From contig NZ_CP070619.1 of the NCBI RefSeq assembly GCF_017068395.1, positions 8,494,001 to 8,558,000 on the forward strand: DNA of 64,000 nucleotides, written 5' to 3'. The notes beneath the pieces are model-generated. The model did not search any database. It was given only the letters and a program-made list of their open reading frames with translations, and was not told the origin of the DNA. The stretch comes from Rhodococcus pseudokoreensis (GTDB taxonomy: Bacteria > Actinomycetota > Actinomycetes > Mycobacteriales > Mycobacteriaceae). The position numbers were made by a program, and so were the translations under genes. Below are positions 1 through 64,000 of the stretch, in pieces; position 1 is the stretch's first letter; the number at the start of each line of letters is the position of its first letter.

Positions 1-288
1 GGAACGCCGGCACTGGCGATCCCCGGCCGGCACGAGGTCGACAAGCAGAAGGCCCTCGAGAACATGCTCAACGAACTCGGCGTCGGCTGGGCCAACGGGG
101 GAGCGGCCGGCACGGCGATCGGCGCGCTCATGGGTCTCGGCGTCGGATGTGTCTCGATGTTCCCCGGCAGCCTCGCCGGCTGCATCATCGGCACGCCGAT
201 CGGCGCGATCACCGGTGCGATCGTCGGTATGGGCCAGGGCAACCCCAGGGCGGCGCAGGCCATCCAGGAATACATCAACACGCCGTGA
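1..288 (+). CDS. glycine-zipper hypothetical protein (5' end outside window)
   Basis: The frame is open from the first base of the window and ends at TGA 286-288, so the N-terminus is missing. The visible 95 residues hold a long Gly/Ala-rich stretch with G-x3-G spacing (GTAIGALMGLGVG and GTPIGAITGAIVG) typical of glycine-zipper segments that pack in or on membranes. A Cys lies in each half. Such small proteins in this group are usually exported, but the signal peptide would lie outside the window. An internal ATG at 64 is possible but would start in mid-helix. No specific function can be given. Confidence 0.6.
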   Translation, partial: GTPALAIPGRHEVDKQKALENMLNELGVGWANGGAAGTAIGALMGLGVGCVSMFPGSLAGCIIGTPIGAITGAIVGMGQGNPRAAQAIQEYINTP

Positions 289-299
289 GTCGTTGTCCG

Positions 300-1226
300 T
301 CAACTCCGTTCACGGAGTCGGCGGATCACGGGGGCGAACACCTCCAGGTAGGGTTCGTGGACAGTGATGTACGAGAAGCCGTAACGTTCCCGATGGCTCC
401 GGAGTTGCTCGGCCATCTCCTCCACGGTTCCCACGAGGACGTACGGAGTGCCGAGGACGTCGTCCACCGACAGGGTGCCGCCGAGCCGGTCCGCGATCTC
501 GTTCGCTGCGGCTCGGCGGTCGTCCGTCTCGACGACCAACTGGACCAGTAGATGCCACTCGATGTCCTCGGCGCGCACACCGGCATGCTTCCGCACGAAG
601 CGAATTCGCTCGGCCGTTTCGTACGCGGTGGCGAGACGGAATTTGCCCGGGGGCCGGCCCGGAATCTGAAACGTCCCCGCGACGCCGACGATGTCGGCGT
701 GGGCGGCCGCGATCCGCAGCACCCGATCGCCGGTACCACCGATGATCAGGGGCGGGCCCGAGCCGCCGAACCCGCGCCGCTGCAACGGTCGTGGCACGGT
801 GCGGCCCTCGGGTAGCTCGTCGAAGTCCGTGGTGAAGGACGTGCGGAGGCCGTCGACCATTTCCGACAACTGCTCGACCCGGCCGCCGAACGGCTTCCAT
901 TCGATGCCCGCGGCGTCGAACTCCCACTTCATGTGCCCGGCACCGAGACCGATCTCGAGCCTTCCGTCGGTGAGGACGTCCGTCGTCGCGATCTCGCGAG
1001 CGAGTAGGGCGGTATTCCAGAACGGTGAGTTGAGCACCAGAGTTCCGACCCGCAGTCCCGTGGCGCCGGCGACGGCCACCAGGAGGGGAAACGGTGCCGG
1101 GGCGCCGAGATGGTCGGCGGCGAACACGGTGTCGTAGCCGGCGCTCTCGCCGAGCCGGCATCGATCGAGAAGGGCGTCGCGGGAGTCGAACCCGAAAATG
1201 TTGAACGAGAATCGGAAATCGTGCAT
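300..1226 (-). CDS. LLM-class F420-dependent oxidoreductase
   Basis: This 308-residue protein has the luciferase-like monooxygenase (TIM-barrel) pattern. It opens with a beta-strand MHDFRFSFNIFGF, then DTVFAADHLG near residue 40, GLRVGTLVLNSPFWNTALLAREIAT, and GRLEIGLGAGHMKWEF near residue 110. These are usual landmarks of mycobacterial and rhodococcal LLM proteins that use F420 or FMN. The start is placed at ATG 1226; an upstream extension to 1385 in the same frame reads like non-coding Arg/His-rich sequence. The gene stands alone, and the substrate cannot be predicted. Confidence 0.85.
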   Translation of the reverse strand: MHDFRFSFNIFGFDSRDALLDRCRLGESAGYDTVFAADHLGAPAPFPLLVAVAGATGLRVGTLVLNSPFWNTALLAREIATTDVLTDGRLEIGLGAGHMKWEFDAAGIEWKPFGGRVEQLSEMVDGLRTSFTTDFDELPEGRTVPRPLQRRGFGGSGPPLIIGGTGDRVLRIAAAHADIVGVAGTFQIPGRPPGKFRLATAYETAERIRFVRKHAGVRAEDIEWHLLVQLVVETDDRRAAANEIADRLGGTLSVDDVLGTPYVLVGTVEEMAEQLRSHRERYGFSYITVHEPYLEVFAPVIRRLRERS

Positions 1227-1402
1227 GGACTTCACGATGCACCCGATGTGGCTCCGCCGGTGCCGAATGCGACGGGGGAACGCTGCAACTTCAGCGTCGC
1301 GGATGTGATGCTGACCACACCTGAACCGGTTTTCCCACGTGGCGGCGCCGAATCGCCCTGCAAGTTCCACGCTTAGGGCAGGCATGCCTTATCTTCTGCG
1401 AT

Positions 1403-1897
1403 GTGACAAACAAGAGCATCTCACGCCTTCAAGGCGCCAGTGTCGACTATGCCATCGCGGCGTTCCGCGTGGTTGTCGGCTTCCTCTTCTTCTGCCATGG
1501 AACTTCGACGTTGTTCGCGTGGCCGACCGCACCTCACAGCGGGCACACCGCAGCGGTAGGTGCCTGGCCGAGCTGGTGGGGTGCCGTGATCCAACTCGTC
1601 TGCGGCGCCGCGTTGTTCCTCGGCCTCGGGACGCGAATTGCGGCGTTCCTCGCCTCGGGTTCGATGGCGTACGCCTACTTCTGGAGCCACCAGCCGGACG
1701 GTGCCCTCCCCATCCAGAACAATGGTGAACTCTCGGCCATCTTCTGCTGGGCCCTGTTCCTCATGATCTTCCTCGGCGGCGGTGCACTCTCGCTCGATCG
1801 CCTCATCGCTCGTGGCGGGCGCACGGCGCAGGCCGACGACGGCGCCACCGCCGGCGAATCCGGACCCACGGACGAGTTGCGGGAAGTGAACGCCTGA
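1403..1897 (+). CDS. DoxX family membrane protein
   Basis: This 164-residue integral membrane protein starts at GTG 1403. Four hydrophobic segments are visible: VVVGFLFFCHGTSTLF, the GAVIQLVCGAALFLGLG region, IAAFLASGSMAYAYFW, and ALFLMIFLGGGALSLD. This is the DoxX layout; the family includes quinol oxidase and thiosulfate-related subunits and many redox-stress membrane proteins such as mycobacterial DoxX. The C-terminal 35 residues are charged and probably cytosolic. The gene is divergent from the LLM oxidoreductase. An exact role cannot be assigned. Confidence 0.85.
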   Translation: MTNKSISRLQGASVDYAIAAFRVVVGFLFFCHGTSTLFAWPTAPHSGHTAAVGAWPSWWGAVIQLVCGAALFLGLGTRIAAFLASGSMAYAYFWSHQPDGALPIQNNGELSAIFCWALFLMIFLGGGALSLDRLIARGGRTAQADDGATAGESGPTDELREVNA

Positions 1898-1957
1898 AGA
1901 ACGTCTCGTGAGCCCGGGCGATGACCGTCATCTCCCGGCTCGCCTGAACAGGCGAAC

Positions 1958-1989
1958 AGTGCCCAGCGTCGCGAAGACTGCTGGGCACT
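1958..1989. terminator. bidirectional terminator hairpin
   Basis: A perfect 10-bp inverted repeat (agtgcccagc at 1958-1967, gctgggcact at 1980-1989) encloses a 12-nt loop. It lies between the convergent ends of the DoxX gene and the chorismate mutase gene, so it could stop transcripts from both sides. There is no U-tract, which is common in high-GC actinobacteria. Confidence 0.7.
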
Positions 1990-2030
1990 GCTCTCGCGAT
2001 CGGTGTCGACCGAGGTGAGTGTCGGTACGG

Positions 2031-2324
2031 CTACCGTGTTCGGTACGTCGACGAAAAGGGTGGCCGCGCCAGCCGGAGCAGTTCCAGCGCCAGCAGCGAA
2101 CCCCGCGGGCCCAATTCGTCCTGATAGCGGCGGATCACGTCGGTCTCCCCACCGAGCGCGACCATCGGTGCACCGGACTCGACCCGGGTTCGGGCCGCGA
2201 GCTGTGCGAGAACGAGGCGGCGATTGACCGCATCCAGGATCTCCGCGTCGAGGCGGGCGATCTCGGCGTGCACTCGGTCGAGATCCGTGCCGTCGGTGAC
2301 TGCCCCGGAATCAGTGTCCGTCAT
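2031..2324 (-). CDS. chorismate mutase, AroQ type
   Basis: This 97-residue all-helical protein matches the AroQ chorismate mutase fold, which converts chorismate to prephenate in Phe/Tyr synthesis. Helix 1 contains LDRVHAEIARLDAEILDAVNRRLVLAQ with the usual R-x2-I-D-x2-D/E-x3-L-x2-R spacing, followed by a basic loop AARTRVES and a second helix ETDVIRRYQDELG. It is cytosolic, with no signal peptide. It is a stand-alone domain, like the small actinobacterial mutases that work with DAHP synthase. Its C-terminus is Arg-rich, unlike the mycobacterial R-x-GRLGH-type end, so it may be a paralogue. Confidence 0.8.
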   Translation of the reverse strand: MTDTDSGAVTDGTDLDRVHAEIARLDAEILDAVNRRLVLAQLAARTRVESGAPMVALGGETDVIRRYQDELGPRGSLLALELLRLARPPFSSTYRTR

Positions 2325-2461
2325 CGTTGCTCCTCGACTGGGTGACCGTGTACGACAATCGTCGGACGGAAGCGGCCGCAGCGACAGACACCCTGGGGTG
2401 AGGATCGGCGACCCCTGTCCGGCGCCGGCCGACCGAGTGGGTGCGGTGAGCCGATTCCGCG

Positions 2462-3862
2462 TTACCGCAGTGCGATGAACCGCTGCAATTTCCCGCTCGC
2501 GTGATGGCGCTGCAGGTGGTCGACGACCTCGATCCGGACCTGCGGATCGGACAATCCTTGCCGGCGCAACGCCGAGGCGACAGCCGACGTCAGCCGGGCG
2601 ACGTCGGGTTCGCCGACCGCGAAGATTTCCGCACCGTCGACGGTCTGCCGGACCTGGTACTCGGAGACACGCGGGTCTGCGCCCAGGACGTAACGAAACG
2701 CGCTCGCGGGCACCGTCTTCGTCCCGTAACGGAAATCGTCGTCACGCCGACCACCGATGTCGGCGACGCGCACGAACGCACTTCCGCACGGGCAGGTCCC
2801 GGGCAGCAACGTGACCTGATCGCCGAGGTCGTAACGGATGAAGGGAAACGTCCGGTTGGCCAGGCCCGTGGCGAGCGTTCGCGCCGCGGGTGCATCGGCG
2901 GCGACCGGAGTGCCACTGGCGTCGACACGTTCGAGCACGACCTCGTCCTCGCACACGTGCAGACCCTCGCCGTGTCCGCAACCCACTGCCTGCACGCCGA
3001 CCTCGGTCGACCCCCAGAGGTTGTGGATCGTCGCCGACCAGGCCTCGTCGATGGCGTGCCGGTCCTCGTCCAGCAGTGGCTCGGAATTGGTGCTCACCCG
3101 GACGGGGCGGACCTGCAGATCACCGGCCAGGGCGACCCGGGCAAGCCGCCCGATCACCGACGCATAACCGACCAGGTGCGTGGGCCGGGCCGCGGCGACC
3201 GCGGCGACGATCTCGTCGAACGGTGCGCCCGCCGGGATCACGACGGTCTCCATCCCCGGTGCGGTCGGCACATCGAACAGTGGGGTGCTCGCGTGCGGAG
3301 GGATTCCGGCCGCCAGCACGGCGAGACGCGAAGGAGACCGCACCGGCGCCCGCCGTTCCTCCCGTGTCTGTATCCGCCAGGCCAGGCACGCGGCCGACAC
3401 GTAGAACTGCCAATCCCAGACGTAGACGCCGCGGACCCCGCTCGACCCACCCGAACTGAAGACCTGTTCGTCGCTCGGGGTGTACGAAAACCATTGCTGC
3501 TCGGCCAGAATCCGCTCGGCGCGCTCGCGGTCGAGGTCACGAGTGGTGACGATCGAATCCCACTCGTCCTGTGCGTCCTGCTTGGTCATCATCGGCAGCG
3601 ACGCCAGGTCGGCGACCGTGGCCGTCGACGGATCGAGACCGCGTAGTCGCCGGGCGTGAAACGGCGACCGCTCACAGGCGTGCGAGAGGAGGGCCCGCAG
3701 CCGTGCGGTCCGGTAGTGCTCGATCTGCTCTCGCGGCCAATCCAGGCGTCCCGTGTGGTCCTCGAGTGCTGCCTGAACCGCATTCACCTGGCCGGCGCGC
3801 ACACGCGCGTACGTCGTGTGCCCCATGTCGTCCGGAGCACCTCCGGGTACCGATCGGGACAT
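2462..3862 (-). CDS. phenylacetate-CoA ligase-like adenylate-forming enzyme
   Basis: A 466-residue member of the PaaK-like adenylate-forming family, which activates aryl or acyl acids through an acyl-AMP to a CoA thioester. Visible motifs are the phosphate loop SSGGSSGVRGVYVWD near residue 135, NLWGSTEVGVQAVGC near 290 (A5-like, adenine/carboxylate pocket), and FIRYDLGDQVTLL near 350 (ribose-binding Asp). A zinc-like CPCGSAF motif follows. ATG 3862 is chosen because GGAGGG precedes it by about 6 nt; the frame upstream of it reads as non-coding. The MGHTTYA Met at 3826 is the alternative start. The substrate is unknown because no aromatic-degradation genes are adjacent. Confidence 0.85.
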   Translation of the reverse strand: MSRSVPGGAPDDMGHTTYARVRAGQVNAVQAALEDHTGRLDWPREQIEHYRTARLRALLSHACERSPFHARRLRGLDPSTATVADLASLPMMTKQDAQDEWDSIVTTRDLDRERAERILAEQQWFSYTPSDEQVFSSGGSSGVRGVYVWDWQFYVSAACLAWRIQTREERRAPVRSPSRLAVLAAGIPPHASTPLFDVPTAPGMETVVIPAGAPFDEIVAAVAAARPTHLVGYASVIGRLARVALAGDLQVRPVRVSTNSEPLLDEDRHAIDEAWSATIHNLWGSTEVGVQAVGCGHGEGLHVCEDEVVLERVDASGTPVAADAPAARTLATGLANRTFPFIRYDLGDQVTLLPGTCPCGSAFVRVADIGGRRDDDFRYGTKTVPASAFRYVLGADPRVSEYQVRQTVDGAEIFAVGEPDVARLTSAVASALRRQGLSDPQVRIEVVDHLQRHHASGKLQRFIALR

Positions 3863-3942
3863 GACGCCCTCCGCATCCCCATGGTCCGGCGCACCACTGT
3901 CACCCGTGCGTATTCGAGTCTTGCACAGCGGGGTGCCGACCG

Positions 3943-4656
3943 TCAGGGTGTGTGAATCTTCCGGAGGAGACGCTTCAGCGTCCGAGCGTCCCGCCACCCG
4001 AACGACGTGCGGTCCGCGGCGTGGCGTTGGAGCAGATCGACAATGCGCGCGGGAACGGCGACCCGGTGCCGCACCGCACTGTCCACGACCTCGAGAACCG
4101 CGCGGTGGGGCCGGTCGTCCTCGAGCGCGAAGCCCGCATCGTGCACGGCGTCGGGAGGCAGTGCCGGCCGCAACGCCGAGACCACCTCGTATGCGAACGC
4201 GTGGAAATCTTCCCGGCCGGCGACGTTGCCGAACGTGACCGTCGCGATCGACCCGAGAAGCTCGCTCTCGCGGGCCAGGCGGGGGAGTTGTCGCTGCCAG
4301 TCGGGCGCGGCTGTGATTCCCGCTCCGGCGATCACGCCGACCGCTCCGAGGGCGCGAACGTGTTCGAACCACCCGTGCGGAGGCGTGACGACACCCTCGA
4401 AGAGAACGTCCGTGCCGTCCTCGATCACCAGGGTGCGCCCGTCGGCCGAGCGCAACGACAGCACGGCCGACGTCAGGTCGTCGACACCGTCGAAGACGGG
4501 ACTCGGGTCCCGCCACCCGCGCCGGGCCAATTTCTGCAACAACGTATCCCGCGTCCCGGGCTCGACGTCGTAGTCCAGCGCCACCATCGGTGTACCCCGT
4601 CGGTCGGCTGCGGGTGTGTGGTACATGGCGACCGCGTCGACTGCTGATTCCCCCAT
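3943..4656 (-). CDS. hypothetical protein
   Basis: I do not recognise this 237-residue soluble protein. The part that clearly codes begins at MVALDYDVEPGTRD (ATG 4587, 214 residues). ATG codons at 4626 and 4656 are in frame upstream, and none has a convincing ribosome site, so the start is uncertain by 23 residues. Alternating beta and alpha segments (TLVIEDGTDVLFEGVV, ALGAVGVIAGAGI) suggest an alpha/beta fold, and no membrane segment or signal peptide is seen. It lies 80 nt downstream of the PaaK-like gene's upstream end on the same strand and is divergent from the membrane protein at 4789. Confidence 0.6.
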   Translation of the reverse strand: MGESAVDAVAMYHTPAADRRGTPMVALDYDVEPGTRDTLLQKLARRGWRDPSPVFDGVDDLTSAVLSLRSADGRTLVIEDGTDVLFEGVVTPPHGWFEHVRALGAVGVIAGAGITAAPDWQRQLPRLARESELLGSIATVTFGNVAGREDFHAFAYEVVSALRPALPPDAVHDAGFALEDDRPHRAVLEVVDSAVRHRVAVPARIVDLLQRHAADRTSFGWRDARTLKRLLRKIHTP

Positions 4657-4788
4657 GGGGCGATACGATGCCACAGAAAAAGTCCGACTGGAAGGTTTTG
4701 TCCTCCGTGTCGGCGCGCCTCGATCCATTTTCTGCACGAGCGCTCCGTCGCGATTGCGGTGCGGCGACCTCTTTGAAAGCCTCGGACG

Positions 4789-5382
4789 ATGGGAGGCTTC
4801 ATCGGGCAGCACGCGGCCGCTGTCACCAGCCTGGCCTTCGTGGTCGCCGGCCTCGCAGTCCTCGCGGGTCGCCGGCGCGACGCGCCGTCCGTCACCTACG
4901 GCCTGCTCGTCGTCGCGGTCGGTCTCGGGTCGCTCGTCCAGCACGGACCCGACCCGTCGTGGCAGGAATACGCGCACGACATCCCGATCGCGACGTTGCT
5001 CGCGTACATCGCCGTAGACGCCGCGTCCGATCGGTTCGGCCGTCGGCTGTCGCCGGGGTGGTGGCTCGCTGTTCCGTTCCTGATGGTTCCCACCGTGGCT
5101 GCCGGCCCGACGGCGTCGACGATCGTGCAGGCACTGCTCGCCGCGGCCGCAGTGGGACTCTGCCTCGAACGCGCCCGCGTCCGACCGGAGTTGCGGCGCA
5201 CGACGATCGTCGCGGCAGTGCTTATCACGTCCGGCGCTCTGCTCGGTGCCGTGGACGCCAGTCTTCTGCCGGGCCACGCGCTGTGGCACGTGCTCGCCGC
5301 CGCCGGATTGTGGCGGCTGGCGCCCACGATCGGGCGAAGGACTACCCCGGGTCCGCGAAACTGTGGGAGTCGGTGCGGTTGA
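4789..5382 (+). CDS. multi-pass membrane protein, possible CREST-superfamily hydrolase
   Basis: This 197-residue protein has about seven hydrophobic helices and a short basic C-terminus. The polar residues inside the helices are telling: S48-x3-H52 (SLVQH), an Asp at D64 (HDIPIA), and H163-x3-H167 (HALWH) in the last helix. S-x3-H, an Asp and H-x3-H is the signature of the CREST superfamily (alkaline ceramidases, PAQR receptors, Per1), thought to be metal-dependent membrane hydrolases. That link is my inference from motif spacing. The 3' end overlaps the convergent histidine phosphatase gene by 41 bp. An unspecified transporter-like role is the alternative. Confidence 0.65.
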   Translation: MGGFIGQHAAAVTSLAFVVAGLAVLAGRRRDAPSVTYGLLVVAVGLGSLVQHGPDPSWQEYAHDIPIATLLAYIAVDAASDRFGRRLSPGWWLAVPFLMVPTVAAGPTASTIVQALLAAAAVGLCLERARVRPELRRTTIVAAVLITSGALLGAVDASLLPGHALWHVLAAAGLWRLAPTIGRRTTPGPRNCGSRCG

Positions 5383-5923
5383 CCGACAGGACCCGCAACA
5401 CTCCCGCCCATTCGATCTCGCAGACCGCGCCGTTGACGATGCGCGGCACCGCTGTGGCGGACAGGTCGCCGAGCACCGCCCGGATGAGCGCCCCGTGAGT
5501 GATCACCACGACTCGGCCGCCGGGGTGCGTCCTGGCGATCGCGTCGATTGCACGGCGGCCCCGCGCCGAGACCGCCTCGAGCGGCTCGAGGTCCGGGAAG
5601 GCTCCGTCCGGCCACCGACGTTCGGCGTCCTCCCGGGTCATCCCTTCGGCGGCGCCGTAACTTCTCTCGACGAAGTCGGAATGCATTCCCGTGACATCGA
5701 TCCCGAGGTGCTCGGCGATGATCCGGCCGGTGTCGACCGCGCGAGACAACGGGGAGGTGACCACCGTGTCCCATGCGTCGTCTCGGAGCATCCGCGCCGT
5801 ATCGCGGGCCTGCCCGCGGCCGACGTCGTCGAGTGGTATGTCGCTGTGGCCCTGCAACAGTCCCCGCCGGTTCCAGTCGGTGCGGCCGTGGCGGACCAGC
5901 GCCGATCGGGTCGCCTCGCTCAT
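5342..5923 (-). CDS. histidine phosphatase (phosphoglycerate mutase-like)
   Basis: This 193-residue protein opens with LVRHGRTDWNRRGLLQGHSD, the RHG catalytic motif whose His is phosphorylated. SPLSRAVDTG (second Arg), ERSYGAAEGM (catalytic Glu) and VVITHGALIRAV (second His) follow, so every residue needed for phosphatase activity is present. ATG 5923 overlaps the stop of the ABC ATPase gene by 4 nt (ATGA), so it should be translationally coupled to the transporter. It is the last gene of the operon running from 12261. In that setting it probably removes phosphate from an imported organophosphate, although broad-specificity housekeeping activity is possible. Confidence 0.88.
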   Translation of the reverse strand: MSEATRSALVRHGRTDWNRRGLLQGHSDIPLDDVGRGQARDTARMLRDDAWDTVVTSPLSRAVDTGRIIAEHLGIDVTGMHSDFVERSYGAAEGMTREDAERRWPDGAFPDLEPLEAVSARGRRAIDAIARTHPGGRVVVITHGALIRAVLGDLSATAVPRIVNGAVCEIEWAGVLRVLSVNRTDSHSFADPG

Positions 5924-7023
5924 CGCGGCGATCCTGCGAGCACCGCCGTACCGATAGCGGGAACGTCCGCCTTCGCCGGGGCCGGGTAGAACAGGGCTCG
6001 GCGGATCGTCAGTCCGACGCGGTCGCCGACCACCGGCCGGGTTCCGCGGACCGCACACCGGAACTCCGCCCCGCGGCAGGCCACGACGACGTCGCTTGCG
6101 TCGCGCCCGAAGAGTGACGACATCACGATCCCCTGGGTGGTACCTGCGCTCTCCGTCGACGTCACCTCGATGTCGGAGGGCAGTACGGCAAGGGTGCCGG
6201 TTCCAGATCGTTTGTCCGCCAGCCGATTCCGATCCAGGTGCACGCGGTCGTCGGCGCTCGCGAAGCCGTGGTCGGAGACGGTGCCGGACAGCAGGTTCGC
6301 GTCCGAGAGGAACTTCGCGACAAAGGCAGACCGCGGTCGCTGCACGAGTTCCTCCGGTGTGCCGACCTGCTGAATCCGCCCATTGTCGAGCACGACGACC
6401 CGGTCGGCGAGGGCGAGAGCCTCGGCGCGGTCGTGCGTGACGTGCACGACCGTCAGGTTCTGCGCGCGGGTGAGGGTGCGCAGTTCCAGACGCAGCCGAT
6501 CGCGCAGCGGTTCGTCGAGTGCGGACAGCGCCTCGTCGAGCAGCAACGCGCGCGGCTGCGCCACCAGCGCCCGGGCGAGCGCGACGCGCTGGCGCTGCCC
6601 ACCGGACAGCGTCGCCGGATCACGCTTCGCCAACCCGGGCAGCCCCACCAGATCAAGCACGTCGGCGACCCGCTCGGCGCGCCGGGCGCGCGGCACCTTG
6701 GCTACCTCGAGCGGATACGCGACGTTACGCCCGACGCTGCGGTGCGGCCAGATCGCATGCTGCTGGAACACCATTCCCAGTCCACGCTTGTCGGGCGGCA
6801 CGGCGCGGCCGCCGTCGGCGACGACCTCGTCACCCAGACGCACGAGCCCCGCGGTGGGGGCGAGAAACCCGGCGACCGTGCGGAGCAGGGTGGTCTTCCC
6901 CGAACCCGACGGTCCGACGAGTGCGACGAACTCGCCGTCGCGGACGTCCAGGTCGACGCCGGACAGTCCCGCGGTGCCGTCAGGGTAGTGGAGGTCCACA
7001 GCGGTGAGGGTGATCGCGGACAT
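5920..7023 (-). CDS. ABC transporter ATP-binding protein, FbpC/PotA-like
   Basis: This 367-residue nucleotide-binding subunit has Walker A GPSGSGKT (37-44), Q-loop FQQHA (about 87), signature LSGGQRQR (139-146) and Walker B LLLDEALSALD (160-170), followed by a C-terminal TOBE-like domain from about 270. This is the architecture of the ferric/sulfate/polyamine/organophosphate importer class. It lies 27 nt downstream of the permease gene and overlaps the phosphatase gene by ATGA. It energises the importer encoded by the two preceding genes. Confidence 0.92.
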   Translation of the reverse strand: MSAITLTAVDLHYPDGTAGLSGVDLDVRDGEFVALVGPSGSGKTTLLRTVAGFLAPTAGLVRLGDEVVADGGRAVPPDKRGLGMVFQQHAIWPHRSVGRNVAYPLEVAKVPRARRAERVADVLDLVGLPGLAKRDPATLSGGQRQRVALARALVAQPRALLLDEALSALDEPLRDRLRLELRTLTRAQNLTVVHVTHDRAEALALADRVVVLDNGRIQQVGTPEELVQRPRSAFVAKFLSDANLLSGTVSDHGFASADDRVHLDRNRLADKRSGTGTLAVLPSDIEVTSTESAGTTQGIVMSSLFGRDASDVVVACRGAEFRCAVRGTRPVVGDRVGLTIRRALFYPAPAKADVPAIGTAVLAGSPR

Positions 7024-7050
7024 GAAGAGGATTCCGATCTGTGGAGTGTG

Positions 7051-8718
7051 TCAACGCCCGGCGCGGGTGCCGGCGAACAGGCCGAGACCGGCGATGCCGA
7101 CCAGCGCGACGAGAAGGGACAGCGCGGACGCGGCGTTGTAATCGCCGGCTTGCTGCAGGTTGAAGATGGACACCCCGAGAGTCTGGGTGCCGGGTGCCAC
7201 CAGCAGTACCGACATGGTCAATTCGCGTACCGCAGTCAACGCCACCAGCACGCCGCCGGTGGCCGCGGCAGGCACCGTCATCGCCACCGGCACGTCCCGT
7301 AGTGTCCGCAGGCGTGACGCGCCGGATGCGCGTGCCGCCTCCTCCAGCGACGTGGGGGTGGTGGACAGCGGCGCGCGCACCGCCTGCACGACGATTGCCA
7401 GGAACGCGGTGACATACGCGCACAGGATCACCCAACGGGTGTCGAACAAGCCCGTGTAGCGGCCGACGATCAGCCAGCCCACGGCGATGACCAGTCCGGG
7501 CACGGCCTGCGGCAGCATTGCTAGCAGATCGAGGCTCGTGTTGTCCCGTGACCGGGTGCGGGTGGTGAGCACCCCGATCACCAGTCCTGCGAAAGCGCAG
7601 ACGACTCCCGCGCCGACGGCGAGGAGGAGCGAGTTCTGCACGCCGACTATGGTGCCCGGCGCGGTCACGGCCGCCACGATGCTGTCAACGGTCAGGTTGT
7701 CCCAGGTCAGCGGCACGCCCGGGGCGGGGAGCAGCGCCTGGGAGGCGAGCGCGAGTATCGGAAGCCCCGTCAGTGCGAGACCGACGGCCCAGGCGAGTGC
7801 ACCGGTCAGGATGCGCGCACCGGCGAGCGGCAACGGTTGCGGGGCGGTGACCGGGCCGTCGAGTTGCCTGCTGTGCCGCGACAGTCGCCGATCGACGAAC
7901 ACCGCGAGGACCGCGAGCAGCAGCAACACGATCCCGATGGTGGAGACCACCTCGAGCGGCCGGTCCACCGTGCCCGACTGGATATAGCGGTACACCATCG
8001 TCGACAACGTCACGTATCGCTCCGGCAGGCCGATCAGTGCGGGAATCCCGAAGTCGGCCAGGTTCGACACCGCGGTGAGGGTGAACGCGGCGAGCAGGGC
8101 GGGCCGCAACAGCGGTAGCGTCACGGTGCGCATCGCGCGCCACGGCGAGGCGCCGCCGATCCGGGCGATCTGCTCGAGGTCGCCCGGCACCTTCCGCAAC
8201 GCTGCCGCGATGATCAGATACGCCAGCGGGTACGAGTGCACCGTCAGCAGGAAGACGACGCCGTCGCCACCGTAGATGTTCCACAGCGGATCACCGAACC
8301 GTTCCGCCCACACCCGGTTCACGAGGCCGCTCGGGCCGAGGAGGCCGGTCCACGCGATCGCCCCGACGAACGGTGGGATCAGCAACGGCGACAGCAGGAT
8401 CAGGCGCAGAACGCCGCGGCCGGGCAGATCGGTGCGGTCGAGCAACAACGCCATCACCGTCGCGAGGACCACCGCGAACACCGCCGACAGGCCGGCGGAG
8501 ACCACGCTGTGGGTCGCGGCGCCGACGATGTCGTCGTCGATCAGTTGCGCAATGTGGTTGCCGCCGAGACCGAGTGACACGACCGTGGCGAGCGGCGCGA
8601 CGATCACCGCGGCGACGAACAACCACAGCGCGACCCGCACGGCATCGACGGGGTCGAACCGCCGCCCGGGAAGGGCCCGGGCGGCGGACGACGAGACCGT
8701 CCTAACCGACGAGACCAT
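7051..8718 (-). CDS. ABC transporter permease, fused FbpB-type
   Basis: This 555-residue permease has about 12 membrane segments, formed by two tandem six-helix units as in FbpB/AfuB. EAA-type loops for ATPase contact are visible in both halves: ARIGGASPWRAMRTVTLP (first half) and ARASGASRLRTLRDVPV (second half). ATG 8718 (MVSSVRT) lies inside the end of the binding-protein gene (17-nt overlap), suggesting coupled translation; an in-frame codon six residues upstream is less likely. It forms the transmembrane channel of the importer whose substrate is discussed under the cluster finding. Confidence 0.9.
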   Translation of the reverse strand: MVSSVRTVSSSAARALPGRRFDPVDAVRVALWLFVAAVIVAPLATVVSLGLGGNHIAQLIDDDIVGAATHSVVSAGLSAVFAVVLATVMALLLDRTDLPGRGVLRLILLSPLLIPPFVGAIAWTGLLGPSGLVNRVWAERFGDPLWNIYGGDGVVFLLTVHSYPLAYLIIAAALRKVPGDLEQIARIGGASPWRAMRTVTLPLLRPALLAAFTLTAVSNLADFGIPALIGLPERYVTLSTMVYRYIQSGTVDRPLEVVSTIGIVLLLLAVLAVFVDRRLSRHSRQLDGPVTAPQPLPLAGARILTGALAWAVGLALTGLPILALASQALLPAPGVPLTWDNLTVDSIVAAVTAPGTIVGVQNSLLLAVGAGVVCAFAGLVIGVLTTRTRSRDNTSLDLLAMLPQAVPGLVIAVGWLIVGRYTGLFDTRWVILCAYVTAFLAIVVQAVRAPLSTTPTSLEEAARASGASRLRTLRDVPVAMTVPAAATGGVLVALTAVRELTMSVLLVAPGTQTLGVSIFNLQQAGDYNAASALSLLVALVGIAGLGLFAGTRAGR

Positions 8719-9733
8719 TGAACTTCCGGACCGCATCGTCCTGGATCTTCGTGATCTCCTGCAGATCCGGGGTGAGCAACGCCAGGTCGGACAGTGCCGG
8801 TGCCCCGTCCGGGGTCCCGACGTCGCCGCGCACCGGCAGGTACTGCTGCTTCACGGCGAGTTCCTGACCCTGCTTGCTCACGAGGAAGTCGACGAACTTG
8901 CGCGCGGCCTCGGTGTCGTCCGAACCGGTGACGATGCCAGCCGGCTGCGAGATGTACGGAATGCCGTCCGTGGGATAGCGCAGCGCGATCGGGGATCCCT
9001 TCGCCGCCAGTTCCCGCACCAGGTAGTCGACGACGATGCCCACCGGCTGCGTTCCCGCCGCGACGGCCTGCCCGACCGGTCCGTTGCTCTCCGCGACCAC
9101 CGGGTCGTTCGCGGCGAGGGCCTCGAGCCAGCTCTCGCCGAGTTCGGGCGTGCTGAGCCACACCGCGGTGTTGAACGCGGCGGCACCGGACACGTCGGGA
9201 TTCGGCAGCGTGATCTGGCCGCGGTACTTCGAGTCGGCCAGGTCCTTCCATGCGGTGGGTGGCGCGTCGACTGCAGTGGTGTTGTAGGCGATCACGGTCG
9301 GGATGATGCGAGTGCCGACGTAGTAGCCGTCCGGATCGACGACGTCCGGATTCAGCGCGTTCACATCGGCGGGGGTGTACTGCTGCAGCAGACCCTCGGC
9401 TTTGTAACCCTCGAAGGTCGGGGCGTCGGCCGCGAGCAGAACGTCGGCGCCGATCGTGCCGGTAGTGCGTTCGGCCTCGATGCGGGCGGTCAGGTCGCCG
9501 GTGCCCGCGCGGAACACCTCGACGTCGATGCCCGTCTCCGCGGTGAATTCGGCAACGAGCGCGTCGATCTTGGCCTGCGGTTCGGAGGTGTACACCGTCA
9601 GGGTCCCGGCGCCGCTGTCGGCGTTGCCGGTCTGTTCGGCGTCGGGTGCGGCGGGCTCGGAGCACGCGGCGAGGGTGAGCGCGGCGACCGTGCCGAGCGC
9701 GGCGGCCGATACGAGGCGGGACAGGGATTTCAC
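8702..9733 (-). CDS. Fbp/Afu-type solute-binding lipoprotein
   Basis: A 343-residue extracellular binding protein with a lipoprotein signal: basic MKSLSR, a hydrophobic core and lipobox LAAC with Cys24. The mature part follows the iron/organophosphate (type 1-2 periplasmic) family: GTLTVYTSEPQAKIDALV, a GADVLLAADAPT segment, and YNTTAV and KYRGQITLPNP motifs. True ferric-binding members carry adjacent tyrosines in the C-terminal lobe; the matching stretch here, GIVVDYLVREL, has a single Tyr. That, with the phosphatase and SIS-domain neighbours, argues against iron. It is 36 nt downstream of the phosphatase-fusion gene in the same operon. Confidence 0.9.
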   Translation of the reverse strand: MKSLSRLVSAAALGTVAALTLAACSEPAAPDAEQTGNADSGAGTLTVYTSEPQAKIDALVAEFTAETGIDVEVFRAGTGDLTARIEAERTTGTIGADVLLAADAPTFEGYKAEGLLQQYTPADVNALNPDVVDPDGYYVGTRIIPTVIAYNTTAVDAPPTAWKDLADSKYRGQITLPNPDVSGAAAFNTAVWLSTPELGESWLEALAANDPVVAESNGPVGQAVAAGTQPVGIVVDYLVRELAAKGSPIALRYPTDGIPYISQPAGIVTGSDDTEAARKFVDFLVSKQGQELAVKQQYLPVRGDVGTPDGAPALSDLALLTPDLQEITKIQDDAVRKFNGLVG

Positions 9734-9769
9734 GAATTCTCCTGGTCGAAGGGGGATGGCGAGGTCGGG

Positions 9770-11242
9770 TCAGGATGCGGCGGCGGTGAGCGTGGGGCTC
9801 GACCGGAACAGCACGTCGGGGGTGTGCAGGGGAATCGGCAGCGCGCTCACTCCGTGCCGGGAGCACCGCACTACCGAGTACATCGGGGCGTCGAACCCGA
9901 CGACGGTGTCGGCGGGCGTCCCGGTGTCCTGCAGGTAGGCGAGCGAACCACCCACCCATACCGGGATCCCGGCGAACACTCCGCTCATCGGGTGGTGGAA
10001 ATGGCCGGCGAGAATCGCCACGACATCGGAACCGTCGAGCGCCGCGGCCAGTTCCTCCGGGGCTGCCAGTTCACGTCCGGTGAGCGTGGCCGCCGGCGAC
10101 GGTACCGGCGGGTGGTGCAGTGCCAGGACCGTGCCGTTCGCTGCGGGCGAGCGCAACTCGGAGCGCAACAGGTCCAGATCCACCCGCGACACCGATCCCA
10201 CCGCGGTGTTGAGCCCGATCACCCGGAAACCGTGCACGTGCTCGACGGGATTCCGTCCGAAAAACGTTGCGAAGCTGTGTGGTTCGTCGTGGTTCCCGGG
10301 GACGACGACCACCGGGCACCCGAGTCGGACCCGCAACTCGTCGAACGCCGTGGCGAGAGCCGGGTAGGTCGACGATTCGCCGTGGTGTGACAGATCGCCG
10401 GTGACCACGACGACGTCGGGACGCAGCGTCGACGATTCGACGCGCTCGGCGACCAGTCGCACCCGGGCGATGCCGTCCACCCGGGTGTGGAGCCGCGCGG
10501 ACGCGGAGGCATGCACGTCGCTCAGGTGCAGCACCGTGAGGGTGGTGGCGTCGAGCAGTCGCGTGCGCAGAGCCGTCAGGTCGGCGTCCGTGAACCCGTG
10601 GGCACGAAGGTAGCTCGTCACGGTTCCGTGCCGGGCACGGAGGTCGGCGAGGGCGTCGCCGAGCACCGACGGCGGCGAATCCAGGTGCAATTCGAGGGCC
10701 CGGGCGTGCTCGGCGGGGTCGAGTGCCAGCCCCGTCAACAGGCGCCGCACCGCTTCCTCGCGGTGGGGCCGCACCTGCGTTCCGGACCGGGCGTAATCGT
10801 CGAGGATCACGGCGTCCGGAACCCCCACCGCTGCGAGCGCCAGAGCGACGAGCAACCCGGTGCGGTCCTTACCGGCGGTGCAGTGCACCAGGACAGGGGC
10901 GGGGGAGCAGGCGAGCCCGCGCAGCGCCTCCACGAGTGCGCTGCCACGTTCGTCGAGCAGGGCTCGGTAGACCTCGGCGATGTCCCCGGCCTGCGGTGGC
11001 CCCGTGCGCGGGTCATACAGCGGGTGGTGCGCCACCGTCCAGCCGCCGGTCGTGTCGGCCGCGGCGCGCTCGGTGGCGTCGCGCAGATCGATCACCGTTC
11101 GGATGCCGTACGCGTAGAGCATGTCCCGGCCGCCGGAATCGAGGTGGTCGAGCGCCGCGGAGCGGAACAGAGTGTGCGGTATCAGGCCGGGTCCCGCCAC
11201 CGCCCGCACGTTGAACGTGCCGGCCACCTCTATCGAATTCAC
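9770..11242 (-). CDS. tyrosine-phosphatase / metallophosphoesterase fusion protein
   Basis: This 490-residue two-domain protein joins two unrelated phosphatases. Residues 1-225 form a DSP/PTP-like domain with the C-x5-R loop HCTAGKDRTG (Cys121, Arg127), preceded by IDLRDATER as in bacterial Tyr/Ser phosphatases and PTP-like phytases. Residues 235-490 form a calcineurin-type CpdA-like metallophosphoesterase with DVH (242-244), GDLSHHGE (282-289), GNHD (316-319), HHPP (376-379) and GHFHH (413-417), so all metal ligands are present. GTG 11242 is chosen because AGAGGA precedes it by 8 nt. No signal peptide is seen, so it is cytosolic. It is cotranscribed with an importer and may process the imported phosphate mono- or diester. 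Confidence 0.85.
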   Translation of the reverse strand: MNSIEVAGTFNVRAVAGPGLIPHTLFRSAALDHLDSGGRDMLYAYGIRTVIDLRDATERAAADTTGGWTVAHHPLYDPRTGPPQAGDIAEVYRALLDERGSALVEALRGLACSPAPVLVHCTAGKDRTGLLVALALAAVGVPDAVILDDYARSGTQVRPHREEAVRRLLTGLALDPAEHARALELHLDSPPSVLGDALADLRARHGTVTSYLRAHGFTDADLTALRTRLLDATTLTVLHLSDVHASASARLHTRVDGIARVRLVAERVESSTLRPDVVVVTGDLSHHGESSTYPALATAFDELRVRLGCPVVVVPGNHDEPHSFATFFGRNPVEHVHGFRVIGLNTAVGSVSRVDLDLLRSELRSPAANGTVLALHHPPVPSPAATLTGRELAAPEELAAALDGSDVVAILAGHFHHPMSGVFAGIPVWVGGSLAYLQDTGTPADTVVGFDAPMYSVVRCSRHGVSALPIPLHTPDVLFRSSPTLTAAAS

Positions 11243-11361
11243 GACCCATCCTCTGTCACTCAACGTTCCATCTGTTCCGGAACGGCGTTCCGTCGGTGAC
11301 ATCGTGTGGGGCGGGCTTGAACGGGTGGGACCGTGAATCGAAACAATCGGCGGCGGGAACG

Positions 11362-12261
11362 CTAACAGTCGATCATGTTCCGGGCGCCGCACTCGTTCGT
11401 ATGACCCGGTTCGTCGGGAAGTGAATCGCTGAGTGCGTCCGGAACGACGTCGCGCGCCCCGGTGTCGACCGCCTGCTGCTCGGGATGGCCGAGTACCGCG
11501 CGCTGCAGGGCATACAGGATCGTCAACTGGCTGATCCGCGCAGAAAACGAATCCGCCTCGTTCTCGTGAACCCCCGCGCCTGCCCACAGCACGTGGTCCG
11601 AGATGCGGGTCAGCGGGGTATTGGAGTAGCTCGTGATCGCCACTACCGCCGCGTCCCGGTCACGCGCCGCTGCACACGCCCGCAGCGTGTGGGTGTTCGC
11701 ACCGGAGTAGCTGACGGCGAGACACACGTCCCGGTCGGTGAGCAGCCGAGCCGAGAACTGTTGTCCCAGAATGTCGAGCGGTGCCTCCACGCTGCGACCC
11801 ACGGTGGTGAACCGCAAGGCGGCATCCTGGATCGGTGGGGACGAGAAGCCGTTACCCACCAACAGGATCCGCCGGGCCCGCACGATCAGGTCCACGACGG
11901 CGGCGAACCCGGCGGGATCGATGGTCGCGCGGGTCGCGGTGAGCGCCTCGGCGGCGGCCCGGAATGCCGTGTCCACCGGGGTGGCCGCCGCGGCCTCGGG
12001 ATCCGGTGTCACACGGGCCAATTCGAGCCGAAGATGTTGGAATCCGCGGAAACCAAGTCGCTGGCACGCCCGAACCACTGTCGCCGGGGACGTTCCCGAC
12101 GCCGACGCCAGTTCCGCCGTCGACAACTCGACCACCGCCGCGGGCTCGGCGAGTACGACCCGCGCGACCCGCTGCTCCCCGGGGCCCAGAGTGGCCAGGC
12201 CGGCGCGCAACCGCGCCAGGGTTGTGCTCGAGCGCCACGGATCGGCGGAGCCATGCGACAT
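11362..12261 (-). CDS. RpiR/MurR-family transcriptional regulator (HTH-SIS)
   Basis: This 299-residue regulator has an N-terminal RpiR-type helix-turn-helix (about 25-85: LGPGEQRVARVVLAEP, LSTAELASASGTSPATVVRACQRLGFRGFQHLRLEL). A SIS domain follows (about 115-250), with ARRILLVGNGFSSPP and CLAVSYSGANTHTLRACAAARD, where Ser/Thr clusters bind phosphosugars. It is 119 nt upstream of the fusion phosphatase on the same strand and is the likely first gene or local controller of the import operon. Family members sense sugar phosphates, which supports a phosphorylated substrate for the transporter. Confidence 0.9.
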   Translation of the reverse strand: MSHGSADPWRSSTTLARLRAGLATLGPGEQRVARVVLAEPAAVVELSTAELASASGTSPATVVRACQRLGFRGFQHLRLELARVTPDPEAAAATPVDTAFRAAAEALTATRATIDPAGFAAVVDLIVRARRILLVGNGFSSPPIQDAALRFTTVGRSVEAPLDILGQQFSARLLTDRDVCLAVSYSGANTHTLRACAAARDRDAAVVAITSYSNTPLTRISDHVLWAGAGVHENEADSFSARISQLTILYALQRAVLGHPEQQAVDTGARDVVPDALSDSLPDEPGHTNECGARNMIDC

Positions 12262-12686
12262 GTCGGCACTGTCCTGTTCGTCCCCGCGCCGGCGGGCTCC
12301 GGCGGTGTCGGGATCGTCAGGGTAGTCACTGCACCGCCACCTCCGACGGTCGGGAGCGTCCGTTCACCGCGCCGTCATCCAGCATTTGCGCGCGCGTTCA
12401 GCAGATGTCGGAATTGTCACGACATGGCCTCGAAACGGTATCGAAACCTCAGAACTGCACAATTTTCACTCGCGTTTCTCAATAGTCGAACATCCGTACC
12501 TTGTTCATGCCGTGTGAATTTCGGGAGGAGGCCACGTTCGGGGGCCCGCCGCTGCAGATCTGCCGACGCGGGTTCGTGATCCCGACACCTTCGAGGCGCG
12601 GGACGAGGCACCGAAATGGATGGCCGGGAATCGACGTGAAGTCGCCGGCATGCCGCGTCCGCAAGCGCGGAGAGGATTGAGCCAGC
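12262..12686. other. intergenic region between divergent regulator and rpf genes
   Basis: These 425 bp must hold the promoters of the RpiR-type gene (leftward) and the rpf gene (rightward). Part of it (12440-12500) is AT-richer than its surroundings, as expected for a promoter. GAGAGGA at 12671-12677 is a usable ribosome site for the ATG at 12687. I looked for the c-di-AMP (ydaO) riboswitch often found before rpfA genes and did not find its conserved core. Confidence 0.5.
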
Positions 12687-13358
12687 ATGACCACTCGCAA
12701 CATGGAGAAACGCACGTTCGGCTGGATCGCCCTGATCGGCGCGGCCGCCACCGTCCTACTGGGGCTGGGCGCGGGAACCGCGTTCGGCGCGCCGCACGAC
12801 TGGGAAGAAGTCGCGGAGTGCGAAAGCGGCGGAGACTGGACCACCGACACCGGAAACGGGTTCTACGGCGGCCTGCAGTTCACGCCGGAAACCTGGAAGG
12901 CGAACGGCGGGAAGGGCGACCCCTCGGAAGCCAGTGAGGCCGAGCAGATCCGGGTCGCCGAGAACGTCCTGAAAACCCAAGGCCCCGGCGCGTGGCCGGT
13001 GTGCGGCCAGTATCTGAAGAAGGGTGGCACAGCGCCCGTCGAGGTACCCCCCGTCACCAAGGCGCCTGCACCGGCAATCGAGACTCCCGACCCCGTCGAG
13101 ACGCCGGATGTCGTCGAGACGCCGGACGCTGTCGAAACACCCGGTGTCTTGGAGACGCCGGACGCTGTCGGGACGCCTGATCTCGCGGAGACTCCCGACG
13201 TCGTCGAGACGCCCGCACCGGTCGAAGTACCTGCGACAGACGAGGATCCCGCCACGGTGAAGGCTGCCGCCCAGGAGGCCCTGGACAGAGCCCGCGCGCT
13301 TGCCGCGCAGAACGGGTCGAGTGAGGAGTTCGAGGAGAGGGCGGCGGCACCGCGGTAA
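12687..13358 (+). CDS. resuscitation-promoting factor (secreted transglycosylase)
   Basis: This 223-residue secreted muralytic enzyme has a signal peptide ending near residue 34 (TAFGA/PHDW) and a compact Rpf domain: DWEEVAECESGGDW with the catalytic Glu46, GFYGGLQFTPETW, and QIRVAENVLKTQGPGAWPVCGQY. Two cysteines (45 and about 106) are placed for the usual disulfide. Rpf enzymes cleave peptidoglycan and promote regrowth from dormancy. After the domain, residues 131-178 are a low-complexity E-T-P-D-x-V repeat, as in RpfA proteins, and the C-terminal 40 residues are Ala/Glu-rich and helical. The repeat probably acts as a wall-spanning spacer. Confidence 0.93.
   Translation: MTTRNMEKRTFGWIALIGAAATVLLGLGAGTAFGAPHDWEEVAECESGGDWTTDTGNGFYGGLQFTPETWKANGGKGDPSEASEAEQIRVAENVLKTQGPGAWPVCGQYLKKGGTAPVEVPPVTKAPAPAIETPDPVETPDVVETPDAVETPGVLETPDAVGTPDLAETPDVVETPAPVEVPATDEDPATVKAAAQEALDRARALAAQNGSSEEFEERAAAPR
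13077..13220 (+). repeat. tandem coding repeat, ETPD(x)V units in Rpf
   Basis: About eight imperfect 18-nt units (core gagacgccggacgctgtc) encode ETPDVV, ETPDAV, ETPGVL and GTPDLA. Units differ mostly at silent or conservative positions. Repeats of this kind change copy number by slippage, so the length of the wall spacer may vary between strains. Confidence 0.8.
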
Positions 13359-13423
13359 CGTCCGACGCTTCTTGTGCGAACTAACCACAGAACTGTCGTG
13401 TCGTCGCCTACGAAGGAGCTCTC

Positions 13424-13711
13424 GTGCAGAAGAAGTCCGCTCGGCGTGCTGTAGCAATGGCCGGGATCCTGGCCGCACCCCTCGTCCTCGGAGCCACCGT
13501 CGGCGCCGGTTCCGCGAGTGCCGAACCGTGGCACGTCGGACCCGTCTACCGTGCCGAGATGTCCGGCGAAGGCGCGGAGTACTTCTGCGGGAAGGCTGCG
13601 GCGCTCGAACAGACGTCTGGAGTCGTGATCGTGCCGTGCACGTTCGACTCGGCCACCGCCGTCTGGTACCGCGTCGTCTTCAACCCGGCCAACTGGGGCT
13701 TCGACTTCTGA
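13424..13711 (+). CDS. small secreted hypothetical protein
   Basis: This 95-residue protein starts at GTG 13424, which has a strong GAAGGAG ribosome site 6 nt upstream. Residues 1-33 form a Sec signal peptide (QKKSARR, hydrophobic core, cleavage near ASA/EP). The mature part is about 62 residues with two cysteines (in EYFCGKAA and VIVPCTFD) likely to form one disulfide, and it ends in an aromatic strand VWYRVVFNPANWGFDF. I do not recognise a named family, although similar small secreted proteins are common in Rhodococcus and Nocardia. It follows rpf by 65 bp on the same strand and may share its export environment. Confidence 0.75.
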   Translation: MQKKSARRAVAMAGILAAPLVLGATVGAGSASAEPWHVGPVYRAEMSGEGAEYFCGKAAALEQTSGVVIVPCTFDSATAVWYRVVFNPANWGFDF

Positions 13712-13841
13712 GGCGGACCGCACAGGTCGGCGCCGCACCTGACGAAGCGGTGTCTGGACGCGTCCGCCGCGCTCCGCTTCGTCGAGTGTGCCGTCGCCCG
13801 GTGAAGCGCAGACTCCTCGGTATGGCCGAGGAAAGAACAGC

Positions 13842-14678
13842 ATGAGTGTCGAGACAGCCCAGCGCAGCGAGATCGACCTCGCGATGGCGAGAAGTTGGCT
13901 CCTGGTTCCCGCGGTCGGGAGCGAGGTTCTCGCCGCGGCGGCTGCCTCGGGCGCCGACGCGCTGATCCTCGACCTCGAGGACGGCTTGCCGTTCGCCGCG
14001 AAGGACGAGGGTCGTGCCGTCGCCGCCGCGTGGCTCGAACGGAACCCGGGCTGGGTGCGGATCAACGACGCAACTACCCCGCACTGGCGGAACGACCTCG
14101 ATGCGATCCGCGGCCTGCCCGGGCTGCGCGGGGTGATGCTGTCGAAAACCGAAGCGCCCGGACAGGTGCGGGACACCGCCGCCGAGATCCCCGGTGTCCC
14201 CGTGGTCGCCCTCATCGAATCGGCGGAGGCCGTCGTGGCCGTGGACGACATCGCTCGTACCGCTCCCGTTGCGCGACTCGCGTTCGGGATCGGCGACTAC
14301 TGCCGCGACACCGGCGCCGGACGAACCCCGATGGCGTTGTCTTACGCCCGGTCCCGGCTCGTCATTGCCAGCCGGGCTGCCCTCATCGCGGCTCCGATCG
14401 ACGGACCGACGCTGGCGCAGGACGCCGAGATCGTCCGTGACGACACTCGCCTTGCCTGCGAGATGGGGATGACCGGGAAACTGACCCTCGCGAACCAGCA
14501 GGTGCCCGTGATCAACACCGCGCTGGCTCCCGACTCGGACGACATCTCCTGGGCCGAGTCGACGATCGAGCGACTGGGTTCGGACGGTAGCCGGGTCACG
14601 CACGGCGGTCATCCGCCGCAACTCGCCCGTGCCCATGACATCCTCCGTCGCGCGGACCACTTCGCGGCGCGGGCCTAG
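13842..14678 (+). CDS. HpcH/HpaI aldolase / CitE-like lyase
   Basis: This 278-residue TIM-barrel enzyme of the citrate lyase beta-subunit-like family binds CoA thioesters or oxoacids with Mg2+. It shows RSWLLVPAVGSEVL (start of the barrel), DALILDLEDGLPFAAKDEGR near residue 40 (metal-site Asp-Glu), WVRIND near 75, VALIESAEAVVAV near 130 (second metal-site Glu), and LAFGIGDYCRDTG near 155. ATG 13842 has GAGGAAAG 6 nt upstream. In mycobacteria stand-alone CitE-like proteins act as malyl/citramalyl-CoA or beta-methylmalyl-CoA lyases, but no partner gene fixes the substrate here. Its end overlaps the convergent MFS gene by 4 bp. Confidence 0.85.
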   Translation: MSVETAQRSEIDLAMARSWLLVPAVGSEVLAAAAASGADALILDLEDGLPFAAKDEGRAVAAAWLERNPGWVRINDATTPHWRNDLDAIRGLPGLRGVMLSKTEAPGQVRDTAAEIPGVPVVALIESAEAVVAVDDIARTAPVARLAFGIGDYCRDTGAGRTPMALSYARSRLVIASRAALIAAPIDGPTLAQDAEIVRDDTRLACEMGMTGKLTLANQQVPVINTALAPDSDDISWAESTIERLGSDGSRVTHGGHPPQLARAHDILRRADHFAARA

Positions 14679-16084
14679 GACGGGTCGGCGACGTCGCGTC
14701 CGGCCTCCCGGGTCGCGCGGTACGCGGTGAATACTCCGGCCGTCGCGATGACGCCGAGGCCGAGGAACAGCAGTTGCGCCGCGGCGAGGGTCGACGGTGC
14801 TCCGAGATTGACCAGCACACCGGCGACCGCGGACCCGACGGCCATTGCGATCAACTTGACGGTGTTGAGCCCGGCCGCCGCCTTGGCGCCCTCCTGAGCG
14901 TCGTCGGTGCTCTGCATGGCGGCGACCATCAGGTGCGGGAAGGCGAGTCCGATGCCGGCGCCTGCGGCGGCCAGCGTGACCGCCCACAGAATCGCCACGG
15001 CGCGTCCGGCGTCTTCGCGCCAGAGGGCCGCCGTGAGGAGTAGTCCCGCGGCGAGGATGAGCGGTCCGGTGAGCATGGCCACCGTCTTGGCACGCGGGCG
15101 GGAGATGTAGGAACTGAAGATCATGGTCACCGACCATCCGACCGACATCATGGTGCCGAGGAATCCCGCGGCGAACGGCGCCAGTCCGGCGAGCCGTTGA
15201 CCGAACAGCGGTGTGAAGGCCTCGGACACGGTCCCGGATGCGAGGACCGCGATGGTGAGGTAGATCCACTTCAGGGACGACGCCCGGCGGTACGTCGACC
15301 GCGGCAGCACTCGGCGCGGTGATCGCCGTTCCCAGGCCAGGAACGCCGCGATGAAGGCGACTCCCACTGCGATCAGGATCAGCATGTGGGTGCGGTTTCC
15401 GAGGATGCCCGCCACACTGATCGCGATCGTCGCCAGCGTGAGCAGCGTAAGTGACGTGGTGGGGACGGGTTCGCTGCCGCGCACACGCTCAGTGCGCGGC
15501 AGAGCGCGCGGGGCGATCATGGCGATGGTGGCGGCGACCACCGCCAGGGTGACGAACGCGAGTCGCCACTGGCCGAGTTGGGCGAACAGCCCGCCGATCG
15601 CCGGTCCGGCGAGAGTTCCCACGCCCCACATCGCCGACACCAATGCGGTCGCGCGGGCCCACAGGCGTTCGGGCAGCGCCTCGCGCAGCACGGCGTAGCT
15701 CGAGCCGGCGAGCAGGCCCCCGCCGATCCCCTGCACTGCACGTCCGACGAGGAGCACCTCCATCGACGGGCCGATCGCGCAGATCATCGTGCCTGCGAAG
15801 AACGGCGCCAGCGCGAACAGATACGCACCGAGCGGCCCGCGGTGTGCGAGGAGGCGGCTCACGGTCATCGACGAGATCACCGATGCCACCATGAAGACGG
15901 TCGCGCTCCACGCATACAGCGATTCGTGACCGAGCTCGCCGATGGCGGTGGGCAGCAGACTCGTTGTCAGGAAGATGTTGACGGCGTGCAGTCCGACGCC
16001 GCCTGCGAGGACAGCGGAGGTGGAGCGGTACCGGGGTCCGAGCAATTCGGACCAGCCGGCCTGTGACGGGGCGGTCGTTGTCAT
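14675..16084 (-). CDS. MFS transporter, drug-efflux type
   Basis: This 469-residue major facilitator protein has 12-14 hydrophobic segments. Useful motifs are SRLLAHRGPLGAYLFALAP after helix 2 (motif A region) and VGRAVQGIGGGLLAGSSYAVLREALPERLWARATALVSAMWGVGTLAGPAIGG (motif C region) in helices 4-5, which mark proton-drug antiporters. ATG 16084 has GGAG 5 nt upstream; GTG 16093 is an alternative. The upstream region carries a SoxR-type box and the remnant of a soxR gene (16142), so the pump may be part of a response to redox-cycling compounds. Confidence 0.88.
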   Translation of the reverse strand: MTTTAPSQAGWSELLGPRYRSTSAVLAGGVGLHAVNIFLTTSLLPTAIGELGHESLYAWSATVFMVASVISSMTVSRLLAHRGPLGAYLFALAPFFAGTMICAIGPSMEVLLVGRAVQGIGGGLLAGSSYAVLREALPERLWARATALVSAMWGVGTLAGPAIGGLFAQLGQWRLAFVTLAVVAATIAMIAPRALPRTERVRGSEPVPTTSLTLLTLATIAISVAGILGNRTHMLILIAVGVAFIAAFLAWERRSPRRVLPRSTYRRASSLKWIYLTIAVLASGTVSEAFTPLFGQRLAGLAPFAAGFLGTMMSVGWSVTMIFSSYISRPRAKTVAMLTGPLILAAGLLLTAALWREDAGRAVAILWAVTLAAAGAGIGLAFPHLMVAAMQSTDDAQEGAKAAAGLNTVKLIAMAVGSAVAGVLVNLGAPSTLAAAQLLFLGLGVIATAGVFTAYRATREAGRDVADPS

Positions 16085-16101
16085 GCACTCCACGCTAAAA
16101 T

Positions 16102-16117
16102 CTCGAGTGGACTCGAG
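16102..16117. promoter_or_regulatory. SoxR-type operator (inverted repeat)
   Basis: A perfect 7-bp inverted repeat, CTCGAGT-GG-ACTCGAG, lies 18 nt upstream of the MFS start. It strongly resembles the SoxR box (a CCTCAAG...CTTGAGG-type palindrome) placed between -35 and -10 of MerR-family promoters. A truncated soxR frame starts 25 nt on the other side, the normal layout for SoxR and its target. Confidence 0.65.
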
Positions 16118-16141
16118 GTCAAGGGGAAGATCCGATGTCTT

Positions 16142-16200
16142 TTGGATCCGAAGGGCCTGCTGTCTGTGGGGGAGGTGTCCAGCCGCACCGGTGTGGCCGT
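16142..16200 (+). pseudogene. 5' stub of a soxR/MerR-family regulator
   Basis: From TTG 16142 the frame reads LDPKGLLSVGEVSSRTGVAV, which matches the first 20 residues of SoxR-family MerR regulators (first helix and turn of the DNA-binding domain). Similarity stops at about 16200, where the next family residues (a LHFYE-type motif) should appear. The frame runs into unrelated sequence and stops near 16252. The rest of the gene, including the [2Fe-2S] cysteine cluster, is absent, so this is a deletion remnant. Confidence 0.65.
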
Positions 16201-16292
16201 CCTGACGATGAAGGCGTGCTATTGCTCAACCCCGAAGATGAACTCGCCGTAGAGGGTTCGGGTCCGAACCGGCTCTGACGATGCCGGGTCGG

Positions 16293-16487
16293 TCAGAGGT
16301 ATTCGTGGCGGTGTCCGCATTCGAGGCCGTCGGGGGAAGATTGTGAGCATCGATTCATGCAGTGGAAGACCCGGTACCGTTTGCCCGGAGGCAGCGACGC
16401 GAATCCGGCGTGGGCGTCCTTGATTTCGTATCCGATCGGACCGTGGCAGGACGAACAGGTCTTGGTCGCGTCGGTTCCGGTCTCCAT
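16293..16487 (-). CDS. small putative zinc-binding protein
   Basis: This 64-residue protein reads METGTDATKTCSSCHGPIGY, a middle of KDAHAGFASLPPGKRYRVFHC, then MNRCSQSSPDGLECGHRHEYL. It has a CxxC motif (residues 11-14), a later HCMNRC pair and a final CGHRH, enough ligands for a zinc ribbon or two small metal sites. It is cytosolic and mostly polar. I do not recognise the family. It sits alone downstream of the soxR remnant on the opposite strand; the deletion that removed soxR may have ended near its 3' end. Confidence 0.6.
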   Translation of the reverse strand: METGTDATKTCSSCHGPIGYEIKDAHAGFASLPPGKRYRVFHCMNRCSQSSPDGLECGHRHEYL

Positions 16488-16708
16488 TCATCCATCGTAG
16501 GGCGGTTCAGGGGCGGGCACGGAGAAATTCACGTCCCGCATCGAAAGCCGGCATCGTTGCCCCGACCATACCGGGGACAGCGGGAAAGTCCACCGGAGTC
16601 GCAGTCGCGAGATCCCAAGAAGCGCAGTAATGCTCACGAACTTGCTTATTCCCTGCCGGTGGCTATGGTGCATGCAGGCATCAACGCCATCTACCGGAGG
16701 ACTGAAAT

Positions 16709-17062
16709 GTGAATGCAGCTACCGATCGTCAATGGGCGGTTCGTGACGCTGTTCTGCGTTGGCTTCTCGCGAAGGCCACCGAAGGGTATCGGAGTCCGAT
16801 TCTGGACGCGCACGCCGTCGGTGAGACCGTCGGCTGGGCGCCGTCGCCCTTGACCCGGGACGAATTGGCCGACGCGTCGAATTATCTCTACAAGGAAGGG
16901 CATGTGACGGGCGTGCCGGTGATGGGGATCGGAATTCCGCGCCCGATGCTGACAGTGGCCGGGCGGCGGGTCGTCGAGGGCGGACGGTCGCTGCGCCCAG
17001 TCGATTGCCGTCACGACGTCGAGGGCGGGCACTCGGTCCTCGAAAGCGGCCTCGTGCATTAA
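16709..17062 (+). CDS. hypothetical protein
   Basis: This 117-residue soluble protein starts at GTG 16709 with a strong GGAGG site 8 nt upstream. The helical N-terminus (AVRDAVLRWLLAKATEG) is followed by SPLTRDELADASNYLYKEGHVTGV, which has the spacing of a winged-helix recognition segment, then a short beta-rich wing GIPRPMLTVAGRRVVEGG. A small DNA-binding protein is therefore possible, but this is inference from pattern only. The 221 bp upstream hold no gene. A strong hairpin (17069-17108) ends the transcript. Confidence 0.65.
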   Translation: MNAATDRQWAVRDAVLRWLLAKATEGYRSPILDAHAVGETVGWAPSPLTRDELADASNYLYKEGHVTGVPVMGIGIPRPMLTVAGRRVVEGGRSLRPVDCRHDVEGGHSVLESGLVH

Positions 17063-17068
17063 CGATAG

Positions 17069-17108
17069 GTGAGTGGCACGGTGTGCGTCCGGACACCGTG
17101 CCACTCAC
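17069..17108. terminator. strong hairpin terminator
   Basis: A 16-bp perfect inverted repeat (gtgagtggcacggtgt at 17069-17084 with its complement at 17093-17108) has an 8-nt loop, starting 6 nt after the stop of the 117-aa gene. There is no T-tract. It ends 24 nt before the next gene's GTG, so it separates the two transcripts. Confidence 0.75.
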
Positions 17109-17132
17109 GTGCGGGGATGGCACACTGCGGGT

Positions 17133-17960
17133 GTGGAGCTTTCGCAGACCGTCGAATGGCGCGGCAGATCGGTGGCGTGGGACAGGTTCGGGAACGGCCC
17201 CGCCGTGGTGATGTGCCACGGGACGCCGTGGTCTTCGCAGCTGTGGTGGCCGTTCGCACGTGCACTCGCCGCCGAGTTCTCGGTCTACCTGTGGGACATG
17301 CCCGGGTACGGGCAGTCGTCGAAGGACGGCGCCCACGACGTCGATCTCGGCGTCCAGGGGGAACTGCTCGCCGACCTCCTCCGGCATTGGAACCTCGACG
17401 CACCTCATGTCGTCGCGCACGACTACGGGGGCGCCGTCTCGCTCCGCGCCCATCTTCTGCACGGCGCGCGGTACGCCTCGCTGGCCCTGATAGACGTGGT
17501 GGCGCTGCGGCCGTGGGGATCCGACTACTTCCGGCTCGTCGCGGACAACGCCGACGTCTTCGCTGCGCAACCGGCGTCCGTGCACCGTGGTGCCCTCGAG
17601 GCGTACGTCGCGGGCGCATCCCACCGCGGCCTGACCCCGGCTCAGATGGCCGTGGTGACCACGCCGTGGCTGTCGGAGGAGGGTCAGGTCGCGTTCTACC
17701 GGCAGATCGCTCAGGCCGACGAGCGGTACACCGACGAGATCCAGGACCGGTATGCGTCGATCGACCTTCCCGTTGCGGTCGTGTGGGGCAGAGACGATGC
17801 GTGGATCCCCGTCGACCGGGCCGAGGAACTGGCGCGCCTCATCCCCGGTGCGACACTCGAGGTCATCGACGGCGCCGGGCACCTGATCCAGTTCGACGCC
17901 CCCGTCGAACTAGCGGTGTCTCTGCACAGGTGGCTCACGGCGCAGTCAAACCCTCGATGA
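17133..17960 (+). CDS. alpha/beta hydrolase with Asp nucleophile (dehalogenase/epoxide-hydrolase-like)
   Basis: This 275-residue alpha/beta hydrolase has the oxyanion motif CHGTPWSS (29-35), nucleophile elbow AHDYGGAV with Asp97 rather than Ser, an acid in VVWGRDDAWIP near 215, and catalytic His in GAGHLIQFD (His250). An Asp nucleophile points to haloalkane dehalogenases or epoxide hydrolases, which form an ester intermediate on Asp. GTG 17133 is preferred; a frame extension to 17073 would run through the terminator hairpin. The 3' end overlaps the convergent beta-lactamase gene by 26 bp. The substrate is unknown. Confidence 0.85.
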   Translation: MELSQTVEWRGRSVAWDRFGNGPAVVMCHGTPWSSQLWWPFARALAAEFSVYLWDMPGYGQSSKDGAHDVDLGVQGELLADLLRHWNLDAPHVVAHDYGGAVSLRAHLLHGARYASLALIDVVALRPWGSDYFRLVADNADVFAAQPASVHRGALEAYVAGASHRGLTPAQMAVVTTPWLSEEGQVAFYRQIAQADERYTDEIQDRYASIDLPVAVVWGRDDAWIPVDRAEELARLIPGATLEVIDGAGHLIQFDAPVELAVSLHRWLTAQSNPR

Positions 17961-18906
17961 CGGCCGCGGTCGTGTCGGCGATCGCCTGGTTGTTTCCCTG
18001 CGCGTCTTCCTGATTCGTGAGGCTGTCGGTGAGGACGGCGAGGACGACGGGGGAGCCGTCCGGGCTCCAGGCGACGCCGGCGTCGTTTGCGGTCCCGAAC
18101 CCGCCGCCACCGGTCTTGTCGGCGGCGGTCCATCCGGGCGGCAGACCGGCACGCATCCGCTTGTCCGAAGTCTTGCTCGCCCGCATCCAGTCCAGCAGCT
18201 GATCGCGGCTCGCTGCGTCGAGCGCATCGTCCAGGAGCAGCGCCCGGAAACCCTGGGCGAGGCCGGTCGGTGTCGTCGTGTCTCGGGGATCGCCGCGGAA
18301 TGCGGTGTTGAGTTCGGTCTCCCACCGATCCAGTCGTGTGCTCTCGTCGCCGAGGTCGCGGGCGAGTGCGGTGATCGCCTGCGGGCCGCCGATCTCGCGG
18401 AGCAGATAGTTTCCGGCGGTGTTGTCGCTCCGGGTCAGCGCCGCTTCGGCGATCTGCCCCAACGTCATCGGGGTGCCCACGGCAGCGGCGGTGACCGGCG
18501 AGTTCTCGACGAGATCGCCGGGTTCGATCACCACAGTCTTGTCGAGGGACGTCGACCCGTCCTCGACCTTGCGCAGGACCGCGGCGGACGCGTAAGCCTT
18601 GAACGTCGAACACATGGCGAACCGTTCGTCGCCCCGGTGGCTGTAGACCGCGCCGGTCGCGGGATCGACGGCCGTCACGCCGATCCGCGTGGCGTACCGC
18701 GCTTCCAGTGCCTCGATTTTCGCGTCCAGGGACTGGCGATCCGGCGCCGCCACCACCTCCGACATCGCGGGTGGGGTCTCCTCCGCGGTGGCCGTGCACG
18801 CCCCGACCAGCAGCGGCAGAGCCACTGCCAGGGCAACGGCGCCGCGACGACCGGTGCGCCGAGGCTTCGGATGATTGGGCTTTGGGTGATGTCGATGTCT
18901 GGGCAT
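17935..18906 (-). CDS. class A beta-lactamase (lipoprotein)
   Basis: A 323-residue serine beta-lactamase. A basic, Pro/His-rich N-terminus precedes a hydrophobic segment and lipobox LVGAC (Cys37), so it should be anchored outside the membrane. All active-site motifs are present: STFK (100-103, nucleophile Ser100), SDN (160-162), ETELN (196-200, general-base Glu) and KTGGG (about 265). It hydrolyses beta-lactams through an acyl-enzyme. It is divergent from a LysR gene (157 bp between starts), the AmpR/BlaI-like arrangement for inducible expression. The predicted signal is more basic than usual. Confidence 0.92.
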   Translation of the reverse strand: MPRHRHHPKPNHPKPRRTGRRGAVALAVALPLLVGACTATAEETPPAMSEVVAAPDRQSLDAKIEALEARYATRIGVTAVDPATGAVYSHRGDERFAMCSTFKAYASAAVLRKVEDGSTSLDKTVVIEPGDLVENSPVTAAAVGTPMTLGQIAEAALTRSDNTAGNYLLREIGGPQAITALARDLGDESTRLDRWETELNTAFRGDPRDTTTPTGLAQGFRALLLDDALDAASRDQLLDWMRASKTSDKRMRAGLPPGWTAADKTGGGGFGTANDAGVAWSPDGSPVVLAVLTDSLTNQEDAQGNNQAIADTTAAVIEGLTAP

Positions 18907-19062
18907 GGATCCAATGTGGGGTGCCCCTGCCCATAGCGCAAAGACGACTCGACCTTCGCCGCGAGTCGGGTGCGCTATCACTCCAGTTCAGGGGGGCGTT
19001 TTGTGTGCGCGAAGTGGCGGTGTCGCCCGAACCGGGCGGTCGGAACTGGTTCAATGGGCGCC

Positions 19063-19947
19063 ATGGATCTGCTTCGCCATCTGAGTTTCTTTGTCGCCGT
19101 TGCCGAAGAGGGACACTTCGGGAATGCCGCGTCGCGACTCGGCATGACGCAGCCGCCGCTGTCGCAGGGGGTCCGCCGGCTCGAACAGAGACTCGGCACG
19201 GAGTTGATTCAGCGCAGTGCCCGCGGCGTCGGACTCACCGACGCCGGACGCCAATTGCTCCCGCGTGCGCGGCTTCTCGTGGACGACGCGACCCGATTCG
19301 AGGACGAGGCGCACCGCATCGCGGGTGGTCGCGACGCGGTGGTGCGATGGGGTGTCCCGCACTCGGTGGCCGACGCCGTGGTGGTGCGATGTGTCCGTGC
19401 GCTACGCGACGCCGACGCCACGCACCCTACCCGGGTGGAGACGACCACGGCGTCCACCACCGAACTCGTGGACGGCGTCCGTGCGGGCAGCCTCGACGTC
19501 GCCGTGGTCGAACACCCGGCCCTGCTGACGGGGCTCGACAGCGGCCCGGTGATCAAACTCCGGCGGTGGGTGGTGGTGCCCGACGACCACCCGGTGGCAA
19601 CCGCAAAGAAGGCGCAGGTCCGGATGCTGCGGGGGCTGATGCTGGCCACCGGTCCGCGCTCGGACAATCCGCCTGCCCACGACCTGTTCGTCGACCTGTG
19701 GCGGGTCCGGGGTCTGGACCCGGACATCGTGATCGCCTCGGGGCAGCGGGAACTCCTCACGCGCGTGTCCGCCGGCGGGCACTTCGGGGTGACGGCGACG
19801 CCGCCCACGGCGATGCCCGGTGTGGCCTGGGTCGATCTGCTGCGCAACGACCTCTCGCTGCGCGTGCGCATCGTCTGGCGCTCCGGGGCCGATGTCGCAT
19901 CGTCTGCCGCCGCCCTCGACCGGGTGCTGATCAGGGCCGGTCGATGA
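19063..19947 (+). CDS. LysR-family regulator (AmpR-like setting)
   Basis: A 294-residue LysR protein with N-terminal winged helix (MDLLRHLSFFVAVAEEGHFGNAASRLGMTQPPLSQGVRRLEQRLG) and a C-terminal effector-binding domain from about 90. ATG 19063 is chosen over upstream codons because the family consensus begins here. It diverges from the class A beta-lactamase gene and overlaps the next SxxK-enzyme gene by ATGA, so it probably controls both. Whether it senses beta-lactams or cell-wall fragments is inferred from this layout only. The 157-bp divergent region should hold its operator. Confidence 0.9.
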   Translation: MDLLRHLSFFVAVAEEGHFGNAASRLGMTQPPLSQGVRRLEQRLGTELIQRSARGVGLTDAGRQLLPRARLLVDDATRFEDEAHRIAGGRDAVVRWGVPHSVADAVVVRCVRALRDADATHPTRVETTTASTTELVDGVRAGSLDVAVVEHPALLTGLDSGPVIKLRRWVVVPDDHPVATAKKAQVRMLRGLMLATGPRSDNPPAHDLFVDLWRVRGLDPDIVIASGQRELLTRVSAGGHFGVTATPPTAMPGVAWVDLLRNDLSLRVRIVWRSGADVASSAAALDRVLIRAGR

Positions 19948-20849
19948 CGTCGGCGGAGAAGCGGATCCGTGACGTCTTCGCCGACGCCGGGTGCACCGGA
20001 TGGTTGCACGCCCGCCGCGTCGGGACCCCGCTCGACGACGCAGCCGACGTCGCGGTCGGCGCGGACGACCTCGTCGTGCTCGCGTCCGTCTACAAACTTC
20101 CGCTGCTCGTGGCCCTGTGCCGCGCTTTCGAATCCGGGGAGCTGTCGCCGACCGCGACCGTCCGGGTCAATCCGGCCGACTGCACCCCGGGGCCGACCGG
20201 CGTGTCGACGTTCCGCGACCCGGTGGTGCTGAGCTGGCGTGATCTGGCGCTGTCGATGATGACCGTGTCCGACAACGCGGCCGCCGACCTGGTTCTCGGG
20301 CAGGTGGGACTCGAGAGCGTCGAGCGGGCACTGTCGGAATTGGGCCTGACGAGCACGCGCATCATCGGCGGCACCGCGGATGCGCACCGCAGCCTGGTCA
20401 TCGACGCCCACGCGCACACCACCGCTGAAGCATTCGCGGCGCTGGCCGACAACGACGAGGCGTGGACGGTGTCCGCCTACGACCCGTCGTACGCGAGCGC
20501 GACGACCCCGCGGGAGATGACGTCGCTTCTCGACGCGATCTGGACCGGACGGGCGGTGCCCGGGGCGCAGGGCGAATTCGTCCGGCACGTGATGTCCGCG
20601 CAGATCTGGCAGCACCGCATCCGTTCCGGGTTTCCGCACTCGGGGGTGGACGTCGCCGGGAAGACCGGGACCATCGGCGCCATCCGCAACGAGGTGGCCG
20701 TCGTGACGTTTCCCGGCGAGATTCCCGTCGCCGTCGCCGTCTTCACCCGCGCCGCCCGGACGGACCCGGTGCTACCGGTGGTCGATGCCGCCATCGGGCA
20801 CGTCGCCCGGATCGCGGTGACCGAACTCCGTTCCGGCAGCGTCGAGTGA
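19944..20849 (+). CDS. cytosolic class A beta-lactamase-like serine hydrolase
   Basis: This 301-residue enzyme has the penicillin-recognising fold motifs SVYK (48-51, nucleophile Ser48), SDN (109-111) and KTGTIG (about 235). It lacks a signal peptide, unusual for beta-lactamases and peptidoglycan enzymes, and I see no clear E-x2-L-N general-base motif. It is translationally coupled to the LysR gene (ATGA). It could hydrolyse a cytosolic cell-wall fragment or another amide/ester, or it may be exported by an unrecognised route. It follows the pattern of beta-lactamase-like proteins paired with LysR regulators in Rhodococcus, but I cannot name its substrate. Confidence 0.85.
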   Translation: MTSAEKRIRDVFADAGCTGWLHARRVGTPLDDAADVAVGADDLVVLASVYKLPLLVALCRAFESGELSPTATVRVNPADCTPGPTGVSTFRDPVVLSWRDLALSMMTVSDNAAADLVLGQVGLESVERALSELGLTSTRIIGGTADAHRSLVIDAHAHTTAEAFAALADNDEAWTVSAYDPSYASATTPREMTSLLDAIWTGRAVPGAQGEFVRHVMSAQIWQHRIRSGFPHSGVDVAGKTGTIGAIRNEVAVVTFPGEIPVAVAVFTRAARTDPVLPVVDAAIGHVARIAVTELRSGSVE

Positions 20850-20864
20850 GGGCTGTCCCGGTGC

Positions 20865-22367
20865 TCAGCCCGGGTAGCGCCGGGGCGTGAAGACCCGAGT
20901 CCCGTGTTCGTTCTCGACGACGGTCGTCATGGACGAGCCGACGATGAGCAGGCACCGCATGTCGATCTCGGCGGGGTCGAGGTCGGTGAGGCGCACGACC
21001 CGCACCGACTCCTGCGCGCCGGCCACGTCGCGGCCGATGATCACCGGGGTGTCGGGGGAGCGGTGCTCCAGGACGAGGTCGCGCATCGCGGCGACCTGCC
21101 AGGTGCGTGACTTCGACGCCGGGTTGTAGACGGCGAAGGCCATGTCGGCGCTCGCGACCGCCGAGATACGCTGCGCCACAACATCCCACGGCTTGAGTCG
21201 ATCGGACAGGGACAGTACGGCGTAGTCGTGCCCGAGGGGTGCGCCGACCCGGCTCGCCACGGCGTTCGCGGCGGTCATGCCGGGCAGGACACGGACGGGG
21301 ACGCCTCGCCACTGTTCCTCGGCGGCCACTTCCAGCACCGCCGCGGCCATCGCGAACACACCGGGGTCGCCCGAGGACACGACGGCGACGCGGGCCCCGT
21401 TCTTGGCGAGGTCGAGCGCCATCGCGGCGCGTTCGGCCTCGACCCGGTTGTCGCTGGAGTGCCGGCGCTGGCCCGGACGTTCGGGGACCCGGTCGATGTA
21501 CGGCCCGTATCCGACGAGGTCCGTGGCCAGCGACAGTTCGTGCTGCACTTCCGGGGTCGTCCAGGCCTGATCACCGGGGCCGAGCCCGACGACGACGAGT
21601 TCGCCCTGCGGCGGCTGGTCGTCACGGCGGGCGTTCGACGGACTGGGCACGATGGCGATCGAGAAGTAGGGGACGTCGCTGTCCGACACGTCGTCCGCGT
21701 GGTCGATCTTCTGCCGGGTCGTGCTGGCCCGCTCGACGTACCACGTCTCGTCGATGCGCCCGGAGTCCTTCAACGCCTGCCGTACGGCCGGGTAGGTGCG
21801 TCCGAGTTTCAGGATCGCGGCCGCGTCGGTCTCGCGCAGGCGCCGGGTCAGCTCGCCGCGTGGCAGGGTGCCGGGCAGGACGGTGAGGATTTCCTCGCCC
21901 TCGACGAGCGGCATCGCCAGCGCGGCCGAGGCGGCGCTGATCGACGTCACCCCGGGAATCACCTCCGCCTCGAAGCGCTGCGCCAGCCGCTTGTGCATGT
22001 GCATGTAGGAGCTGTAGAACAGCGGGTCGCCCGCGGCGAGGAGCGCCACCGAACGGCCGGCCTCGAGGTGCGCGGCGAGTCGCTGCGACGCTTCCTCGTA
22101 GAACTCGTCCATCGCCCCCTGGTATCCGCCGGGGTGGTCGACGGTCTCGGTGGTGACCGGGTAGACGAGGTGTTCCTCGATCTGGCCCTCACTCAGGTAC
22201 GGGGCCGCGACCGCGCGCGAGATGCTCTTGCCGTGCCGGGCGCTGTGGAACGCCACCACGTCGGCCTCGGCGATGACCCGCGCAGCCTTGACGGTCACCA
22301 GTTCCGGGTCGCCCGGTCCGATGCCGACGCCCCACAGCTTGCCGCTCGACCGCTCTTCGGAACTCAT
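20865..22367 (-). CDS. cobIJ: bifunctional precorrin-2 C20- / precorrin-3B C17-methyltransferase (CobI-CobJ fusion)
   Basis: This 500-residue fusion of two SAM-dependent tetrapyrrole methylases works in the aerobic cobalamin pathway. Residues 1-245 are CobI ([52 protein letters not shown]). Residues 255-500 are CobJ ([61 protein letters not shown]). The fusion is normal in mycobacteria (CobIJ). ATG 22367 overlaps the cobH stop by ATGA, so the two are coupled. CobI adds the C-20 methyl; CobJ contracts the ring to precorrin-4. Confidence 0.95.
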
Positions 22368-22990
22368 TCGACCTCGCTCGCAATCGCATTCAGCGCCGCA
22401 GCCGTGATGGCACTGCCACCGCGGCGGCCGCGGACCACCAGATAGTCGAGTCCGCTCGGGTGCTCGATCAACGCTTCCTTCGACTCCGCCGCACCGATGA
22501 ACCCGACGGGGCCGCCCACGATCGCGGCTGGCCGGGGTGCACCGGATTCGATCATGTCCAGCAGGTAGAACAGGGCGGTGGGGGCGTTGCCGATCGCGAC
22601 GACGGCGCCGTCGAGCTTGTCGGCCCACAATTCGAGCGCGGCCGCCGAGCGGGTGTTCCCGATCTGCTCCGCCAGCACCGGAACCCGGGGGTCGCGCAGG
22701 GTGCAGATCACCTCGTTGTCCGCCGGGAGCCGCTTGCGGGTCACGCCGGCCGCGACCATCTGCGCGTCGCACAGGATCGGGGCGCCGTTCGCCAGCGCCG
22801 CGCGGGCGGCCTTCACGACGCCGGGGGTGAACGCGACGTCGTCCACGAGATCGACCTGGCCGCTCGCGTGGATCATGCGGACCACGGCCTGTGAGACGTC
22901 CTCGGGAAAGGCACTGAGATCCGCTTCGGCGCGGATCGTGGCGAAGGACTGGCGGTAGATCTCCGCGCCGTCTCGGATGTACTCGATCAT
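22364..22990 (-). CDS. cobH: precorrin-8X methylmutase
   Basis: A 208-residue CobH, which moves a methyl from C-11 to C-12 to give hydrogenobyrinate. Family landmarks are visible: [16 protein letters not shown] at the start, [19 protein letters not shown] with the catalytic His near residue 40, [14 protein letters not shown] near 75, and [19 protein letters not shown] near 160. It lies 24 nt downstream of cobG and overlaps cobIJ by ATGA. The length is normal for the family. Confidence 0.95.
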
Positions 22991-23014
22991 CCGCTCACGA
23001 TAGAGGCTCCGGGT

Positions 23015-24148
23015 TCACCGCTTGTCCACCCGGTAACCCGTCTCGGTGGCGACGACGTCGGCGACCTCGCCCTTGGGGCGGCCGCAGCAGCGCTCGCAGC
23101 CCGACCAGTGCTGTCGGCCCTCCACCGGGAGTTCGCCGCTCGCGACGGCGTCCCGCGCATCGGTCCGGACATCGGCGAGCGCCTTCTCGCACCCGGGTTG
23201 CCCGGTGCAGGCGCTGACGTTCAGCCACGGGGAGTTCTCGTCGAAGATCAGGCCCATCGGGGCGAGGACCCGGACCACCTGCTCGGCGGACCACTCGTCC
23301 AGATCGCACAGCAGCACCGTCTTCCACGGCGTGACGATCACCGGCTTCTCGACCGCGGCGAGGAACTCCGCCAGCCGGGCGTCGAGGACACCGAATGCGA
23401 GACCGCCGCCGAGGGTCACGTTGCCGTCCGGCTGGTCGAGCCACCCGATCGGCGGCCGGTGCTCGTCGAACCCGGGCACCGGATCGGCGGTCGGTGCGAG
23501 CGTCAACGCCGACAGCGTCCGGTCGACCCCGTCGGCGATTTCGGACAGCCGCCAGTGTCGATCGCGCAGTTCCAGGAAGACGCGGGCGGCATCGACGAGC
23601 ACCGACACCGCGTCCGCTGTCGGGATCCGGGCCCCGCTGTCGCGACCGGCGAGGATCAGCGCGACCTCCGCCCCATCGACCGCGTGGACCCCGAAATCGC
23701 CGCCGAGCGCCGAGACGTCGCCGCGTCCGTCGTCCAGGGTGAACAGGGTGCGGCCGGGCAGGTCCGCCAACGCGGAGTCGGCGCACAACGTCCGGTCGAG
23801 GACACCGACCAGTTCGCGCAGGTCCGTGAGACCACCGATCCGGCCGGTCAGCGGCGAGACGAGGATGTTCCGAACCCGCTCGTGCGTCTCCGACGGCAGC
23901 AGGCCAGCGCCGGCGAGCCGCCGGGCGAACTCCAGCGGGTCGCGGACCGCCCGCAGTTGCGCGTTGCCGCGGGACGTCAGTTCGATCTCGCCGTTCCCGA
24001 GGTCGCGCGCCGATTCCGCGAGGGTCTGCACCTGGGCGGAGGTCAGCAGGCCGCCCGGGAGGCGCACCCGGGCGAGCGCGCCGTCGGCCGCCTGGTGGAC
24101 CTGCAACGCGCCGGGACATGCATCGGGGCGGGAACGGGAGTCGACCAT
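23015..24148 (-). CDS. cobG: precorrin-3B synthase
   Basis: A 377-residue member of the siroheme Fe-S reductase-like family. CobG is the oxygen-dependent monooxygenase that converts precorrin-3A to 3B, which marks the aerobic cobalamin route. Conserved repeats include LARVRLPGGLLTSAQVQTLAESAR and GNGEIELTSRGNAQLR near residue 55. The C-terminal iron-sulfur/heme-binding cysteines are in NVSACTGQPGCEKA and WSGCERCCGRPKGEVADVV. ATG 24148 faces the cobalamin riboswitch and the divergent cobN. It is the first gene of cobG-cobH-cobIJ. Confidence 0.93.
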   Translation of the reverse strand: MVDSRSRPDACPGALQVHQAADGALARVRLPGGLLTSAQVQTLAESARDLGNGEIELTSRGNAQLRAVRDPLEFARRLAGAGLLPSETHERVRNILVSPLTGRIGGLTDLRELVGVLDRTLCADSALADLPGRTLFTLDDGRGDVSALGGDFGVHAVDGAEVALILAGRDSGARIPTADAVSVLVDAARVFLELRDRHWRLSEIADGVDRTLSALTLAPTADPVPGFDEHRPPIGWLDQPDGNVTLGGGLAFGVLDARLAEFLAAVEKPVIVTPWKTVLLCDLDEWSAEQVVRVLAPMGLIFDENSPWLNVSACTGQPGCEKALADVRTDARDAVASGELPVEGRQHWSGCERCCGRPKGEVADVVATETGYRVDKR

Positions 24149-24189
24149 GGTCCCAGGTTACGTCCGGCCCCGGGTAGCATCACCAGCAC

Positions 24190-24292
24190 TTGCGACAGCA
24201 GGAGAGGAAGCCGGTGAGAATCCGGTGCGGTCGCGCCACTGTGAGCTCGCCGAAACCGGTGGGCGAGCCAGACCCTCACCTGCCGTCCTCCG
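24190..24292 (+). ncRNA. cobalamin (B12) riboswitch
   Basis: The cobalamin aptamer core is evident: ggaagccggtgagaatcc at 24206-24223, gccact at 24235, gtgagc following, and gagccagacc (B12-box region) near 24264-24273. A closing stem pairs 24195-24203 with 24280-24288 (gacagcagg/cctgccgtc). It sits in the 5' leader of cobN, 60 nt before its GTG. When adenosylcobalamin binds, the downstream stem should sequester the AGGAAGG ribosome site. It is on the cobN strand only, so cobG-cobH-cobIJ must be controlled otherwise. Confidence 0.92.
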
Positions 24293-24353
24293 ACCTCCGG
24301 TTCCGCACAGAACCACCGCCACGGGGCGCGACACCCCCAGGAAGGCTCCACAC

Positions 24354-27300
24354 GTGATCCTGCTGCTCTCCACCTCCGACACCGACCTGCTCAGCGCACG
24401 CGCCAGCGGGGCGGACTACCGCTGGGCCAACCCGGCACGGCTGCTGGTCGAGGAGGATCTGCCGGGACTGCTCGACGGCGCCGACCTGGTGGTGGTGCGC
24501 ATCCTCGGCGGCAAGCGGGCGTGGGAAGAGGGGCTCGACGCGGTCCTGGCCAGCGGACTGCCCGTGGTGGTCCTCGGCGGCGAGCACGCCCCGGACGCCG
24601 AGTTGATGGAGTGCTCGACGGTCGCGGTCGGTGTCTCGGCAGAGGCGCACAACTATCTCGCCGAGGGCGGCGCCGACAACCTCGCCCAACTGCACCACTT
24701 CCTGTCCGACACCGTGCTGCTGACCGGTCACGGTTTCGAGGCGCCGGTCCACCTGCCGAGCTGGGGTGTCGCGCCGTTCGCGCCCGACGCCGACGCGGAC
24801 CGCCCCACGATCGCCGTTCTCTACTACCGCGCCCAGCACCTGGCCGGGAACACCCGCTACATCGAGGCCCTGTGCGACGCCGTCGACGCGGCGGGCGGCA
24901 CTCCGCTGCCGATCTTCTGCGCGTCGCTGCGCACCGCCGAACCGGAGTTGCTGACGACGCTGCGCCGCGCGGACGCGATGGTGGTCACCGTGCTCGCCGC
25001 CGGCGGCACCAAGCCGGCGGGCGTCTCGGCCGGCGGTGACGACGAGGCGTGGGACGTCGCCGCGCTGGCGGCGCTGGACGTGCCGATCCTGCAGGGGCTC
25101 TGCCTGACCAGCAGCCGGGAGTCGTGGGAGTCCAACGACGACGGACTGTCCCCGCTCGACGTCGCCACCCAGGTCGCGGTCCCCGAGTTCGACGGCCGGC
25201 TGATCACGGTGCCGTTCTCGTTCAAGGAGATCGACGCCGACGGCCTGTCCACCTACGTTCCCGACGCCGAGCGCGCCTCCCGGGTGGCGGGCATCGCCGT
25301 CCGGCACGCCCGGCTGCGGCACATCCCCGCCCCCGAGCGCCGGATCGCCCTGATGCTGTCGGCGTACCCGACGAAGCACGCCCGCATCGGCAACGCCGTC
25401 GGTCTCGACACCCCGGCCAGCGCGATCAGGTTGCTCACCGAGATGCGGGCGGCCGGCTACGACCTGGGCCCCGCGGACGGGCCGGACTCCGTGCCCGGCC
25501 TCGCAGCCCAGGACGGCGACGCGCTGATCCACGCCCTCATCGCCGCCGGCGGCCAGGACCCGGACTGGCTGACCGCGGAGCAACTGGAGGGGAACCCGAT
25601 CCGGATCTCCGCCGCCCGCTACCGCGAATGGTTCTCGGCGCTGCCCGCCGAACTGCGCGAGGGCGTCGAGGAACACTGGGGACCGGCGCCGGGCGAACTC
25701 TACGTCGACCGTTCACAGGACCCCGACGGTGAAATCGTCATCGCCGCAATGCAGTTCGGAAACCTCGTGCTGATGGTGCAGCCGCCGCGCGGATTCGGGG
25801 AGAAGCCGGTCGCGATCTACCACGACCCCGACCTGCCGCCGAGCCACCACTACCTCGCCGCGTACCGGTGGATTGCGGCGGACGCCGCGGCGGGTGGTTT
25901 CGGCGCCGACGCCGTCGTCCATCTCGGTAAGCACGGAAACCTCGAATGGCTGCCCGGCAAGACGCTCGGCATGTCCGCCTCGTGCGGCACCGATGCCGCG
26001 CTCGGCGACCTGCCCCTCATCTACCCGTTCCTCGTCAACGATCCGGGCGAGGGCACGCAGGCCAAGCGCCGCGCCCACGCGACCCTCGTCGATCACCTGA
26101 TCCCGCCGATGGCCCGCGCGGAGAGCTACGGCGACATCTCGCGGCTCGAGCAGCTCCTCGACGAGCACTCGAACATCTCCGCACTCGACCCGTCCAAGCT
26201 GCCCGCCATTCGCCAGCAGATCTGGACGCTGATGCGTGCCGCCAAGATGGACCACGACCTCGGACTCGAGGAACGTCCCGACGAGGACGTGTTCGACGAC
26301 ATGCTGCTGCACGTCGACGGCTGGCTGTGCGAGATCAAGGACGTCCAGATCCGGGACGGCCTCCACGTGCTCGGTGCGGCGCCCCGGGACGACGCCGAGG
26401 TCGAACTGGTGCTCGCCATGCTGCGCGCCCGGCAGATGTGGGGCGGCGAACAGAACGTCCCCGGACTCCGCGAGGCTCTCGGCCTCAGCGAGGACGGCGA
26501 CGAATCCCGCACCCGCGTGGACGAGATCGAGCAGCAGGCGCACGCGCTGGTGCAGGGCATGCACGACGCCGACTGGAACCCGGACGCCGCCGACACCCTC
26601 ACCGACGACGCCACGGTCGCGAAGATCCTCCGTTTCGCCGCCACCGAGGTGGTGCCGCGGCTGCGGGAGACGGACAACGAGATCGCCCAGGTGCTGCACG
26701 CGCTCGACGGCGGTTTCATCGCCGCCGGGCCGAGCGGGTCGCCGCTGCGCGGGCTGATCAACGTGCTCCCGACTGGCCGTAACTTCTACTCCGTCGACCC
26801 GAAGGCCGTGCCGTCGCGGCTCGCCTGGGAGACCGGTCAGGCGATGGCCGAATCGTTGCTGGACCGCTACAAGTCCGATCACGGCGAGTGGCCGCGGTCG
26901 GTCGGTCTGTCCGTGTGGGGCACGTCCGCGATGCGCACGTCCGGCGACGACATCGCCGAGGTGTTCGCGCTCCTCGGCGTGCGCCCGGTGTGGGACGAGG
27001 CGAGCCGGCGGGTGGTGAACCTCGAGGTGATCGACCTCGAGGAACTGGGCCGTCCGCGCATCGACGTCACGGTCCGGATCAGCGGCTTCTTCCGGGACGC
27101 GTTCCCGCACGTCCTGGCGCTGCTCGACGACGCCGTCCGGCTCGTCGCCGCACTGGACGAACCGGTCGAGAGCAACTTCGTGCGCGCCCATGCGCAGGCG
27201 GATCTCGCCGAGCACGGCGACGAACGTCGCGCGACCACCCGCATCTTCGGGTCCAAGCCGGGCACCTACGGGGCCGGACTGCTGCAGCTGATCGACTCCA

Positions 27301-27956
27301 AGAGCTGGCGCGGCGACGCCGACCTCGCCGACGTGTACACCACGTGGGGTGGATTCGCGTACGGCCGCGGACTGGACGGCGCACCCGCCGCCGACGACAT
27401 GCGGACGGCGTACCGGCGAATCACCGTGGCGGCCAAGAACACCGACACCCGCGAACACGACATCGCGGACGCCGACGACTACTTCCAGTACCACGGCGGG
27501 ATGGTCGCGACCGTGCGGGCGCTCACCGGGAAGTCGCCCGAGGCGTACATCGGCGACAGCACCCGGCCCGAGTCGGTGCGCACCCGCACCCTGTCGGAGG
27601 AGACGTCCCGTGTCTTCCGGGCCCGGGTCGTGAACCCGCGGTGGCTCGAGGCGATGCGCCGCCACGGTTACAAGGGTGCGTTCGAGATGGCGGCGACCGT
27701 CGACTACCTGTTCGGATACGACGCCACCACCAACGTCGTCGCCGACTGGATGTACGAGAAACTCGCCGAGTCGTACGTGCTGGACGAGCAGAACCGCAAG
27801 TTCATGGAACAGTCCAATCCGTGGGCCCTGCACGGCATCGCCGAACGCCTCCTCGAGGCGGCCGAGCGGGACATGTGGGAGCACCCCGAGCAGCAGACCC
27901 TCGACGGCCTGCGGCAGGTGTACCTCGAAACCGAAGGCGAACTCGAAGGGGACTGA
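24354..27956 (+). CDS. cobN: cobaltochelatase subunit CobN
   Basis: The 1200-residue CobN is the large subunit of the ATP-dependent chelatase that inserts cobalt into hydrogenobyrinate a,c-diamide. Recognised stretches are ILLLSTSDTDLLSARASG at the N-terminus, ALMLSAYPTKHARIGNAVGLDTPAS near residue 330, VVHLGKHGNLEWLPGKTLGMS near 525, and GLINVLPTGRNFYSVDPKAVPSRLAWETGQAMAE near 800. GTG 24354 is set by AGGAAGG 8 nt upstream and by the family start. Its length is slightly under the usual 1200-1280. The CobS/CobT partners are not in this window. Expression should fall when B12 is abundant. Confidence 0.96.
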   Translation: MILLLSTSDTDLLSARASGADYRWANPARLLVEEDLPGLLDGADLVVVRILGGKRAWEEGLDAVLASGLPVVVLGGEHAPDAELMECSTVAVGVSAEAHNYLAEGGADNLAQLHHFLSDTVLLTGHGFEAPVHLPSWGVAPFAPDADADRPTIAVLYYRAQHLAGNTRYIEALCDAVDAAGGTPLPIFCASLRTAEPELLTTLRRADAMVVTVLAAGGTKPAGVSAGGDDEAWDVAALAALDVPILQGLCLTSSRESWESNDDGLSPLDVATQVAVPEFDGRLITVPFSFKEIDADGLSTYVPDAERASRVAGIAVRHARLRHIPAPERRIALMLSAYPTKHARIGNAVGLDTPASAIRLLTEMRAAGYDLGPADGPDSVPGLAAQDGDALIHALIAAGGQDPDWLTAEQLEGNPIRISAARYREWFSALPAELREGVEEHWGPAPGELYVDRSQDPDGEIVIAAMQFGNLVLMVQPPRGFGEKPVAIYHDPDLPPSHHYLAAYRWIAADAAAGGFGADAVVHLGKHGNLEWLPGKTLGMSASCGTDAALGDLPLIYPFLVNDPGEGTQAKRRAHATLVDHLIPPMARAESYGDISRLEQLLDEHSNISALDPSKLPAIRQQIWTLMRAAKMDHDLGLEERPDEDVFDDMLLHVDGWLCEIKDVQIRDGLHVLGAAPRDDAEVELVLAMLRARQMWGGEQNVPGLREALGLSEDGDESRTRVDEIEQQAHALVQGMHDADWNPDAADTLTDDATVAKILRFAATEVVPRLRETDNEIAQVLHALDGGFIAAGPSGSPLRGLINVLPTGRNFYSVDPKAVPSRLAWETGQAMAESLLDRYKSDHGEWPRSVGLSVWGTSAMRTSGDDIAEVFALLGVRPVWDEASRRVVNLEVIDLEELGRPRIDVTVRISGFFRDAFPHVLALLDDAVRLVAALDEPVESNFVRAHAQADLAEHGDERRATTRIFGSKPGTYGAGLLQLIDSKSWRGDADLADVYTTWGGFAYGRGLDGAPAADDMRTAYRRITVAAKNTDTREHDIADADDYFQYHGGMVATVRALTGKSPEAYIGDSTRPESVRTRTLSEETSRVFRARVVNPRWLEAMRRHGYKGAFEMAATVDYLFGYDATTNVVADWMYEKLAESYVLDEQNRKFMEQSNPWALHGIAERLLEAAERDMWEHPEQQTLDGLRQVYLETEGELEGD

Positions 27957-27981
27957 CCGGCGTCCGGGCTAGCATGGCCGG

Positions 27982-28368
27982 GTGACCACAGAATTCGATC
28001 GGGTGTCGTCCGCGAAGTATGTCCTGCTCACCACGTTTCGGAAAGACGGCACTCCGGTGGCGACGCCACTGTGGGCCGCCGCCGACGGTGACCGTCTGCT
28101 GATGTGGACGGTCACCGATTCCTACAAGGTCAAACGCATCCGCCGCAATCCGGAGGTGACGGTGGCCGCGTGCGACGCGCGTGGCAAGCCGAAGGGCCCC
28201 GAGGTGCCCGCCCGCGCCGTCATCCTCGACGCCGCGGACACCGACCACACACGGGACGTGATCGCCCGCAAGTACGGCATCCTCGGCTGGCTCACGATGA
28301 AAGGCAGCCTCCTCCGCCGAGGGAAGACCGGCACCATCGGACTCGCCGTCACGGCCGACGACCGGTAG
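27982..28368 (+). CDS. PPOX-class F420-dependent oxidoreductase
   Basis: A 128-residue split-barrel protein of the pyridoxamine-phosphate-oxidase superfamily. It has SSAKYVLLTTFRKDGTPVATPLWAAADGDRLLMWT at the N-terminus and KVKRIRRNPEVTVAACDARG, typical of F420-binding mycobacterial proteins. GTG 27982 starts it 25 nt after cobN. It probably binds F420 or FMN as a dimer; the substrate is unknown. It is followed by a second PPOX protein 21 nt later. Confidence 0.88.
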   Translation: MTTEFDRVSSAKYVLLTTFRKDGTPVATPLWAAADGDRLLMWTVTDSYKVKRIRRNPEVTVAACDARGKPKGPEVPARAVILDAADTDHTRDVIARKYGILGWLTMKGSLLRRGKTGTIGLAVTADDR

Positions 28369-28389
28369 GAACCGCAGTAGTCTCGGTGG

Positions 28390-28827
28390 ATGACGACTCT
28401 CGAGGACGCTGTAGCGCTGGCACGGGACGACAACGGTCTGGCGGTGGTCGCCACCCTCCGCGCGAACGGAACCATTCAGGCCTCGATGGTCAACGTCGGC
28501 CTGCTCGAGCACCCGGCCACGGGCGAACCGGTTCTGGGATTCGTGACCTACGGAAGGGTGAAGTTGAACAACTTGCGGTCTCGCCCTCAGGTCGCGACCA
28601 CCTTCCGCGATGGGTGGCAGTGGGCGACCGTCGAGGGAACAGCCGAGATAGCCGGTCCCGACGACCCCCAGCCGTGGCTCGACGACGAGAGACTGCGGCT
28701 TCTGCGTCGGGAGGTGTTCGTCGCTGCCGGAGGCACGCACGAGGACTGGGACGAATACGACCGGGTGATGGCAGAGCAGGGTCGGGCGGTCGTCTTCGTC
28801 CGGGTCGATCGGGTCTACAGCAACTGA
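28390..28827 (+). CDS. PPOX-class F420-dependent oxidoreductase
   Basis: A 145-residue split-barrel protein of the same superfamily as its neighbour but a different subgroup (TIGR03618-like). Motifs are GLAVVATLRANGTIQASMVNVG, TYGRVKLNNLRSRPQVATTFRDGWQWATVEGTAEI and RLLRREVFVAAGG. The pair of PPOX genes is probably a transcript with cobN or just downstream of it. The split barrel binds flavin or F420 at the dimer interface. The specific reaction is not known. Confidence 0.88.
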   Translation: MTTLEDAVALARDDNGLAVVATLRANGTIQASMVNVGLLEHPATGEPVLGFVTYGRVKLNNLRSRPQVATTFRDGWQWATVEGTAEIAGPDDPQPWLDDERLRLLRREVFVAAGGTHEDWDEYDRVMAEQGRAVVFVRVDRVYSN

Positions 28828-28842
28828 CACCCCGCGCCGGCG

Positions 28843-29190
28843 TCACCGCGCCAGCAGCGTCGTCCATTCCTTGAACTCGAGTGTGTACGACGGTGCCGGC
28901 GTCGTCACGGACGGGCACGGCTGCCGCCGAGTCGCCAATTCCACCAGCGATTTCGCCGCCCGCAACACGCTGACGTGGTGATGGCGGGAGACGTCGAGCA
29001 ATTCCTCGAACGCCTCGGCGTCGCCGTATCCGCGGGTGGCGATGAGGATTCCCTTCGCGGTGGCGAGAACTTCGCGTCCGTCCGGGTGGCGGTGCGGGAT
29101 CGAATGTGCAGGCGGTGCGGCCTCGAGGACGTCGTTCGACACTGTGATCTCCTGGATTGGGGTACTTCGCTGAATGCTCGGCGCGGTCAT
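28843..29190 (-). CDS. small ANTAR-domain protein
   Basis: A 115-residue protein whose centre (about residues 36-85) reads as an ANTAR domain: EVLATAKGILIATRGYGDAEAFEELLDVSRHHHVSVLRAAKSLVELA, with the usual A-x-G-x-L/I-A/M-x-R-x2-G-x3-E-A-F core. ANTAR domains bind paired RNA hairpins and prevent termination. No GAF or receiver domain is attached, so signal input must come from elsewhere. ATG 29190 overlaps the stop of the small membrane-protein gene (29187-29190), so the two are translated together. Confidence 0.8.
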   Translation of the reverse strand: MTAPSIQRSTPIQEITVSNDVLEAAPPAHSIPHRHPDGREVLATAKGILIATRGYGDAEAFEELLDVSRHHHVSVLRAAKSLVELATRRQPCPSVTTPAPSYTLEFKEWTTLLAR

Positions 29191-29393
29191 ACCGCCGCCA
29201 CCATCAGCGCCGTGGCGAGGACGACGATCAGTCCCCCCGTCGCGGCGGCGAGAACTGAACCGGTGATGATGCCTATGCCGGTGGCGCAGACGAGGCAGAC
29301 GAACGTCGTCAGAGCCACGTCGGCGAGCGCGAACCGTCTCGTGACCTTGGTGTGGCCGTGGAGTGCTTCGCGGATGCGGGTATCGGAGTGCAT
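29187..29393 (-). CDS. small two-helix membrane protein
   Basis: This 68-residue protein begins MHSDTRIREALHGHTKVTRR, a charged cytosolic segment, then has two hydrophobic helices (VALTTFVCLVCATGIGI and VLAAATGGLIVVLATALMV). I do not recognise a family. It shares an ATGA overlap with the ANTAR gene downstream, so it may belong to the same response. Upstream (29394-29611, 218 bp) lies an AT-richer promoter region with no gene. Confidence 0.65.
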   Translation of the reverse strand: MHSDTRIREALHGHTKVTRRFALADVALTTFVCLVCATGIGIITGSVLAAATGGLIVVLATALMVAAV

Positions 29394-29611
29394 GAAACCT
29401 CCTGTTCAGCGTGCAAGGGACGGACTCGCGGCACGCGCCGACCACGCGGCGATGCGGTGAGTTTCGGTCCCGTTCTCTGGAGACCTGAATATGACATCCG
29501 CGGCGAAACGACTCTGGAGTGAGAAATCTCATATGCGTGATGTCTGCAGCATTTATAACGGAAAGCTCACGGGCTGTCACCTAGACGAGCGTCCGCATAG
29601 AAATTGCGCCC

Positions 29612-30973
29612 TCAGAGCGCCTTGCTGACCGAAGACATGTGGAAATCCGGCACCCGCACCGACGGCATCGCGGTCCGGGTGAACCAGTCCTTCCACTCGC
29701 GGGGCAGGGTCCGCTCGGTGGCGCCGGCCTGCGTGACCCTGCGCAGCAGGTCCAGGGGGCTCTCGTTGAATCGGAAGTTGTTCACGGCGCCCGCGACCTT
29801 CCCGTTCTCGACGAGGTAGACGCCGTCCCGCGTCAATCCCGTGAGCAGCAGCGTGGCGGGGTCGACCTCACGGATGTACCAGAGGGTGGTCAGCAGCAGT
29901 CCGCGTTCGGTCTCGGCCACCATCTGGTCGAGCGACACCGAACCGCCGGCGTCGAGGATCAGGTTGTCGCCGGGCACGGTCGCCTCGGCGTCGAACTCCT
30001 TCGCCGCCGCCCGCGGGTACGCGAGCGCGCCGACGGTGCCGTCGCGGATCCAGTCCACCCGGCCCGCGTCCATCCCGTTGTCGAAGACGGACACCGATTC
30101 GGACGACGACCCGGCGATCACGAACGGCGCATATTCCAGGCCGAGCGCGGCCGGATCGGAATAGAGGGTGAGGGGGAGTGCACTGAGCTTTTCCCCGATG
30201 CGGGTGCCCCCGGGCGCCGACAGGGCGGAATGGCCCTCTTCGGCGGCCCTGCCCTCCATGGTCCACATGAGGTAGATCATGAGGTCCGCGACCGCGGACG
30301 GCGGCAGGATCGTCTCGTACCGGCCCGCGGGCAACTCCACCCGGTTGCCGGCCCAATCCAGGCGCGTCGACAGGTCCTCGAGCAACTTCACGCCTGCCAC
30401 ATCGGTGAAGTCCTTGGTGCTGGTGCCCACCCAGGCGCTGGCGTCGCCGCGTTTGCCGTTGATCTCGACCGACCCGGTCGGCTGGACGAATCGGCGGTGG
30501 ATCCCCGTCGACGTGCCCAACCAGGTGGTGTGCAGCTGATGATGGGCGAAACCGTAGAGCTGGTCGTCGCCGTCGAAGCCCATGCTCAGATCCTGGGCGA
30601 GTTGTTCGAACGCGCCGATCTCGGTGCGCTGCGCCGAATCCTCCCAGCGCTCGTCGGTGCCGGTTCCGGTGAGCAGGGGCATCGCGTCGGACGCGGGTGT
30701 GGCTGCGCGGGCGGAGATTTCGGCCGATCGGACCACCCCGTCGATGTCGGCGACGTCGACGGACGCGGAGGTGACGATCCCGACCCTGGCGTCCTGCCCG
30801 GACCGGACGATGGAGATGACTGTCCAACTGCGCGAGGTGGACACGCCGTTGGTGGTCATCGAGTTGCCCGCCCACCGCAGCGACGCCTCGCTGGCATCCG
30901 TGACGATCACGATGGTTTCGTCCACGGAGGCCCGGGCGAGGACCTGCTCGACGAGTTGCTGCGGTGCGATCAT
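29612..30973 (-). CDS. tldE: TldE/PmbA-family metallopeptidase subunit
   Basis: A 453-residue PmbA/TldE-type protein, the non-catalytic partner of TldD in the heterodimeric protease that trims peptides and leader sequences. Typical features are the N-terminal SLRWAGNSMTTNGVSTSRSWTVISIV, the C-terminal VPGDNLILDAGGSVSLDQMVAETERGLLLTTLWYIREVDPATLLLTGLTRDGVYLVENGKV, and the final LRRVTQAGATERTL. ATG 30973 overlaps tldD by ATGA. It lacks the HExxxH zinc motif present in TldD, as expected. The peptide substrate is unknown. Confidence 0.92.
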   Translation of the reverse strand: MIAPQQLVEQVLARASVDETIVIVTDASEASLRWAGNSMTTNGVSTSRSWTVISIVRSGQDARVGIVTSASVDVADIDGVVRSAEISARAATPASDAMPLLTGTGTDERWEDSAQRTEIGAFEQLAQDLSMGFDGDDQLYGFAHHQLHTTWLGTSTGIHRRFVQPTGSVEINGKRGDASAWVGTSTKDFTDVAGVKLLEDLSTRLDWAGNRVELPAGRYETILPPSAVADLMIYLMWTMEGRAAEEGHSALSAPGGTRIGEKLSALPLTLYSDPAALGLEYAPFVIAGSSSESVSVFDNGMDAGRVDWIRDGTVGALAYPRAAAKEFDAEATVPGDNLILDAGGSVSLDQMVAETERGLLLTTLWYIREVDPATLLLTGLTRDGVYLVENGKVAGAVNNFRFNESPLDLLRRVTQAGATERTLPREWKDWFTRTAMPSVRVPDFHMSSVSKAL

Positions 30974-32499
30974 CGGCCGCCTTCCGTCCGGGTGTTCAGT
31001 ACGTTGACTCCGCGGAACAGCGCCGACGGGCAGCCGTGGCTGACGGCCGCGACCTGACCGGGCTGTGCCTTGCCGCAGTTGAAGGCGCCCCCGAGCTGCC
31101 ATGTGGACCGGCCGCCGACGGCGTCCATCGAACCCCAGAAGTCGGTGGTGGTCGCCTGGTAGGCGACGTCGCGCAGTTGCCCGTCGAGCTTGCCGCCGCG
31201 GATACGGTAGAACCGCTGGCCGGTGAACTGGAAGTTGTAGCGCTGCATGTCGATCGACCAGGACTTGTCGCCCACCACGTAGATGCCGTCCTCCACGCCG
31301 GAGATCAGGTCCTCGGTGCTGCGATCGGTGTCGGGATCGGGCTGCAACGACACGTTCGCCATCCGCTGGATCGGGACGTGGTGCGGCGAGTCGGCGTACG
31401 AGCAGCCGTTCGACCGCTCCAGCCCGAGCCGGGGCGCGAACGCCCGGTCGAGTTGATAGCCGACGAGAATCCCGTCGGCGACCAGGTCCCACGACTGCGT
31501 CTCGACGCCGTCGTCGTCGTACCCGACCGTGGCGAGGCCGTGCCGCTCGGTCCGGTCGGCGGTCACATGCATGATCGGTGTCCCGTAGCGCAGCGTGCCG
31601 AGCTTGTCGGGCGTGGCGAACGAGGTGCCGGCGTAGGCGGCCTCGTAGCCGATCGCGCGGTCGTACTCGGTGGCGTGCCCGATGGACTCGTGGATCGTCA
31701 ACCACAGGTTGGTCGGGTCGATCACCAGATCGGTGGGACCGGCCACCACGCTGGGGGCCTTCACCTTCTCGGCGAGCAGGTCCGGGATGCGGGCGAGTTC
31801 GTCGGTCCAGTTCCACACCCCGTCTCCGGCGACGTATTCCCATCCGCGGCCGACGGGGGGAGCGAGGGTGCGCATCGTCTCGAACACGCCGGCCGACTGG
31901 TCGACGGTGGTCGCTTCGAGTTGCGGATGCAACCGCACCCGCCGCTGCACGATGGAGGACCCGGCGAGATCGGCGTAGAACGTCTGCTCCTTCACCTGCA
32001 GGCATCCCGCGGTGACGTGGTCGACGCCGTCGGACGCGAGCAGCCGGCGGGAGTATTCGCCCAGCAGCGAGATCTTCTCCGACGCGGGGATTTCGAACGG
32101 ATCGACCTCGTAGTCGGACACCCAGTGCACGTCCGGATACACCGGTTCGTCCGCGAGTTCGACGGTTTCCCGGTTCAGCCCGCGCAATGCCCGGGCGACG
32201 GCGACGGCCTGTTCCGCGGTGGCGGCGGCGGTCGCGGGGGTCAGCTCGGCGTGCGAGGCGAAACCCCACGTGCCGTCGACGACGACCCGCACCGCGAAGC
32301 CGAGTTCGTCCGTGTCCACCGCCGATTGCACTTCGCCGTCGCGGAGTCGCAGCGACTGGCTGGTCAGTCGATGGACCCGCAGGTCGGCGTGCGACGCGCC
32401 CGCCGCACGGGCGGCGGCGAGCGCCGCGTCCGCCAGCGAACGCAGCGGAAGGGCAAGGAATTCCGGATCAACCTGTCGTGGAGCCGTCACCTGGACCAC
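30970..32499 (-). CDS. tldD: TldD metallopeptidase
   Basis: This 509-residue zinc protease subunit has the diagnostic HESIGHATEYD motif (His270, Glu271, His275), the zinc site of TldD. The TldD fold includes the N-terminal LRLRDGEVQSAVDTDELGFAVRVVVDGTWGFASH and the C-terminal GVEDGIYVVGDKSWSIDMQRYNFQFTGQRFYRIRGGKLDGQL. A GTG start at 32499 is read. With TldE (downstream, ATGA overlap) it forms the active protease. In other bacteria the pair matures microcins and processes CcdA; here its job is not shown by the neighbours. Confidence 0.95.
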   Translation of the reverse strand: MVQVTAPRQVDPEFLALPLRSLADAALAAARAAGASHADLRVHRLTSQSLRLRDGEVQSAVDTDELGFAVRVVVDGTWGFASHAELTPATAAATAEQAVAVARALRGLNRETVELADEPVYPDVHWVSDYEVDPFEIPASEKISLLGEYSRRLLASDGVDHVTAGCLQVKEQTFYADLAGSSIVQRRVRLHPQLEATTVDQSAGVFETMRTLAPPVGRGWEYVAGDGVWNWTDELARIPDLLAEKVKAPSVVAGPTDLVIDPTNLWLTIHESIGHATEYDRAIGYEAAYAGTSFATPDKLGTLRYGTPIMHVTADRTERHGLATVGYDDDGVETQSWDLVADGILVGYQLDRAFAPRLGLERSNGCSYADSPHHVPIQRMANVSLQPDPDTDRSTEDLISGVEDGIYVVGDKSWSIDMQRYNFQFTGQRFYRIRGGKLDGQLRDVAYQATTTDFWGSMDAVGGRSTWQLGGAFNCGKAQPGQVAAVSHGCPSALFRGVNVLNTRTEGGR

Positions 32500-32512
32500 C
32501 GTAGTCGGTCGA

Positions 32513-33280
32513 TCACCCGAATTGCTGCCAACCCAACCGGATCACCATCGCGATCACCACGACCAGCAGCGTGATCCGGACGAAACCGGCACCCTTGCTC
32601 AGCGCCATCCGCGAACCGGTGATCGCTCCGATCACGTTGCAGACCGCCATGCTCAAACCGAGCGCCCACAGCACGTGGCCGGTGGCGGCGAAGAACACCA
32701 GCGCACCGAGATTCGATCCGAGATTGATCACCTTCGCCATCGCGGCGCTGCGCACGAATTCCGTGCCGAGGAACGTGGCGAAACTGATGATGAGAAACGT
32801 CCCGGTGCCCGGCCCGAACAGGCCGTCGTAGAAACCGAGGAGCCCTGCGGAGAGCAGGACGACGGCGACGACCTTCCGCCGGGTCGGCGGATCCTTCGCC
32901 AGCGTGGTCCCGAGTTGCGGACGGATGGTGACGAACACGGCGACCCCGACGAGCACCGCCATGATTAGCGGGATGAAGACGTCCTTGTCGATGCGCGACA
33001 CCGTCGCGGCGCCGAGCGCGGACGTCACCGCCGCGAGCACACCTGCGGGAACCAGCAGCCGCCAGTTCATGGGGATGCGGCGCGCGAACGTGACGACGGC
33101 GGCGGACGTGCCGGTGAACGCGGTGAGCTTGTTGGTGGCCAGCGCCGCCTGCGGCGTCAGCTGCGGTGCGACGAGAAACAGAGCGGGAATGAGGATCAGC
33201 CCGCCGCCGCCGACGACGGCGTCCACCCACCCGGCGGCCGTCGCGGCGGTGAGAAGAAGCGCCCAGTCACCCACATTCAT
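32513..33280 (-). CDS. TSUP/TauE-SafE family permease
   Basis: A 255-residue integral membrane protein with 8-9 hydrophobic helices, including the two family motifs GGGGLILIPALF (helix 1-2) and the matching half-repeat YDGLFGPGTGTFLI. TSUP proteins export sulfite, sulfonates or related anions. It lies 13 nt upstream of tldD on the same strand, so a common transcript is likely but a functional link is not evident. No sulfur-metabolism gene is nearby. Confidence 0.9.
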   Translation of the reverse strand: MNVGDWALLLTAATAAGWVDAVVGGGGLILIPALFLVAPQLTPQAALATNKLTAFTGTSAAVVTFARRIPMNWRLLVPAGVLAAVTSALGAATVSRIDKDVFIPLIMAVLVGVAVFVTIRPQLGTTLAKDPPTRRKVVAVVLLSAGLLGFYDGLFGPGTGTFLIISFATFLGTEFVRSAAMAKVINLGSNLGALVFFAATGHVLWALGLSMAVCNVIGAITGSRMALSKGAGFVRITLLVVVIAMVIRLGWQQFG

Positions 33281-33326
33281 GGTGCCGACTCAACCACACC
33301 CGCCACGAGGTACTTACGCTGTGCAC

Positions 33327-34490
33327 ATGAGGAGGTTCAGTCTGTGGCTGCGGGGCAAGCCGACGGTTGCGGACTCGATGTTGGCGGCGATCCTGTTCAC
33401 CCTCGAGGTGTTCGTGTTCACCGCGTCGGGAGACCGCTCGCCCTGGGTGCAGCTGGTCATGGGTTTCCTGCTGTGCCTGCCGATTGCGTGGCGCCGCAGA
33501 TATCCGCGGGCGGCGGCAGGGGCTGTGCTGGTGATGTCGATCACGATCACCTTCATCAGCTACTCCATCGGCGACCTCGACGCCGAGCACCCCGGCCTGC
33601 TGGCGCTCGCCGTCTCCCTCTACACGCTCGTCGCGTACGTCGACCGCCGCACCGCCGCGGTGTACGCGGTGGGCCTGGTCGTCGATTCCGTCCTGTCGAT
33701 CTGGTTGCTGGAGCAGGAATTGCTGGCGGCCGGCTTGTTCTCGGTCCTCGTCTTCGCGCTGTCCTGGATCACCGCGGAATTTCTCGGCGCCCGCCGCGCC
33801 TACGACGAGGAGGTCGCGGCCCGCCTCGTCGTCGCCGACTACGACCGGGATCGCCGCGCCGAGGACGCGGTGGCCGCCGAGCGGACCCGGATCGCCCGGG
33901 AACTGCACGACGTGGTCGCCCACGCGGTGAGCGTGATGATCGTGCAGGCCGACGGTGCGTCCTACGCCCTGAAGAGCAACCCCGACATCGCGAAGCAGGC
34001 ATTGACCAACATCGCGAGCACCGGGCGGGAGGCGCTGGCGGAACTGCGGCGCACCGTGTCGCTGCTCCGCACCGAACCGGCGACCGACGACATGCCCCAG
34101 CACGGCACGGCCGGTCTCGCCAGGGTGGTCGACATGATGCGCAGCGCCGGCCTGCCCGTGGAACTGGAGCTGACGGGGGAGTTGGACGACGTCAGCCCGG
34201 CGGTCAGCCTCGGCGTCCATCGGCTCGTTCAGGAATCGCTGACCAACGTGCTCCGGCACGCCGGAGAACGTCCGCGTGCCAAGGTGCGGGTGCGGCGCCG
34301 CGAGACGGACGTCCTCGTCGAGATCACCGACAACGGCAACTCGTCCGGGCAGTTCTCGCTCGGCTCGGGCAACGGACTACTCGGGATGCGGGAGCGGGTC
34401 GCCGTCCTGCACGGCACGCTCGAGGCGGGTCGGCAGACCGACGGGAGTTGGCGCGTCACCGCGGAGCTGCCGCTCGAGTTGGAGGACTGA
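33327..34490 (+). CDS. NarL/DesK-type sensor histidine kinase, no adjacent response regulator
   Basis: A 387-residue kinase with five to six N-terminal membrane helices (residues 15-150), a dimerisation/phosphoacceptor HisKA_3 region with RTRIARELHDVVAHAVSVMIVQADG (phosphorylated His near 200) and a HATPase_c domain with DNGNSSGQ and GNGLLGMRERVAVLHGTLEAG. These genes are normally followed at once by a LuxR-type response regulator; here the next 406 bp hold none. ATG 33327 is divergent from the TauE gene with 46 bp between. It is orphaned or its partner lies elsewhere. Confidence 0.9.
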   Translation: MRRFSLWLRGKPTVADSMLAAILFTLEVFVFTASGDRSPWVQLVMGFLLCLPIAWRRRYPRAAAGAVLVMSITITFISYSIGDLDAEHPGLLALAVSLYTLVAYVDRRTAAVYAVGLVVDSVLSIWLLEQELLAAGLFSVLVFALSWITAEFLGARRAYDEEVAARLVVADYDRDRRAEDAVAAERTRIARELHDVVAHAVSVMIVQADGASYALKSNPDIAKQALTNIASTGREALAELRRTVSLLRTEPATDDMPQHGTAGLARVVDMMRSAGLPVELELTGELDDVSPAVSLGVHRLVQESLTNVLRHAGERPRAKVRVRRRETDVLVEITDNGNSSGQFSLGSGNGLLGMRERVAVLHGTLEAGRQTDGSWRVTAELPLELED

Positions 34491-34896
34491 GCGGTCCGGT
34501 CATTCTCGGCGCACCGCTGTGCGGATACGTGCGTCGTGGCCAGAATCCACGTCAAGACCTGGCCGAGTGTCATCCATGTTTTGGCCCGCGCCCGAGCCCG
34601 ATTGCCTCCGCCGGTCACGATCAATCCTCGACCGAAGCCCGCAAGTGGCGGCGACCGACGGCATTCCTGGTCGGTGGGGCGAGGCCACGTTGGAAGTTCT
34701 CCTCCACCAAGGGTTGAGGTACGGGGGACCATCCGTCGGCGGCATAGCATGAGGAGGGGCATCTCATGAGGTGGTCAGATGATTGTGCGCGATATTGTTC
34801 GTCGGTTGCGGTGGGATGATTCCTCACGGCATGACCGGTTGATCGGCGTGCGCAGGTCCGTTGCCCACGACAGTGGGTGCTATCGAGGCGACGAAG
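34491..34896. other. gene-free interval
   Basis: In these 406 bp I see no frame with coding character on either strand and no response-regulator remnant. The last 150 bp (34740-34896) are AT-richer and should carry the promoter of the kinase gene. They also hold a direct repeat ATGAGG...ATGAGG around 34750-34770. Confidence 0.4.
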
Positions 34897-37800
34897 ATGT
34901 CCGACTTCGCCGCGCCTGACGCCCAGGACTCCGTGATTGCGGCGGAGTTGGCGGCGGAGGGGTACGAGAACGTCATGGTGGTCGGTCGGGGCGGGTTCGG
35001 TGTGGTCTTCCGCGGCTTCCAGCGCGCCCTCGAGCGGACGGTGGCGGTCAAGGTGCTCACCGCGGACTTGCATGCAACCAACGTTGAGCGATTCCTGCGG
35101 GAGCAGCGCGCGATGGGCAGGTTGTCGGGCCATCCGAATATCGTGAACATTTTTCATTTCGGAACCACCGCGAGCGGTCGGCCGTACATCGTCATGCAAT
35201 ACCACCCGCAGGGTTCGTTGGAGTCGAGGATCCGGCGGCGGGGTCCGCTCGCCTGGCGTGAGGCGCTTGCACTCGGTGTGAAGGTGGCCGGTGCTCTGGA
35301 AACCGCTCACCGGTTGGGCACACTGCACCGCGACGTGAAACCCGCGAATATCTTGCTCACCGATTACGGCGAGCCGCAGCTGACCGATTTCGGGATCGCC
35401 CACATTACCGGCGGCTTCGAGACGTCGACCGGGACGATCATCGGGTCTCCCGCGTACACCGCCCCGGAGGTGCTGCAGGGGCAGCCACCCACGCCGGCCT
35501 CCGACGTGTACAGCCTCGCGGCAACCCTCTTCTGCGCCATCACCGGGCATGCTGGGTTCGAACGCCGCAGTGGTGAGCAGGTTGTCGCCCAGTTCCTGCG
35601 GATCACCTCCCAGCCGATCCCCGACCTACGCGAGGCCGGGATCCCCACTGATGTGTCGGCAGCCATCGAAGATGCCATGTCGGGCAGGCCGAGTGACCGA
35701 CCTGCGACTGCTGTCGAGTTCGGCGACGAGCTTCGACGAGCCGAGGGCCGGAATGATCTGGTCGTCGTCGACATGGCGATTCCCGCCGAACTCGTCGCCG
35801 AAGCGGGCGATGACCTTCCCGGCGGGGGAGCGACCCAGGCCGAACGTCCAGCCGATCTTCGAGCCCGACCCACCCCGGCGTACTCGGTGCACGCCGGGGT
35901 GGGTCGGACGCCCATTACTCCCTCGACCAAGTACCGGCCCCCGTCGCCGAATCGACCACTGGTCACCCGCCGCCGCTTGGTCGACGCCCTGCGCATCGGC
36001 CAGGGACGGCATCTGACGGTGATCCACGCACCCGCCGGGTATGGGAAGACGACCCTGGCCACCCAATGGCGCGACATTCTGATGGAGGAGGGGGTGGCGG
36101 TTGCCTGGCTCTCGGTCGATCCCGACGACAACAACGTCGTCTGGTTCCTCTCGCACCTGGTGGAGGCGATCCGACAGGTCCGGGTCACCCTGGCCGAGGA
36201 ACTCGGTCAGGCACTCGAGGAGCACGGGAACCAGGCCGAACGCTATGTCTTGTCGACTCTGATCAACGAAATTGACCGCAGCGGGGAATCGGTGGGTGTC
36301 GTCATCGACGACTGGCATCGCGTGACAAGCAAGGAAACGCGGGCCGCACTGGGCTTCCTGCTGGACAACTGCTGCCACCACCTGCACATCATCGTCACCA
36401 GCCGCACACGGTCGGGGTTGCCCCTGAGCCGGATGAAGGTGCGAAACGAACTTCTCGAAATCGATTCTGTCGAACTGCGATTCGACCTGACAGAGACGAG
36501 AACGTTCCTGGTCGATCTGGGCGGGCTGAGCCTCGGGCAGCGCGACGTCGAGGACTTGACCGATTCGACCGACGGCTGGGTTGCCGCCCTTCAGCTGGCT
36601 TCGCTGTCGTTGCGCGGTTGCGACGATCCGACCCGGATGATCAGCCACTTGTCGGGACGCCATCAGGCTATCGGCGAGTTCCTCGCGGAGAACGTACTGG
36701 ACACGCTCGACGCCGACGTCCTCGATTTCCTGATGGCCACGTCGATCACGGGGCGCGTATGCGGCGAACTCGCGTCCGTGCTGGCGCGGGTGCCCAACGG
36801 GCAGGGGCGGCTCGAAGGGATTGAGCAGTGTGATCTGTTCCTCCGACGAATCGACGACGAGGGGGAATGGTTCCGGTACCACCACCTCTTTGCCGAATAT
36901 CTCCGTCGCCGTCTCGAGCGGGACCAACCCGACAGGATCGAAGGTCTCCATCGCACGGCATCGGTGTGGTTCGCCGAACATCAACTTCTCGGCGAGGCCG
37001 TCGATCATGCCCTGGCCGCGGGGGACGAGCAGTGGGCCGTCCAACTGGTCGAGCGTGATGGGACGTATCTGCTCGAGCACTCGCAGATGTCCACGTTGCT
37101 GGGGCTGGTCGCGAAACTGCCGCCACTGGCCGTCGCCGACAGCCCTCGGCTGCAGGTGGAGGTCGCCTGGGCGAACATTCTCCTGCATCGGTCCACACCG
37201 GCCCAAAGGGCTCTCGATCATCTGTCTGTCTCTTTGGATCGGAGCGGGTTCACGGAATCGGAACGAGAGGATATCCGCGTCGAGGCAGGTGTGGCCGCAG
37301 GTGTCCTTGAGATCTACGCCGATAGAATCGCGGGCGGGGAGCTGTTCGGGGAGGCCCTCGCGCGGCCGGACACCCTACGTCCCTGGGTGGTGTCCGTCGC
37401 CGCGAACGTCGCGACCTTCGTTGAGATCTACCGATTCGACTTCGCTGCCGCCCAGAGGATCCAGGACTGGGTGCGCACCTACCACGACCGTACAAATGGT
37501 CCCTTCAGTGTCATGTACGGATATGCCTTCGCCGGCATCGCCGCCTACGAACAACTCGAGCTCGCGGTGGCCGAAGACCAGTTCACCAACGCGCTCCGCG
37601 TCGCACGACAGGCCGGCGGAACACACTCCCATGCGGCCCGCCTCGCCGGCGCCCTCCTCGGTGAATTGAGGTACGAGCAGGGAAACCTCGACGAGGCCGA
37701 ACGGTTGATCGACGAGGGCTACAAGCTCGGATCCGAGGGCGGTGTCGTCGATTTCATGATCGCCCGCTACGTCATCGGCGCCAGGATCAAAGCACTGCAA

Positions 37801-38385
37801 GGGGACCGTGAAACCGCTACCAGATATTTGCAGGAAGGATCACGAACAGCGGATTTCTTGTCACTCGATCGCCTTCGTGCGCGAATCGCAAACGAACGGA
37901 TGATACTGGGATTGCCGACGAAGTCAGTCTCCGCTGGATCGCCGCGCGGGGCGCCCGACAGTGGGATGCACGGAATAGGCCGGGTAACCGCGCAGATCGA
38001 GGACGATACTGCGATCCGGTTGTTGCTCGCCGAGGACGCACCGCAGCACGCTACTCGCGCGTGCATGTCGGCGCAGCAGTGGGTGAACGACCTCGAGGGG
38101 ACCGGGCGGCGCCGAGCCGCCCTGCACGCCACTCGTTTACTCGCCGCTTGCCTCGCGGCGGCTGGGCGGATCGACGAGGCGAAGTCGGCCCTTGCCGAGG
38201 TGGCGGCGATATGCGACGAGCGCGGATTGAACCGTTTCCTGCTGGACGGCGGTTCGCACACCACTGCATTGCTACTCGCGCTCCGCGATGATCAACGAGC
38301 GGGGCGCTGGCGGTCGAACTGGACGCCGGTGTCGGTTACCTTCCTCGAGGCGATGTCCACGGCGGTGCCGACGATGGACACGTGA
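34897..38385 (+). CDS. PknK-like Ser/Thr kinase fused to MalT-type ATPase
   Basis: A 1162-residue protein. Residues 23-285 are a Hanks-type kinase: glycine loop GRGGFG (30-35), Lys52, catalytic HRDVKPAN (144-151), DFG (164-166) and APE (189-191). Residues 350-670 are a STAND/MalT-like ATPase with Walker A APAGYGKTT (378-386) and a Walker B VVIDDWH near 470. Residues 670-1160 are helical TPR-like repeats. This is the architecture of mycobacterial PknK, but it ends MSTAVPTMDT with no LuxR HTH. ATG 34897 is chosen (GAGG 9 nt upstream); a TTG at 34861 is possible. It would act as a cytosolic signal hub. Confidence 0.9.
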   Translation: MSDFAAPDAQDSVIAAELAAEGYENVMVVGRGGFGVVFRGFQRALERTVAVKVLTADLHATNVERFLREQRAMGRLSGHPNIVNIFHFGTTASGRPYIVMQYHPQGSLESRIRRRGPLAWREALALGVKVAGALETAHRLGTLHRDVKPANILLTDYGEPQLTDFGIAHITGGFETSTGTIIGSPAYTAPEVLQGQPPTPASDVYSLAATLFCAITGHAGFERRSGEQVVAQFLRITSQPIPDLREAGIPTDVSAAIEDAMSGRPSDRPATAVEFGDELRRAEGRNDLVVVDMAIPAELVAEAGDDLPGGGATQAERPADLRARPTPAYSVHAGVGRTPITPSTKYRPPSPNRPLVTRRRLVDALRIGQGRHLTVIHAPAGYGKTTLATQWRDILMEEGVAVAWLSVDPDDNNVVWFLSHLVEAIRQVRVTLAEELGQALEEHGNQAERYVLSTLINEIDRSGESVGVVIDDWHRVTSKETRAALGFLLDNCCHHLHIIVTSRTRSGLPLSRMKVRNELLEIDSVELRFDLTETRTFLVDLGGLSLGQRDVEDLTDSTDGWVAALQLASLSLRGCDDPTRMISHLSGRHQAIGEFLAENVLDTLDADVLDFLMATSITGRVCGELASVLARVPNGQGRLEGIEQCDLFLRRIDDEGEWFRYHHLFAEYLRRRLERDQPDRIEGLHRTASVWFAEHQLLGEAVDHALAAGDEQWAVQLVERDGTYLLEHSQMSTLLGLVAKLPPLAVADSPRLQVEVAWANILLHRSTPAQRALDHLSVSLDRSGFTESEREDIRVEAGVAAGVLEIYADRIAGGELFGEALARPDTLRPWVVSVAANVATFVEIYRFDFAAAQRIQDWVRTYHDRTNGPFSVMYGYAFAGIAAYEQLELAVAEDQFTNALRVARQAGGTHSHAARLAGALLGELRYEQGNLDEAERLIDEGYKLGSEGGVVDFMIARYVIGARIKALQGDRETATRYLQEGSRTADFLSLDRLRARIANERMILGLPTKSVSAGSPRGAPDSGMHGIGRVTAQIEDDTAIRLLLAEDAPQHATRACMSAQQWVNDLEGTGRRRAALHATRLLAACLAAAGRIDEAKSALAEVAAICDERGLNRFLLDGGSHTTALLLALRDDQRAGRWRSNWTPVSVTFLEAMSTAVPTMDT

Positions 38386-38411
38386 TGTGATGAACAGGAT
38401 GCCGCAGGTGC

Positions 38412-38726
38412 CTACAGGTCGGTGTCGGCGTGATCGGCTTCACCGCGCTGGCGCAGGGACTGCTCACCAACAAGTATCTGAACGGGGTCCCCGACGGCTC
38501 CCGCGCCGCCGCCGGCTCCTCCCTCGACCCGGCCTCGATCACCCCCGCGGTGGTCGAGCAGCTGCGCGCACTCGACGACATTGCTTCGGCCCGTGGGTAA
38601 TCGCTCGCACAGATGGCATTGGCGTGGGCGTTGCGGGACCCGCGGGTCACCTCACTCGTCATCGCCATCGACGAGCACTCCGTGACCACCGCGGACGTCG
38701 ACGTGGGCTGCCGCCCGCAAGGGTGA
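38412..38726 (+). pseudogene. aldo/keto reductase 3' fragment with in-frame TAA
   Basis: The frame reads LQVGVGVIGFTALAQGLLTN, KYLNGVPDGSRAAAG, a helical stretch ending LRALDDIASARG, then TAA at 38598-38600, then SLAQMALAWALRDPRVTSLVIA. This is the C-terminal third of a YghZ-type aldo/keto reductase; the stop replaces the expected Gln (CAA to TAA). The N-terminal two thirds, including the catalytic Asp-Tyr-Lys-His, are missing. It lies just after the kinase gene and is non-functional. About 213 bp after it hold no gene. Confidence 0.8.
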
Positions 38727-38939
38727 GATCTAGCGATCAGCAACGCGAGGGGCCTGCACCGAATCGATCCTGGTGCAGGCCCTCTACGGCGTTTCCGGAC
38801 CCCTGGAGGATCAGGTGCGCGTTCGTCCGGTGAAGTCGTCACCGACGGCTCGGCCGTGGAGCCCGTCGGCCCCAAACTCGTCAACGCGATCGGCTCGAGG
38901 AGCGTCCGGGTGCTCACGGTGGCAGACCGGGTGTTCGTG

Positions 38940-39746
38940 TCAGCCCTGCTGGCCGGGGAATTGGCCTACGGTGTGAGTGGGATCGATGACGCCGAAGACC
39001 TCGCTCTGCGGTGCCTGGACGATGCCCATTCGGCCGGCGGGACTGTCGTCGGCACCCATGATGACGGTGGCGCCCAGTTCGGTGGCCTTGGCCAGCGCGG
39101 CGTCGGTGTCGTCGACCTGGAACCAAGTCAGCCAGTGGGCCGGGGTCTGACCGGGCATCTTGGTGTCGTCGCTGACGCCGCCGATGCCCTCACCGCCGGG
39201 CAGAGCGAACGTCGAGTAGACGAAGCTGTCACCGTCACCGATTTCGGTATAGGACCAGCCGAAGACCTGGGCGTAGAAGTCCTGGGCCTGTCGGTAGCTG
39301 CGGGTGTGCAGTTCGTTCCAGCAGTAGGCTCCGTGCTCGTTGAAGATGCCCGCGCCGGTGTGGGTCTGGGCCTCCCAGACCCCGAACGCCGCGCCGGTGG
39401 GATCGGCTGCGACGAACATGCGGCCGACATCCATCACATCGAATGGCGGCATGAAATTCTGACCCCCGGCGGCGGTGACCTTGGTTGCGATGTCGTCGGC
39501 GCTGTCCGCCGCGAAGTACGTCGTCCACGCCGAGGGGACGGACATTCCCTCGGGTTTGGGGCCGATACCGGCGGCCGGCTTGCCGTTCTTCAGTGCCATG
39601 AGATATCCGCCGGCCTCCTCTGGGCTGTCCATGATCTCCCAGCCGAACAGACCCGCATAGAACTCGCGGGCCTTCGCGGTGTCGTCGACCTGACAATCGA
39701 TCCAACAAGGGGTTCCCTGCGGCCAGGCTTCGTCACGTGTGGGCAT
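38940..39746 (-). CDS. two-domain VOC (glyoxalase-fold) protein
   Basis: A 268-residue protein made of two VOC units: residues 10-125 (GTPCWIDCQVDDTAKAREFYAGLFGWEI...DPTGAAFGVWEAQ) and 140-260 (YCWNELHTRSYRQAQDFYAQVFGWSY...AQSEVFGVIDP-type ending). This tandem architecture is common in Streptomyces and Rhodococcus proteins annotated as glyoxalase or hydroxylase. Paired betaalphabeta-betabeta modules usually bind a metal or a small ligand. No neighbouring enzyme identifies the substrate. ATG 39746 begins the family consensus. Confidence 0.88.
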   Translation of the reverse strand: MPTRDEAWPQGTPCWIDCQVDDTAKAREFYAGLFGWEIMDSPEEAGGYLMALKNGKPAAGIGPKPEGMSVPSAWTTYFAADSADDIATKVTAAGGQNFMPPFDVMDVGRMFVAADPTGAAFGVWEAQTHTGAGIFNEHGAYCWNELHTRSYRQAQDFYAQVFGWSYTEIGDGDSFVYSTFALPGGEGIGGVSDDTKMPGQTPAHWLTWFQVDDTDAALAKATELGATVIMGADDSPAGRMGIVQAPQSEVFGVIDPTHTVGQFPGQQG

Positions 39747-39994
39747 CTGTGGTCCTCCAGTGATCGGGTGTGATTACACGGGACGCCGATACGGCCCGCA
39801 CCCTCAGCCAACCAGCCCTGGGCTACCCGGTGAACGAATCGAATGAATTCGAGTTGAACTGATCCCCGCAATCTCGTCGACAACGCCGCCTGGTACGTCG
39901 CGACGACTGTGCACCTCGACATATCTCGGAGCGGCGCCTCCGCGCGGATCGCCTGGGCTGTTCGACGCCGGCATCCGAGTGGTGTCCATCGGTT

Positions 39995-40258
39995 GTGGGT
40001 CTCGGCGTTCGGCATTGGTGGAACGCTGTCGCAGTGCCCGTTCTTTGCTTGGCGATCTACCATGCCCAGCAGCGACGGGACAGACGTGGCGCGAAACGGT
40101 GGGTGGCCGAGGTCGTTGACCTCCTGGGATTCTTCGACCTGTCAGCGGACTGGCGCGCAGTGGAGAAGGGCCTGCAGATGCTCTGTGACCGTGGTCGCCG
40201 CGCTGTTCGATTCCCGTCGGCGGCCTTCAACCGCACGCAAATCGGAGCACCCTGGTGA
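39995..40258 (+). CDS. doubtful small ORF in a 578-bp gap
   Basis: The interval 39747-40324 has one frame worth naming: GTG 39995 gives 87 residues beginning MGLGVRHWWNAVAVPVLCLA, a helix-rich product with a basic centre (QQRRDRRGAKRW). No ribosome site or family is recognised. It may be a chance frame or a remnant. Nothing else in the gap looks coding. Confidence 0.25.
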   Translation: MGLGVRHWWNAVAVPVLCLAIYHAQQRRDRRGAKRWVAEVVDLLGFFDLSADWRAVEKGLQMLCDRGRRAVRFPSAAFNRTQIGAPW

Positions 40259-40324
40259 CTGTTCGTTCCCGGACGGTGCAGAGCCCTCGCGGGTTGTCAG
40301 TCGGGTCTGGCATTCTTTGTGTTC

Positions 40325-40732
40325 ATGGCTGACACCACTACACATCGAACAGTCGAAGCCCAGTTCGACATCGACAGCTGGGATGAGGTTCCCTATGACG
40401 AGCCGGACGAGGGCCCGAAATTGACCCGGGTCGTGATTCGCAAGACCTACCGAGGAGCACTCGAGGGAACCGGGGTGGCGGACGTTCTCACCTCGCAGGG
40501 CGCCGACGGCGCCGGTTACGTTGCCTCGGAACGCATCCAAGCGATTCTGGACGGCCGGCGCGGGACGTTCGTGATTCAGCATGGCGGTCTGGCCGACGGC
40601 GCGGACCAGACTACGTTCGGGACCGTGATCCCGCATTCCGGCACGGCGGAGCTAACCGGATTATCCGGGCAGGCCACCGAGGCCCGCCAAGGCGTCCTGA
40701 CTCTCGTCTACAGCTTCGAGAACCCGTCCTGA
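40325..40732 (+). CDS. DUF3224-family protein
   Basis: A 135-residue protein that fits the DUF3224 family: VEAQFDIDSWDEVPYDE near the start, KLTRVVIRKTYRGALEGTGVADVLTSQG, RRGTFVIQHGGLADG and GTVIPHSGTAELTGLSGQATEARQG at the end. The family is a beta-barrel of unknown role in actinobacteria, probably binding a small ligand. ATG 40325 has no strong ribosome site. It is alone on its strand, 160 bp before a VOC gene. Confidence 0.85.
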   Translation: MADTTTHRTVEAQFDIDSWDEVPYDEPDEGPKLTRVVIRKTYRGALEGTGVADVLTSQGADGAGYVASERIQAILDGRRGTFVIQHGGLADGADQTTFGTVIPHSGTAELTGLSGQATEARQGVLTLVYSFENPS

Positions 40733-40892
40733 ATGGCGAACGGTGGCCGGCCACGTGGGACCGTGGCCGGCCCTGGTTGAGCCGGGCACAATATTCCGCA
40801 CGCTGATCCACCACGGAGCTCAATGTCGAGATCCAAGCTCGGGCTCCGTCCCAGCGTCGAATCGGCAGGACACCAAGTGGAGGATGGATCCC

Positions 40893-41333
40893 GTGGGACA
40901 CGTACAACGTTTCGACCATATCGGCGTCACCGTCGCGGACCTCGACTCGGTAACGGCGTTCTTCGTCGGGCTGGGCCTGGAGGTGGAGGGCACCGGATCC
41001 GTGGAGGGCGAGTTCGTGGAGACCGTCTGCGGCATTCCCGGCGCGCATTGTGAGATCGTGATGCTGCGTCCGCCCGGCGAAGGGTCCCGGCTGGAGCTCT
41101 CGGCCTTCGTCACGCCCGACCACGTGCCTGGATCGCCAACAGCGATGGCGAACGAGCTGGGGCTGCGCAATGTGTCCTTCGAGGTCGGCGACCTGCAAGC
41201 CGCCGTCGACGCGGTGGCTGCGGATGGGTACGGGCTCATCGGCGGCATCGGCGAGTACGAGAACAGCGTGCGGATGGCCTACGTGCGTGGGCCGGAAGGG
41301 ATCATCGTGTCCCTGTTCGAGCAGATCGGCTGA
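40893..41333 (+). CDS. single-domain VOC protein
   Basis: A 146-residue glyoxalase-fold protein: VQRFDHIGVTVADLDSVTAFFVGLGLEVEG, CEIVMLRPPGEGSRLELSAFV, GLRNVSFEVGDLQAAVDAV and RMAYVRGPEGIIVSLFEQIG. GTG 40893 is preferred because GGAGG lies 9 nt before it; the in-frame ATG at 40884 directly abuts that GGAGG. His/Glu positions typical of metal-binding VOC enzymes are present (HIG near the start, GIIVSLFE near the end). The reaction is unknown. Confidence 0.85.
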   Translation: MGHVQRFDHIGVTVADLDSVTAFFVGLGLEVEGTGSVEGEFVETVCGIPGAHCEIVMLRPPGEGSRLELSAFVTPDHVPGSPTAMANELGLRNVSFEVGDLQAAVDAVAADGYGLIGGIGEYENSVRMAYVRGPEGIIVSLFEQIG

Positions 41334-41451
41334 CGCGCGTGCACCGATGAATGTCGGGTGGATCCGTGGTCGATACCTCTGGATACACCGACAGCGGTGG
41401 GTCTGCGCGGGTACGGTTCCGGCGCGGGACGAAGCACAGGGAGGTACTGGG

Positions 41452-41738
41452 ATGAGGAGTCGATTCTGGGCTTTTACGTGTCGCTCGACGGCAAGAGCGC
41501 TGACGCGGACAACGGAATTCGAGGCGTCATGATGAGCATCGACGACCCCGAGCAGGAGGAGTGCTTCGTCAGTCGGCTGTGGGATGCGGGGACTTTCCTC
41601 AGGGACCGTAACACCTACGAGATCATGGCCGGCTACCGGCCCAGCTCCGACCACCCGTCCGCCCAGGCCATGAACGAGATCCCCAAGGTGGTGTTCCCTC
41701 GTGCCCTGACATCCGCCGACGACTGGCCCGTCACCGTC
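41452..41738 (+). pseudogene. truncated dihydrofolate reductase-like (RibD_C) gene
   Basis: ATG 41452 has a good GGGAGG site, but the matching frame shifts within the first codons. The recognisable protein then runs FYVSLDGKSADADNGIRGVM, ECFVSRLWDAGTFLRDRNTYEIMAGY and MNEIPKVVFPRALTSADDWP. That is the N-terminal half of a DHFR/RibD_C-family reductase. Similarity ends near 41738, and the C-terminal half is absent; a secreted GH43-like gene starts 60 bp later. A frameshift plus truncation makes this a pseudogene. Confidence 0.75.
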
Positions 41739-41799
41739 CGCAGCGCCTGCGGCCAAAGTTACGCATGGTGCGCCTGCTGTCAGGGATACTGCACCGGTG

Positions 41800-42768
41800 A
41801 TGGTGACCAAACGGACCTGCTTCTCGGCCATATCGATGGTGCTGCTCGCTGTCGCGGGCCTGCTGTTCGCGACCCCGGGGAGCAGCGCAGCCGCCCCGCC
41901 CGCCTGGCGATACACAATGGTGGCGTTCAGTAACGTCAGCGACCGCGACATGGATGTATACGAGTCGAGGGACGGCACGGAGTTCCAACCCGTCGGACTG
42001 TCGGCGTTTCGGCCCCCGTCAGGGCTTGTGCGTGACCCGAGCATCTTCCGGAACACAGACGGGTTGTATTACGTCACCTATACAACAGGCGGCGGTGCGA
42101 ATATCGGCTTCGCGCGCAGCAGCGACCGCATCAACTGGACACCCCTGGGAAACTATCCGGTCCCGTTTTGCTGCGCACTCATGCCAGGCACGGGGGATGG
42201 CACAGGTTCTGCGAGCCCGCCGGGCTTCTCGGGATCGGCCGGGTTCAAGGACGGACCGTCGCTGTCGCCATTCGTCACCAAAGCCTGGGCGCCCGAATGG
42301 TTCGTGGACGGCGACCGCGTCAACGTCATCCTGTCGCTGTCGACCGGTGGAGGATTCGTGCCGTATCTGATGACGGCACTGGAACCATCGCTCAGGTTGT
42401 GGAGCCCGCCCGTTCCGCTCGCCGGGATCGGCGCGGACCACATCGACACCACCGTGGTCAAGGTGGGATCGACCTATCACGCGTTTACCAAGAACGAGAC
42501 GAAGAAGGTCGTCGAGCATGCGGTCGCGACGTCGGCGACGGGACCCTATTCATTCGTTCCGCCCGGAAATTGGGGTTCGCTGGTGGAGGGCCCCGCCCTG
42601 GTTCAATTGCCGAACGACGCCTGGCGGATCTATCTCGACGCCTACACCGAAGGAAAGTATCTCTACTCCGACAGCACGGATGGGCTGCGCACCTGGTCGC
42701 CCGTGCAAGAGCTTCCGGGGCTGTCCGGGACAGCGCGCCACTTCGGTGTGATGACAGAGCCGGCATGA
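41800..42768 (+). CDS. secreted GH43-like beta-propeller protein
   Basis: A 322-residue exported protein. A signal peptide ends near residue 33 (VAGLLFATPGSSAAA/PP). The mature part shows the five-bladed propeller pattern of GH43-type arabinosidases: DMDVYESRDGTEF, SGLVRDPSIFRNTDGLYYVTYTT (catalytic-base Asp region), WAPEWFVDGDRVNVILSLS (DUF-like APE motif) and EGPALVQLPNDAWRIYLD (possible acid Glu). The likely substrates are arabinans such as those in the cell wall or plant polymers; no activity is shown. ATG 41800 is used; GTG 41797 is one codon upstream. It is followed by a strong hairpin. Confidence 0.75.
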   Translation: MVTKRTCFSAISMVLLAVAGLLFATPGSSAAAPPAWRYTMVAFSNVSDRDMDVYESRDGTEFQPVGLSAFRPPSGLVRDPSIFRNTDGLYYVTYTTGGGANIGFARSSDRINWTPLGNYPVPFCCALMPGTGDGTGSASPPGFSGSAGFKDGPSLSPFVTKAWAPEWFVDGDRVNVILSLSTGGGFVPYLMTALEPSLRLWSPPVPLAGIGADHIDTTVVKVGSTYHAFTKNETKKVVEHAVATSATGPYSFVPPGNWGSLVEGPALVQLPNDAWRIYLDAYTEGKYLYSDSTDGLRTWSPVQELPGLSGTARHFGVMTEPA

Positions 42769-42774
42769 CGACGA

Positions 42775-42813
42775 CTAGTACTACAGTCGCGTTTAGGGCG
42801 ACTGTAGTACTAG
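42775..42813. terminator. strong inverted repeat after GH43-like gene
   Basis: A 16-bp perfect stem (ctagtactacagtcgc at 42775-42790; complement at 42798-42813) with a 7-nt loop gtttagg lies 7 nt after the GH43-like stop. It can act as a terminator; there is no U-tract. Confidence 0.65.
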
Positions 42814-42906
42814 GTAACGGTTCCGCCGTCTGCAATTAGAAATCCGGATCTGTGCACGTTGCCGATCGGTCACCGGTCATCGAGAAGACGGCGAGCACCT
42901 ACCTGC

Positions 42907-42937
42907 CTTACGATACTTACACTCGCTGTATCGTAAG
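42907..42937. promoter_or_regulatory. TetR-type palindromic operator
   Basis: A 10-bp inverted repeat, cttacgatac (42907-42916) and gtatcgtaag (42928-42937), with an 11-nt AT-rich spacer. TetR-family operators overlapping their own promoters often look like this. An ATG (42966) follows 29 nt later and begins MRDESVNAGHKRDRIVN, which resembles a TetR N-terminus, but no intact TetR gene follows. The antitoxin gene begins in the same frame 170 bp on. Confidence 0.5.
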
Positions 42938-43139
42938 AAACGTAGTGGCGGGGTTGGAGCGGATCATGAGGGACGAAAGCGTCAACGCAGGTCACAAGCG
43001 CGATCGGATTGTGAATCGGAGCGCGGGTTCCGGACGGTTCGGGTCGAAGGCTGCGGCCCGGTGGCCTGGCCGTACCGGTGTCGCCGCTGGTCGTTCCCTG
43101 CCCGTCCCGTCACCGGCGGTTCGTGGTGGAAACCGTGTC

Positions 43140-43979
43140 ATGGCGGAGCCGCGGATCGCCGTTGGCCGGGCGGCCGGCGCCCTGGTCCGGGAGCTCCCGA
43201 AGAGCCCACTGGAATGGCAGCGGGAGATTACCAGCGTGGTGTCTTCGTTCGAGGGTGCGTCGCGTCGTCCGTCCGGTGGTATCGAGGTCGACTTCGAGTT
43301 TCGGTTCGATCTTCGTGCGACGGGGCTGGCGCTGCCCTGGCTCACCGACGCTTTCCGAACCGCACTGGACGCCGCGAATCTCTCCGACGCCAGTGGTGTG
43401 GTGATGCGGGCGTTGTTCGACACTAGTGATACCGATGTGGTCACCATCCAGTTGCGGCGGCTGCCACGTGCCACCCGTGCCGTCGTCGCCGAGGGCGCCG
43501 GTGGTGCCCGGGCATCGCGTTCCGCACGTGGTCTCGCCGATCAGGGCTCGACCGGAGGCGATGCGGTCGAACTGGAAACCGCGACAGGCAACCTCACCTA
43601 CGAGTCTCCGCTCTCCTTGTCCTCCGAGGCGATTTCCTCGATGGAAGTCTCCGAGATCCTCTCACCGTCGGGGAATGTGAATCGGGCACTGGCCAACGCC
43701 AAGCGGAAGGCTCATCAACTCCTCGGGTTGAAGGTCGGCAACCAGTATCGGTACCCGCTGTTCCAATTCGACCGCGAGCGCAAACAAATCCGCCCCGTCG
43801 CCGAATCTGCCAACCGGCTCATGGAGAGCGACCTCGACCCGTGGGGAACCCTGGACTGGTGGTTCACCGAGAACCCACTGATCGACGACCAGCGGCCGGT
43901 GGACCGCCTGATCGCGCAGACGCTGACGGACGCCGAGGTGCAGCTGATGGTGGCTGCCGAGCAGATGGGCATGGACTGA
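43140..43979 (+). CDS. MbcA/ParS/Xre-type antitoxin with long N-terminal extension
   Basis: A 279-residue protein. The C-terminus holds the toxin-binding domain of RES-Xre antitoxins (DUF2384): DPWGTLDWWFTENPLIDDQRPVDRLIAQ near 236-260. Upstream (180-220) is a region with NRALANAKRKAHQLLGLKVGNQYRYPLFQFD. The N-terminal 150 residues (GALVRELPKSPLEWQREITSVV and a beta-rich EVDFEFRFDLRAT) form an extra domain not found in short MbcA proteins. ATG 43140 is chosen; the frame is also open from 42966. It should neutralise a RES toxin by blocking its active site. The toxin gene follows 4 nt later but is broken. Confidence 0.8.
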   Translation: MAEPRIAVGRAAGALVRELPKSPLEWQREITSVVSSFEGASRRPSGGIEVDFEFRFDLRATGLALPWLTDAFRTALDAANLSDASGVVMRALFDTSDTDVVTIQLRRLPRATRAVVAEGAGGARASRSARGLADQGSTGGDAVELETATGNLTYESPLSLSSEAISSMEVSEILSPSGNVNRALANAKRKAHQLLGLKVGNQYRYPLFQFDRERKQIRPVAESANRLMESDLDPWGTLDWWFTENPLIDDQRPVDRLIAQTLTDAEVQLMVAAEQMGMD

Positions 43980-43983
43980 CCGG

Positions 43984-44646
43984 GTGAGTGAGCGCTACAA
44001 CGGCCGGCCCCCGCAGACCCGGGTGATCCGCGCGGGCACCGCACTGCACCGAATTTCGGGGACCGGATCTCCGTACCCGCCGAACTCGTTCAACAGGAGC
44101 GGCATCCGCGCACTCGGTGACTCGCTGCAAGGGCGGTTCGAGCCGATCGACGACTCCCACGGCGGATACCTGTAGGTGGCGCTGTCCCTCGCCGGAGCGG
44201 TCGCGGAAGGCATCCTCCGCGACATCCCCATCCCGCGGTCGGGGATCGTGCGCCGGAAGCGGCTCGCGGACAAGACGCACACCAAGATGGTCCTGGGCCG
44301 CGACGTCACCGTGGCCTCCCTGCTGGACGGTGACCTCCGGTCCCTGAACCTGTCAGGGACCTCGGCCGGTTGCGACCGCTCCGCGTACGCCTGGTCCCGA
44401 ACCACCTGTCACCAGATCCTCGACACTGACCCGAACACGGACGGCGTGATCTACCGTTGCCGCAACAACCCCGCCGAACTCGCCCTGATGCTCCTTGACC
44501 GCGGACCTCTGGACTCGACCGCACTCACTATCGCCGAATCCAACGACGTGCTGACCGACCCGGGCACCTTCGACGAGGTGATCAAGGTCCTCGACGAGGT
44601 CCACCACCTGAAATACGTGGGTGCGGGCAGCGCCCGGCTCCCATAG
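43984..44646 (+). pseudogene. RES-family NAD+-degrading toxin gene with in-frame TAG
   Basis: The frame from GTG 43984 reads VIRAGTALHRISGTGSPYPPN (RES Arg motif), then GGYL, TAG at 44173-44175, VALSLAGAVAEGILRDIPIP (motif with the catalytic Glu) and YAWSRTTCHQI (Ser region). These are the R-E-S motifs of toxins such as MbcT that destroy NAD+. Total 221 codons is the normal length, so only one codon is wrong, probably an original Tyr (TAC/TAT). A GTG just after the stop could restart, but would lack the Arg motif. The toxin should be inactive. Confidence 0.85.
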
Positions 44647-44844
44647 CTCGACTCTCACTCGCGGCTCGGGCGCAGTTCGATTCACCGTGGCGCCAAGCCG
44701 ATATTCGGATTAACTTGCAGAGCAGGTTGATTCAATGCGTCGCACGAGATGTCGCCTGAGTTCAACTCGCTGGACGATGCACTCACGTAGCCCTTCAAAG
44801 GCAAAGCCTGAATTCTCTGCAAGGAGGCGCCAGCGACATCGACA

Positions 44845-45069
44845 CTACGGCTGTTCTGACGCGTCAGCGGTGGGCGGGACGGGATGACTGATCTGTTCGT
44901 CGAGGATGTCGCCGTGGCCGGCGTGACGCGCGAAGTGCTCGATCGCGAGCAGGTAGATAAACCGCAGGTTGACGTCGCCGAGGCGACGGTACAGGACTGC
45001 CAAGACGTGCTGAAACCAGATCCGTTCGGTGACTGCGGCATGCTCGAGCAATAGATCGTCCACCGACAC
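44845..45069 (-). pseudogene. DinB/DUF664 fragment
   Basis: A 74-residue frame from GTG 45069 contains SVDDLLLEHAAVTERIWFQHVL and later NLRFIYLLAIEHFARHAGHGDILDEQI, the N- and C-terminal parts of DinB/DUF664 proteins (metal-binding helices, C-terminal H-x2-H). The middle of the domain is missing, so it looks like an internal deletion. The 200 bp between it and the RES gene hold nothing recognised. Confidence 0.65.
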
Positions 45070-45352
45070 CGAGGCAGCGGGGCGCTACTCTGCGTGTGTA
45101 TGAAGAACACCGTCTCGATCGAGATCGCCCTGCCACGGGAGACAGTGGTACAGCTGCTCGCCGATTCGGCACACCTGCCGAAGTGGCTGCGGGGTCTGGT
45201 GCTGCACGAGCCACTCAGTGGGGCGCACGGCCAGGTCGGTACCAAATCGCGGGTCGTGATGCAGATGGGGAAGCAGAAGATCGAGTGCACCGAGACCATC
45301 ACGCGTCGGGAACCTGCAGACCTGCGCGGGATCCCGAAAGGGAGCGTCGTTC

Positions 45353-45360
45353 ACTTCGAC
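45353..45360. repeat. left target-site duplication of the IS256-type element
   Basis: acttcgac, identical to 46741-46748 on the other side of the element. Confidence 0.9.
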
Positions 45361-46740
45361 GGGAGTGTCCGATTAACGGTGGATCCGACCTCGGCGTCGG
45401 TTAGTCACCGTTCGGGGTGATGCGGCCTTCGAAGGTGATTGCGAACGCGTTGAGCGCTGGCTTCCACCTCATCACCCATCGTGCCTTACCCTTCCCGGTG
45501 GGGTCCAGAGCCCGTGTGGCGAGATACAGACATTTCAGGGCTGCTTGCTCGGTCGGGAAGTGTCCACGGGCCCTTATCGCGCGCCTGTAACGGGCGTTGA
45601 CGGACTCGATTGCGTTTGTCGAGCAGATGACTCGTCTGATCTCGACGTCATAGTCCAGGAACGGCACGAACTCTGTCCACGCGTTTCCCCACATCCGTAC
45701 GATCGCCGGATACCGCGCGCCCCACTTCCCGGCGAATTCATCGAATCGTTCCTTGGCCGCCGACTCGGACGGTGCCGTGTAGACCGGTCTGAGATCACGC
45801 GCCATCTCATCCCAGTACTGCCGGGCAGCGAACCGAAAGGTGTTGCGTATCAGATGAATAATGCAGGTCTGCACCACTGCGAGTTCCCACACCGTGTTGA
45901 TGGCATCGGGCAATCCCTTCAACCCGTCACACACCACGATGCAGACGTCGGCGACACCGCGGTTCTTGATCTCCGTGAGCACTGAGAGCCAGAACTTCGC
46001 ACCCTCACCACCGTCGCCGGCCCACACACCCAGAATGTCGCGTTCGCCGTTGACGGTGACCCCGATCGCGACGTACATCGGCCGGTTCGTGACCTGCCCA
46101 TCCCGCACTTTCACGTGAATCGCATCGATGAAGATCACGGGGTACACCCGGTCCAACGGACGGTTCTGCCAGTCGGTCATCTCGCCGACGACCTTGTCGG
46201 TGATGCGCGAGATGGTGTCCTTCGACACCGTCGCTCCGTAAATATCCTGGAAGTGGGCAGAGACCTCACCGGTAGTTAAACCCTTTGCTGTCAAGGATAA
46301 TACGATCTCATCGATACCGGTCAGCCGACGTTGACGCTTCTTGACGATCTGCGGCGCGAACGAGGAATCAGTATCCCTCGGGACATCGATTTCCACAGGT
46401 CCGATCTCGGTCAGCACCGTCTTCGTCCGGGTGCCGTTGCGTGAGTTCCCGCTCCCGCGGCCGGCGGCGTCGTGTTTCTCGTAGCCAAGGTGCTCGGTCA
46501 TCTCCGCGTCCAGCGCGGTTTCGAGGACGTTCTTGGTGAGCTGATTCAATAGCCCGTCCGGGCCCATCAAATCCACCCCCTGCTCCTTGGCCTGGGCCAG
46601 GAGTTGCTCGGCCAACTGCTTCTGATCCACTTCGGTCGCTGCCATGGGATCCAGTGTTTCGGTCATCATCGATCCTTCCCGCCAAGCAGCAGCTCGGCGT
46701 GTCGAACCAAGATCAGATCAACCGTTATTCAGACAGTCCC
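45361..46740 (-). mobile_element. complete IS256-family insertion sequence (1380 bp)
   Basis: The element is bounded by imperfect inverted repeats of about 30 bp: gggagtgtccgattaacggt at 45361 and, on the other strand from 46740, gggactgtctgaataacggt. It holds one transposase gene and is flanked by 8-bp duplications acttcgac (45353-45360 and 46741-46748), the target length typical of IS256. Intact ends, one full-length transposase and matching duplications show a recent single insertion. Confidence 0.95.
45401..46669 (-). CDS. IS256-family transposase
   Basis: A 422-residue mutator-type transposase with the DDE triad in its usual context: VIFIDAIHVKV (first Asp), VVCDGLKGLP (second Asp) and STNAIESVNARYR (Glu). 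A CxxH-like TCIIHLIRN helix lies between. GLTTGEVSAHFQDIYG is the family's N-terminal DNA-binding helix pair. Full length with no stops, so it should be active. It fills almost the whole element. Confidence 0.95.
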   Translation of the reverse strand: MMTETLDPMAATEVDQKQLAEQLLAQAKEQGVDLMGPDGLLNQLTKNVLETALDAEMTEHLGYEKHDAAGRGSGNSRNGTRTKTVLTEIGPVEIDVPRDTDSSFAPQIVKKRQRRLTGIDEIVLSLTAKGLTTGEVSAHFQDIYGATVSKDTISRITDKVVGEMTDWQNRPLDRVYPVIFIDAIHVKVRDGQVTNRPMYVAIGVTVNGERDILGVWAGDGGEGAKFWLSVLTEIKNRGVADVCIVVCDGLKGLPDAINTVWELAVVQTCIIHLIRNTFRFAARQYWDEMARDLRPVYTAPSESAAKERFDEFAGKWGARYPAIVRMWGNAWTEFVPFLDYDVEIRRVICSTNAIESVNARYRRAIRARGHFPTEQAALKCLYLATRALDPTGKGKARWVMRWKPALNAFAITFEGRITPNGD

Positions 46741-46748
46741 ACTTCGAC
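46741..46748. repeat. right target-site duplication of the IS256-type element
   Basis: acttcgac, identical to 45353-45360. Confidence 0.9.
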
Positions 46749-47085
46749 CGCGAGATCGTCGGTGAGGGCATGTGGAGCGCCGTGCGAGACCGGCTGACCG
46801 AAGCCGGTCCGGAGACGACGCTCTGGGTGAGCGAGAGCGAATACCGGTTCAGCGGCTTGCTGATGCGGCTAGTGGGGCTCTTGATGCCTGGCGCCTTCCG
46901 CAAGCAGTCGCAACAGCACATGCAGGACTTCAAGGCGTTCGCCGAGCAGGGAAAGGACGTCCGCGAATCGAAGGACTGATTTACGATCACTGCTCGTCGC
47001 CCGAAGAGTGGGGAGAAGCCAGAGCTGACGGCGGGCCGACCACTGTCGGGAACGTGCTCGGGGCGGGGTGAGCGGGTGGAGCGGG

Positions 47086-48189
47086 TCAGCTGGTCGGGAC
47101 CGGCGGCGCCAGCGGCGCCGAGGAAGGCTCCTGCGACGGCTGCTGGGTGGGTGGCTCTGTCGGGTTGTTCGGTGGGACAGGCAGGGGTGGTTGTGTGGTC
47201 GGGTTGTCCGGCGGCGGCGCGGGGAGTGGCAGTTGTGGGGTCGGGGTGTCGGACGGGACGGGCAGGGGCGGCTGCGGAGGCGGGACCATCGTGATGGGGG
47301 GTTCCGGGTTGGTGGACGGCAGCGTCTCGGGCGGGAGTGTGAGGGTCGTCGTGGGTAGCGGCGGCGGTGAAGTGGGCAGCAGTTCGGGGGGCTGAAGATC
47401 CGTCGGCAGGGTTCCCGGCAGCTGCTCGATTCCCGGAGCTGTCGTGGAACCGGGTGTTCCCGGAACGGTGGCAGGCAGTTCAGCGGTCTGCGTTGGCGCG
47501 TCGGTGGTGGTGGTACCGGGCGTCGTCGTCGCGGCCGGCGGCGTGGTCGGGGACATCTTCTCGACCTCCGCGGCCAGCTTCGCCCGCCACACGTCGAGTT
47601 CGTTGCGCATGTCGGCGTCGCGCACCCCGCCCGCACGATCGGCGGCACCGTCGAGCAGGTTCTTCGCCGACTCCGCGTCTCCCACGGCGATCAGCCGCTC
47701 GGCCTCCTGCAGTTGCGACGTGGTGTCGATCTGCGCGACGGTCGAATCGGCCTGCTGGCTGAACACGACCGACTTGACGCTCCACAGCGGATCGCCGGGT
47801 TCGGCGTCGTACGAGAATATGGTGGCACCGCCCATGACGACCGCGATCGCGGCGGCAGCGCCCGCGATGGGTCGCAACAGGCGGAGCTTGCCGCGGGCGG
47901 CGCCGCGTGCGGAACGAACGTTGTCCGAGGCGTCGATCGCCGCGATCACGTCGTCGAGCAGCGGCCCGGTCGGCATCGGCGTCGACACGATGTCGGCACG
48001 CCAATTGGTCAGCAGAAGCGCGAGCTCGTACTGCTCCGGCGAATCCGTTGCGACGGGACCGCCACCGGCGATCGCATCGATCAGCGCATCGTCGCGGCGC
48101 ACAGCCGTGACGTCCACCGGTGCGTCGTCTCCTGGGAGGTCGGCATCGGGATTGCCGTTGCGATCGGAGCTCCTAGCCAAGCCTCTCAC
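47086..48189 (-). CDS. rsdA: anti-sigma-D factor RsdA
   Basis: A 367-residue membrane anti-sigma factor. The N-terminal cytosolic part holds the sigma-binding segment (VTAVRRDDALIDAIAGGGPV and YELALLLTNWRADIV, about 28-70). One membrane helix follows (LLRPIAGAAAAIAVVMGGAT, about 105-127) and then a helical extracytoplasmic domain and a long Pro/Thr-rich tail. The actinobacterial RsdA normally binds SigD and is cleaved by ClpP-type proteases under stress. GTG 48189 overlaps the sigD TGA (GTGA), the normal coupled arrangement, but the sigD gene beside it is broken. Confidence 0.9.
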   Translation of the reverse strand: MRGLARSSDRNGNPDADLPGDDAPVDVTAVRRDDALIDAIAGGGPVATDSPEQYELALLLTNWRADIVSTPMPTGPLLDDVIAAIDASDNVRSARGAARGKLRLLRPIAGAAAAIAVVMGGATIFSYDAEPGDPLWSVKSVVFSQQADSTVAQIDTTSQLQEAERLIAVGDAESAKNLLDGAADRAGGVRDADMRNELDVWRAKLAAEVEKMSPTTPPAATTTPGTTTTDAPTQTAELPATVPGTPGSTTAPGIEQLPGTLPTDLQPPELLPTSPPPLPTTTLTLPPETLPSTNPEPPITMVPPPQPPLPVPSDTPTPQLPLPAPPPDNPTTQPPLPVPPNNPTEPPTQQPSQEPSSAPLAPPVPTS

Positions 48190-48420
48190 CTGCCCTCGTC
48201 ACTTGCGATGGCTTCGTGTCGAGCCGCGCGAACAGCTCTTGCGGTACTACCCACGGTCGGGGCCCGTCTCCTCGGCTGACATACCGACTACGAGGTGGAG
48301 CATGTCTTCCGGTGCCTTTCCGGCAGCGTGCTCAGCAGTTCGTTCATCTGCCTGCTCGCCTTGCGAGTCCAGCGCCCTCTGGTCGGGTCCGTCATCGTTG
48401 ACTTCGTCATCTGGTTTGTC
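48186..48420 (-). pseudogene. sigD: decayed sigD (ECF sigma factor) 3' end
   Basis: Region 4 of an ECF sigma factor can be read in pieces: PDQRALDSQGEQ, then MNELLSTLPERHR (M at 48347), then DMLHLVVGMSAEET in another frame, then VGSTARAVRAARHEAIAS back in the first frame, with TGA at 48186 overlapping the rsdA GTG. Frameshifts separate the pieces. Region 2 is not found upstream; the sequence from 48420 to 49389 is non-coding. The gene is truncated and frameshifted. Confidence 0.75.
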
Positions 48421-49389
48421 GGCGCCGGGGTCCGATTTGTTACCGCACGTTAGGGAGGGTGACAAGAAATCGGAGCCCTCCACGTCGGTTGTGGGTCTGG
48501 TGTTGGTTCGAACGCAGTCGGTTGCCGCAGGACCACACCCGTTCTCTGTGGGCCGACCCCGGCGCACTCGGGCGGTCCTGAGGCCCTGGGCCGGGGTCGA
48601 CGTTTGCAAGGGCATCGCTTCGTCGGGGTGGACGATCCTCCTCGTTGGATTATTCCACCGTTGGCCGGTAGCTGGCGAGGCTCAGCAGTTTCGCACCCCC
48701 GGGGGGCGAAGACGCCGTTGATGGGCGGCAGAGGTTGTCGTCTTGGTCGGAGCCGAGGTCAAGTCGCCGGACTGCAGCCGCCGCCGACGACGACGGTGGC
48801 CGCGCGCATGCTGCGCTTCGCAGTCCTCACGGCGGGGTTCTACGGCCTACCCCGACGTCGACGGTGCGCTGGGAGTTACTGACCTCCTCCCAACGGATCG
48901 GACTGGGTATGCCTTCGCCGCTCGCTGTGGCCGGCAACGATGCCGCACGGCGACGGACTCATCTTCTGGCTGCTGATCCACATGTCACCCGTGCAGATCG
49001 GAGTTTCCCTCGGCCGGATACGCGCTCGGATTTGAAGCGCAGGCGCTCTCGGCCTTTCATGCTCAACTCGGTGAGTACTTTTCGCACACGCCAGCGACCG
49101 CGGATCGGCGATTACGTCCACCCTGATCCCGCGGACGGCGGCGGACCTCGATGTGTGCGCTATCGCCCGGGGCACCGTTTGTGCGCCTTCATTAGGGAAG
49201 CGAACCGACCGTGACTTTCCTCCGGCCGCAGACCATGATGGAACCAACCGGTCTTGTCGAGAAATTTGTGTCATCGCGTGATGCTGGAATGGGCCAGGCA
49301 AGAGGCTGTCTCATAACCCATGTTGGCGAGTTGCCCGGCGTCCGGTCTCGATGTCCGGAACGCGCAAGTCCGCAACCTGGAGGTCCGCA
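48421..49389. other. gene-free, degenerate interval
   Basis: About 970 bp contain no frame with convincing coding character. Frames on both strands are Arg/Ser-rich and lack ribosome sites. Possible debris includes PWAGVDVCKG on the plus strand (48588-48617), which recalls the start of IS110 transposases, but the match is too short to call. The region looks like eroded accessory DNA. Confidence 0.45.
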
Positions 49390-49803
49390 ATGGCTGACTA
49401 CAACAGCGTCGTTTCGTTGTCCCGCGCGGAATTTGAGCAGTCGGGGCCGAGTGAGGCCGAACTCGAAGACGAAACCAAGTCAACGAAATCCGATGACGAA
49501 GATATTGCACGGATGGAGCGGCTCCTGGATCTGCGGGAAGGCATGCTGGCCGGTGATCGGTATTACCTGGAAAGAATGTACTGCCGATGCGGACGTTTGC
49601 TCACGATGTACGATTTCGTGTTCACCGGACTGGTGGATGGCGGCCACTCGAAGTCGCTGATCGTGCATACATTTGTCGGAAATAAACTTGTTGTCAACGA
49701 GCCGCGACGCATCAGATGTTCGGCGTGTGGCGAAATCGCGCGGCATAGCCCGTGGTACCGGATGCCGCAGAGCTATGGTTGCAGGCCGGCCCATCTGGAA
49801 TAG
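49390..49803 (+). CDS. hypothetical putative zinc-binding protein
   Basis: A 137-residue protein with ATG 49390 set by GGAGG 6 nt upstream. The N-terminal half is acidic and helical (SEAELEDETKSTKSDDEDIARMERLLDLREGMLAGDRYYLERM). The C-terminal half carries two cysteine pairs, MYCRCGRL and IRCSACGEIARH, spaced like a zinc ribbon. The base composition is less GC-rich than neighbours, a sign of transfer. I do not recognise a family. It lies alone in the decayed stretch. Confidence 0.6.
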   Translation: MADYNSVVSLSRAEFEQSGPSEAELEDETKSTKSDDEDIARMERLLDLREGMLAGDRYYLERMYCRCGRLLTMYDFVFTGLVDGGHSKSLIVHTFVGNKLVVNEPRRIRCSACGEIARHSPWYRMPQSYGCRPAHLE

Positions 49804-49812
49804 AGTCAAACC

Positions 49813-49828
49813 TCCCGCACGTGCGGGA
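49813..49828. repeat. 16-bp perfect palindrome
   Basis: tcccgcacgtgcggga, 9 nt after the zinc-binding gene's stop. With no loop it may form a short terminator stem or be a protein-binding site. Confidence 0.4.
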
Positions 49829-49965
49829 AGCCTAGCCTTCCGAGTGTCGAAATCGCCTGTTGGTGCCCTGTTCATTCGACATCTGGTCACCGATCCGTTG
49901 TCCGGGCATCTTCTGCGCGGATTTCGCATCGTAGGGATGGTGCAGAGACGATTTCGATGTGAGCG

Positions 49966-50174
49966 GTGACGTGGCGGGTGACGATGGTGGTCATGCTCGC
50001 GGTACCGATTGCACTCATAACCCTGTTGGCGGTGCTCACTGGCGTGGGTGAGTATCGCCGAACCGACAACAAGATGGGCTGGTCATTGTTGGCTGTGTCG
50101 TATTTCCAGCCGTCTGGATTGCCTGGTACGTCCGCGACGATTTCGGCCAAGCGACACGGGCGCACCCTGCCTGA
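49966..50174 (+). pseudogene. small two-helix membrane protein, frameshifted
   Basis: From GTG 49966 the frame reads MTWRVTMVVMLAVPIALITL, LAVLTGVGEYRRTDNKMGWSLLAV and then loses sense. A shift near 50095-50100 gives VFPAVWIAWYVRDDFGQATR ending AHPA at TGA 50172. The joined product is a 68-residue two-helix protein of the PLDc_N-like type. One base gained or lost accounts for it; a sequencing error is possible. Confidence 0.6.
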
Positions 50175-50207
50175 CTTGCTGCAGCCCGGTAGCCGATCAG
50201 CGATCGT

Positions 50208-51368
50208 CTAGCGACCTGTGCGGCGCCGACGATCCGCGGGCCAGGGGCCACCCCGGAGCGGCCGGTCTGCGAGCGTGCGTTTTTCGTTGTCGCGGAACCG
50301 TGGTTCGTAGTGGTGAAAGAACACCTTGCCGACCAGGTCGCGTCGACTGCGGACGCCGGTCTTGTCGAAGATGCTCTCGAGATGTTTTTGGACGGTGTAC
50401 GCAGACACGGAGAGTGCGGCCGAGATCTGCGAGGTCGACGCCCCTTGCAGTACCATCGCGGTGACTTCCCTCTCGCGCTCGGTCAGCCCGTAGGCCGACA
50501 TCAGCAGGGGGTAGAGCCGGCTGGGGTGCGCGGGCTCGACGATCACCGCGATCCGCTGGCGGCCGGTCGACGCCAGGCACGCACCGTGCAGCACCAGCCA
50601 CGCTCCGGAGCGGGAGAGCACCCGTGAGAGCGCGACCTCGCCGACGTGATCGCGGTCTTCCGCGGAACGCAGCACTCGGCCGGCGAGAGCGATCACGGCG
50701 GCCGGCAACTCGCCGCGATCCCAGTTCCCGCCGGGAAGATCCGCCATCCACCGGTCGACACCCGGAGTGGCCGATTCGACGTCCCAATTGTGGTCGAGGA
50801 CGAGCAGGCCCGGCGAATCGGAATACTCCGGCTCCTCCGCCTGCCCGTACAGCAACGCACGTCGGGCGCCGCCGGCGAGGATCGGCGAAATCTCACGGAG
50901 GAAAGACTTCTCAATGTCGGTGAACCGGGGCATGCCCTCGTCCCGGTAGAGCGACAGCGCTCCCCAGGTCTCGCCGGAGCGGGTGCGCAGTCGGACGATC
51001 AACTCCTGATCGCCACCGAGTGTGCGGTTCCGACGCCAACGCGGGCTCTGCGACGGATCCCCCTCGGTTGCGTCGTGCAGCGTGGAAATCCCCGTGGCCG
51101 AACGCATCACGTCGGGTACCGATTGGACGTCGTCCTCGTAGTACTCGGCGGCCAGCCACTCGTTGGGGAACTCGTCCATGCCGAAGTGATAGTGGCTGGT
51201 CATCAGCAACGACGACGGGTCGACGGTGAACCAGCACGGCGTCCAGTAGTACGGGACCACCCCGGCCACGATGTCCGACGCGTCCTGCCACAACGCGACG
51301 AGGCCGCACGGTGCGGCGCACACTCGTGCGATCTTGTCGGCCGCGCACTGCACGGAATCCGTGCTCAC
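50208..51368 (-). CDS. LuxR-family transcriptional regulator
   Basis: A 386-residue protein with a large N-terminal sensor (about 1-300; GAF-like, with TLGGDQELIVRLRTRSGETWGALSLYRD) and a C-terminal LuxR HTH (LTEREREVTAMVLQGASTSQISAALSVSAYTVQKHLESIFDKTGVRSRRDL, about 300-350). A basic tail of 30 residues follows. GTG 51368 is read. It diverges from the Ddn-like/MBL pair with 87 bp between, so it probably controls those genes. The signal is unknown. Confidence 0.9.
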   Translation of the reverse strand: MSTDSVQCAADKIARVCAAPCGLVALWQDASDIVAGVVPYYWTPCWFTVDPSSLLMTSHYHFGMDEFPNEWLAAEYYEDDVQSVPDVMRSATGISTLHDATEGDPSQSPRWRRNRTLGGDQELIVRLRTRSGETWGALSLYRDEGMPRFTDIEKSFLREISPILAGGARRALLYGQAEEPEYSDSPGLLVLDHNWDVESATPGVDRWMADLPGGNWDRGELPAAVIALAGRVLRSAEDRDHVGEVALSRVLSRSGAWLVLHGACLASTGRQRIAVIVEPAHPSRLYPLLMSAYGLTEREREVTAMVLQGASTSQISAALSVSAYTVQKHLESIFDKTGVRSRRDLVGKVFFHHYEPRFRDNEKRTLADRPLRGGPWPADRRRRTGR

Positions 51369-51455
51369 CCGTCCATCCTAGGAGCCCGGACCGAACGCCG
51401 GAAATACCAGAAATCTGGAATGGTGCCCCCGCCGTGCCGGGCCTAGCGTCGGGGC

Positions 51456-51926
51456 ATGTCGAAGTCCGAGACCGCGAAGGTGCGGCTGAGTCCCCCGTCT
51501 CCCCGATTGATGAGGCTGGTCAATCCGTTGGTCCGGCGTGCCCTCACGACCCGGTCGTTGGGTCGGCGCATTCGGCGCCAAGGACTGATCGAGTTCACCG
51601 GACGCCGTACCGGGCGCATCTTGCGGGTGCCGGTGTGCCTGCACCACGTCGGCGGTGACACGCTGATCTTCACCGAGCGGCCCTGGCGGTTCAACTTCGC
51701 CGGCGGCGCACCGGTGACGGTCACCCACCGGGGCCTGGTTCGCCGGGGGCGGGCCCTGTTGCTCGAGGCCACCCCCGCCGAGGGCGGCTCCGCATTCCGT
51801 GCCGCTCTCGACGACGGTGCCTCACCGTTCGAACTCGGCCTGAAGGTTCCCCGGGGATACGTCCCTTCCGACGCCGAGCTGGCCGAGATCGCCCGGTCGC
51901 TGATCCGCGTCGACTACGAAGCCTGA
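51456..51926 (+). CDS. deazaflavin-dependent (Ddn-like) oxidoreductase
   Basis: A 156-residue protein of the F420-dependent Ddn/nitroreductase family: RQGLIEFTGRRTGRILRVPVCLHHVGGDTLIFTERPWRFNFAGG, a variant of the usual LTTTGRKSGKPR core followed by the glycine loop. Members bind F420 in a split barrel and often reduce quinones or nitro compounds. It is 11 nt upstream of the MBL gene (same operon) and divergent from a LuxR regulator. Confidence 0.8.
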   Translation: MSKSETAKVRLSPPSPRLMRLVNPLVRRALTTRSLGRRIRRQGLIEFTGRRTGRILRVPVCLHHVGGDTLIFTERPWRFNFAGGAPVTVTHRGLVRRGRALLLEATPAEGGSAFRAALDDGASPFELGLKVPRGYVPSDAELAEIARSLIRVDYEA

Positions 51927-51937
51927 GGAGAGTTCCC

Positions 51938-52741
51938 ATGCGCATCAACAGAATACGTCCCGACATCGCGGTCCTCAGCGACGAACTGGAAGTGCCCGGC
52001 ATCGGACACCTCCCGGTGAACGCCTATGTTCTCCAGGCCGCCGAACCGGTGGTCGTCGACACCGGACTGAGTCTGCCCGACCGCGGGTTCCTGGACGCAC
52101 TCGGATCGGTGGTCGACCCCGCCGACGTCGAATGGGTGTGGCTGACCCATCCGGACCGCGATCACACCGGCTCGCTCTTCGACCTGCTCGACGAGGCGCC
52201 CCACGCACGACTGATCACCACCTTCGCCGGTGTCGGCATCATGTCGTGCGAACGGTCCGTCCCGTTGGACCGCGTGTACCTGCTCAATCCGGGGCAATCC
52301 CTCGATGTCGGCGATCGCCGGCTGACCGCGCTGCGTCCGCCGCTGTTCGACAATCCGAGCACGGTCGGTTGCTTCGACGACCGCAGCGGATCGTACTTCT
52401 CGTCCGACTGCTTCGGGGCCCCGATGGAGACCGCGGAGCTCGCCACCGCCGATGATATCGGCTACTGCCTGCCGAGCGCCGTACGCGCCGCCCAGCACCT
52501 GTGGGCCACCGTGGACAGCCCCTGGGTGCACACCGTGGACCAGGAGAAATTCATGGCCACCGTGTCGGCCCTGAGCGCTCTCGAGCCCCGACTCCTCCTC
52601 AGCACTCACCTTCCACCGGCGGAGGGCCGCACTGCGGAGTATCTCGACATGCTCGCCGCCGCCCCGCAAGCCGATGCCTTCGTCGGACCCGACCAGGCCG
52701 CGCTCGAGCAGATGCTGGCAGATTTCGAACCAGCACACTGA
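51938..52741 (+). CDS. MBL-fold metallo-hydrolase
   Basis: A 267-residue metallo-beta-lactamase-fold protein with the first metal motif THPDRDHTG (about 67-75, an H-x-D-x-D-H variant), preceded by VVVDTGLSLPD. The catalytic-site Asp region is SSDCFGAP near 148 and the last His is in LLLSTHLPP near 228. The THPDRDH spacing recalls flavodiiron-type ODP domains, which bind iron, so it may be a small oxidoreductase rather than a lactamase. GAGGAG precedes ATG 51938. Forms an operon with the Ddn-like gene. Confidence 0.85.
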   Translation: MRINRIRPDIAVLSDELEVPGIGHLPVNAYVLQAAEPVVVDTGLSLPDRGFLDALGSVVDPADVEWVWLTHPDRDHTGSLFDLLDEAPHARLITTFAGVGIMSCERSVPLDRVYLLNPGQSLDVGDRRLTALRPPLFDNPSTVGCFDDRSGSYFSSDCFGAPMETAELATADDIGYCLPSAVRAAQHLWATVDSPWVHTVDQEKFMATVSALSALEPRLLLSTHLPPAEGRTAEYLDMLAAAPQADAFVGPDQAALEQMLADFEPAH

Positions 52742-52753
52742 AAGTCCCGAGGG

Positions 52754-52870
52754 GTGGAGCACGACCTTGGTCACGGAGTACTCACCACGACCGGCCGCAA
52801 AAGCCGCAAGCAGCGCCGCAACTACGTTCGCGCGATCCGGTGCCAAGACAAGGTGTGCGTCGTGATGCTC
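52754..52870 (+). pseudogene. second Ddn-like fragment
   Basis: From GTG 52754 the frame reads HGVLTTTGRKSRKQRRNYVR and then QDKVCVVM, the TTGRKSGKPR core of Ddn-like F420 proteins. Recognisable similarity ends near 52870 and the rest of the fold is missing. It lies directly after the MBL gene, so the operon may once have had another F420 enzyme. Confidence 0.65.
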
Positions 52871-52985
52871 CGCCCCCGCCCTGGCCCTCGAGCGGCCTCT
52901 GGCCGCTTCATGCTGGGTGTGGACCATCCGAAGCAACCCGAACGTTCACCTGCGCCCGCGACGCCGCACTTTGCCGGGGACTTGT

Positions 52986-53963
52986 TCACCCGCTGAGGTT
53001 GATCGATGTGCCGATGCCTTGTGCAGTAGCGCGTTCGATGACGAGCTCGGCTGTGGCGAGATCTTGGAGTCCGATGCCGACCGATTCGTACAACGTGATG
53101 TCGGTATCGGACATGCGGCCTGCAGCCTTGCCGACGATGACATCACCCAACTCGGTGCGTGCGTCGTCTTCGGTGATGAAACCTTCGGAGATCGCGAGGA
53201 GCACGCCCCCCGATTTGGCCATTGCCGTCGGGAAGCTATCGACGACTACTTTTGCTCGTTGCATTCCGATGCCGTCGATTTCCCGGTGATCGGCGCGAGG
53301 CGGTGCACCGACTGCATTGACATGTTGTCCCGGTCTGAATGACACACCACGCACGATGGGCCGCCGGGACGGAGTAAGCGTGCACACGATGTCGGAGACC
53401 GCCAGGACATCCTCCGGGGATTCCGCCGATTCGACCGAAATGCCGAGAGTTGCTGTTGCAGCGCGGAAGCTGCCTATCGTCTCGGTGCTGCGTGACCAGA
53501 CCACGATCCGCGTGATGTCCCGAACGGCGGCGATTGCGAATGCATGCTCGACCGCCAAGTTGCCGGCGCCGATCATACCGAGCATCGAGGGGGACCGCCT
53601 CGCGAGATGGTCGGTGGCAACCGCACTCGCGGCGGCGGTACGGATCGCAGTGATCGCCCGCCCATCGAGGATGGCAAGGGCCTCACCGGTGATGGCGGAG
53701 GACACCATGATCGTCGAGCGCTGGGTCGGCAGCCCGCGGTCGCGGTTCGCAGGTACGTCGCACAGGAGTTTCACCGCCACCATCCCGCGCCCACCGGTAG
53801 CCATGGGGAGCGCGATGCCGGACTCGGGTAACGCGATGGCAGAGGGAGCTGGGTTGGCACACTCACCCATCGCGAGACCTGCGTGCGCCTGCTCGACGGC
53901 TTTGCGCACTTCTTGTCGATCCAGGACCGAAAGGATGTCCGAGTGCGTCAACGCGAGAGTCAT
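52986..53963 (-). CDS. ornithine cyclodeaminase / mu-crystallin family dehydrogenase
   Basis: A 325-residue NAD(P)-dependent enzyme with the OCD/alanine-dehydrogenase layout: substrate-binding half 1-110 (GMVAVKLLCDVPANRDRGLPTQRSTIMV) and a Rossmann half with SMLGMIGAGNLAVEHAFAIAAVRDITRIVVWSR (glycine-rich loop about 135-145). DIVCTLTPSRRPIVRG and VGAPPRADHREIDG follow. Members deaminate ornithine, make or oxidise ketimines, or reduce imines. Its start overlaps the SBP gene by ATGA. The real substrate should be found from the catabolic neighbours. Confidence 0.9.
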   Translation of the reverse strand: MTLALTHSDILSVLDRQEVRKAVEQAHAGLAMGECANPAPSAIALPESGIALPMATGGRGMVAVKLLCDVPANRDRGLPTQRSTIMVSSAITGEALAILDGRAITAIRTAAASAVATDHLARRSPSMLGMIGAGNLAVEHAFAIAAVRDITRIVVWSRSTETIGSFRAATATLGISVESAESPEDVLAVSDIVCTLTPSRRPIVRGVSFRPGQHVNAVGAPPRADHREIDGIGMQRAKVVVDSFPTAMAKSGGVLLAISEGFITEDDARTELGDVIVGKAAGRMSDTDITLYESVGIGLQDLATAELVIERATAQGIGTSINLSG

Positions 53964-54886
53964 TGCAGGCTCGTCGAACTGGCGGTGGGGGAGAGCTGAT
54001 CGACAATGCTGGTGTCGACAAGTTGCTCGAACGTAGGTGCCGTTTGGACCATCTTCTCCTCGTGCAGAATTCGCATCCACCTGTTGGTTGCATCGGCGTC
54101 GATGCATACGGTGTCCCACGTACGCGAGTGCAGCATCGTGTCGCACGACTTCGCCAGGACCGCGGCCGGAATTGCCGGCCAGTGAGCGGCGAGGAGGGGG
54201 GAAAGGTCGTCGGAAGTCACCGATTTGAGTAGCTGCATCGACTCCTGCAACGCTGATACGAACACGAAGAGCCGGTCGCTGAGCTCGGCGAAGCGGTCGG
54301 TGCGGCAATAGTAGACGCTGTTGGGCCCGAGGCCGCCCGCGACGGTGTAGTCGATGGCGATGTGCCCGGATGCCCTGTGCTGCAATATTTCTGCGGTTGT
54401 CATGTCGAGGATGATCGCGTCGCCCAGCCCCGCTTCGAACAGTTCGACGAACATCGGCGTCGACAGATCGCGTAGGAAGGTGATCGAGGAAGGGTCGACG
54501 CCGGACTCTCGGATCAATCCCGCGGTGAAGGCGAAGGGGGCGCTGCCTCCGATTCCGGGTGCCAATACCGTGGCGCCTTCGAGGTCGGACCAGGTGAAGT
54601 CCGGGTACTGCTTTCGAGTGACCAGCGCTTTGGGGAACTGGTGATTGACTTGTGCGAACACCGTGAGCTCGCGTGGCCCTTGTGCATACATTCCAGGAAC
54701 CCACAATCCGCCGAGTGCGACATCGGCGGCGCCGCTGTCGAGGTCGTCGAGGACGCCGGTCCATGGATCGCATGCTGTGTCGTTGACGACGATGTCGCGT
54801 GCGCCGAACAAGCCTTCTTGTTCGGCGTAGTACTGGGGCAGGTAGTTCGGTCCGTGTGCGGTGGCGGAGATGTTGAGGTGCATCAT
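53960..54886 (-). CDS. NMT1/THI5-like substrate-binding protein without signal peptide
   Basis: A 308-residue member of the NMT1/THI5-like (SsuA) binding fold: LPQYYAEQEGLFGARDIVVN near the start, SGAADVALGGLWVPGMYAQG, FTWSDLEGATVLAPGIGGS and FTAGLIRESGVDPSS. No signal peptide is present; it begins directly with MMHLNISATAHG, and AAGGAAAC precedes ATG 54886. Such leaderless forms bind or make a pyrimidine-like compound in the cytosol. No ABC permease or ATPase is encoded nearby; an MFS gene is next to it. ATGA overlap with the OCD gene. Confidence 0.8.
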   Translation of the reverse strand: MMHLNISATAHGPNYLPQYYAEQEGLFGARDIVVNDTACDPWTGVLDDLDSGAADVALGGLWVPGMYAQGPRELTVFAQVNHQFPKALVTRKQYPDFTWSDLEGATVLAPGIGGSAPFAFTAGLIRESGVDPSSITFLRDLSTPMFVELFEAGLGDAIILDMTTAEILQHRASGHIAIDYTVAGGLGPNSVYYCRTDRFAELSDRLFVFVSALQESMQLLKSVTSDDLSPLLAAHWPAIPAAVLAKSCDTMLHSRTWDTVCIDADATNRWMRILHEEKMVQTAPTFEQLVDTSIVDQLSPTASSTSLQ

Positions 54887-54909
54887 GTCAGTTTCCTTCG
54901 GGGTGGTGG

Positions 54910-56385
54910 TCAGGCTGCGGTTGCAGCGAGGACCGGTTTTTCGGTGACGGTTTCCAAGGACTTGCCCAGCGTTTCCGGGCCGAAGCGCGCTGCGACCACG
55001 AGCAGGGCGTACATGACTGCGATCATGGAGAAGACGCCAGGAACACCGAAGCGGTCGAAGAAGAACAGTGCGGCGAACGGCATGACTGCTCCCGCTACGT
55101 TGCCGATGCCGTTGACGACCGAGGTGCCCATGGCGCGTACCGATGTCGGAAACAGCTCGGGTGACCAGACGGAGAGCATCGTGTTGAGCATCATGGTGAA
55201 GAACTGAAAGATCATTCCCAGCAACAGGATCAGAGCTGTGGTGTTGGCGAACGAGGCGAAGCAGACGGCCGAGATGCAGCCCAGGACGGCGGCGACGGTC
55301 ACGGTGAGCTTTCGGGGCGCTTTGCCTGCGAGGTACGAGGCTGCGCATGCGCCGAACAGCGAGCCGATGTTCATGATCATGGTGAACGCCAGCGAGTCGG
55401 CCAGGGAGTAGCCGCGTGAGACCAGCAGGATCGGCATCAGGAACAGCAGCGTGACCTGTGGACCGAACGACATCCAGGACGCTGCTCCGATTGCTGCTGT
55501 GCGCCGCAGGTTTTGGCCCTTGAACACCTCGGTGTAGCTACTCTTGGTCTGGAGTGGGATATCGGCAACGGTGACGAATTGCTGTGTGGGGCCGGGGTTT
55601 CGCAGTCCGGCGATGCTGCCGCTGGCCAGCCGGGTGAGGCTTTTGTTGGCGTCGAGGACGCGTCCCTTGGAGAGTAGGAATCGGGGGGATTCGGGCAGGT
55701 ATCGGCGGAAGAACACCACGAGTACGGCAGGGAGGGCGAGGAGGACGTAAGTCCAGCGCCATGCGCTGTCGTTGCCTCCGAGTGTTCCGTTGAGCGGGCC
55801 GAGGACGAGCCAGAAGAAGCCGAACGATGCGATGTTGCCGATTCCCCCGGAAGATATGTTCAACGTGGCCAGCAGTGATCCGCGGTGTCGGGTGGCAACG
55901 ATCTCCGCCAAGATGGCCAGGCCGACTGTGAATTCGCCGCCCAAGCCGATGCCGACGATGAAGCGGCTGGCCAGGAGCATTTCGTAGCTCACCGACATCG
56001 CGCTGATGAGGCCGCCGAGGGTGTAGACCAGTAAGTTCAGGCTGAGTGCGGCTCGGCGCCCCCAGCGGTCCGCGATGTAGCCGCCGATGATGCGGCCGAC
56101 CAACCCGCCTATCACGGTGGCGGTGTTGATCATGGTCAGCTCGGTGTTGCCGATGCCGAAGGACTCTTTGAGAAGCGTGCCCATGGCGCCCGTCGAGTTC
56201 TGCTCCAGGGAATCGAAGAACAGGCCGGCCATCAAAAGGAGGATCAACGCGGCCTGCACGCGACCGAAGCCGATGCGGTCCAATGCTGCTGTGAGTCCGG
56301 GTGTGGAGCTGGGATCCGGGGCTGCAGCGGTAACAGCTGTCTTGTCTGGTTCGGAAGAGAGTGTGCCGTTCTGGTTCTGGGACAT
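54910..56385 (-). CDS. MFS transporter, sugar/metabolite:H+ type
   Basis: A 491-residue 12-helix transporter. Motif A-like GRIIGGYIADRWGRRAALSLNLLVYTLGG, ASRFIVGIGLGGEFTVGLAILAEIVATRHRG (between helices 4 and 5) and RRYLPESPRFLLSKGRV (the PESPR motif of the sugar-porter/aromatic-acid branch). ATG 56385 is chosen; upstream codons extend it by 26 residues. It is downstream of the GntR gene and upstream of the SBP gene, all on one strand, so it probably imports the substrate of this cluster. Confidence 0.9.
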   Translation of the reverse strand: MSQNQNGTLSSEPDKTAVTAAAPDPSSTPGLTAALDRIGFGRVQAALILLLMAGLFFDSLEQNSTGAMGTLLKESFGIGNTELTMINTATVIGGLVGRIIGGYIADRWGRRAALSLNLLVYTLGGLISAMSVSYEMLLASRFIVGIGLGGEFTVGLAILAEIVATRHRGSLLATLNISSGGIGNIASFGFFWLVLGPLNGTLGGNDSAWRWTYVLLALPAVLVVFFRRYLPESPRFLLSKGRVLDANKSLTRLASGSIAGLRNPGPTQQFVTVADIPLQTKSSYTEVFKGQNLRRTAAIGAASWMSFGPQVTLLFLMPILLVSRGYSLADSLAFTMIMNIGSLFGACAASYLAGKAPRKLTVTVAAVLGCISAVCFASFANTTALILLLGMIFQFFTMMLNTMLSVWSPELFPTSVRAMGTSVVNGIGNVAGAVMPFAALFFFDRFGVPGVFSMIAVMYALLVVAARFGPETLGKSLETVTEKPVLAATAA

Positions 56386-56480
56386 AGTGGGCTCCGGGTG
56401 CTGAGTTATGGCACCGGCAGCAATTCTGTCGGCGAGCCGATCGCAAGTCGTCCCTGACTCCAACCGCGCTGCAGCAATTT

Positions 56481-56560
56481 GTATACGAAACCTGTTACGC
56501 CACCGTTTCCCAGCTGGGCATTTTCGTTACCGTCCTGAAAACACACCCAGATCGGTATAC
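56481..56560. promoter_or_regulatory. paired GTATAC half-sites, candidate GntR operator
   Basis: TTTGTATACGAA (GTATAC 56481-56486) and TCGGTATACAAT (56555-56560) are inverted relative to each other across 68 bp, between the MFS gene and the gntR stop. FCD-type GntR regulators bind short palindromes of the TTGTATACAA type. The second copy abuts the 3' end of gntR. Confidence 0.5.
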
Positions 56561-56562
56561 AA

Positions 56563-57204
56563 TCAGGTCTGTTGGCGGTGTTCAGCTCCCGTTTGATCGT
56601 GGTCGAACTTCTCTGCGAAGTAGCGTTCGTCGCGGCGAAGGTGCTCGTCCATGAGGTACCCGGCCTGGGTGGCAGACCCCTTCACGATCGCCATTGCGAG
56701 GATGCGGTGGTCTCCGGACGAGGCTTCGGGATTGTGTCCCAATCCCCACTGCACTCGAAGGTTTACCGACTTGAGCATCTCGACCAGTTGCTGATTTCCG
56801 GACGCTTCGGCCACCAGTTCGTGGAACGGTGCGTGGTCGTCTTCGATGGCTTCGCCGTCGGCAATCGCGGTCAATTCACGCACAACAGAACCCCCATGGT
56901 TCTGGGCGGCGAGCTGCGCGGACAAGGTCTCCAGTCCTCGTCGAATCTCCAACAATTCTCGGCCGCCCTTGAGCATGGCGTCGGATACGGTTGCGCCCTT
57001 GTTTCTGACGATGTTGACGAATCCCTCGGATTGCAGGCGTGTCAATGCCTCGCGAACCGGGATTCGTGACACTCCGTATTGCTTGGCGAGCGCATCCTCG
57101 ATCAGACGCTCCCCGGCGGACAACCGTCCAGCGAGGATGTCCTCTCTGAGGGCATGCGTGACCGTATCGCCGGTCGACCCGGGATGTGATGGAGGCTCAG
57201 TCAT
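56563..57204 (-). CDS. GntR-family regulator, FCD type
   Basis: A 213-residue regulator with N-terminal winged helix (VTHALREDILAGRLSAGERLIEDALAKQYGVSRIPVREALTRLQSEGFVNIV, 12-65) and C-terminal all-helical FCD domain (about 85-205). Probable metal-binding His/Asp residues are in DDHAPFHELVAEASGN and HLRRDERYFAE. ATG 57204 is used; an in-frame codon at 57249 is possible. It probably senses the pathway compound and controls the MFS-SBP-OCD genes downstream. Confidence 0.9.
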   Translation of the reverse strand: MTEPPSHPGSTGDTVTHALREDILAGRLSAGERLIEDALAKQYGVSRIPVREALTRLQSEGFVNIVRNKGATVSDAMLKGGRELLEIRRGLETLSAQLAAQNHGGSVVRELTAIADGEAIEDDHAPFHELVAEASGNQQLVEMLKSVNLRVQWGLGHNPEASSGDHRILAMAIVKGSATQAGYLMDEHLRRDERYFAEKFDHDQTGAEHRQQT

Positions 57205-57355
57205 GACGAGAAGCCTAATGCCGAGCCGAATCCAATTGCTGGTATCCATGTTCGGAAGGCGTCCGCCGAGCGCAGTATCGACTCGCCGCGCATCGCGGTG
57301 GACGTAGCTGTGGTTTCGAGGCAGCGATCAGCTCAGCTCGGAAACTTCGGATTGT

Positions 57356-57720
57356 CTACTCCGGGGTGTGGTCGCCGAGCTCGAGGGCGACCGCGCGAGT
57401 GAGGGCGTCCTCGGCGGGAAGCGCGGCCTGCTCGGCGGGCGAGAGATCGAAGCGGGAGACGGCGATCGGCTGGGTGGTGCCGGCTAGCGCGTACCGGACG
57501 ACGGACTCGTTCTTGTCCGCGACCAGGAGCATTCCGACCTTGGGCTGGTGCTGCGGCATGCGCAGCCGGTCCTCGGCGAGGGCGACATAGAAACCAGCCG
57601 GCCGGCGTCGCGCGGATCGAATTTCGTGTTCTCGCGTTCGATGACCACGTACCGGAGTTGGCCGACGTGGAAGAACAGAAAGCGACGAACCACCAGCGGG
57701 ACGAGATCGGCGCCGAGCGC
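57356..57720 (-). pseudogene. DUF1016 (YhcG-like) nuclease relic
   Basis: Two frames hold parts of the DUF1016 C-terminal PDDEXK nuclease: RRFLFFHVGQLRYVVIERENTKFDPRDAG in one, and GFYVALAEDRLRMPQHQPKVGMLLVADKNESVVRYALAGTTQPIAVS in another. A frameshift near 57600 separates them. The N-terminal half is not found. The ending at TAG 57356 is intact. Confidence 0.75.
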
Positions 57721-57904
57721 CTGCCCCGCTGCCGACGACGCTCGTTCCGGAACGGGATTCGCTGTCGTCGTCGCGACCGTGACCGCCGTCCTCGCCACGC
57801 TCGCCCTCATCTGGCGCTCGGATCCCGACCGCACGCAGGTATTCGCCCAACGCGGTGGCCGATGAGGTTTCGCGTGCGGATCCGGTTGCCCTACCGGAGA
57901 GTAT

Positions 57905-58084
57905 CTATTCCGGGATGCCGAACTCGGCTCGGGTCGCGGCGAGAAGGGTGTCCACATGCTCGGCGTAGGTGGCGCAGGCGTGTGACAACGCCTGAAAGGC
58001 GGCGACCACCGGACGTGGGTCCGTCGCGCTGAACAGGGCCGGCATCGCGTAGTGCGGGCGGTGCACCGGGCCGTAGTCGAACAT
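57905..58084 (-). CDS. 59-residue small protein downstream of the beta-rich gene
   Basis: This short gene lies 17 nt downstream of the 232-residue gene on the same strand. From ATG 58084 to TAG 57905-57907 it encodes MFDYGPVHRPHYAMPALFSA, DPRPVVAAFQALSHACATYA and EHVDTLLAATRAEFGIPE. It is helical, with an amphipathic middle. It is probably a partner of the upstream protein, because the spacing is operon-like and the reading frame is clean. No family is recognised. Confidence 0.55.
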   Translation of the reverse strand: MFDYGPVHRPHYAMPALFSATDPRPVVAAFQALSHACATYAEHVDTLLAATRAEFGIPE

Positions 58085-58101
58085 TTTCGCCGTCGGTGAC
58101 T

Positions 58102-58800
58102 TCAGTCGTCGAAATCACGCAACGCCAGCACCTTTTGCAGCTCGGGATGCGCCGCGAAGTCGATCGCCGTCGCCGTGCTGGTCGCGGTCGCAGTCCTCGT
58201 GCCCGCCGCCGAGTCACGCCCCGGCTCCTCCGCGGCGGCGGGTGCCGGGGGCGGGGTGTTCTCCGGTACCCCGAAGCCGGGCATGTCCCACATCTGGGCC
58301 GGGGATTTCGTGACTCCGTCGTACGGCCACAACCGGATCCGCCACACGTCGCCGGGTGTCGTCGATCCCGGCCACCCATAGTTGACGAAGCCTCGGCCGG
58401 AAATCTCCACGGTGTACCGACCTGCAGGAACGAGGACCTCCACCGGGTCGGTTGTCGGTGACGACAAGGACAGCACCCCGCGGCCGTCGACCTCCAGGCG
58501 CCCCTCGCTGACCTGTTGCCAGTGATCCCGGTCCGCGGGTGGTCGGGACGGCCACACCTGCACCGTCACCGCCATCTGGAAGTTGTTCTGGTGGGGGCAC
58601 AGCACCAGCAGCATGGCCCCGTTGCCGGCGCTGGGTTGATCGGCCTGGGCTCGTTCGAGGAGGGCGAGCTCGATGTCCGGATCGCCGAGGCCGCCGTCGA
58701 GACAAAACTGGCCGTAGTCCATCGCCACGGTCACCTGTGTTTCGCTGACCGGCCGGGTGCGCTCATCCATGCCCGTGATCCTGTCACGACGGCCAGACAT
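58102..58800 (-). CDS. beta-rich hypothetical protein
   Basis: A 232-residue soluble protein. ATG 58800 has AGAGGTGAG 7-8 nt upstream. The first 160 residues are beta-rich (TQVTVAMDYGQFCLDG, MLLVLCPHQNNFQMAVTVQVWPSRP, DPVEVLVPAGRYTVEISGRG, DVWRIRLWPYDG). The last 70 are Pro/Ala/Thr-rich and probably disordered, ending ALRDFDD. The second half (W-x8 to WP) resembles the protein broken by a stop at 62329-62937, so the two are probably paralogues. It is followed by a 59-residue gene. No function is known. Confidence 0.75.
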   Translation of the reverse strand: MSGRRDRITGMDERTRPVSETQVTVAMDYGQFCLDGGLGDPDIELALLERAQADQPSAGNGAMLLVLCPHQNNFQMAVTVQVWPSRPPADRDHWQQVSEGRLEVDGRGVLSLSSPTTDPVEVLVPAGRYTVEISGRGFVNYGWPGSTTPGDVWRIRLWPYDGVTKSPAQMWDMPGFGVPENTPPPAPAAAEEPGRDSAAGTRTATATSTATAIDFAAHPELQKVLALRDFDD

Positions 58801-58990
58801 TGCAGTCTCACCTCTCATGTACTGGCTGGTTGACTCGCTCGGTACGCGTCGCCAGTGGACTTGCCTACGGCCATGCACTGCGGCACTAGCTCATCGGGAG
58901 CGGGTCTAGCCGCCCTCGTCGTGTTATTCGACCGTTGAGTCCCAAGCACCACGCCGCCGGCGTTGCGCGTTCGAGAGATGGGAATCAGCG

Positions 58991-59590
58991 ATGTACATCG
59001 GGTATGCACGAGTGTCCACCGACCAGCAAGACCTGACAGCGCAGCAGCAGGCGCTGCTCGGGCTCGGGGTGCCACCGGAACGGATCTACGTCGATCACGG
59101 CTTGACCGCTACCAATCGTCAGCGGCCCGGTCTGCAGAATGCCCTGGCAGCGTGCCGGAACGCCGACACCCTCGTGGTGACGAAGTTGGATCGTCTGGCC
59201 CGTTCGTTGCCCGATGCCCGGGACATCGTCGACGAGCTCACCGCCCGGAATGCCTGCCTGCAGATCGGAGCCACACTGCATGATCCGGCCGACCCGGTCG
59301 GCCGCCTGTTGTTCAACGTTCTGGCGATGGTCGCCGAGTTCGAGGGCGACCTGATTCGGGCGCGAACGAGGGAGGGGATGCGGATCGCGAAGGCGAAGGG
59401 ACACCTGAAGGGCAAGAAGCCTAAGCTCAACCCACGCCAGGAACGGCACCTGGTCGAGCTTCACTCGTCGGGCGAGTACTCGACCGCAGAACTGGCCGAC
59501 TTGTTCTCGGTTGGCAGGTCGACGGTATACCGGGCGATCAAACGCGCCCGCCGACCTCAACACGACGGATATTCAGATTCCGGTACCTAG
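58991..59590 (+). CDS. serine resolvase/invertase
   Basis: A 199-residue small serine recombinase: YARVSTDQQDL with the nucleophile Ser9, a KLDRLARSLPDARDIVDEL segment, the E-helix region LFNVLAMVAEFEGDLIRARTREGM and a C-terminal HTH (ELADLFSVGRSTVYRAIKRARR). It is complete. No transposase or integron partner is adjacent; the 190 bp upstream could carry a res site. Such genes are usually left from Tn3-like elements or plasmids. Confidence 0.95.
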   Translation: MYIGYARVSTDQQDLTAQQQALLGLGVPPERIYVDHGLTATNRQRPGLQNALAACRNADTLVVTKLDRLARSLPDARDIVDELTARNACLQIGATLHDPADPVGRLLFNVLAMVAEFEGDLIRARTREGMRIAKAKGHLKGKKPKLNPRQERHLVELHSSGEYSTAELADLFSVGRSTVYRAIKRARRPQHDGYSDSGT

Positions 59591-59696
59591 CAATTTCAGT
59601 ACTTACGAACGTCCGCAGGGGCGGCCGCCCCGGCGGAAGCCCGCTTCAGGGCCGCGATGATCGCTGCCCAATGGTCGGCGCAGGGCTCGACCGATT

Positions 59697-59729
59697 GCCG
59701 AACCGTCATCGGGACGATGACGGTTCGGC
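59697..59729. terminator. strong terminator hairpin
   Basis: A 15-bp perfect stem (gccgaaccgtcatcg at 59697-59711; complement at 59715-59729) with a tight 3-nt loop gga, about 107 nt after the resolvase stop. It is a factor-independent terminator without a U-tract. The rest of 59591-59855 holds no gene. Confidence 0.7.
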
Positions 59730-59855
59730 TATCAGACCGGCGCGACTGCGCTCAGCCGCATCGATTACTACGCGTGGACCGGGCAACGGCGCACCGGCCG
59801 GGTCAGCCTCGGGCGTGTACCACGAGGCGCGCGGCGCATCGTTGCGCCAGGACGT

Positions 59856-60716
59856 CTAGTAGCCGATCGACGGCAGCCACGCGCCCTGAGGCTCGTTGTA
59901 GAGCCCGATCGTCATCAGCGTCGATTGCTGGACGATCTTCAGTCCAGCATCGAAGCACCAGGCCATCAGGCGCGTGTTGCGTGACGGCACGAGGAACCCG
60001 AGGCCGGTGAACTCGTCGGCACCGACCAGGAGCGCGATGACGTCGTCGTCGGCCTTGCCGACCGCATGGCAGGTGTAGCCGAAGCCCGTCGCATAGCCAG
60101 TGATCCGGCCGCCACGCTCGACCACCCGGGCGGTGCCGGCATTGACCCAGAACTGCAGCTCGCCGTGACGGTCGTGGCCGTGCACCTGCCGGCAGATCTC
60201 GTCGCAGGCAGCGATATCGTCCGGTGTCGCCGGCCGCACGACTGCGCCGGGAATCGCGGACCCGCGTGGCGTTCCCTGGAAGACGGTCAACAGCTCACGC
60301 ACAGCGAAGCCGAGCTTGGCGTACAGGGAGAAAGACCGATAGTTGTACGCCGTCTGGACCAGCCGAATGCCAGCGACGTCACGCTCCTCCGATCGCTCAA
60401 GCAGTGCATTCATCAACGCACGACCCGCCCCTGCGTCCGGCGCCGCCGGATCAACGGCGACGGGACCTATGCCGACGATCTTGCCGCGCTCGTCCTGCAA
60501 CGCGCTGCCGACGATATGGCCTTCGCGCTCGGCAACCAGACCGTAGATGCCATCGGTGGCGAGCATTGCCCTGATCTGGAAGTCGGCGAATTCGGGCGTG
60601 CCCGCTTCGATGGGAAAGGCATGGCGTGTGGCGAGCGCCTCGAAAGCGTCGAACAAGATGCGCCCACACATCCGGGCATCGTCCGGCGTCGCCTCGCGGA
60701 TCTGCAGTTCGGTCAT
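59856..60716 (-). CDS. double GNAT acetyltransferase
   Basis: A 286-residue protein with two GNAT-like units. The N-terminal unit (1-150) has REATPDDARMCGRILFDAFEA, GPVAVDPAAPDAGAGRALMNALLE (acetyl-CoA pyrophosphate loop) and YNYRSFSLYAKLGF. The C-terminal unit (155-286) opens ATPDDIAACDEICRQVHG and lacks a clear loop, so it is probably the non-catalytic partner. The protein acetylates an unknown amine. Confidence 0.85.
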   Translation of the reverse strand: MTELQIREATPDDARMCGRILFDAFEALATRHAFPIEAGTPEFADFQIRAMLATDGIYGLVAEREGHIVGSALQDERGKIVGIGPVAVDPAAPDAGAGRALMNALLERSEERDVAGIRLVQTAYNYRSFSLYAKLGFAVRELLTVFQGTPRGSAIPGAVVRPATPDDIAACDEICRQVHGHDRHGELQFWVNAGTARVVERGGRITGYATGFGYTCHAVGKADDDVIALLVGADEFTGLGFLVPSRNTRLMAWCFDAGLKIVQQSTLMTIGLYNEPQGAWLPSIGY

Positions 60717-60803
60717 TCACCTATTGTCGCGCTTGCGCAGCCGACGGTTGTCCCAAAAGCGGATCGGCGACCGGAATCTGAGAAGCATGGATATGGTTCG
60801 GGT

Positions 60804-61160
60804 GTGCCCGAGATTGCTAGCCGGCATCGCACCCAACCACCGCCGCCTCGCTTTGTCTTCGAAGCCCTCACCAATCCTGACCGTGACCCCGTTCGTCCGT
60901 GGCTGATCTTGCACAACGACGAACAACGTCCCACGATCGCCGAGGCGGTGGAACCGAACCTCGTCGTCTGGACGTCGATCTGGCCGTGGTGACCGGATGC
61001 ACGGATCCGTTTCGACATCACGGGCCCACCACGCGGCAGCGCTACTCTGTGCTGGACATTGATCGTCGATGAACCAGTCCCAGACAGAGAAACGACCGTC
61101 CGCATGCGCAAGCGAGTGAATGAACTCATCAACGCGAATCTGCGCTTCACGTTCGGTTAG
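60804..61160 (+). pseudogene. SRPBCC-type gene with in-frame TGA
   Basis: From GTG 60804 the frame reads VPEIASRHRTQPPPPRFVFE, a helical middle ending AEAVEPNLVVWTSIWPW, TGA at 60990-60992, then PDARIRFDITGPPRGSATLC and a C-terminal helix ending LRFTFG. A polyketide-cyclase/START-like protein of 118 codons is intact apart from this codon; a CGA Arg to TGA (one C to T change) would explain it. ATGs upstream are in other frames. Confidence 0.75.
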
Positions 61161-61182
61161 TAGTCGCCCGATCGAGGATCGT

Positions 61183-61701
61183 TCAAGCGAGGCTCGGGTG
61201 GGCACACGGGATCCTGCGGTCGTCTCCCATGACGACGATAACGGAAGGCTTCTGACGCCATGGTGACCGCAGCACGGCAAGGATGAATCCGTCATCGGCG
61301 ACATCCGCAACAAACTCATCGAGGGAAGTGGTAATCGCGATACTCCGCGCCCCGCTGGCCACGAAGCCGCTGATGGTGATCCATGAACTGTCGGGAGGGT
61401 TACCATCAGCAGAGGGTGGCCCGGTTCGAGAAATTTCCAGGCGTTGGATGAAAGATGGCCGGAAATCTCGATCAGGGGCTGCTCGCGGCAACTCGCCAAC
61501 AGTCATCATTTGCGGGGTTTCCCACTGCCCGTCCACTTCGTTCACCATGACGACGTACCGCGACTCGGCGTTTCGGAGCGCAACTGCAGCGACATTCTCA
61601 CGTACAACAAGCCGGTACGGCTCCACCGCGCCGCCACTCCGCCCACCTACATGGAAGGACGCAAGGGCACTCGTCGCGGCCGGATGATCTAGACCGTCCA
61701 T
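61183..61701 (-). CDS. hypothetical protein
   Basis: A 172-residue soluble protein, ATG 61701. It is beta-rich: VEPYRLVVRENVAAVALRNAESRYVVMVNEVDGQWETPQMM, SWITISGFVASGARSIAITT and EFVADVADDGFILAVLRSP. It ends 22 nt from the SRPBCC pseudogene on the other strand. I do not recognise a family. The 627 bp upstream (61702-62328) contain no other gene. Confidence 0.65.
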   Translation of the reverse strand: MDGLDHPAATSALASFHVGGRSGGAVEPYRLVVRENVAAVALRNAESRYVVMVNEVDGQWETPQMMTVGELPRAAPDRDFRPSFIQRLEISRTGPPSADGNPPDSSWITISGFVASGARSIAITTSLDEFVADVADDGFILAVLRSPWRQKPSVIVVMGDDRRIPCAHPSLA

Positions 61702-62328
61702 TACCTCAGCGTAGAGTCCTCACCACTGACTCTGCTGATGATCCGGCAGACATCGAGTCTCTCCGAGAGGCCGATTACCGATCGGTAACTGGGTCGATGC
61801 GTCCGACGGTGCAGTGTCGGCCACCGACTGACGGGAACCGCCGCCTCCCTACGATCATTGGACCTCCCTGCGATCGTTGAATCCGGGCTCAGTGCCAAGA
61901 GTTCCACCACTGAACTACCGGCCATAGGAACGGCCACCAGTAGAAATCGTCGTCACCGAATCCGATCATCGCAGTCAGCCGAAAATCGGGCCGAAGATCG
62001 TTACCAGCGGATACACCGTGTACCAATAATGGTCACCGAGCCAGTACCACATGGGGGAAGGTGACATCGGGGATCCTCTCGTTGATCACACCGTAAGTGC
62101 TCGCGGCCGCCCCGACCTACGCCACGTTCGCCCAGCTGGCCGGCCCTGTCAACCGAGCTCACTTTTAGGGCGTCGAGCGCTCTGAATTATCTGCGACCGA
62201 TCAACAATCGGGCTGGACCGACATCGAATAACACTGAGTCAGTGTGGACGCTCGAGCTCGCGATAGCGCTCAGGGTGTGGGCCTCGCCCGCCCCGTACGC
62301 GGTGCTCCTTCGTCCCGAAGCCCGATTA
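61702..62328. other. gene-free interval with a short tandem repeat
   Basis: No frame with coding character is seen on either strand. A 19-bp imperfect tandem repeat lies at 61844-61881. The minus strand at 61905-61921 carries a 17-nt stretch identical to a tRNA D-arm (TAGTTCAGTGGTGGAAC), but no tRNA can be folded around it. Confidence 0.4.
61844..61881. repeat. 19-bp imperfect tandem repeat
   Basis: cctccctacgatcattgga (61844-61862) is followed directly by cctccctgcgatcgttgaa, differing at 3 of 19 positions, all A/G. It lies 143 bp upstream of the 172-residue gene and may be a regulator site. Confidence 0.5.
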
Positions 62329-62937
62329 CTAAACGACACCGCCGACAGGCCGAACCACATCTCCCGTGAATCGGTCCCGGTACTGGACGAGTCTCCGCGG
62401 AGCAGGGGCCTGCGGCCAGATCTGGAGTTGGAGGTGTACCAGTGGCTGCTCAGACTTAGGGGGGTACGAGTCCCAGTAATCAGTGCGGCCACGGGCGAGC
62501 ACGCGGATCCGGTAGCTGCCCGGGCCCGCCGTATCCATCGGACCGATAATGCTCCCAGTCAGGCCATCGAAGCAGATCTCGTCATCCTCGGTGGTGAACT
62601 AGGCTTCACCAATGTCCTCCCACTCATCGAGCAACGAGTCCGTGCTTGGAGGAGCCACATTGTCGGTTCCGACGACAGTCACGCGGATCACGCCTCGCCC
62701 GCCCGTGTGGATGACCACCCGGCCGGGACCACCATTCACGAACCACGGTTCTTGGTTGAACCACTCCGTACCGAGAAATTCGCCGTCGAACTGTGGCCGA
62801 AGAATCAGCGCGTTGTAGTCGACGTCGATCTCGATGTCCATTGGCGCCAGCAACTTTCCCCCGTCCGCGTTGTCGTATCCCGCATCGGTACACATTGTGG
62901 CAAAGCGCGACAGCTTGCCTTTAATCTTCGCATGCAA
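62329..62937 (-). pseudogene. beta-rich hypothetical gene split by in-frame TAG
   Basis: From ATG 62937 a 112-residue frame reads MHAKIKGKLSRFATMCTDAG, MDIEIDVDYNALILRPQFDG and ends DEWEDIGEA at TAG 62599-62601. The same frame continues FTTEDDEICFDGLTGSIIGP, GSYRIRVLARGRTDYW and HLQLQIWPQAPAP to a stop at 62329. A single amber codon separates them; the joined 202-residue product resembles the 232-residue protein at 58102. The first part may still be made. Confidence 0.65.
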
Positions 62938-63041
62938 AGCCGCATACCGATCCTTTTGTGGTGGCTCGACGAAGAAGCTCCACCGTGCGGGGGGCGAATC
63001 GTAGGACTACGAGCTTCGTGGGCGTCGCTGGCAGTCGTTGC

Positions 63042-64000
63042 TCAGGCTCGCACCCAGTGGTCGTCGCACCATCGCCACAAGGCCGGCTCGTCGTCGACGT
63101 GAGCGACACCGTTGTTCAGCCACCACGTCGCGTCGGGGTTCCAACCCGCCAGGACGGTCGCACCGTTGTTGTCTGCCAGTGGGATTGCGAGGCCAGGTGT
63201 GGTCAGGTAGCCGTGCAAGGTGAGGTGCACGGCGTCGTAGTCGTCGGCCACCGCAACCCAGTCAGGAATGAACCAGTCGTGATACTCGCCGGTGGTGTCG
63301 AACCAGTTGGAGCGTTTGGACTCCGGGACGGGCAAGGGGTGTGCGGCGACCAAACGCGCCCAGTCCGTCGGGTTCGTGATCTCGTATACCCGTGGTGTGC
63401 TCCTGACAGAGACCGGCCAGACCCGTGCTTCGTCTCCGCCGAACGAGTCTTCCTCCAGCAGCAATTCCAATGCACCCACGTCATCCCGTCCCATGCTGGT
63501 TTCCAAGGCGGCACTCGGTAACGGTGTCGACCACCATTCACCACCGGTGGTGTTGTCCGGACATTCCGCGCGCCGCGTGCGGAACCGTGCTTCATCCGCG
63601 AGGACGTGGTCACGCCATTGGTCGAGGCCGACCGCAGCACTGCGGTACGGCATCGCCGATTCCGGCCACTCCTCGTTCGCAGGCAGTCGTGCAATCATCC
63701 GCTGGTTGTCGAGGTCGACCGGCTCGTCCCACCACCGGGTCAGCTGGGACTCCGGGACGGCGGCAGCGACCGGATGCAGAGCCGCGACGGTGTCCGGCTG
63801 GGCGAACATGACATCCTCCTCGTCCGGTGGTTGCCAGTACCGGGCCAAGTCTGTCGCGAACGCGAGAGCGTCGAGTAGGTCCAGTTCGGACAGTCCCGAC
63901 AAGGCTCGAACATCGACTGCCTCGATCACCTCGAGCACGTCCGCAGGCGTTCGTGGACGGTGGGGGCCGTACTGCACAGGTACGCGACGTTCGCGCAGAA
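63042..64000 (-). CDS. hypothetical protein, possibly cut by the window edge
   Basis: The frame from GTG 63977 encodes 311 residues, but it also continues open to 64000 (LRERRVPVQYGPHRPRTP), so the true start may lie outside. The product is acidic and aromatic-rich: ALAFATDLARYWQPPDEEDVMFAQ, TRWWDEPVDLDNQRMIARL, GEYHDWFIPDWVAVADDYDAVHLTLHGYLTTPG and a last ALWRWCDDHWVRA. I do not recognise the family. The gene is alone. Confidence 0.6.
   Translation of the reverse strand, partial: LRERRVPVQYGPHRPRTPADVLEVIEAVDVRALSGLSELDLLDALAFATDLARYWQPPDEEDVMFAQPDTVAALHPVAAAVPESQLTRWWDEPVDLDNQRMIARLPANEEWPESAMPYRSAAVGLDQWRDHVLADEARFRTRRAECPDNTTGGEWWSTPLPSAALETSMGRDDVGALELLLEEDSFGGDEARVWPVSVRSTPRVYEITNPTDWARLVAAHPLPVPESKRSNWFDTTGEYHDWFIPDWVAVADDYDAVHLTLHGYLTTPGLAIPLADNNGATVLAGWNPDATWWLNNGVAHVDDEPALWRWCDDHWVRA

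Follow-up and report, generated by a model that had tools for sequence, protein, structure and literature searches.

What does the Fbp/Afu-type importer encoded at 5342–12261 of the window, a 64,000-nt stretch of the Rhodococcus pseudokoreensis genome (contig NZ_CP070619.1), bring into the cell? A sequence-only reading had expected the operon to be annotated as ferric iron uptake while actually importing an organophosphate. Among the best 120 of 658 database matches, iron(III) transport was indeed the name in UniRef, JGI and a few NCBI records, but most NCBI names were the neutral 'ABC transporter substrate-binding protein'. UniRef and JGI give many of these proteins from Rhodococcus and its actinobacterial relatives an iron(III)-transport name; therefore, iron models of these soil bacteria may include what is really phosphorus acquisition. 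With somewhat better than even confidence, we read the locus as a phosphate-starvation operon that scavenges a small organophosphate, probably a phosphodiester, whether glycerophosphodiester-like or cyclic.

Gene content of the operon

The six genes, all on the minus strand, form one complete operon in the order RpiR regulator, fusion of a tyrosine phosphatase (PTP) with a metallophosphoesterase (MPE), binding protein, fused permease, ATPase and histidine phosphatase:

11362–12261, minus: RpiR/MurR-type regulator, first gene of the operon, 299 aa; HTH_6 and SIS (Pfam)
9770–11302, minus: PTP-MPE fusion; Y_phosphatase3 and Metallophos (Pfam) in a single 515-aa reading
about 11230–10553, minus: PTP domain of the fusion, containing HCTAGKDRTG
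about 10537–9890, minus: MPE domain of the fusion, with the full set of metal ligands
8702–9733, minus: substrate-binding protein, lipoprotein-type, AfuA/FbpA superfamily, 343 aa; SBP_bac_6 (Pfam)
7051–8718, minus: fused two-half permease; two BPD_transp_1 stretches (Pfam)
5920–7023, minus: ABC ATPase; ABC_tran (Pfam)
5342–5923, minus: histidine phosphatase, branch 1; His_Phos_1 (Pfam)

Both the Pfam domains and the minus-strand layout agree with the six-gene operon described earlier from the letters, and the ATGA overlap reported between the ATPase and histidine phosphatase genes was seen at 5923–5920. The permease ATG (8718) likewise overlaps the 3′ end of the binding-protein gene. The fusion starts at ATG 11302, with GTG 11242 as a possible alternative, and the SIS motif residues of RpiR are retained in most of 19 aligned orthologues. 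The same gene set, looked for in other actinobacteria, recurred in three actinobacterial families and is therefore not a chance assembly.

Relatives and pocket residues of the binding protein

A profile built from 66 family members was compared with solved structures, and its top three matches were VcA0625 (152.9 bits; G6P-binding protein by its structure title), AfuA (150.1 bits) and P5PA (130.5 bits). The ferric binders scored 108 (HitA), 102.5 (FutA1), 94–98 (further iron proteins) and about 89 bits (H. influenzae FbpA), while MctA reached about 95 and the Salmonella 2-aminoethylphosphonate protein 93.5 bits. When a single sequence was used instead of the profile, AfuA, VcA0625 and HitA were almost tied. 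Identity to AfuA, VcA0625 and P5PA is 20–24% in structural alignments, and the structure model of the binding protein (mean pLDDT 87.3) has the fold of FutA1, HitA and MctA.

The comparison of ligand residues, proposed beforehand together with the model, showed three of the four FbpA iron ligands gone and much of the phosphate cradle kept. In detail, the iron ligands, which we take to be H9, E57, Y195 and Y196 of FbpA in roles and numbering, and which occur as mutants in PDB titles, correspond to P52, A102, Y237 and L238 or V238 in the alignment with HitA, so that one of four is kept. Y237 was invariant and position 238 was Leu or Val across 27 aligned family sequences. The adjacent-tyrosine pair is thus absent, as had been noticed from the sequence: the window protein carries Y237-L238 and not Y-Y. 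A mapping of FbpA Y195 onto D236 was dropped, the 31-sequence alignment placing Y195 on Y237.

An excerpt of PMC8427247 describes the phosphate cradle of AfuA/P5PA-like binders as S/T/G residues at three helix starts. In our model helices begin at 78, 183 and 217, and the cradle is largely present: AfuA S37, G38, S148 and G149 align with T78, G79, S182 and G183, and S216 is also kept, with T150 replaced by A184 and T60 by D103. Since ferric binders likewise hold an anion at this site, the cradle is a weak criterion by itself. The hexose-phosphate binding motif of AfuA comprises H205, D206 and E229, and loss of H205 abolished G6P binding, according to an excerpt of PMC4546632. In the binding protein D206 corresponds to D236 and E229 to D/E256, and H205 is V235 in 27 of 27 aligned family sequences; two of the three residues are kept, and the motif of a hexose-phosphate binder is incomplete. 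For the H205–D206 stretch, which the profile alignment sets two residues off, the agreeing single-sequence and 31-sequence alignments were followed.

PHO-box-like repeats upstream of the operon

Three elements were recognised upstream of the RpiR gene:

12362–12379, minus: PHO-box-like repeat GATGACGGCGCGGTGAAC, two GRTGAAC-like units with an 11-bp period, matching 12 of 14 positions
12319–12324, minus: -10-like element TACCCT (TANCCT in relatives; 11 aligned sequences, seven genomes)
12287–12304, minus: inverted repeat CGCCGG-N6-CCGGCG, lying downstream of the -10-like element and ahead of the start codon, kept in seven aligned genomes

The upstream alignment contained 11 sequences from seven genomes, L007 and L039 standing for two genomes. 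The inverted repeat is a candidate RpiR operator. The PHO-box-like repeat, a new observation, begins 118 nt ahead of the RpiR start codon and is found at the same place in seven of nine full operons of the window's family.

The first motif pattern was derived from the operon itself, so a match to it at this place carries no weight; GRTGAACN4GRTGAAC served as the unbiased consensus. With at most one mismatch, it gave 19 genomic sites versus two for the reversed control. Two of the 19 lie before recognisable Pho-system gene starts: an exact site some 55 nt ahead of phoU, and one with a single mismatch some 146 nt ahead of the sole PstS-like gene to pass the Pfam cut-off. The operon site falls outside the 19 because it has two mismatches; it matches 12 of 14 positions and resembles the pstS and phoU boxes of its own genome, though in the opposite orientation. 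Further, in a genus with the transporter alone (g4), all 11 transporter loci carried a PHO-box-like site matching 12–13 of 14 positions, and in genome G139 the two exact sites precede pstS and phoU. The best DtxR/IdeR-like match upstream of the window's RpiR gene was 11/19 (p ~0.23), and p values of 0.02–0.03 were found in two of 35 upstream regions, both against a 19-position consensus used without a positive control.

An organophosphate rather than ferric importer, the core of the sequence-only reading, is therefore supported by a profile close to AfuA, VcA0625 and P5PA, by lost iron ligands with a mostly kept cradle, and by PHO-box-like repeats that occur in two lineages and for which pstS and phoU served as internal controls; the frequent occurrence of the transporter without hydrolases in the window's family counts in part against the reading.

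The hydrolases, and their cassette beside a Ugp-like importer

The three phosphatase domains counted earlier are all present, but the MPE is of the phosphodiesterase type (Rv0805/CpdA class; nearest solved structure Rv0805, 118 bits), not a plain phosphatase. For the PTP domain the nearest solved structure is PtpB (64 bits). In 24 operon-bearing loci, the catalytic residues were intact where found: all 24 had the MPE metal ligands, 22 the PTP loop and 20 the histidine-phosphatase residues, one alignment stopping before the second histidine. MPE was present in all 40 loci with any hydrolase and PTP in 38; among the 38 hydrolase-bearing loci having downstream sequence, 34 carried the histidine phosphatase.

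RpiR, PTP and MPE also occur in a second operon of related genomes, with a Ugp-like importer, which is likewise a new observation. The cassette was present in 18 of 18 loci read, these being every match above 420 bits in 301 genomes (next best, 372 bits); L236 is cut upstream, and single genes of L242 and L246 align in pieces. UgpBAEC systems, importers of glycerol-3-phosphate and glycerophosphodiesters, serve organophosphate uptake within Pho regulons. The window importer differs from them in class, its binding protein and permease matching other families, and in having the hydrolases and RpiR inside the operon. Because MPE is present in every hydrolase-bearing locus and the sister operon is Ugp-like, a phosphodiester would be the most likely cargo. 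A three-gene cassette common to two importer classes also offers a way to learn what RpiR senses and opens the question of the substrate to testing.

Alternative substrates

Sugar phosphates are frequent ligands of the RpiR family, the operon has two phosphomonoesterase-type domains, G6P and pyridoxal phosphate are the ligands of the solved structures ranked closest in the profile comparison, and the D206 and E229 equivalents are retained, all of which would suit a phosphomonoester cargo (a sugar or polyol phosphate, like that of AfuA) with an accessory MPE and an RpiR sensing sugar phosphate. We nevertheless consider this rather unlikely, as the histidine needed for G6P binding in AfuA (excerpt of PMC4546632) is Val in every aligned relative, and some loci that keep MPE lack PTP or the histidine phosphatase. 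An importer of iron, another metal or a metal chelate, with incidental phosphatases, is less probable still. It would agree with the shared fold, the single-sequence tie of HitA with AfuA, several database names (best 120 of 658 matches) and the position behind copper genes in some Rhodococcoides loci. However, unlike the FbpABC/HitA/FutA importers, the binding protein keeps just one FbpA-type ligand, and no DtxR/IdeR-like site was prominent upstream of the operon by the consensus used; organophosphate binders head the profile ranking, PHO-box-like sites occur in two lineages, and further genes intervene in other Rhodococcoides loci.

That RpiR-PTP-MPE is a signalling cassette for cyclic nucleotide or protein phosphate turnover, riding with transporters whose cargo goes unprocessed, appears very improbable. 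The MPE is nearest to cyclic-nucleotide enzymes and the PTP to PtpB, and the cassette accompanies two importer classes and is often missing; yet it sits inside importer operons in the loci read, where cargo processing fits better, the window operon adds a PHO-box-like site and a histidine phosphatase, and Ugp is the nearest kin of the second importer. The least probable cargo is 2-aminoethylphosphonate or another phosphonate. Phosphatases do not cleave C–P bonds, and no phosphonate-degrading gene, unlike in AepXVW/PhnSTUV systems, was recognised by eye among the listed genes neighbouring the operon. In NCBIfam, binding protein, permease and ATPase each match best a model for a putative 2-aminoethylphosphonate system, the binding protein is of Pfam13343, and 27 of 27 relatives match the same model, but all three scores are far under the curated cut-offs (TIGR03261/3262/3265: 118/393, 160/593 and 288/458 bits). 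Pho control would fit such an importer, AepX being PhoBR-dependent in an excerpt of PMC8316502.

Proposed pathway for a phosphodiester

For the preferred phosphodiester cargo, a PhoP/RegX3-type regulator would switch on or tune the operon under phosphate scarcity. The binding protein may grip the phosphate group in the cradle, where three helices begin (at T78-G79, S182-G183 and S216-N217), D236 and D/E256 holding the remainder of the ligand, and the permease and ATPase would bring in the intact compound. MPE could then cut the diester, and the resulting monoester would lose its phosphate to the histidine phosphatase and the PTP domain. RpiR may sense the compound or its monoester and act at the inverted repeat downstream of the promoter. 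In related genomes the cassette would serve the Ugp-like importer too. Compared with the AfuABC/VcA0625 hexose-phosphate importers and P5PA, which share the superfamily, the cradle and the two acidic positions, the window operon lacks H205 and T150, has Asp for T60, and adds RpiR, PTP-MPE, the histidine phosphatase and the PHO-box-like site.

More tentatively, and with less than even confidence, these loci may represent an undescribed actinobacterial mode of phosphodiester scavenging, in which a portable RpiR-PTP-MPE cassette is fed by an AfuA-fold (PHO-box) or Ugp-like importer and RpiR senses the phosphodiester or monoester. We know of no earlier member of the AfuA-fold superfamily that binds an intact phosphodiester; if the reading is true, this binding protein would be the first.

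Transporters with and without hydrolases

In the window's family, 49 genomes matched the binding protein at E 1e-30, and 44 were left after five with identity below 50% were dropped; three of the 44 were read via named loci (L008, L009 and L010), taken as the same genomes. No hydrolase lay beside the transporter in 32, and a 33rd retained just an RpiR remnant. Transporters regularly without phosphatases, which the sequence-only reading had said would refute it, are thus found in the window's family. In the two other families examined, hydrolases were nearly always beside the transporter, the Micrococcaceae set being seven named loci from a pattern-based scan and not a random sample. A second PTP-MPE operon, which might supply the enzymes in trans, was found in only three of the 33 genomes (G195, G049 and G101). 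On the tree, the hydrolase-presence label changed six times, at least four of them forced by well-supported branches; the outgroup branches are long, and the tree was used only for several changes of hydrolase presence. The system is an example of a transporter whose pocket looks invariant while its processing enzymes are present in some lineages and absent from others. Some Rhodococcoides loci have the transporter behind YcnI-CopC-CopD, and in others extra genes separate these copper genes from it.

Organization of the operon

The window (positions 8494001–8558000 of a 9.87-Mb Rhodococcus-type genome) carries the operon as six genes, each assignment being supported by Pfam:

12261–11362, minus, RpiR regulator
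11302–9770, minus, fusion of a tyrosine phosphatase (PTP) and a metallophosphoesterase (MPE)
9733–8702, minus, lipoprotein-type binding protein
8718–7051, minus, fused permease
7023–5920, minus, ATPase
5923–5342, minus, histidine phosphatase

An overlapping ATGA was read between the ATPase and histidine phosphatase genes, in line with the coupling described in the sequence-only reading, and the catalytic-site residues are intact at the sequence level. The binding protein is 97% identical to that of R. koreensis DSM 44498, the nearest named relative found. No paper on the six-gene operon was found in the open-licence literature, judged by title and start of the abstract; the parts are of known kinds, and their combination, the PHO-box-like sites and the shared cassette described below are undescribed in the open-licence literature searched. 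Elsewhere in the window, Pfam identified a Beta-lactamase family protein at 17935–18981 (Beta-lactamase2; class A by eye).

The binding protein appears related to organophosphate binders

The binding protein was compared in one alignment with 26 of its relatives and four proteins of solved structure. At the FbpA/HitA positions H9, E57, Y195 and Y196, which are the FbpA iron ligands and also occur as mutants in PDB titles, it carries P52, A102, Y237 and L238. Therefore, the adjacent-tyrosine pair is indeed absent as first noticed, Y237-L238 standing opposite Y195-Y196, and the protein is probably not a ferric binder.

A family profile built from 66 members and run against solved structures ranked VcA0625 (153 bits), AfuA (150) and P5PA (131) at the top, followed by HitA (108), FutA1 (102.5) and other iron proteins (94–98), with MctA (~95), the 2-aminoethylphosphonate protein of Salmonella (93.5) and FbpA of H. 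influenzae (~89) at the lower end. The lead was only small in a single-sequence search (AfuA 62, VcA0625 60.5, HitA 60 and P5PA 50 bits), and fold scores did not separate ferric from organophosphate binders, HitA heading the Foldseek list. All three proteins at the top of the profile ranking are phosphate-ester binders, according to PMC8427247 and the title of 8x1a. Among the AfuA phosphate contacts given in PMC8427247, S37, G38, S148 and G149 correspond to T78, G79, S182 and G183 here, and T60, T150 and G185 are replaced by D103, A184 and N217. In the AfuA sugar motif H205-D206-E229, the loss of which abolishes binding (PMC4546632), D206 and E229 are retained (D236 and D/E256 here), with V235 in place of H205. 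Since the cradle and sugar-motif residues are matched in part, the protein looks like kin of the organophosphate binders, yet not like AfuA itself. In the AlphaFold model (mean pLDDT 87.3), helices start at residues 78, 183 and 217, matching the cradle requirement.

PHO-box-like sites upstream of the operon

Upstream of RpiR, two GRTGAAC-like units with an 11-bp period form a PHO-box-like repeat, GATGACGGCGCGGTGAAC, the layout of which is that of PHO boxes (GTTCACC units in Streptomyces; PMC4415409). Both half-sites were nearly the sole conserved block above the promoter in an alignment of 11 upstream sequences from seven genomes. Allowing at most one mismatch, GRTGAACN4GRTGAAC occurs 19 times in the window's genome vs. 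twice for the reversed control; one exact site lies ~55 nt before phoU, another of the 19 lies ~146 nt before pstS, the only PstS-like gene above the Pfam cut-off, and most of the remaining 17 lie within called genes. With two mismatches (12/14 matched), the operon's own site falls outside the 19; its orientation, opposite to that of the pstS and phoU sites, is counter-evidence. The PHO-box-like site at 12362–12379 has the pstS-like orientation relative to a transglycosylase-like (Rpf-type, Pfam) gene at 12687–13358, which is divergent from the operon and ~310 nt off.

Each upstream region's best site was assigned a shuffle p-value, which was 0.003–0.017 in five Rhodococcus operons (the window, L008, L009, L010 and L115), and 0.14, 0.07 and 0.96 for the loci L007, L122 and L114, respectively. 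Also counting against phosphate control, the site is absent from 2/9 full operons of the window's family, nearly all Microbacteriaceae-type loci and most Rhodococcoides loci. In genus g4, all 11 genomes carry the transporter without adjacent hydrolases (four with cut flanks), and a 12–13/14 match was found ~96–123 nt upstream of the binding-protein gene at 11/11 loci (p 0.005–0.025 each), in the same orientation as the pstS and phoU boxes; these sites independently support a predicted phosphate control. Genome G139 has only nine sites with at most one mismatch (control, one), of which one is at an AfuA-type transporter and both exact ones precede pstS and phoU. No DtxR/IdeR-like site stood out in the 35 upstream regions searched, the two best-scoring being at p 0.02–0.03.

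Distribution of the transporter and hydrolases

Binding-protein matches at E 1e-30 were found in 49/301 genomes of the window's family, 44 of them with ≥50% identity. The full gene set is present in 9/44 and the transporter alone in 32/44 (four with cut flanks); in 2/44, the binding-protein gene has no permease or ATPase gene close by. The one remaining genome (locus L111) has an RpiR remnant (8717–8809) beside an otherwise intact transporter; its binding protein is 93–94% identical to the window's, and regulator and hydrolases were apparently lost recently. The Microbacteriaceae-type family has 26 loci in 25/398 genomes, with an MPE in all except L181 and L188 (24/26; L188 is cut upstream), and PTP and MPE accompany 7/7 named Micrococcaceae loci. 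By these counts, transporters regularly lack the phosphatases, which the sequence-only reading had held against an organophosphate importer, in the window's own family but not in the two compared families. Where at least one hydrolase is present (40 loci), MPE occurs in 40, PTP in 38 and RpiR in 34, and the histidine phosphatase in 34/38 with downstream sequence. The hydrolase label changes six times on the binding-protein tree, at least four changes being forced by well-supported branches.

Hydrolase-free loci (e.g., L117, L119 and L123) were included in a 27-sequence set, in which Y48, T49, S50, E51, P52, R75, T78, G79, D103, R142, S182, G183, S216, N217, D236, Y237 and R302 are invariant. 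Because the pocket is thus conserved, a single ligand class common to transporters with and without hydrolases is suggested.

Several neighborhoods were also recorded. Upstream of the transporter-only locus L123 is an MPE with a laminin-G-like domain (5013–7184, Pfam; secreted-looking by eye). In Rhodococcoides, the transporter directly follows YcnI(DUF1775)-CopC-CopD (L014, 7718–13708; L011, L116 and L148–L150), or extra genes lie between the copper genes and transporter (L013 and L017–L023). A PhoX alkaline phosphatase piece (flipped 104–874) and a phytase-like esterase (flipped 6427–7929) flank the transporter of a distant actinobacterium, L131 (Pfam). Binding-protein homologues of 52–57% identity at L126 (flipped 7355–8362 and 12350–13378) and L127 (flipped 9423–10322, no lipobox as called) have no permease or ATPase within the 20 kb read, and are possibly stand-alone or cytoplasmic ligand-binding proteins.

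A second operon and the proposed cargo

PTP-MPE pairs beyond the AfuA-type operon belong to a second operon (L229–L246), ordered RpiR, ATPase, binding protein, PTP, MPE, permease, permease. With its MPE as query, 18 matches >420 bits were obtained in 301 genomes (next best, 372), and this order was seen in 18/18 read, one cut upstream. Its RpiR is 39–42% identical to the window's (the seven first read with RpiR), vs. 27–29% for other RpiR-type matches in the window's genome. The best NCBIfam models for the L232 importer were UgpC (454 bits, above the subfamily cut-off), UgpB (62), UgpA (123) and UgpE (124; the last three below cut-off), which places it by sequence in the sugar/Ugp class. Glycerophosphodiesters, glycerophosphocholine among them, are ligands of M. 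tuberculosis UgpB (PMC8603345). That two importer classes feed one RpiR-PTP-MPE cassette argues for a common cargo class. The second operon is present in G195, G049 and G101, whose AfuA-type transporters have no adjacent hydrolases, so its enzymes may act there in trans; the MPE search of 301 genomes found it in none of the other 30/33 genomes lacking adjacent hydrolases, nor in the window's genome, where the one match (62%) was taken as an Rv0805-like gene.

Beyond the anatomy, intact active-site residues, PHO-box-like sites and distribution, which were established from sequence, we propose that under phosphate stress a small phosphodiester would be taken up intact and hydrolyzed by the MPE, after which the histidine phosphatase and PTP would release phosphate, with RpiR as a putative sensor acting at an inverted repeat (12304–12287), a candidate operator. 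The main rival is a phosphomonoester cargo; a phosphodiester is preferred because the MPE is the never-missing partner and a Ugp-like sister operon exists. The nearest solved relative of the MPE is Rv0805 (118 bits), and an Enterobacter phosphohydrolase, presumably GpdQ, scored 27 bits.
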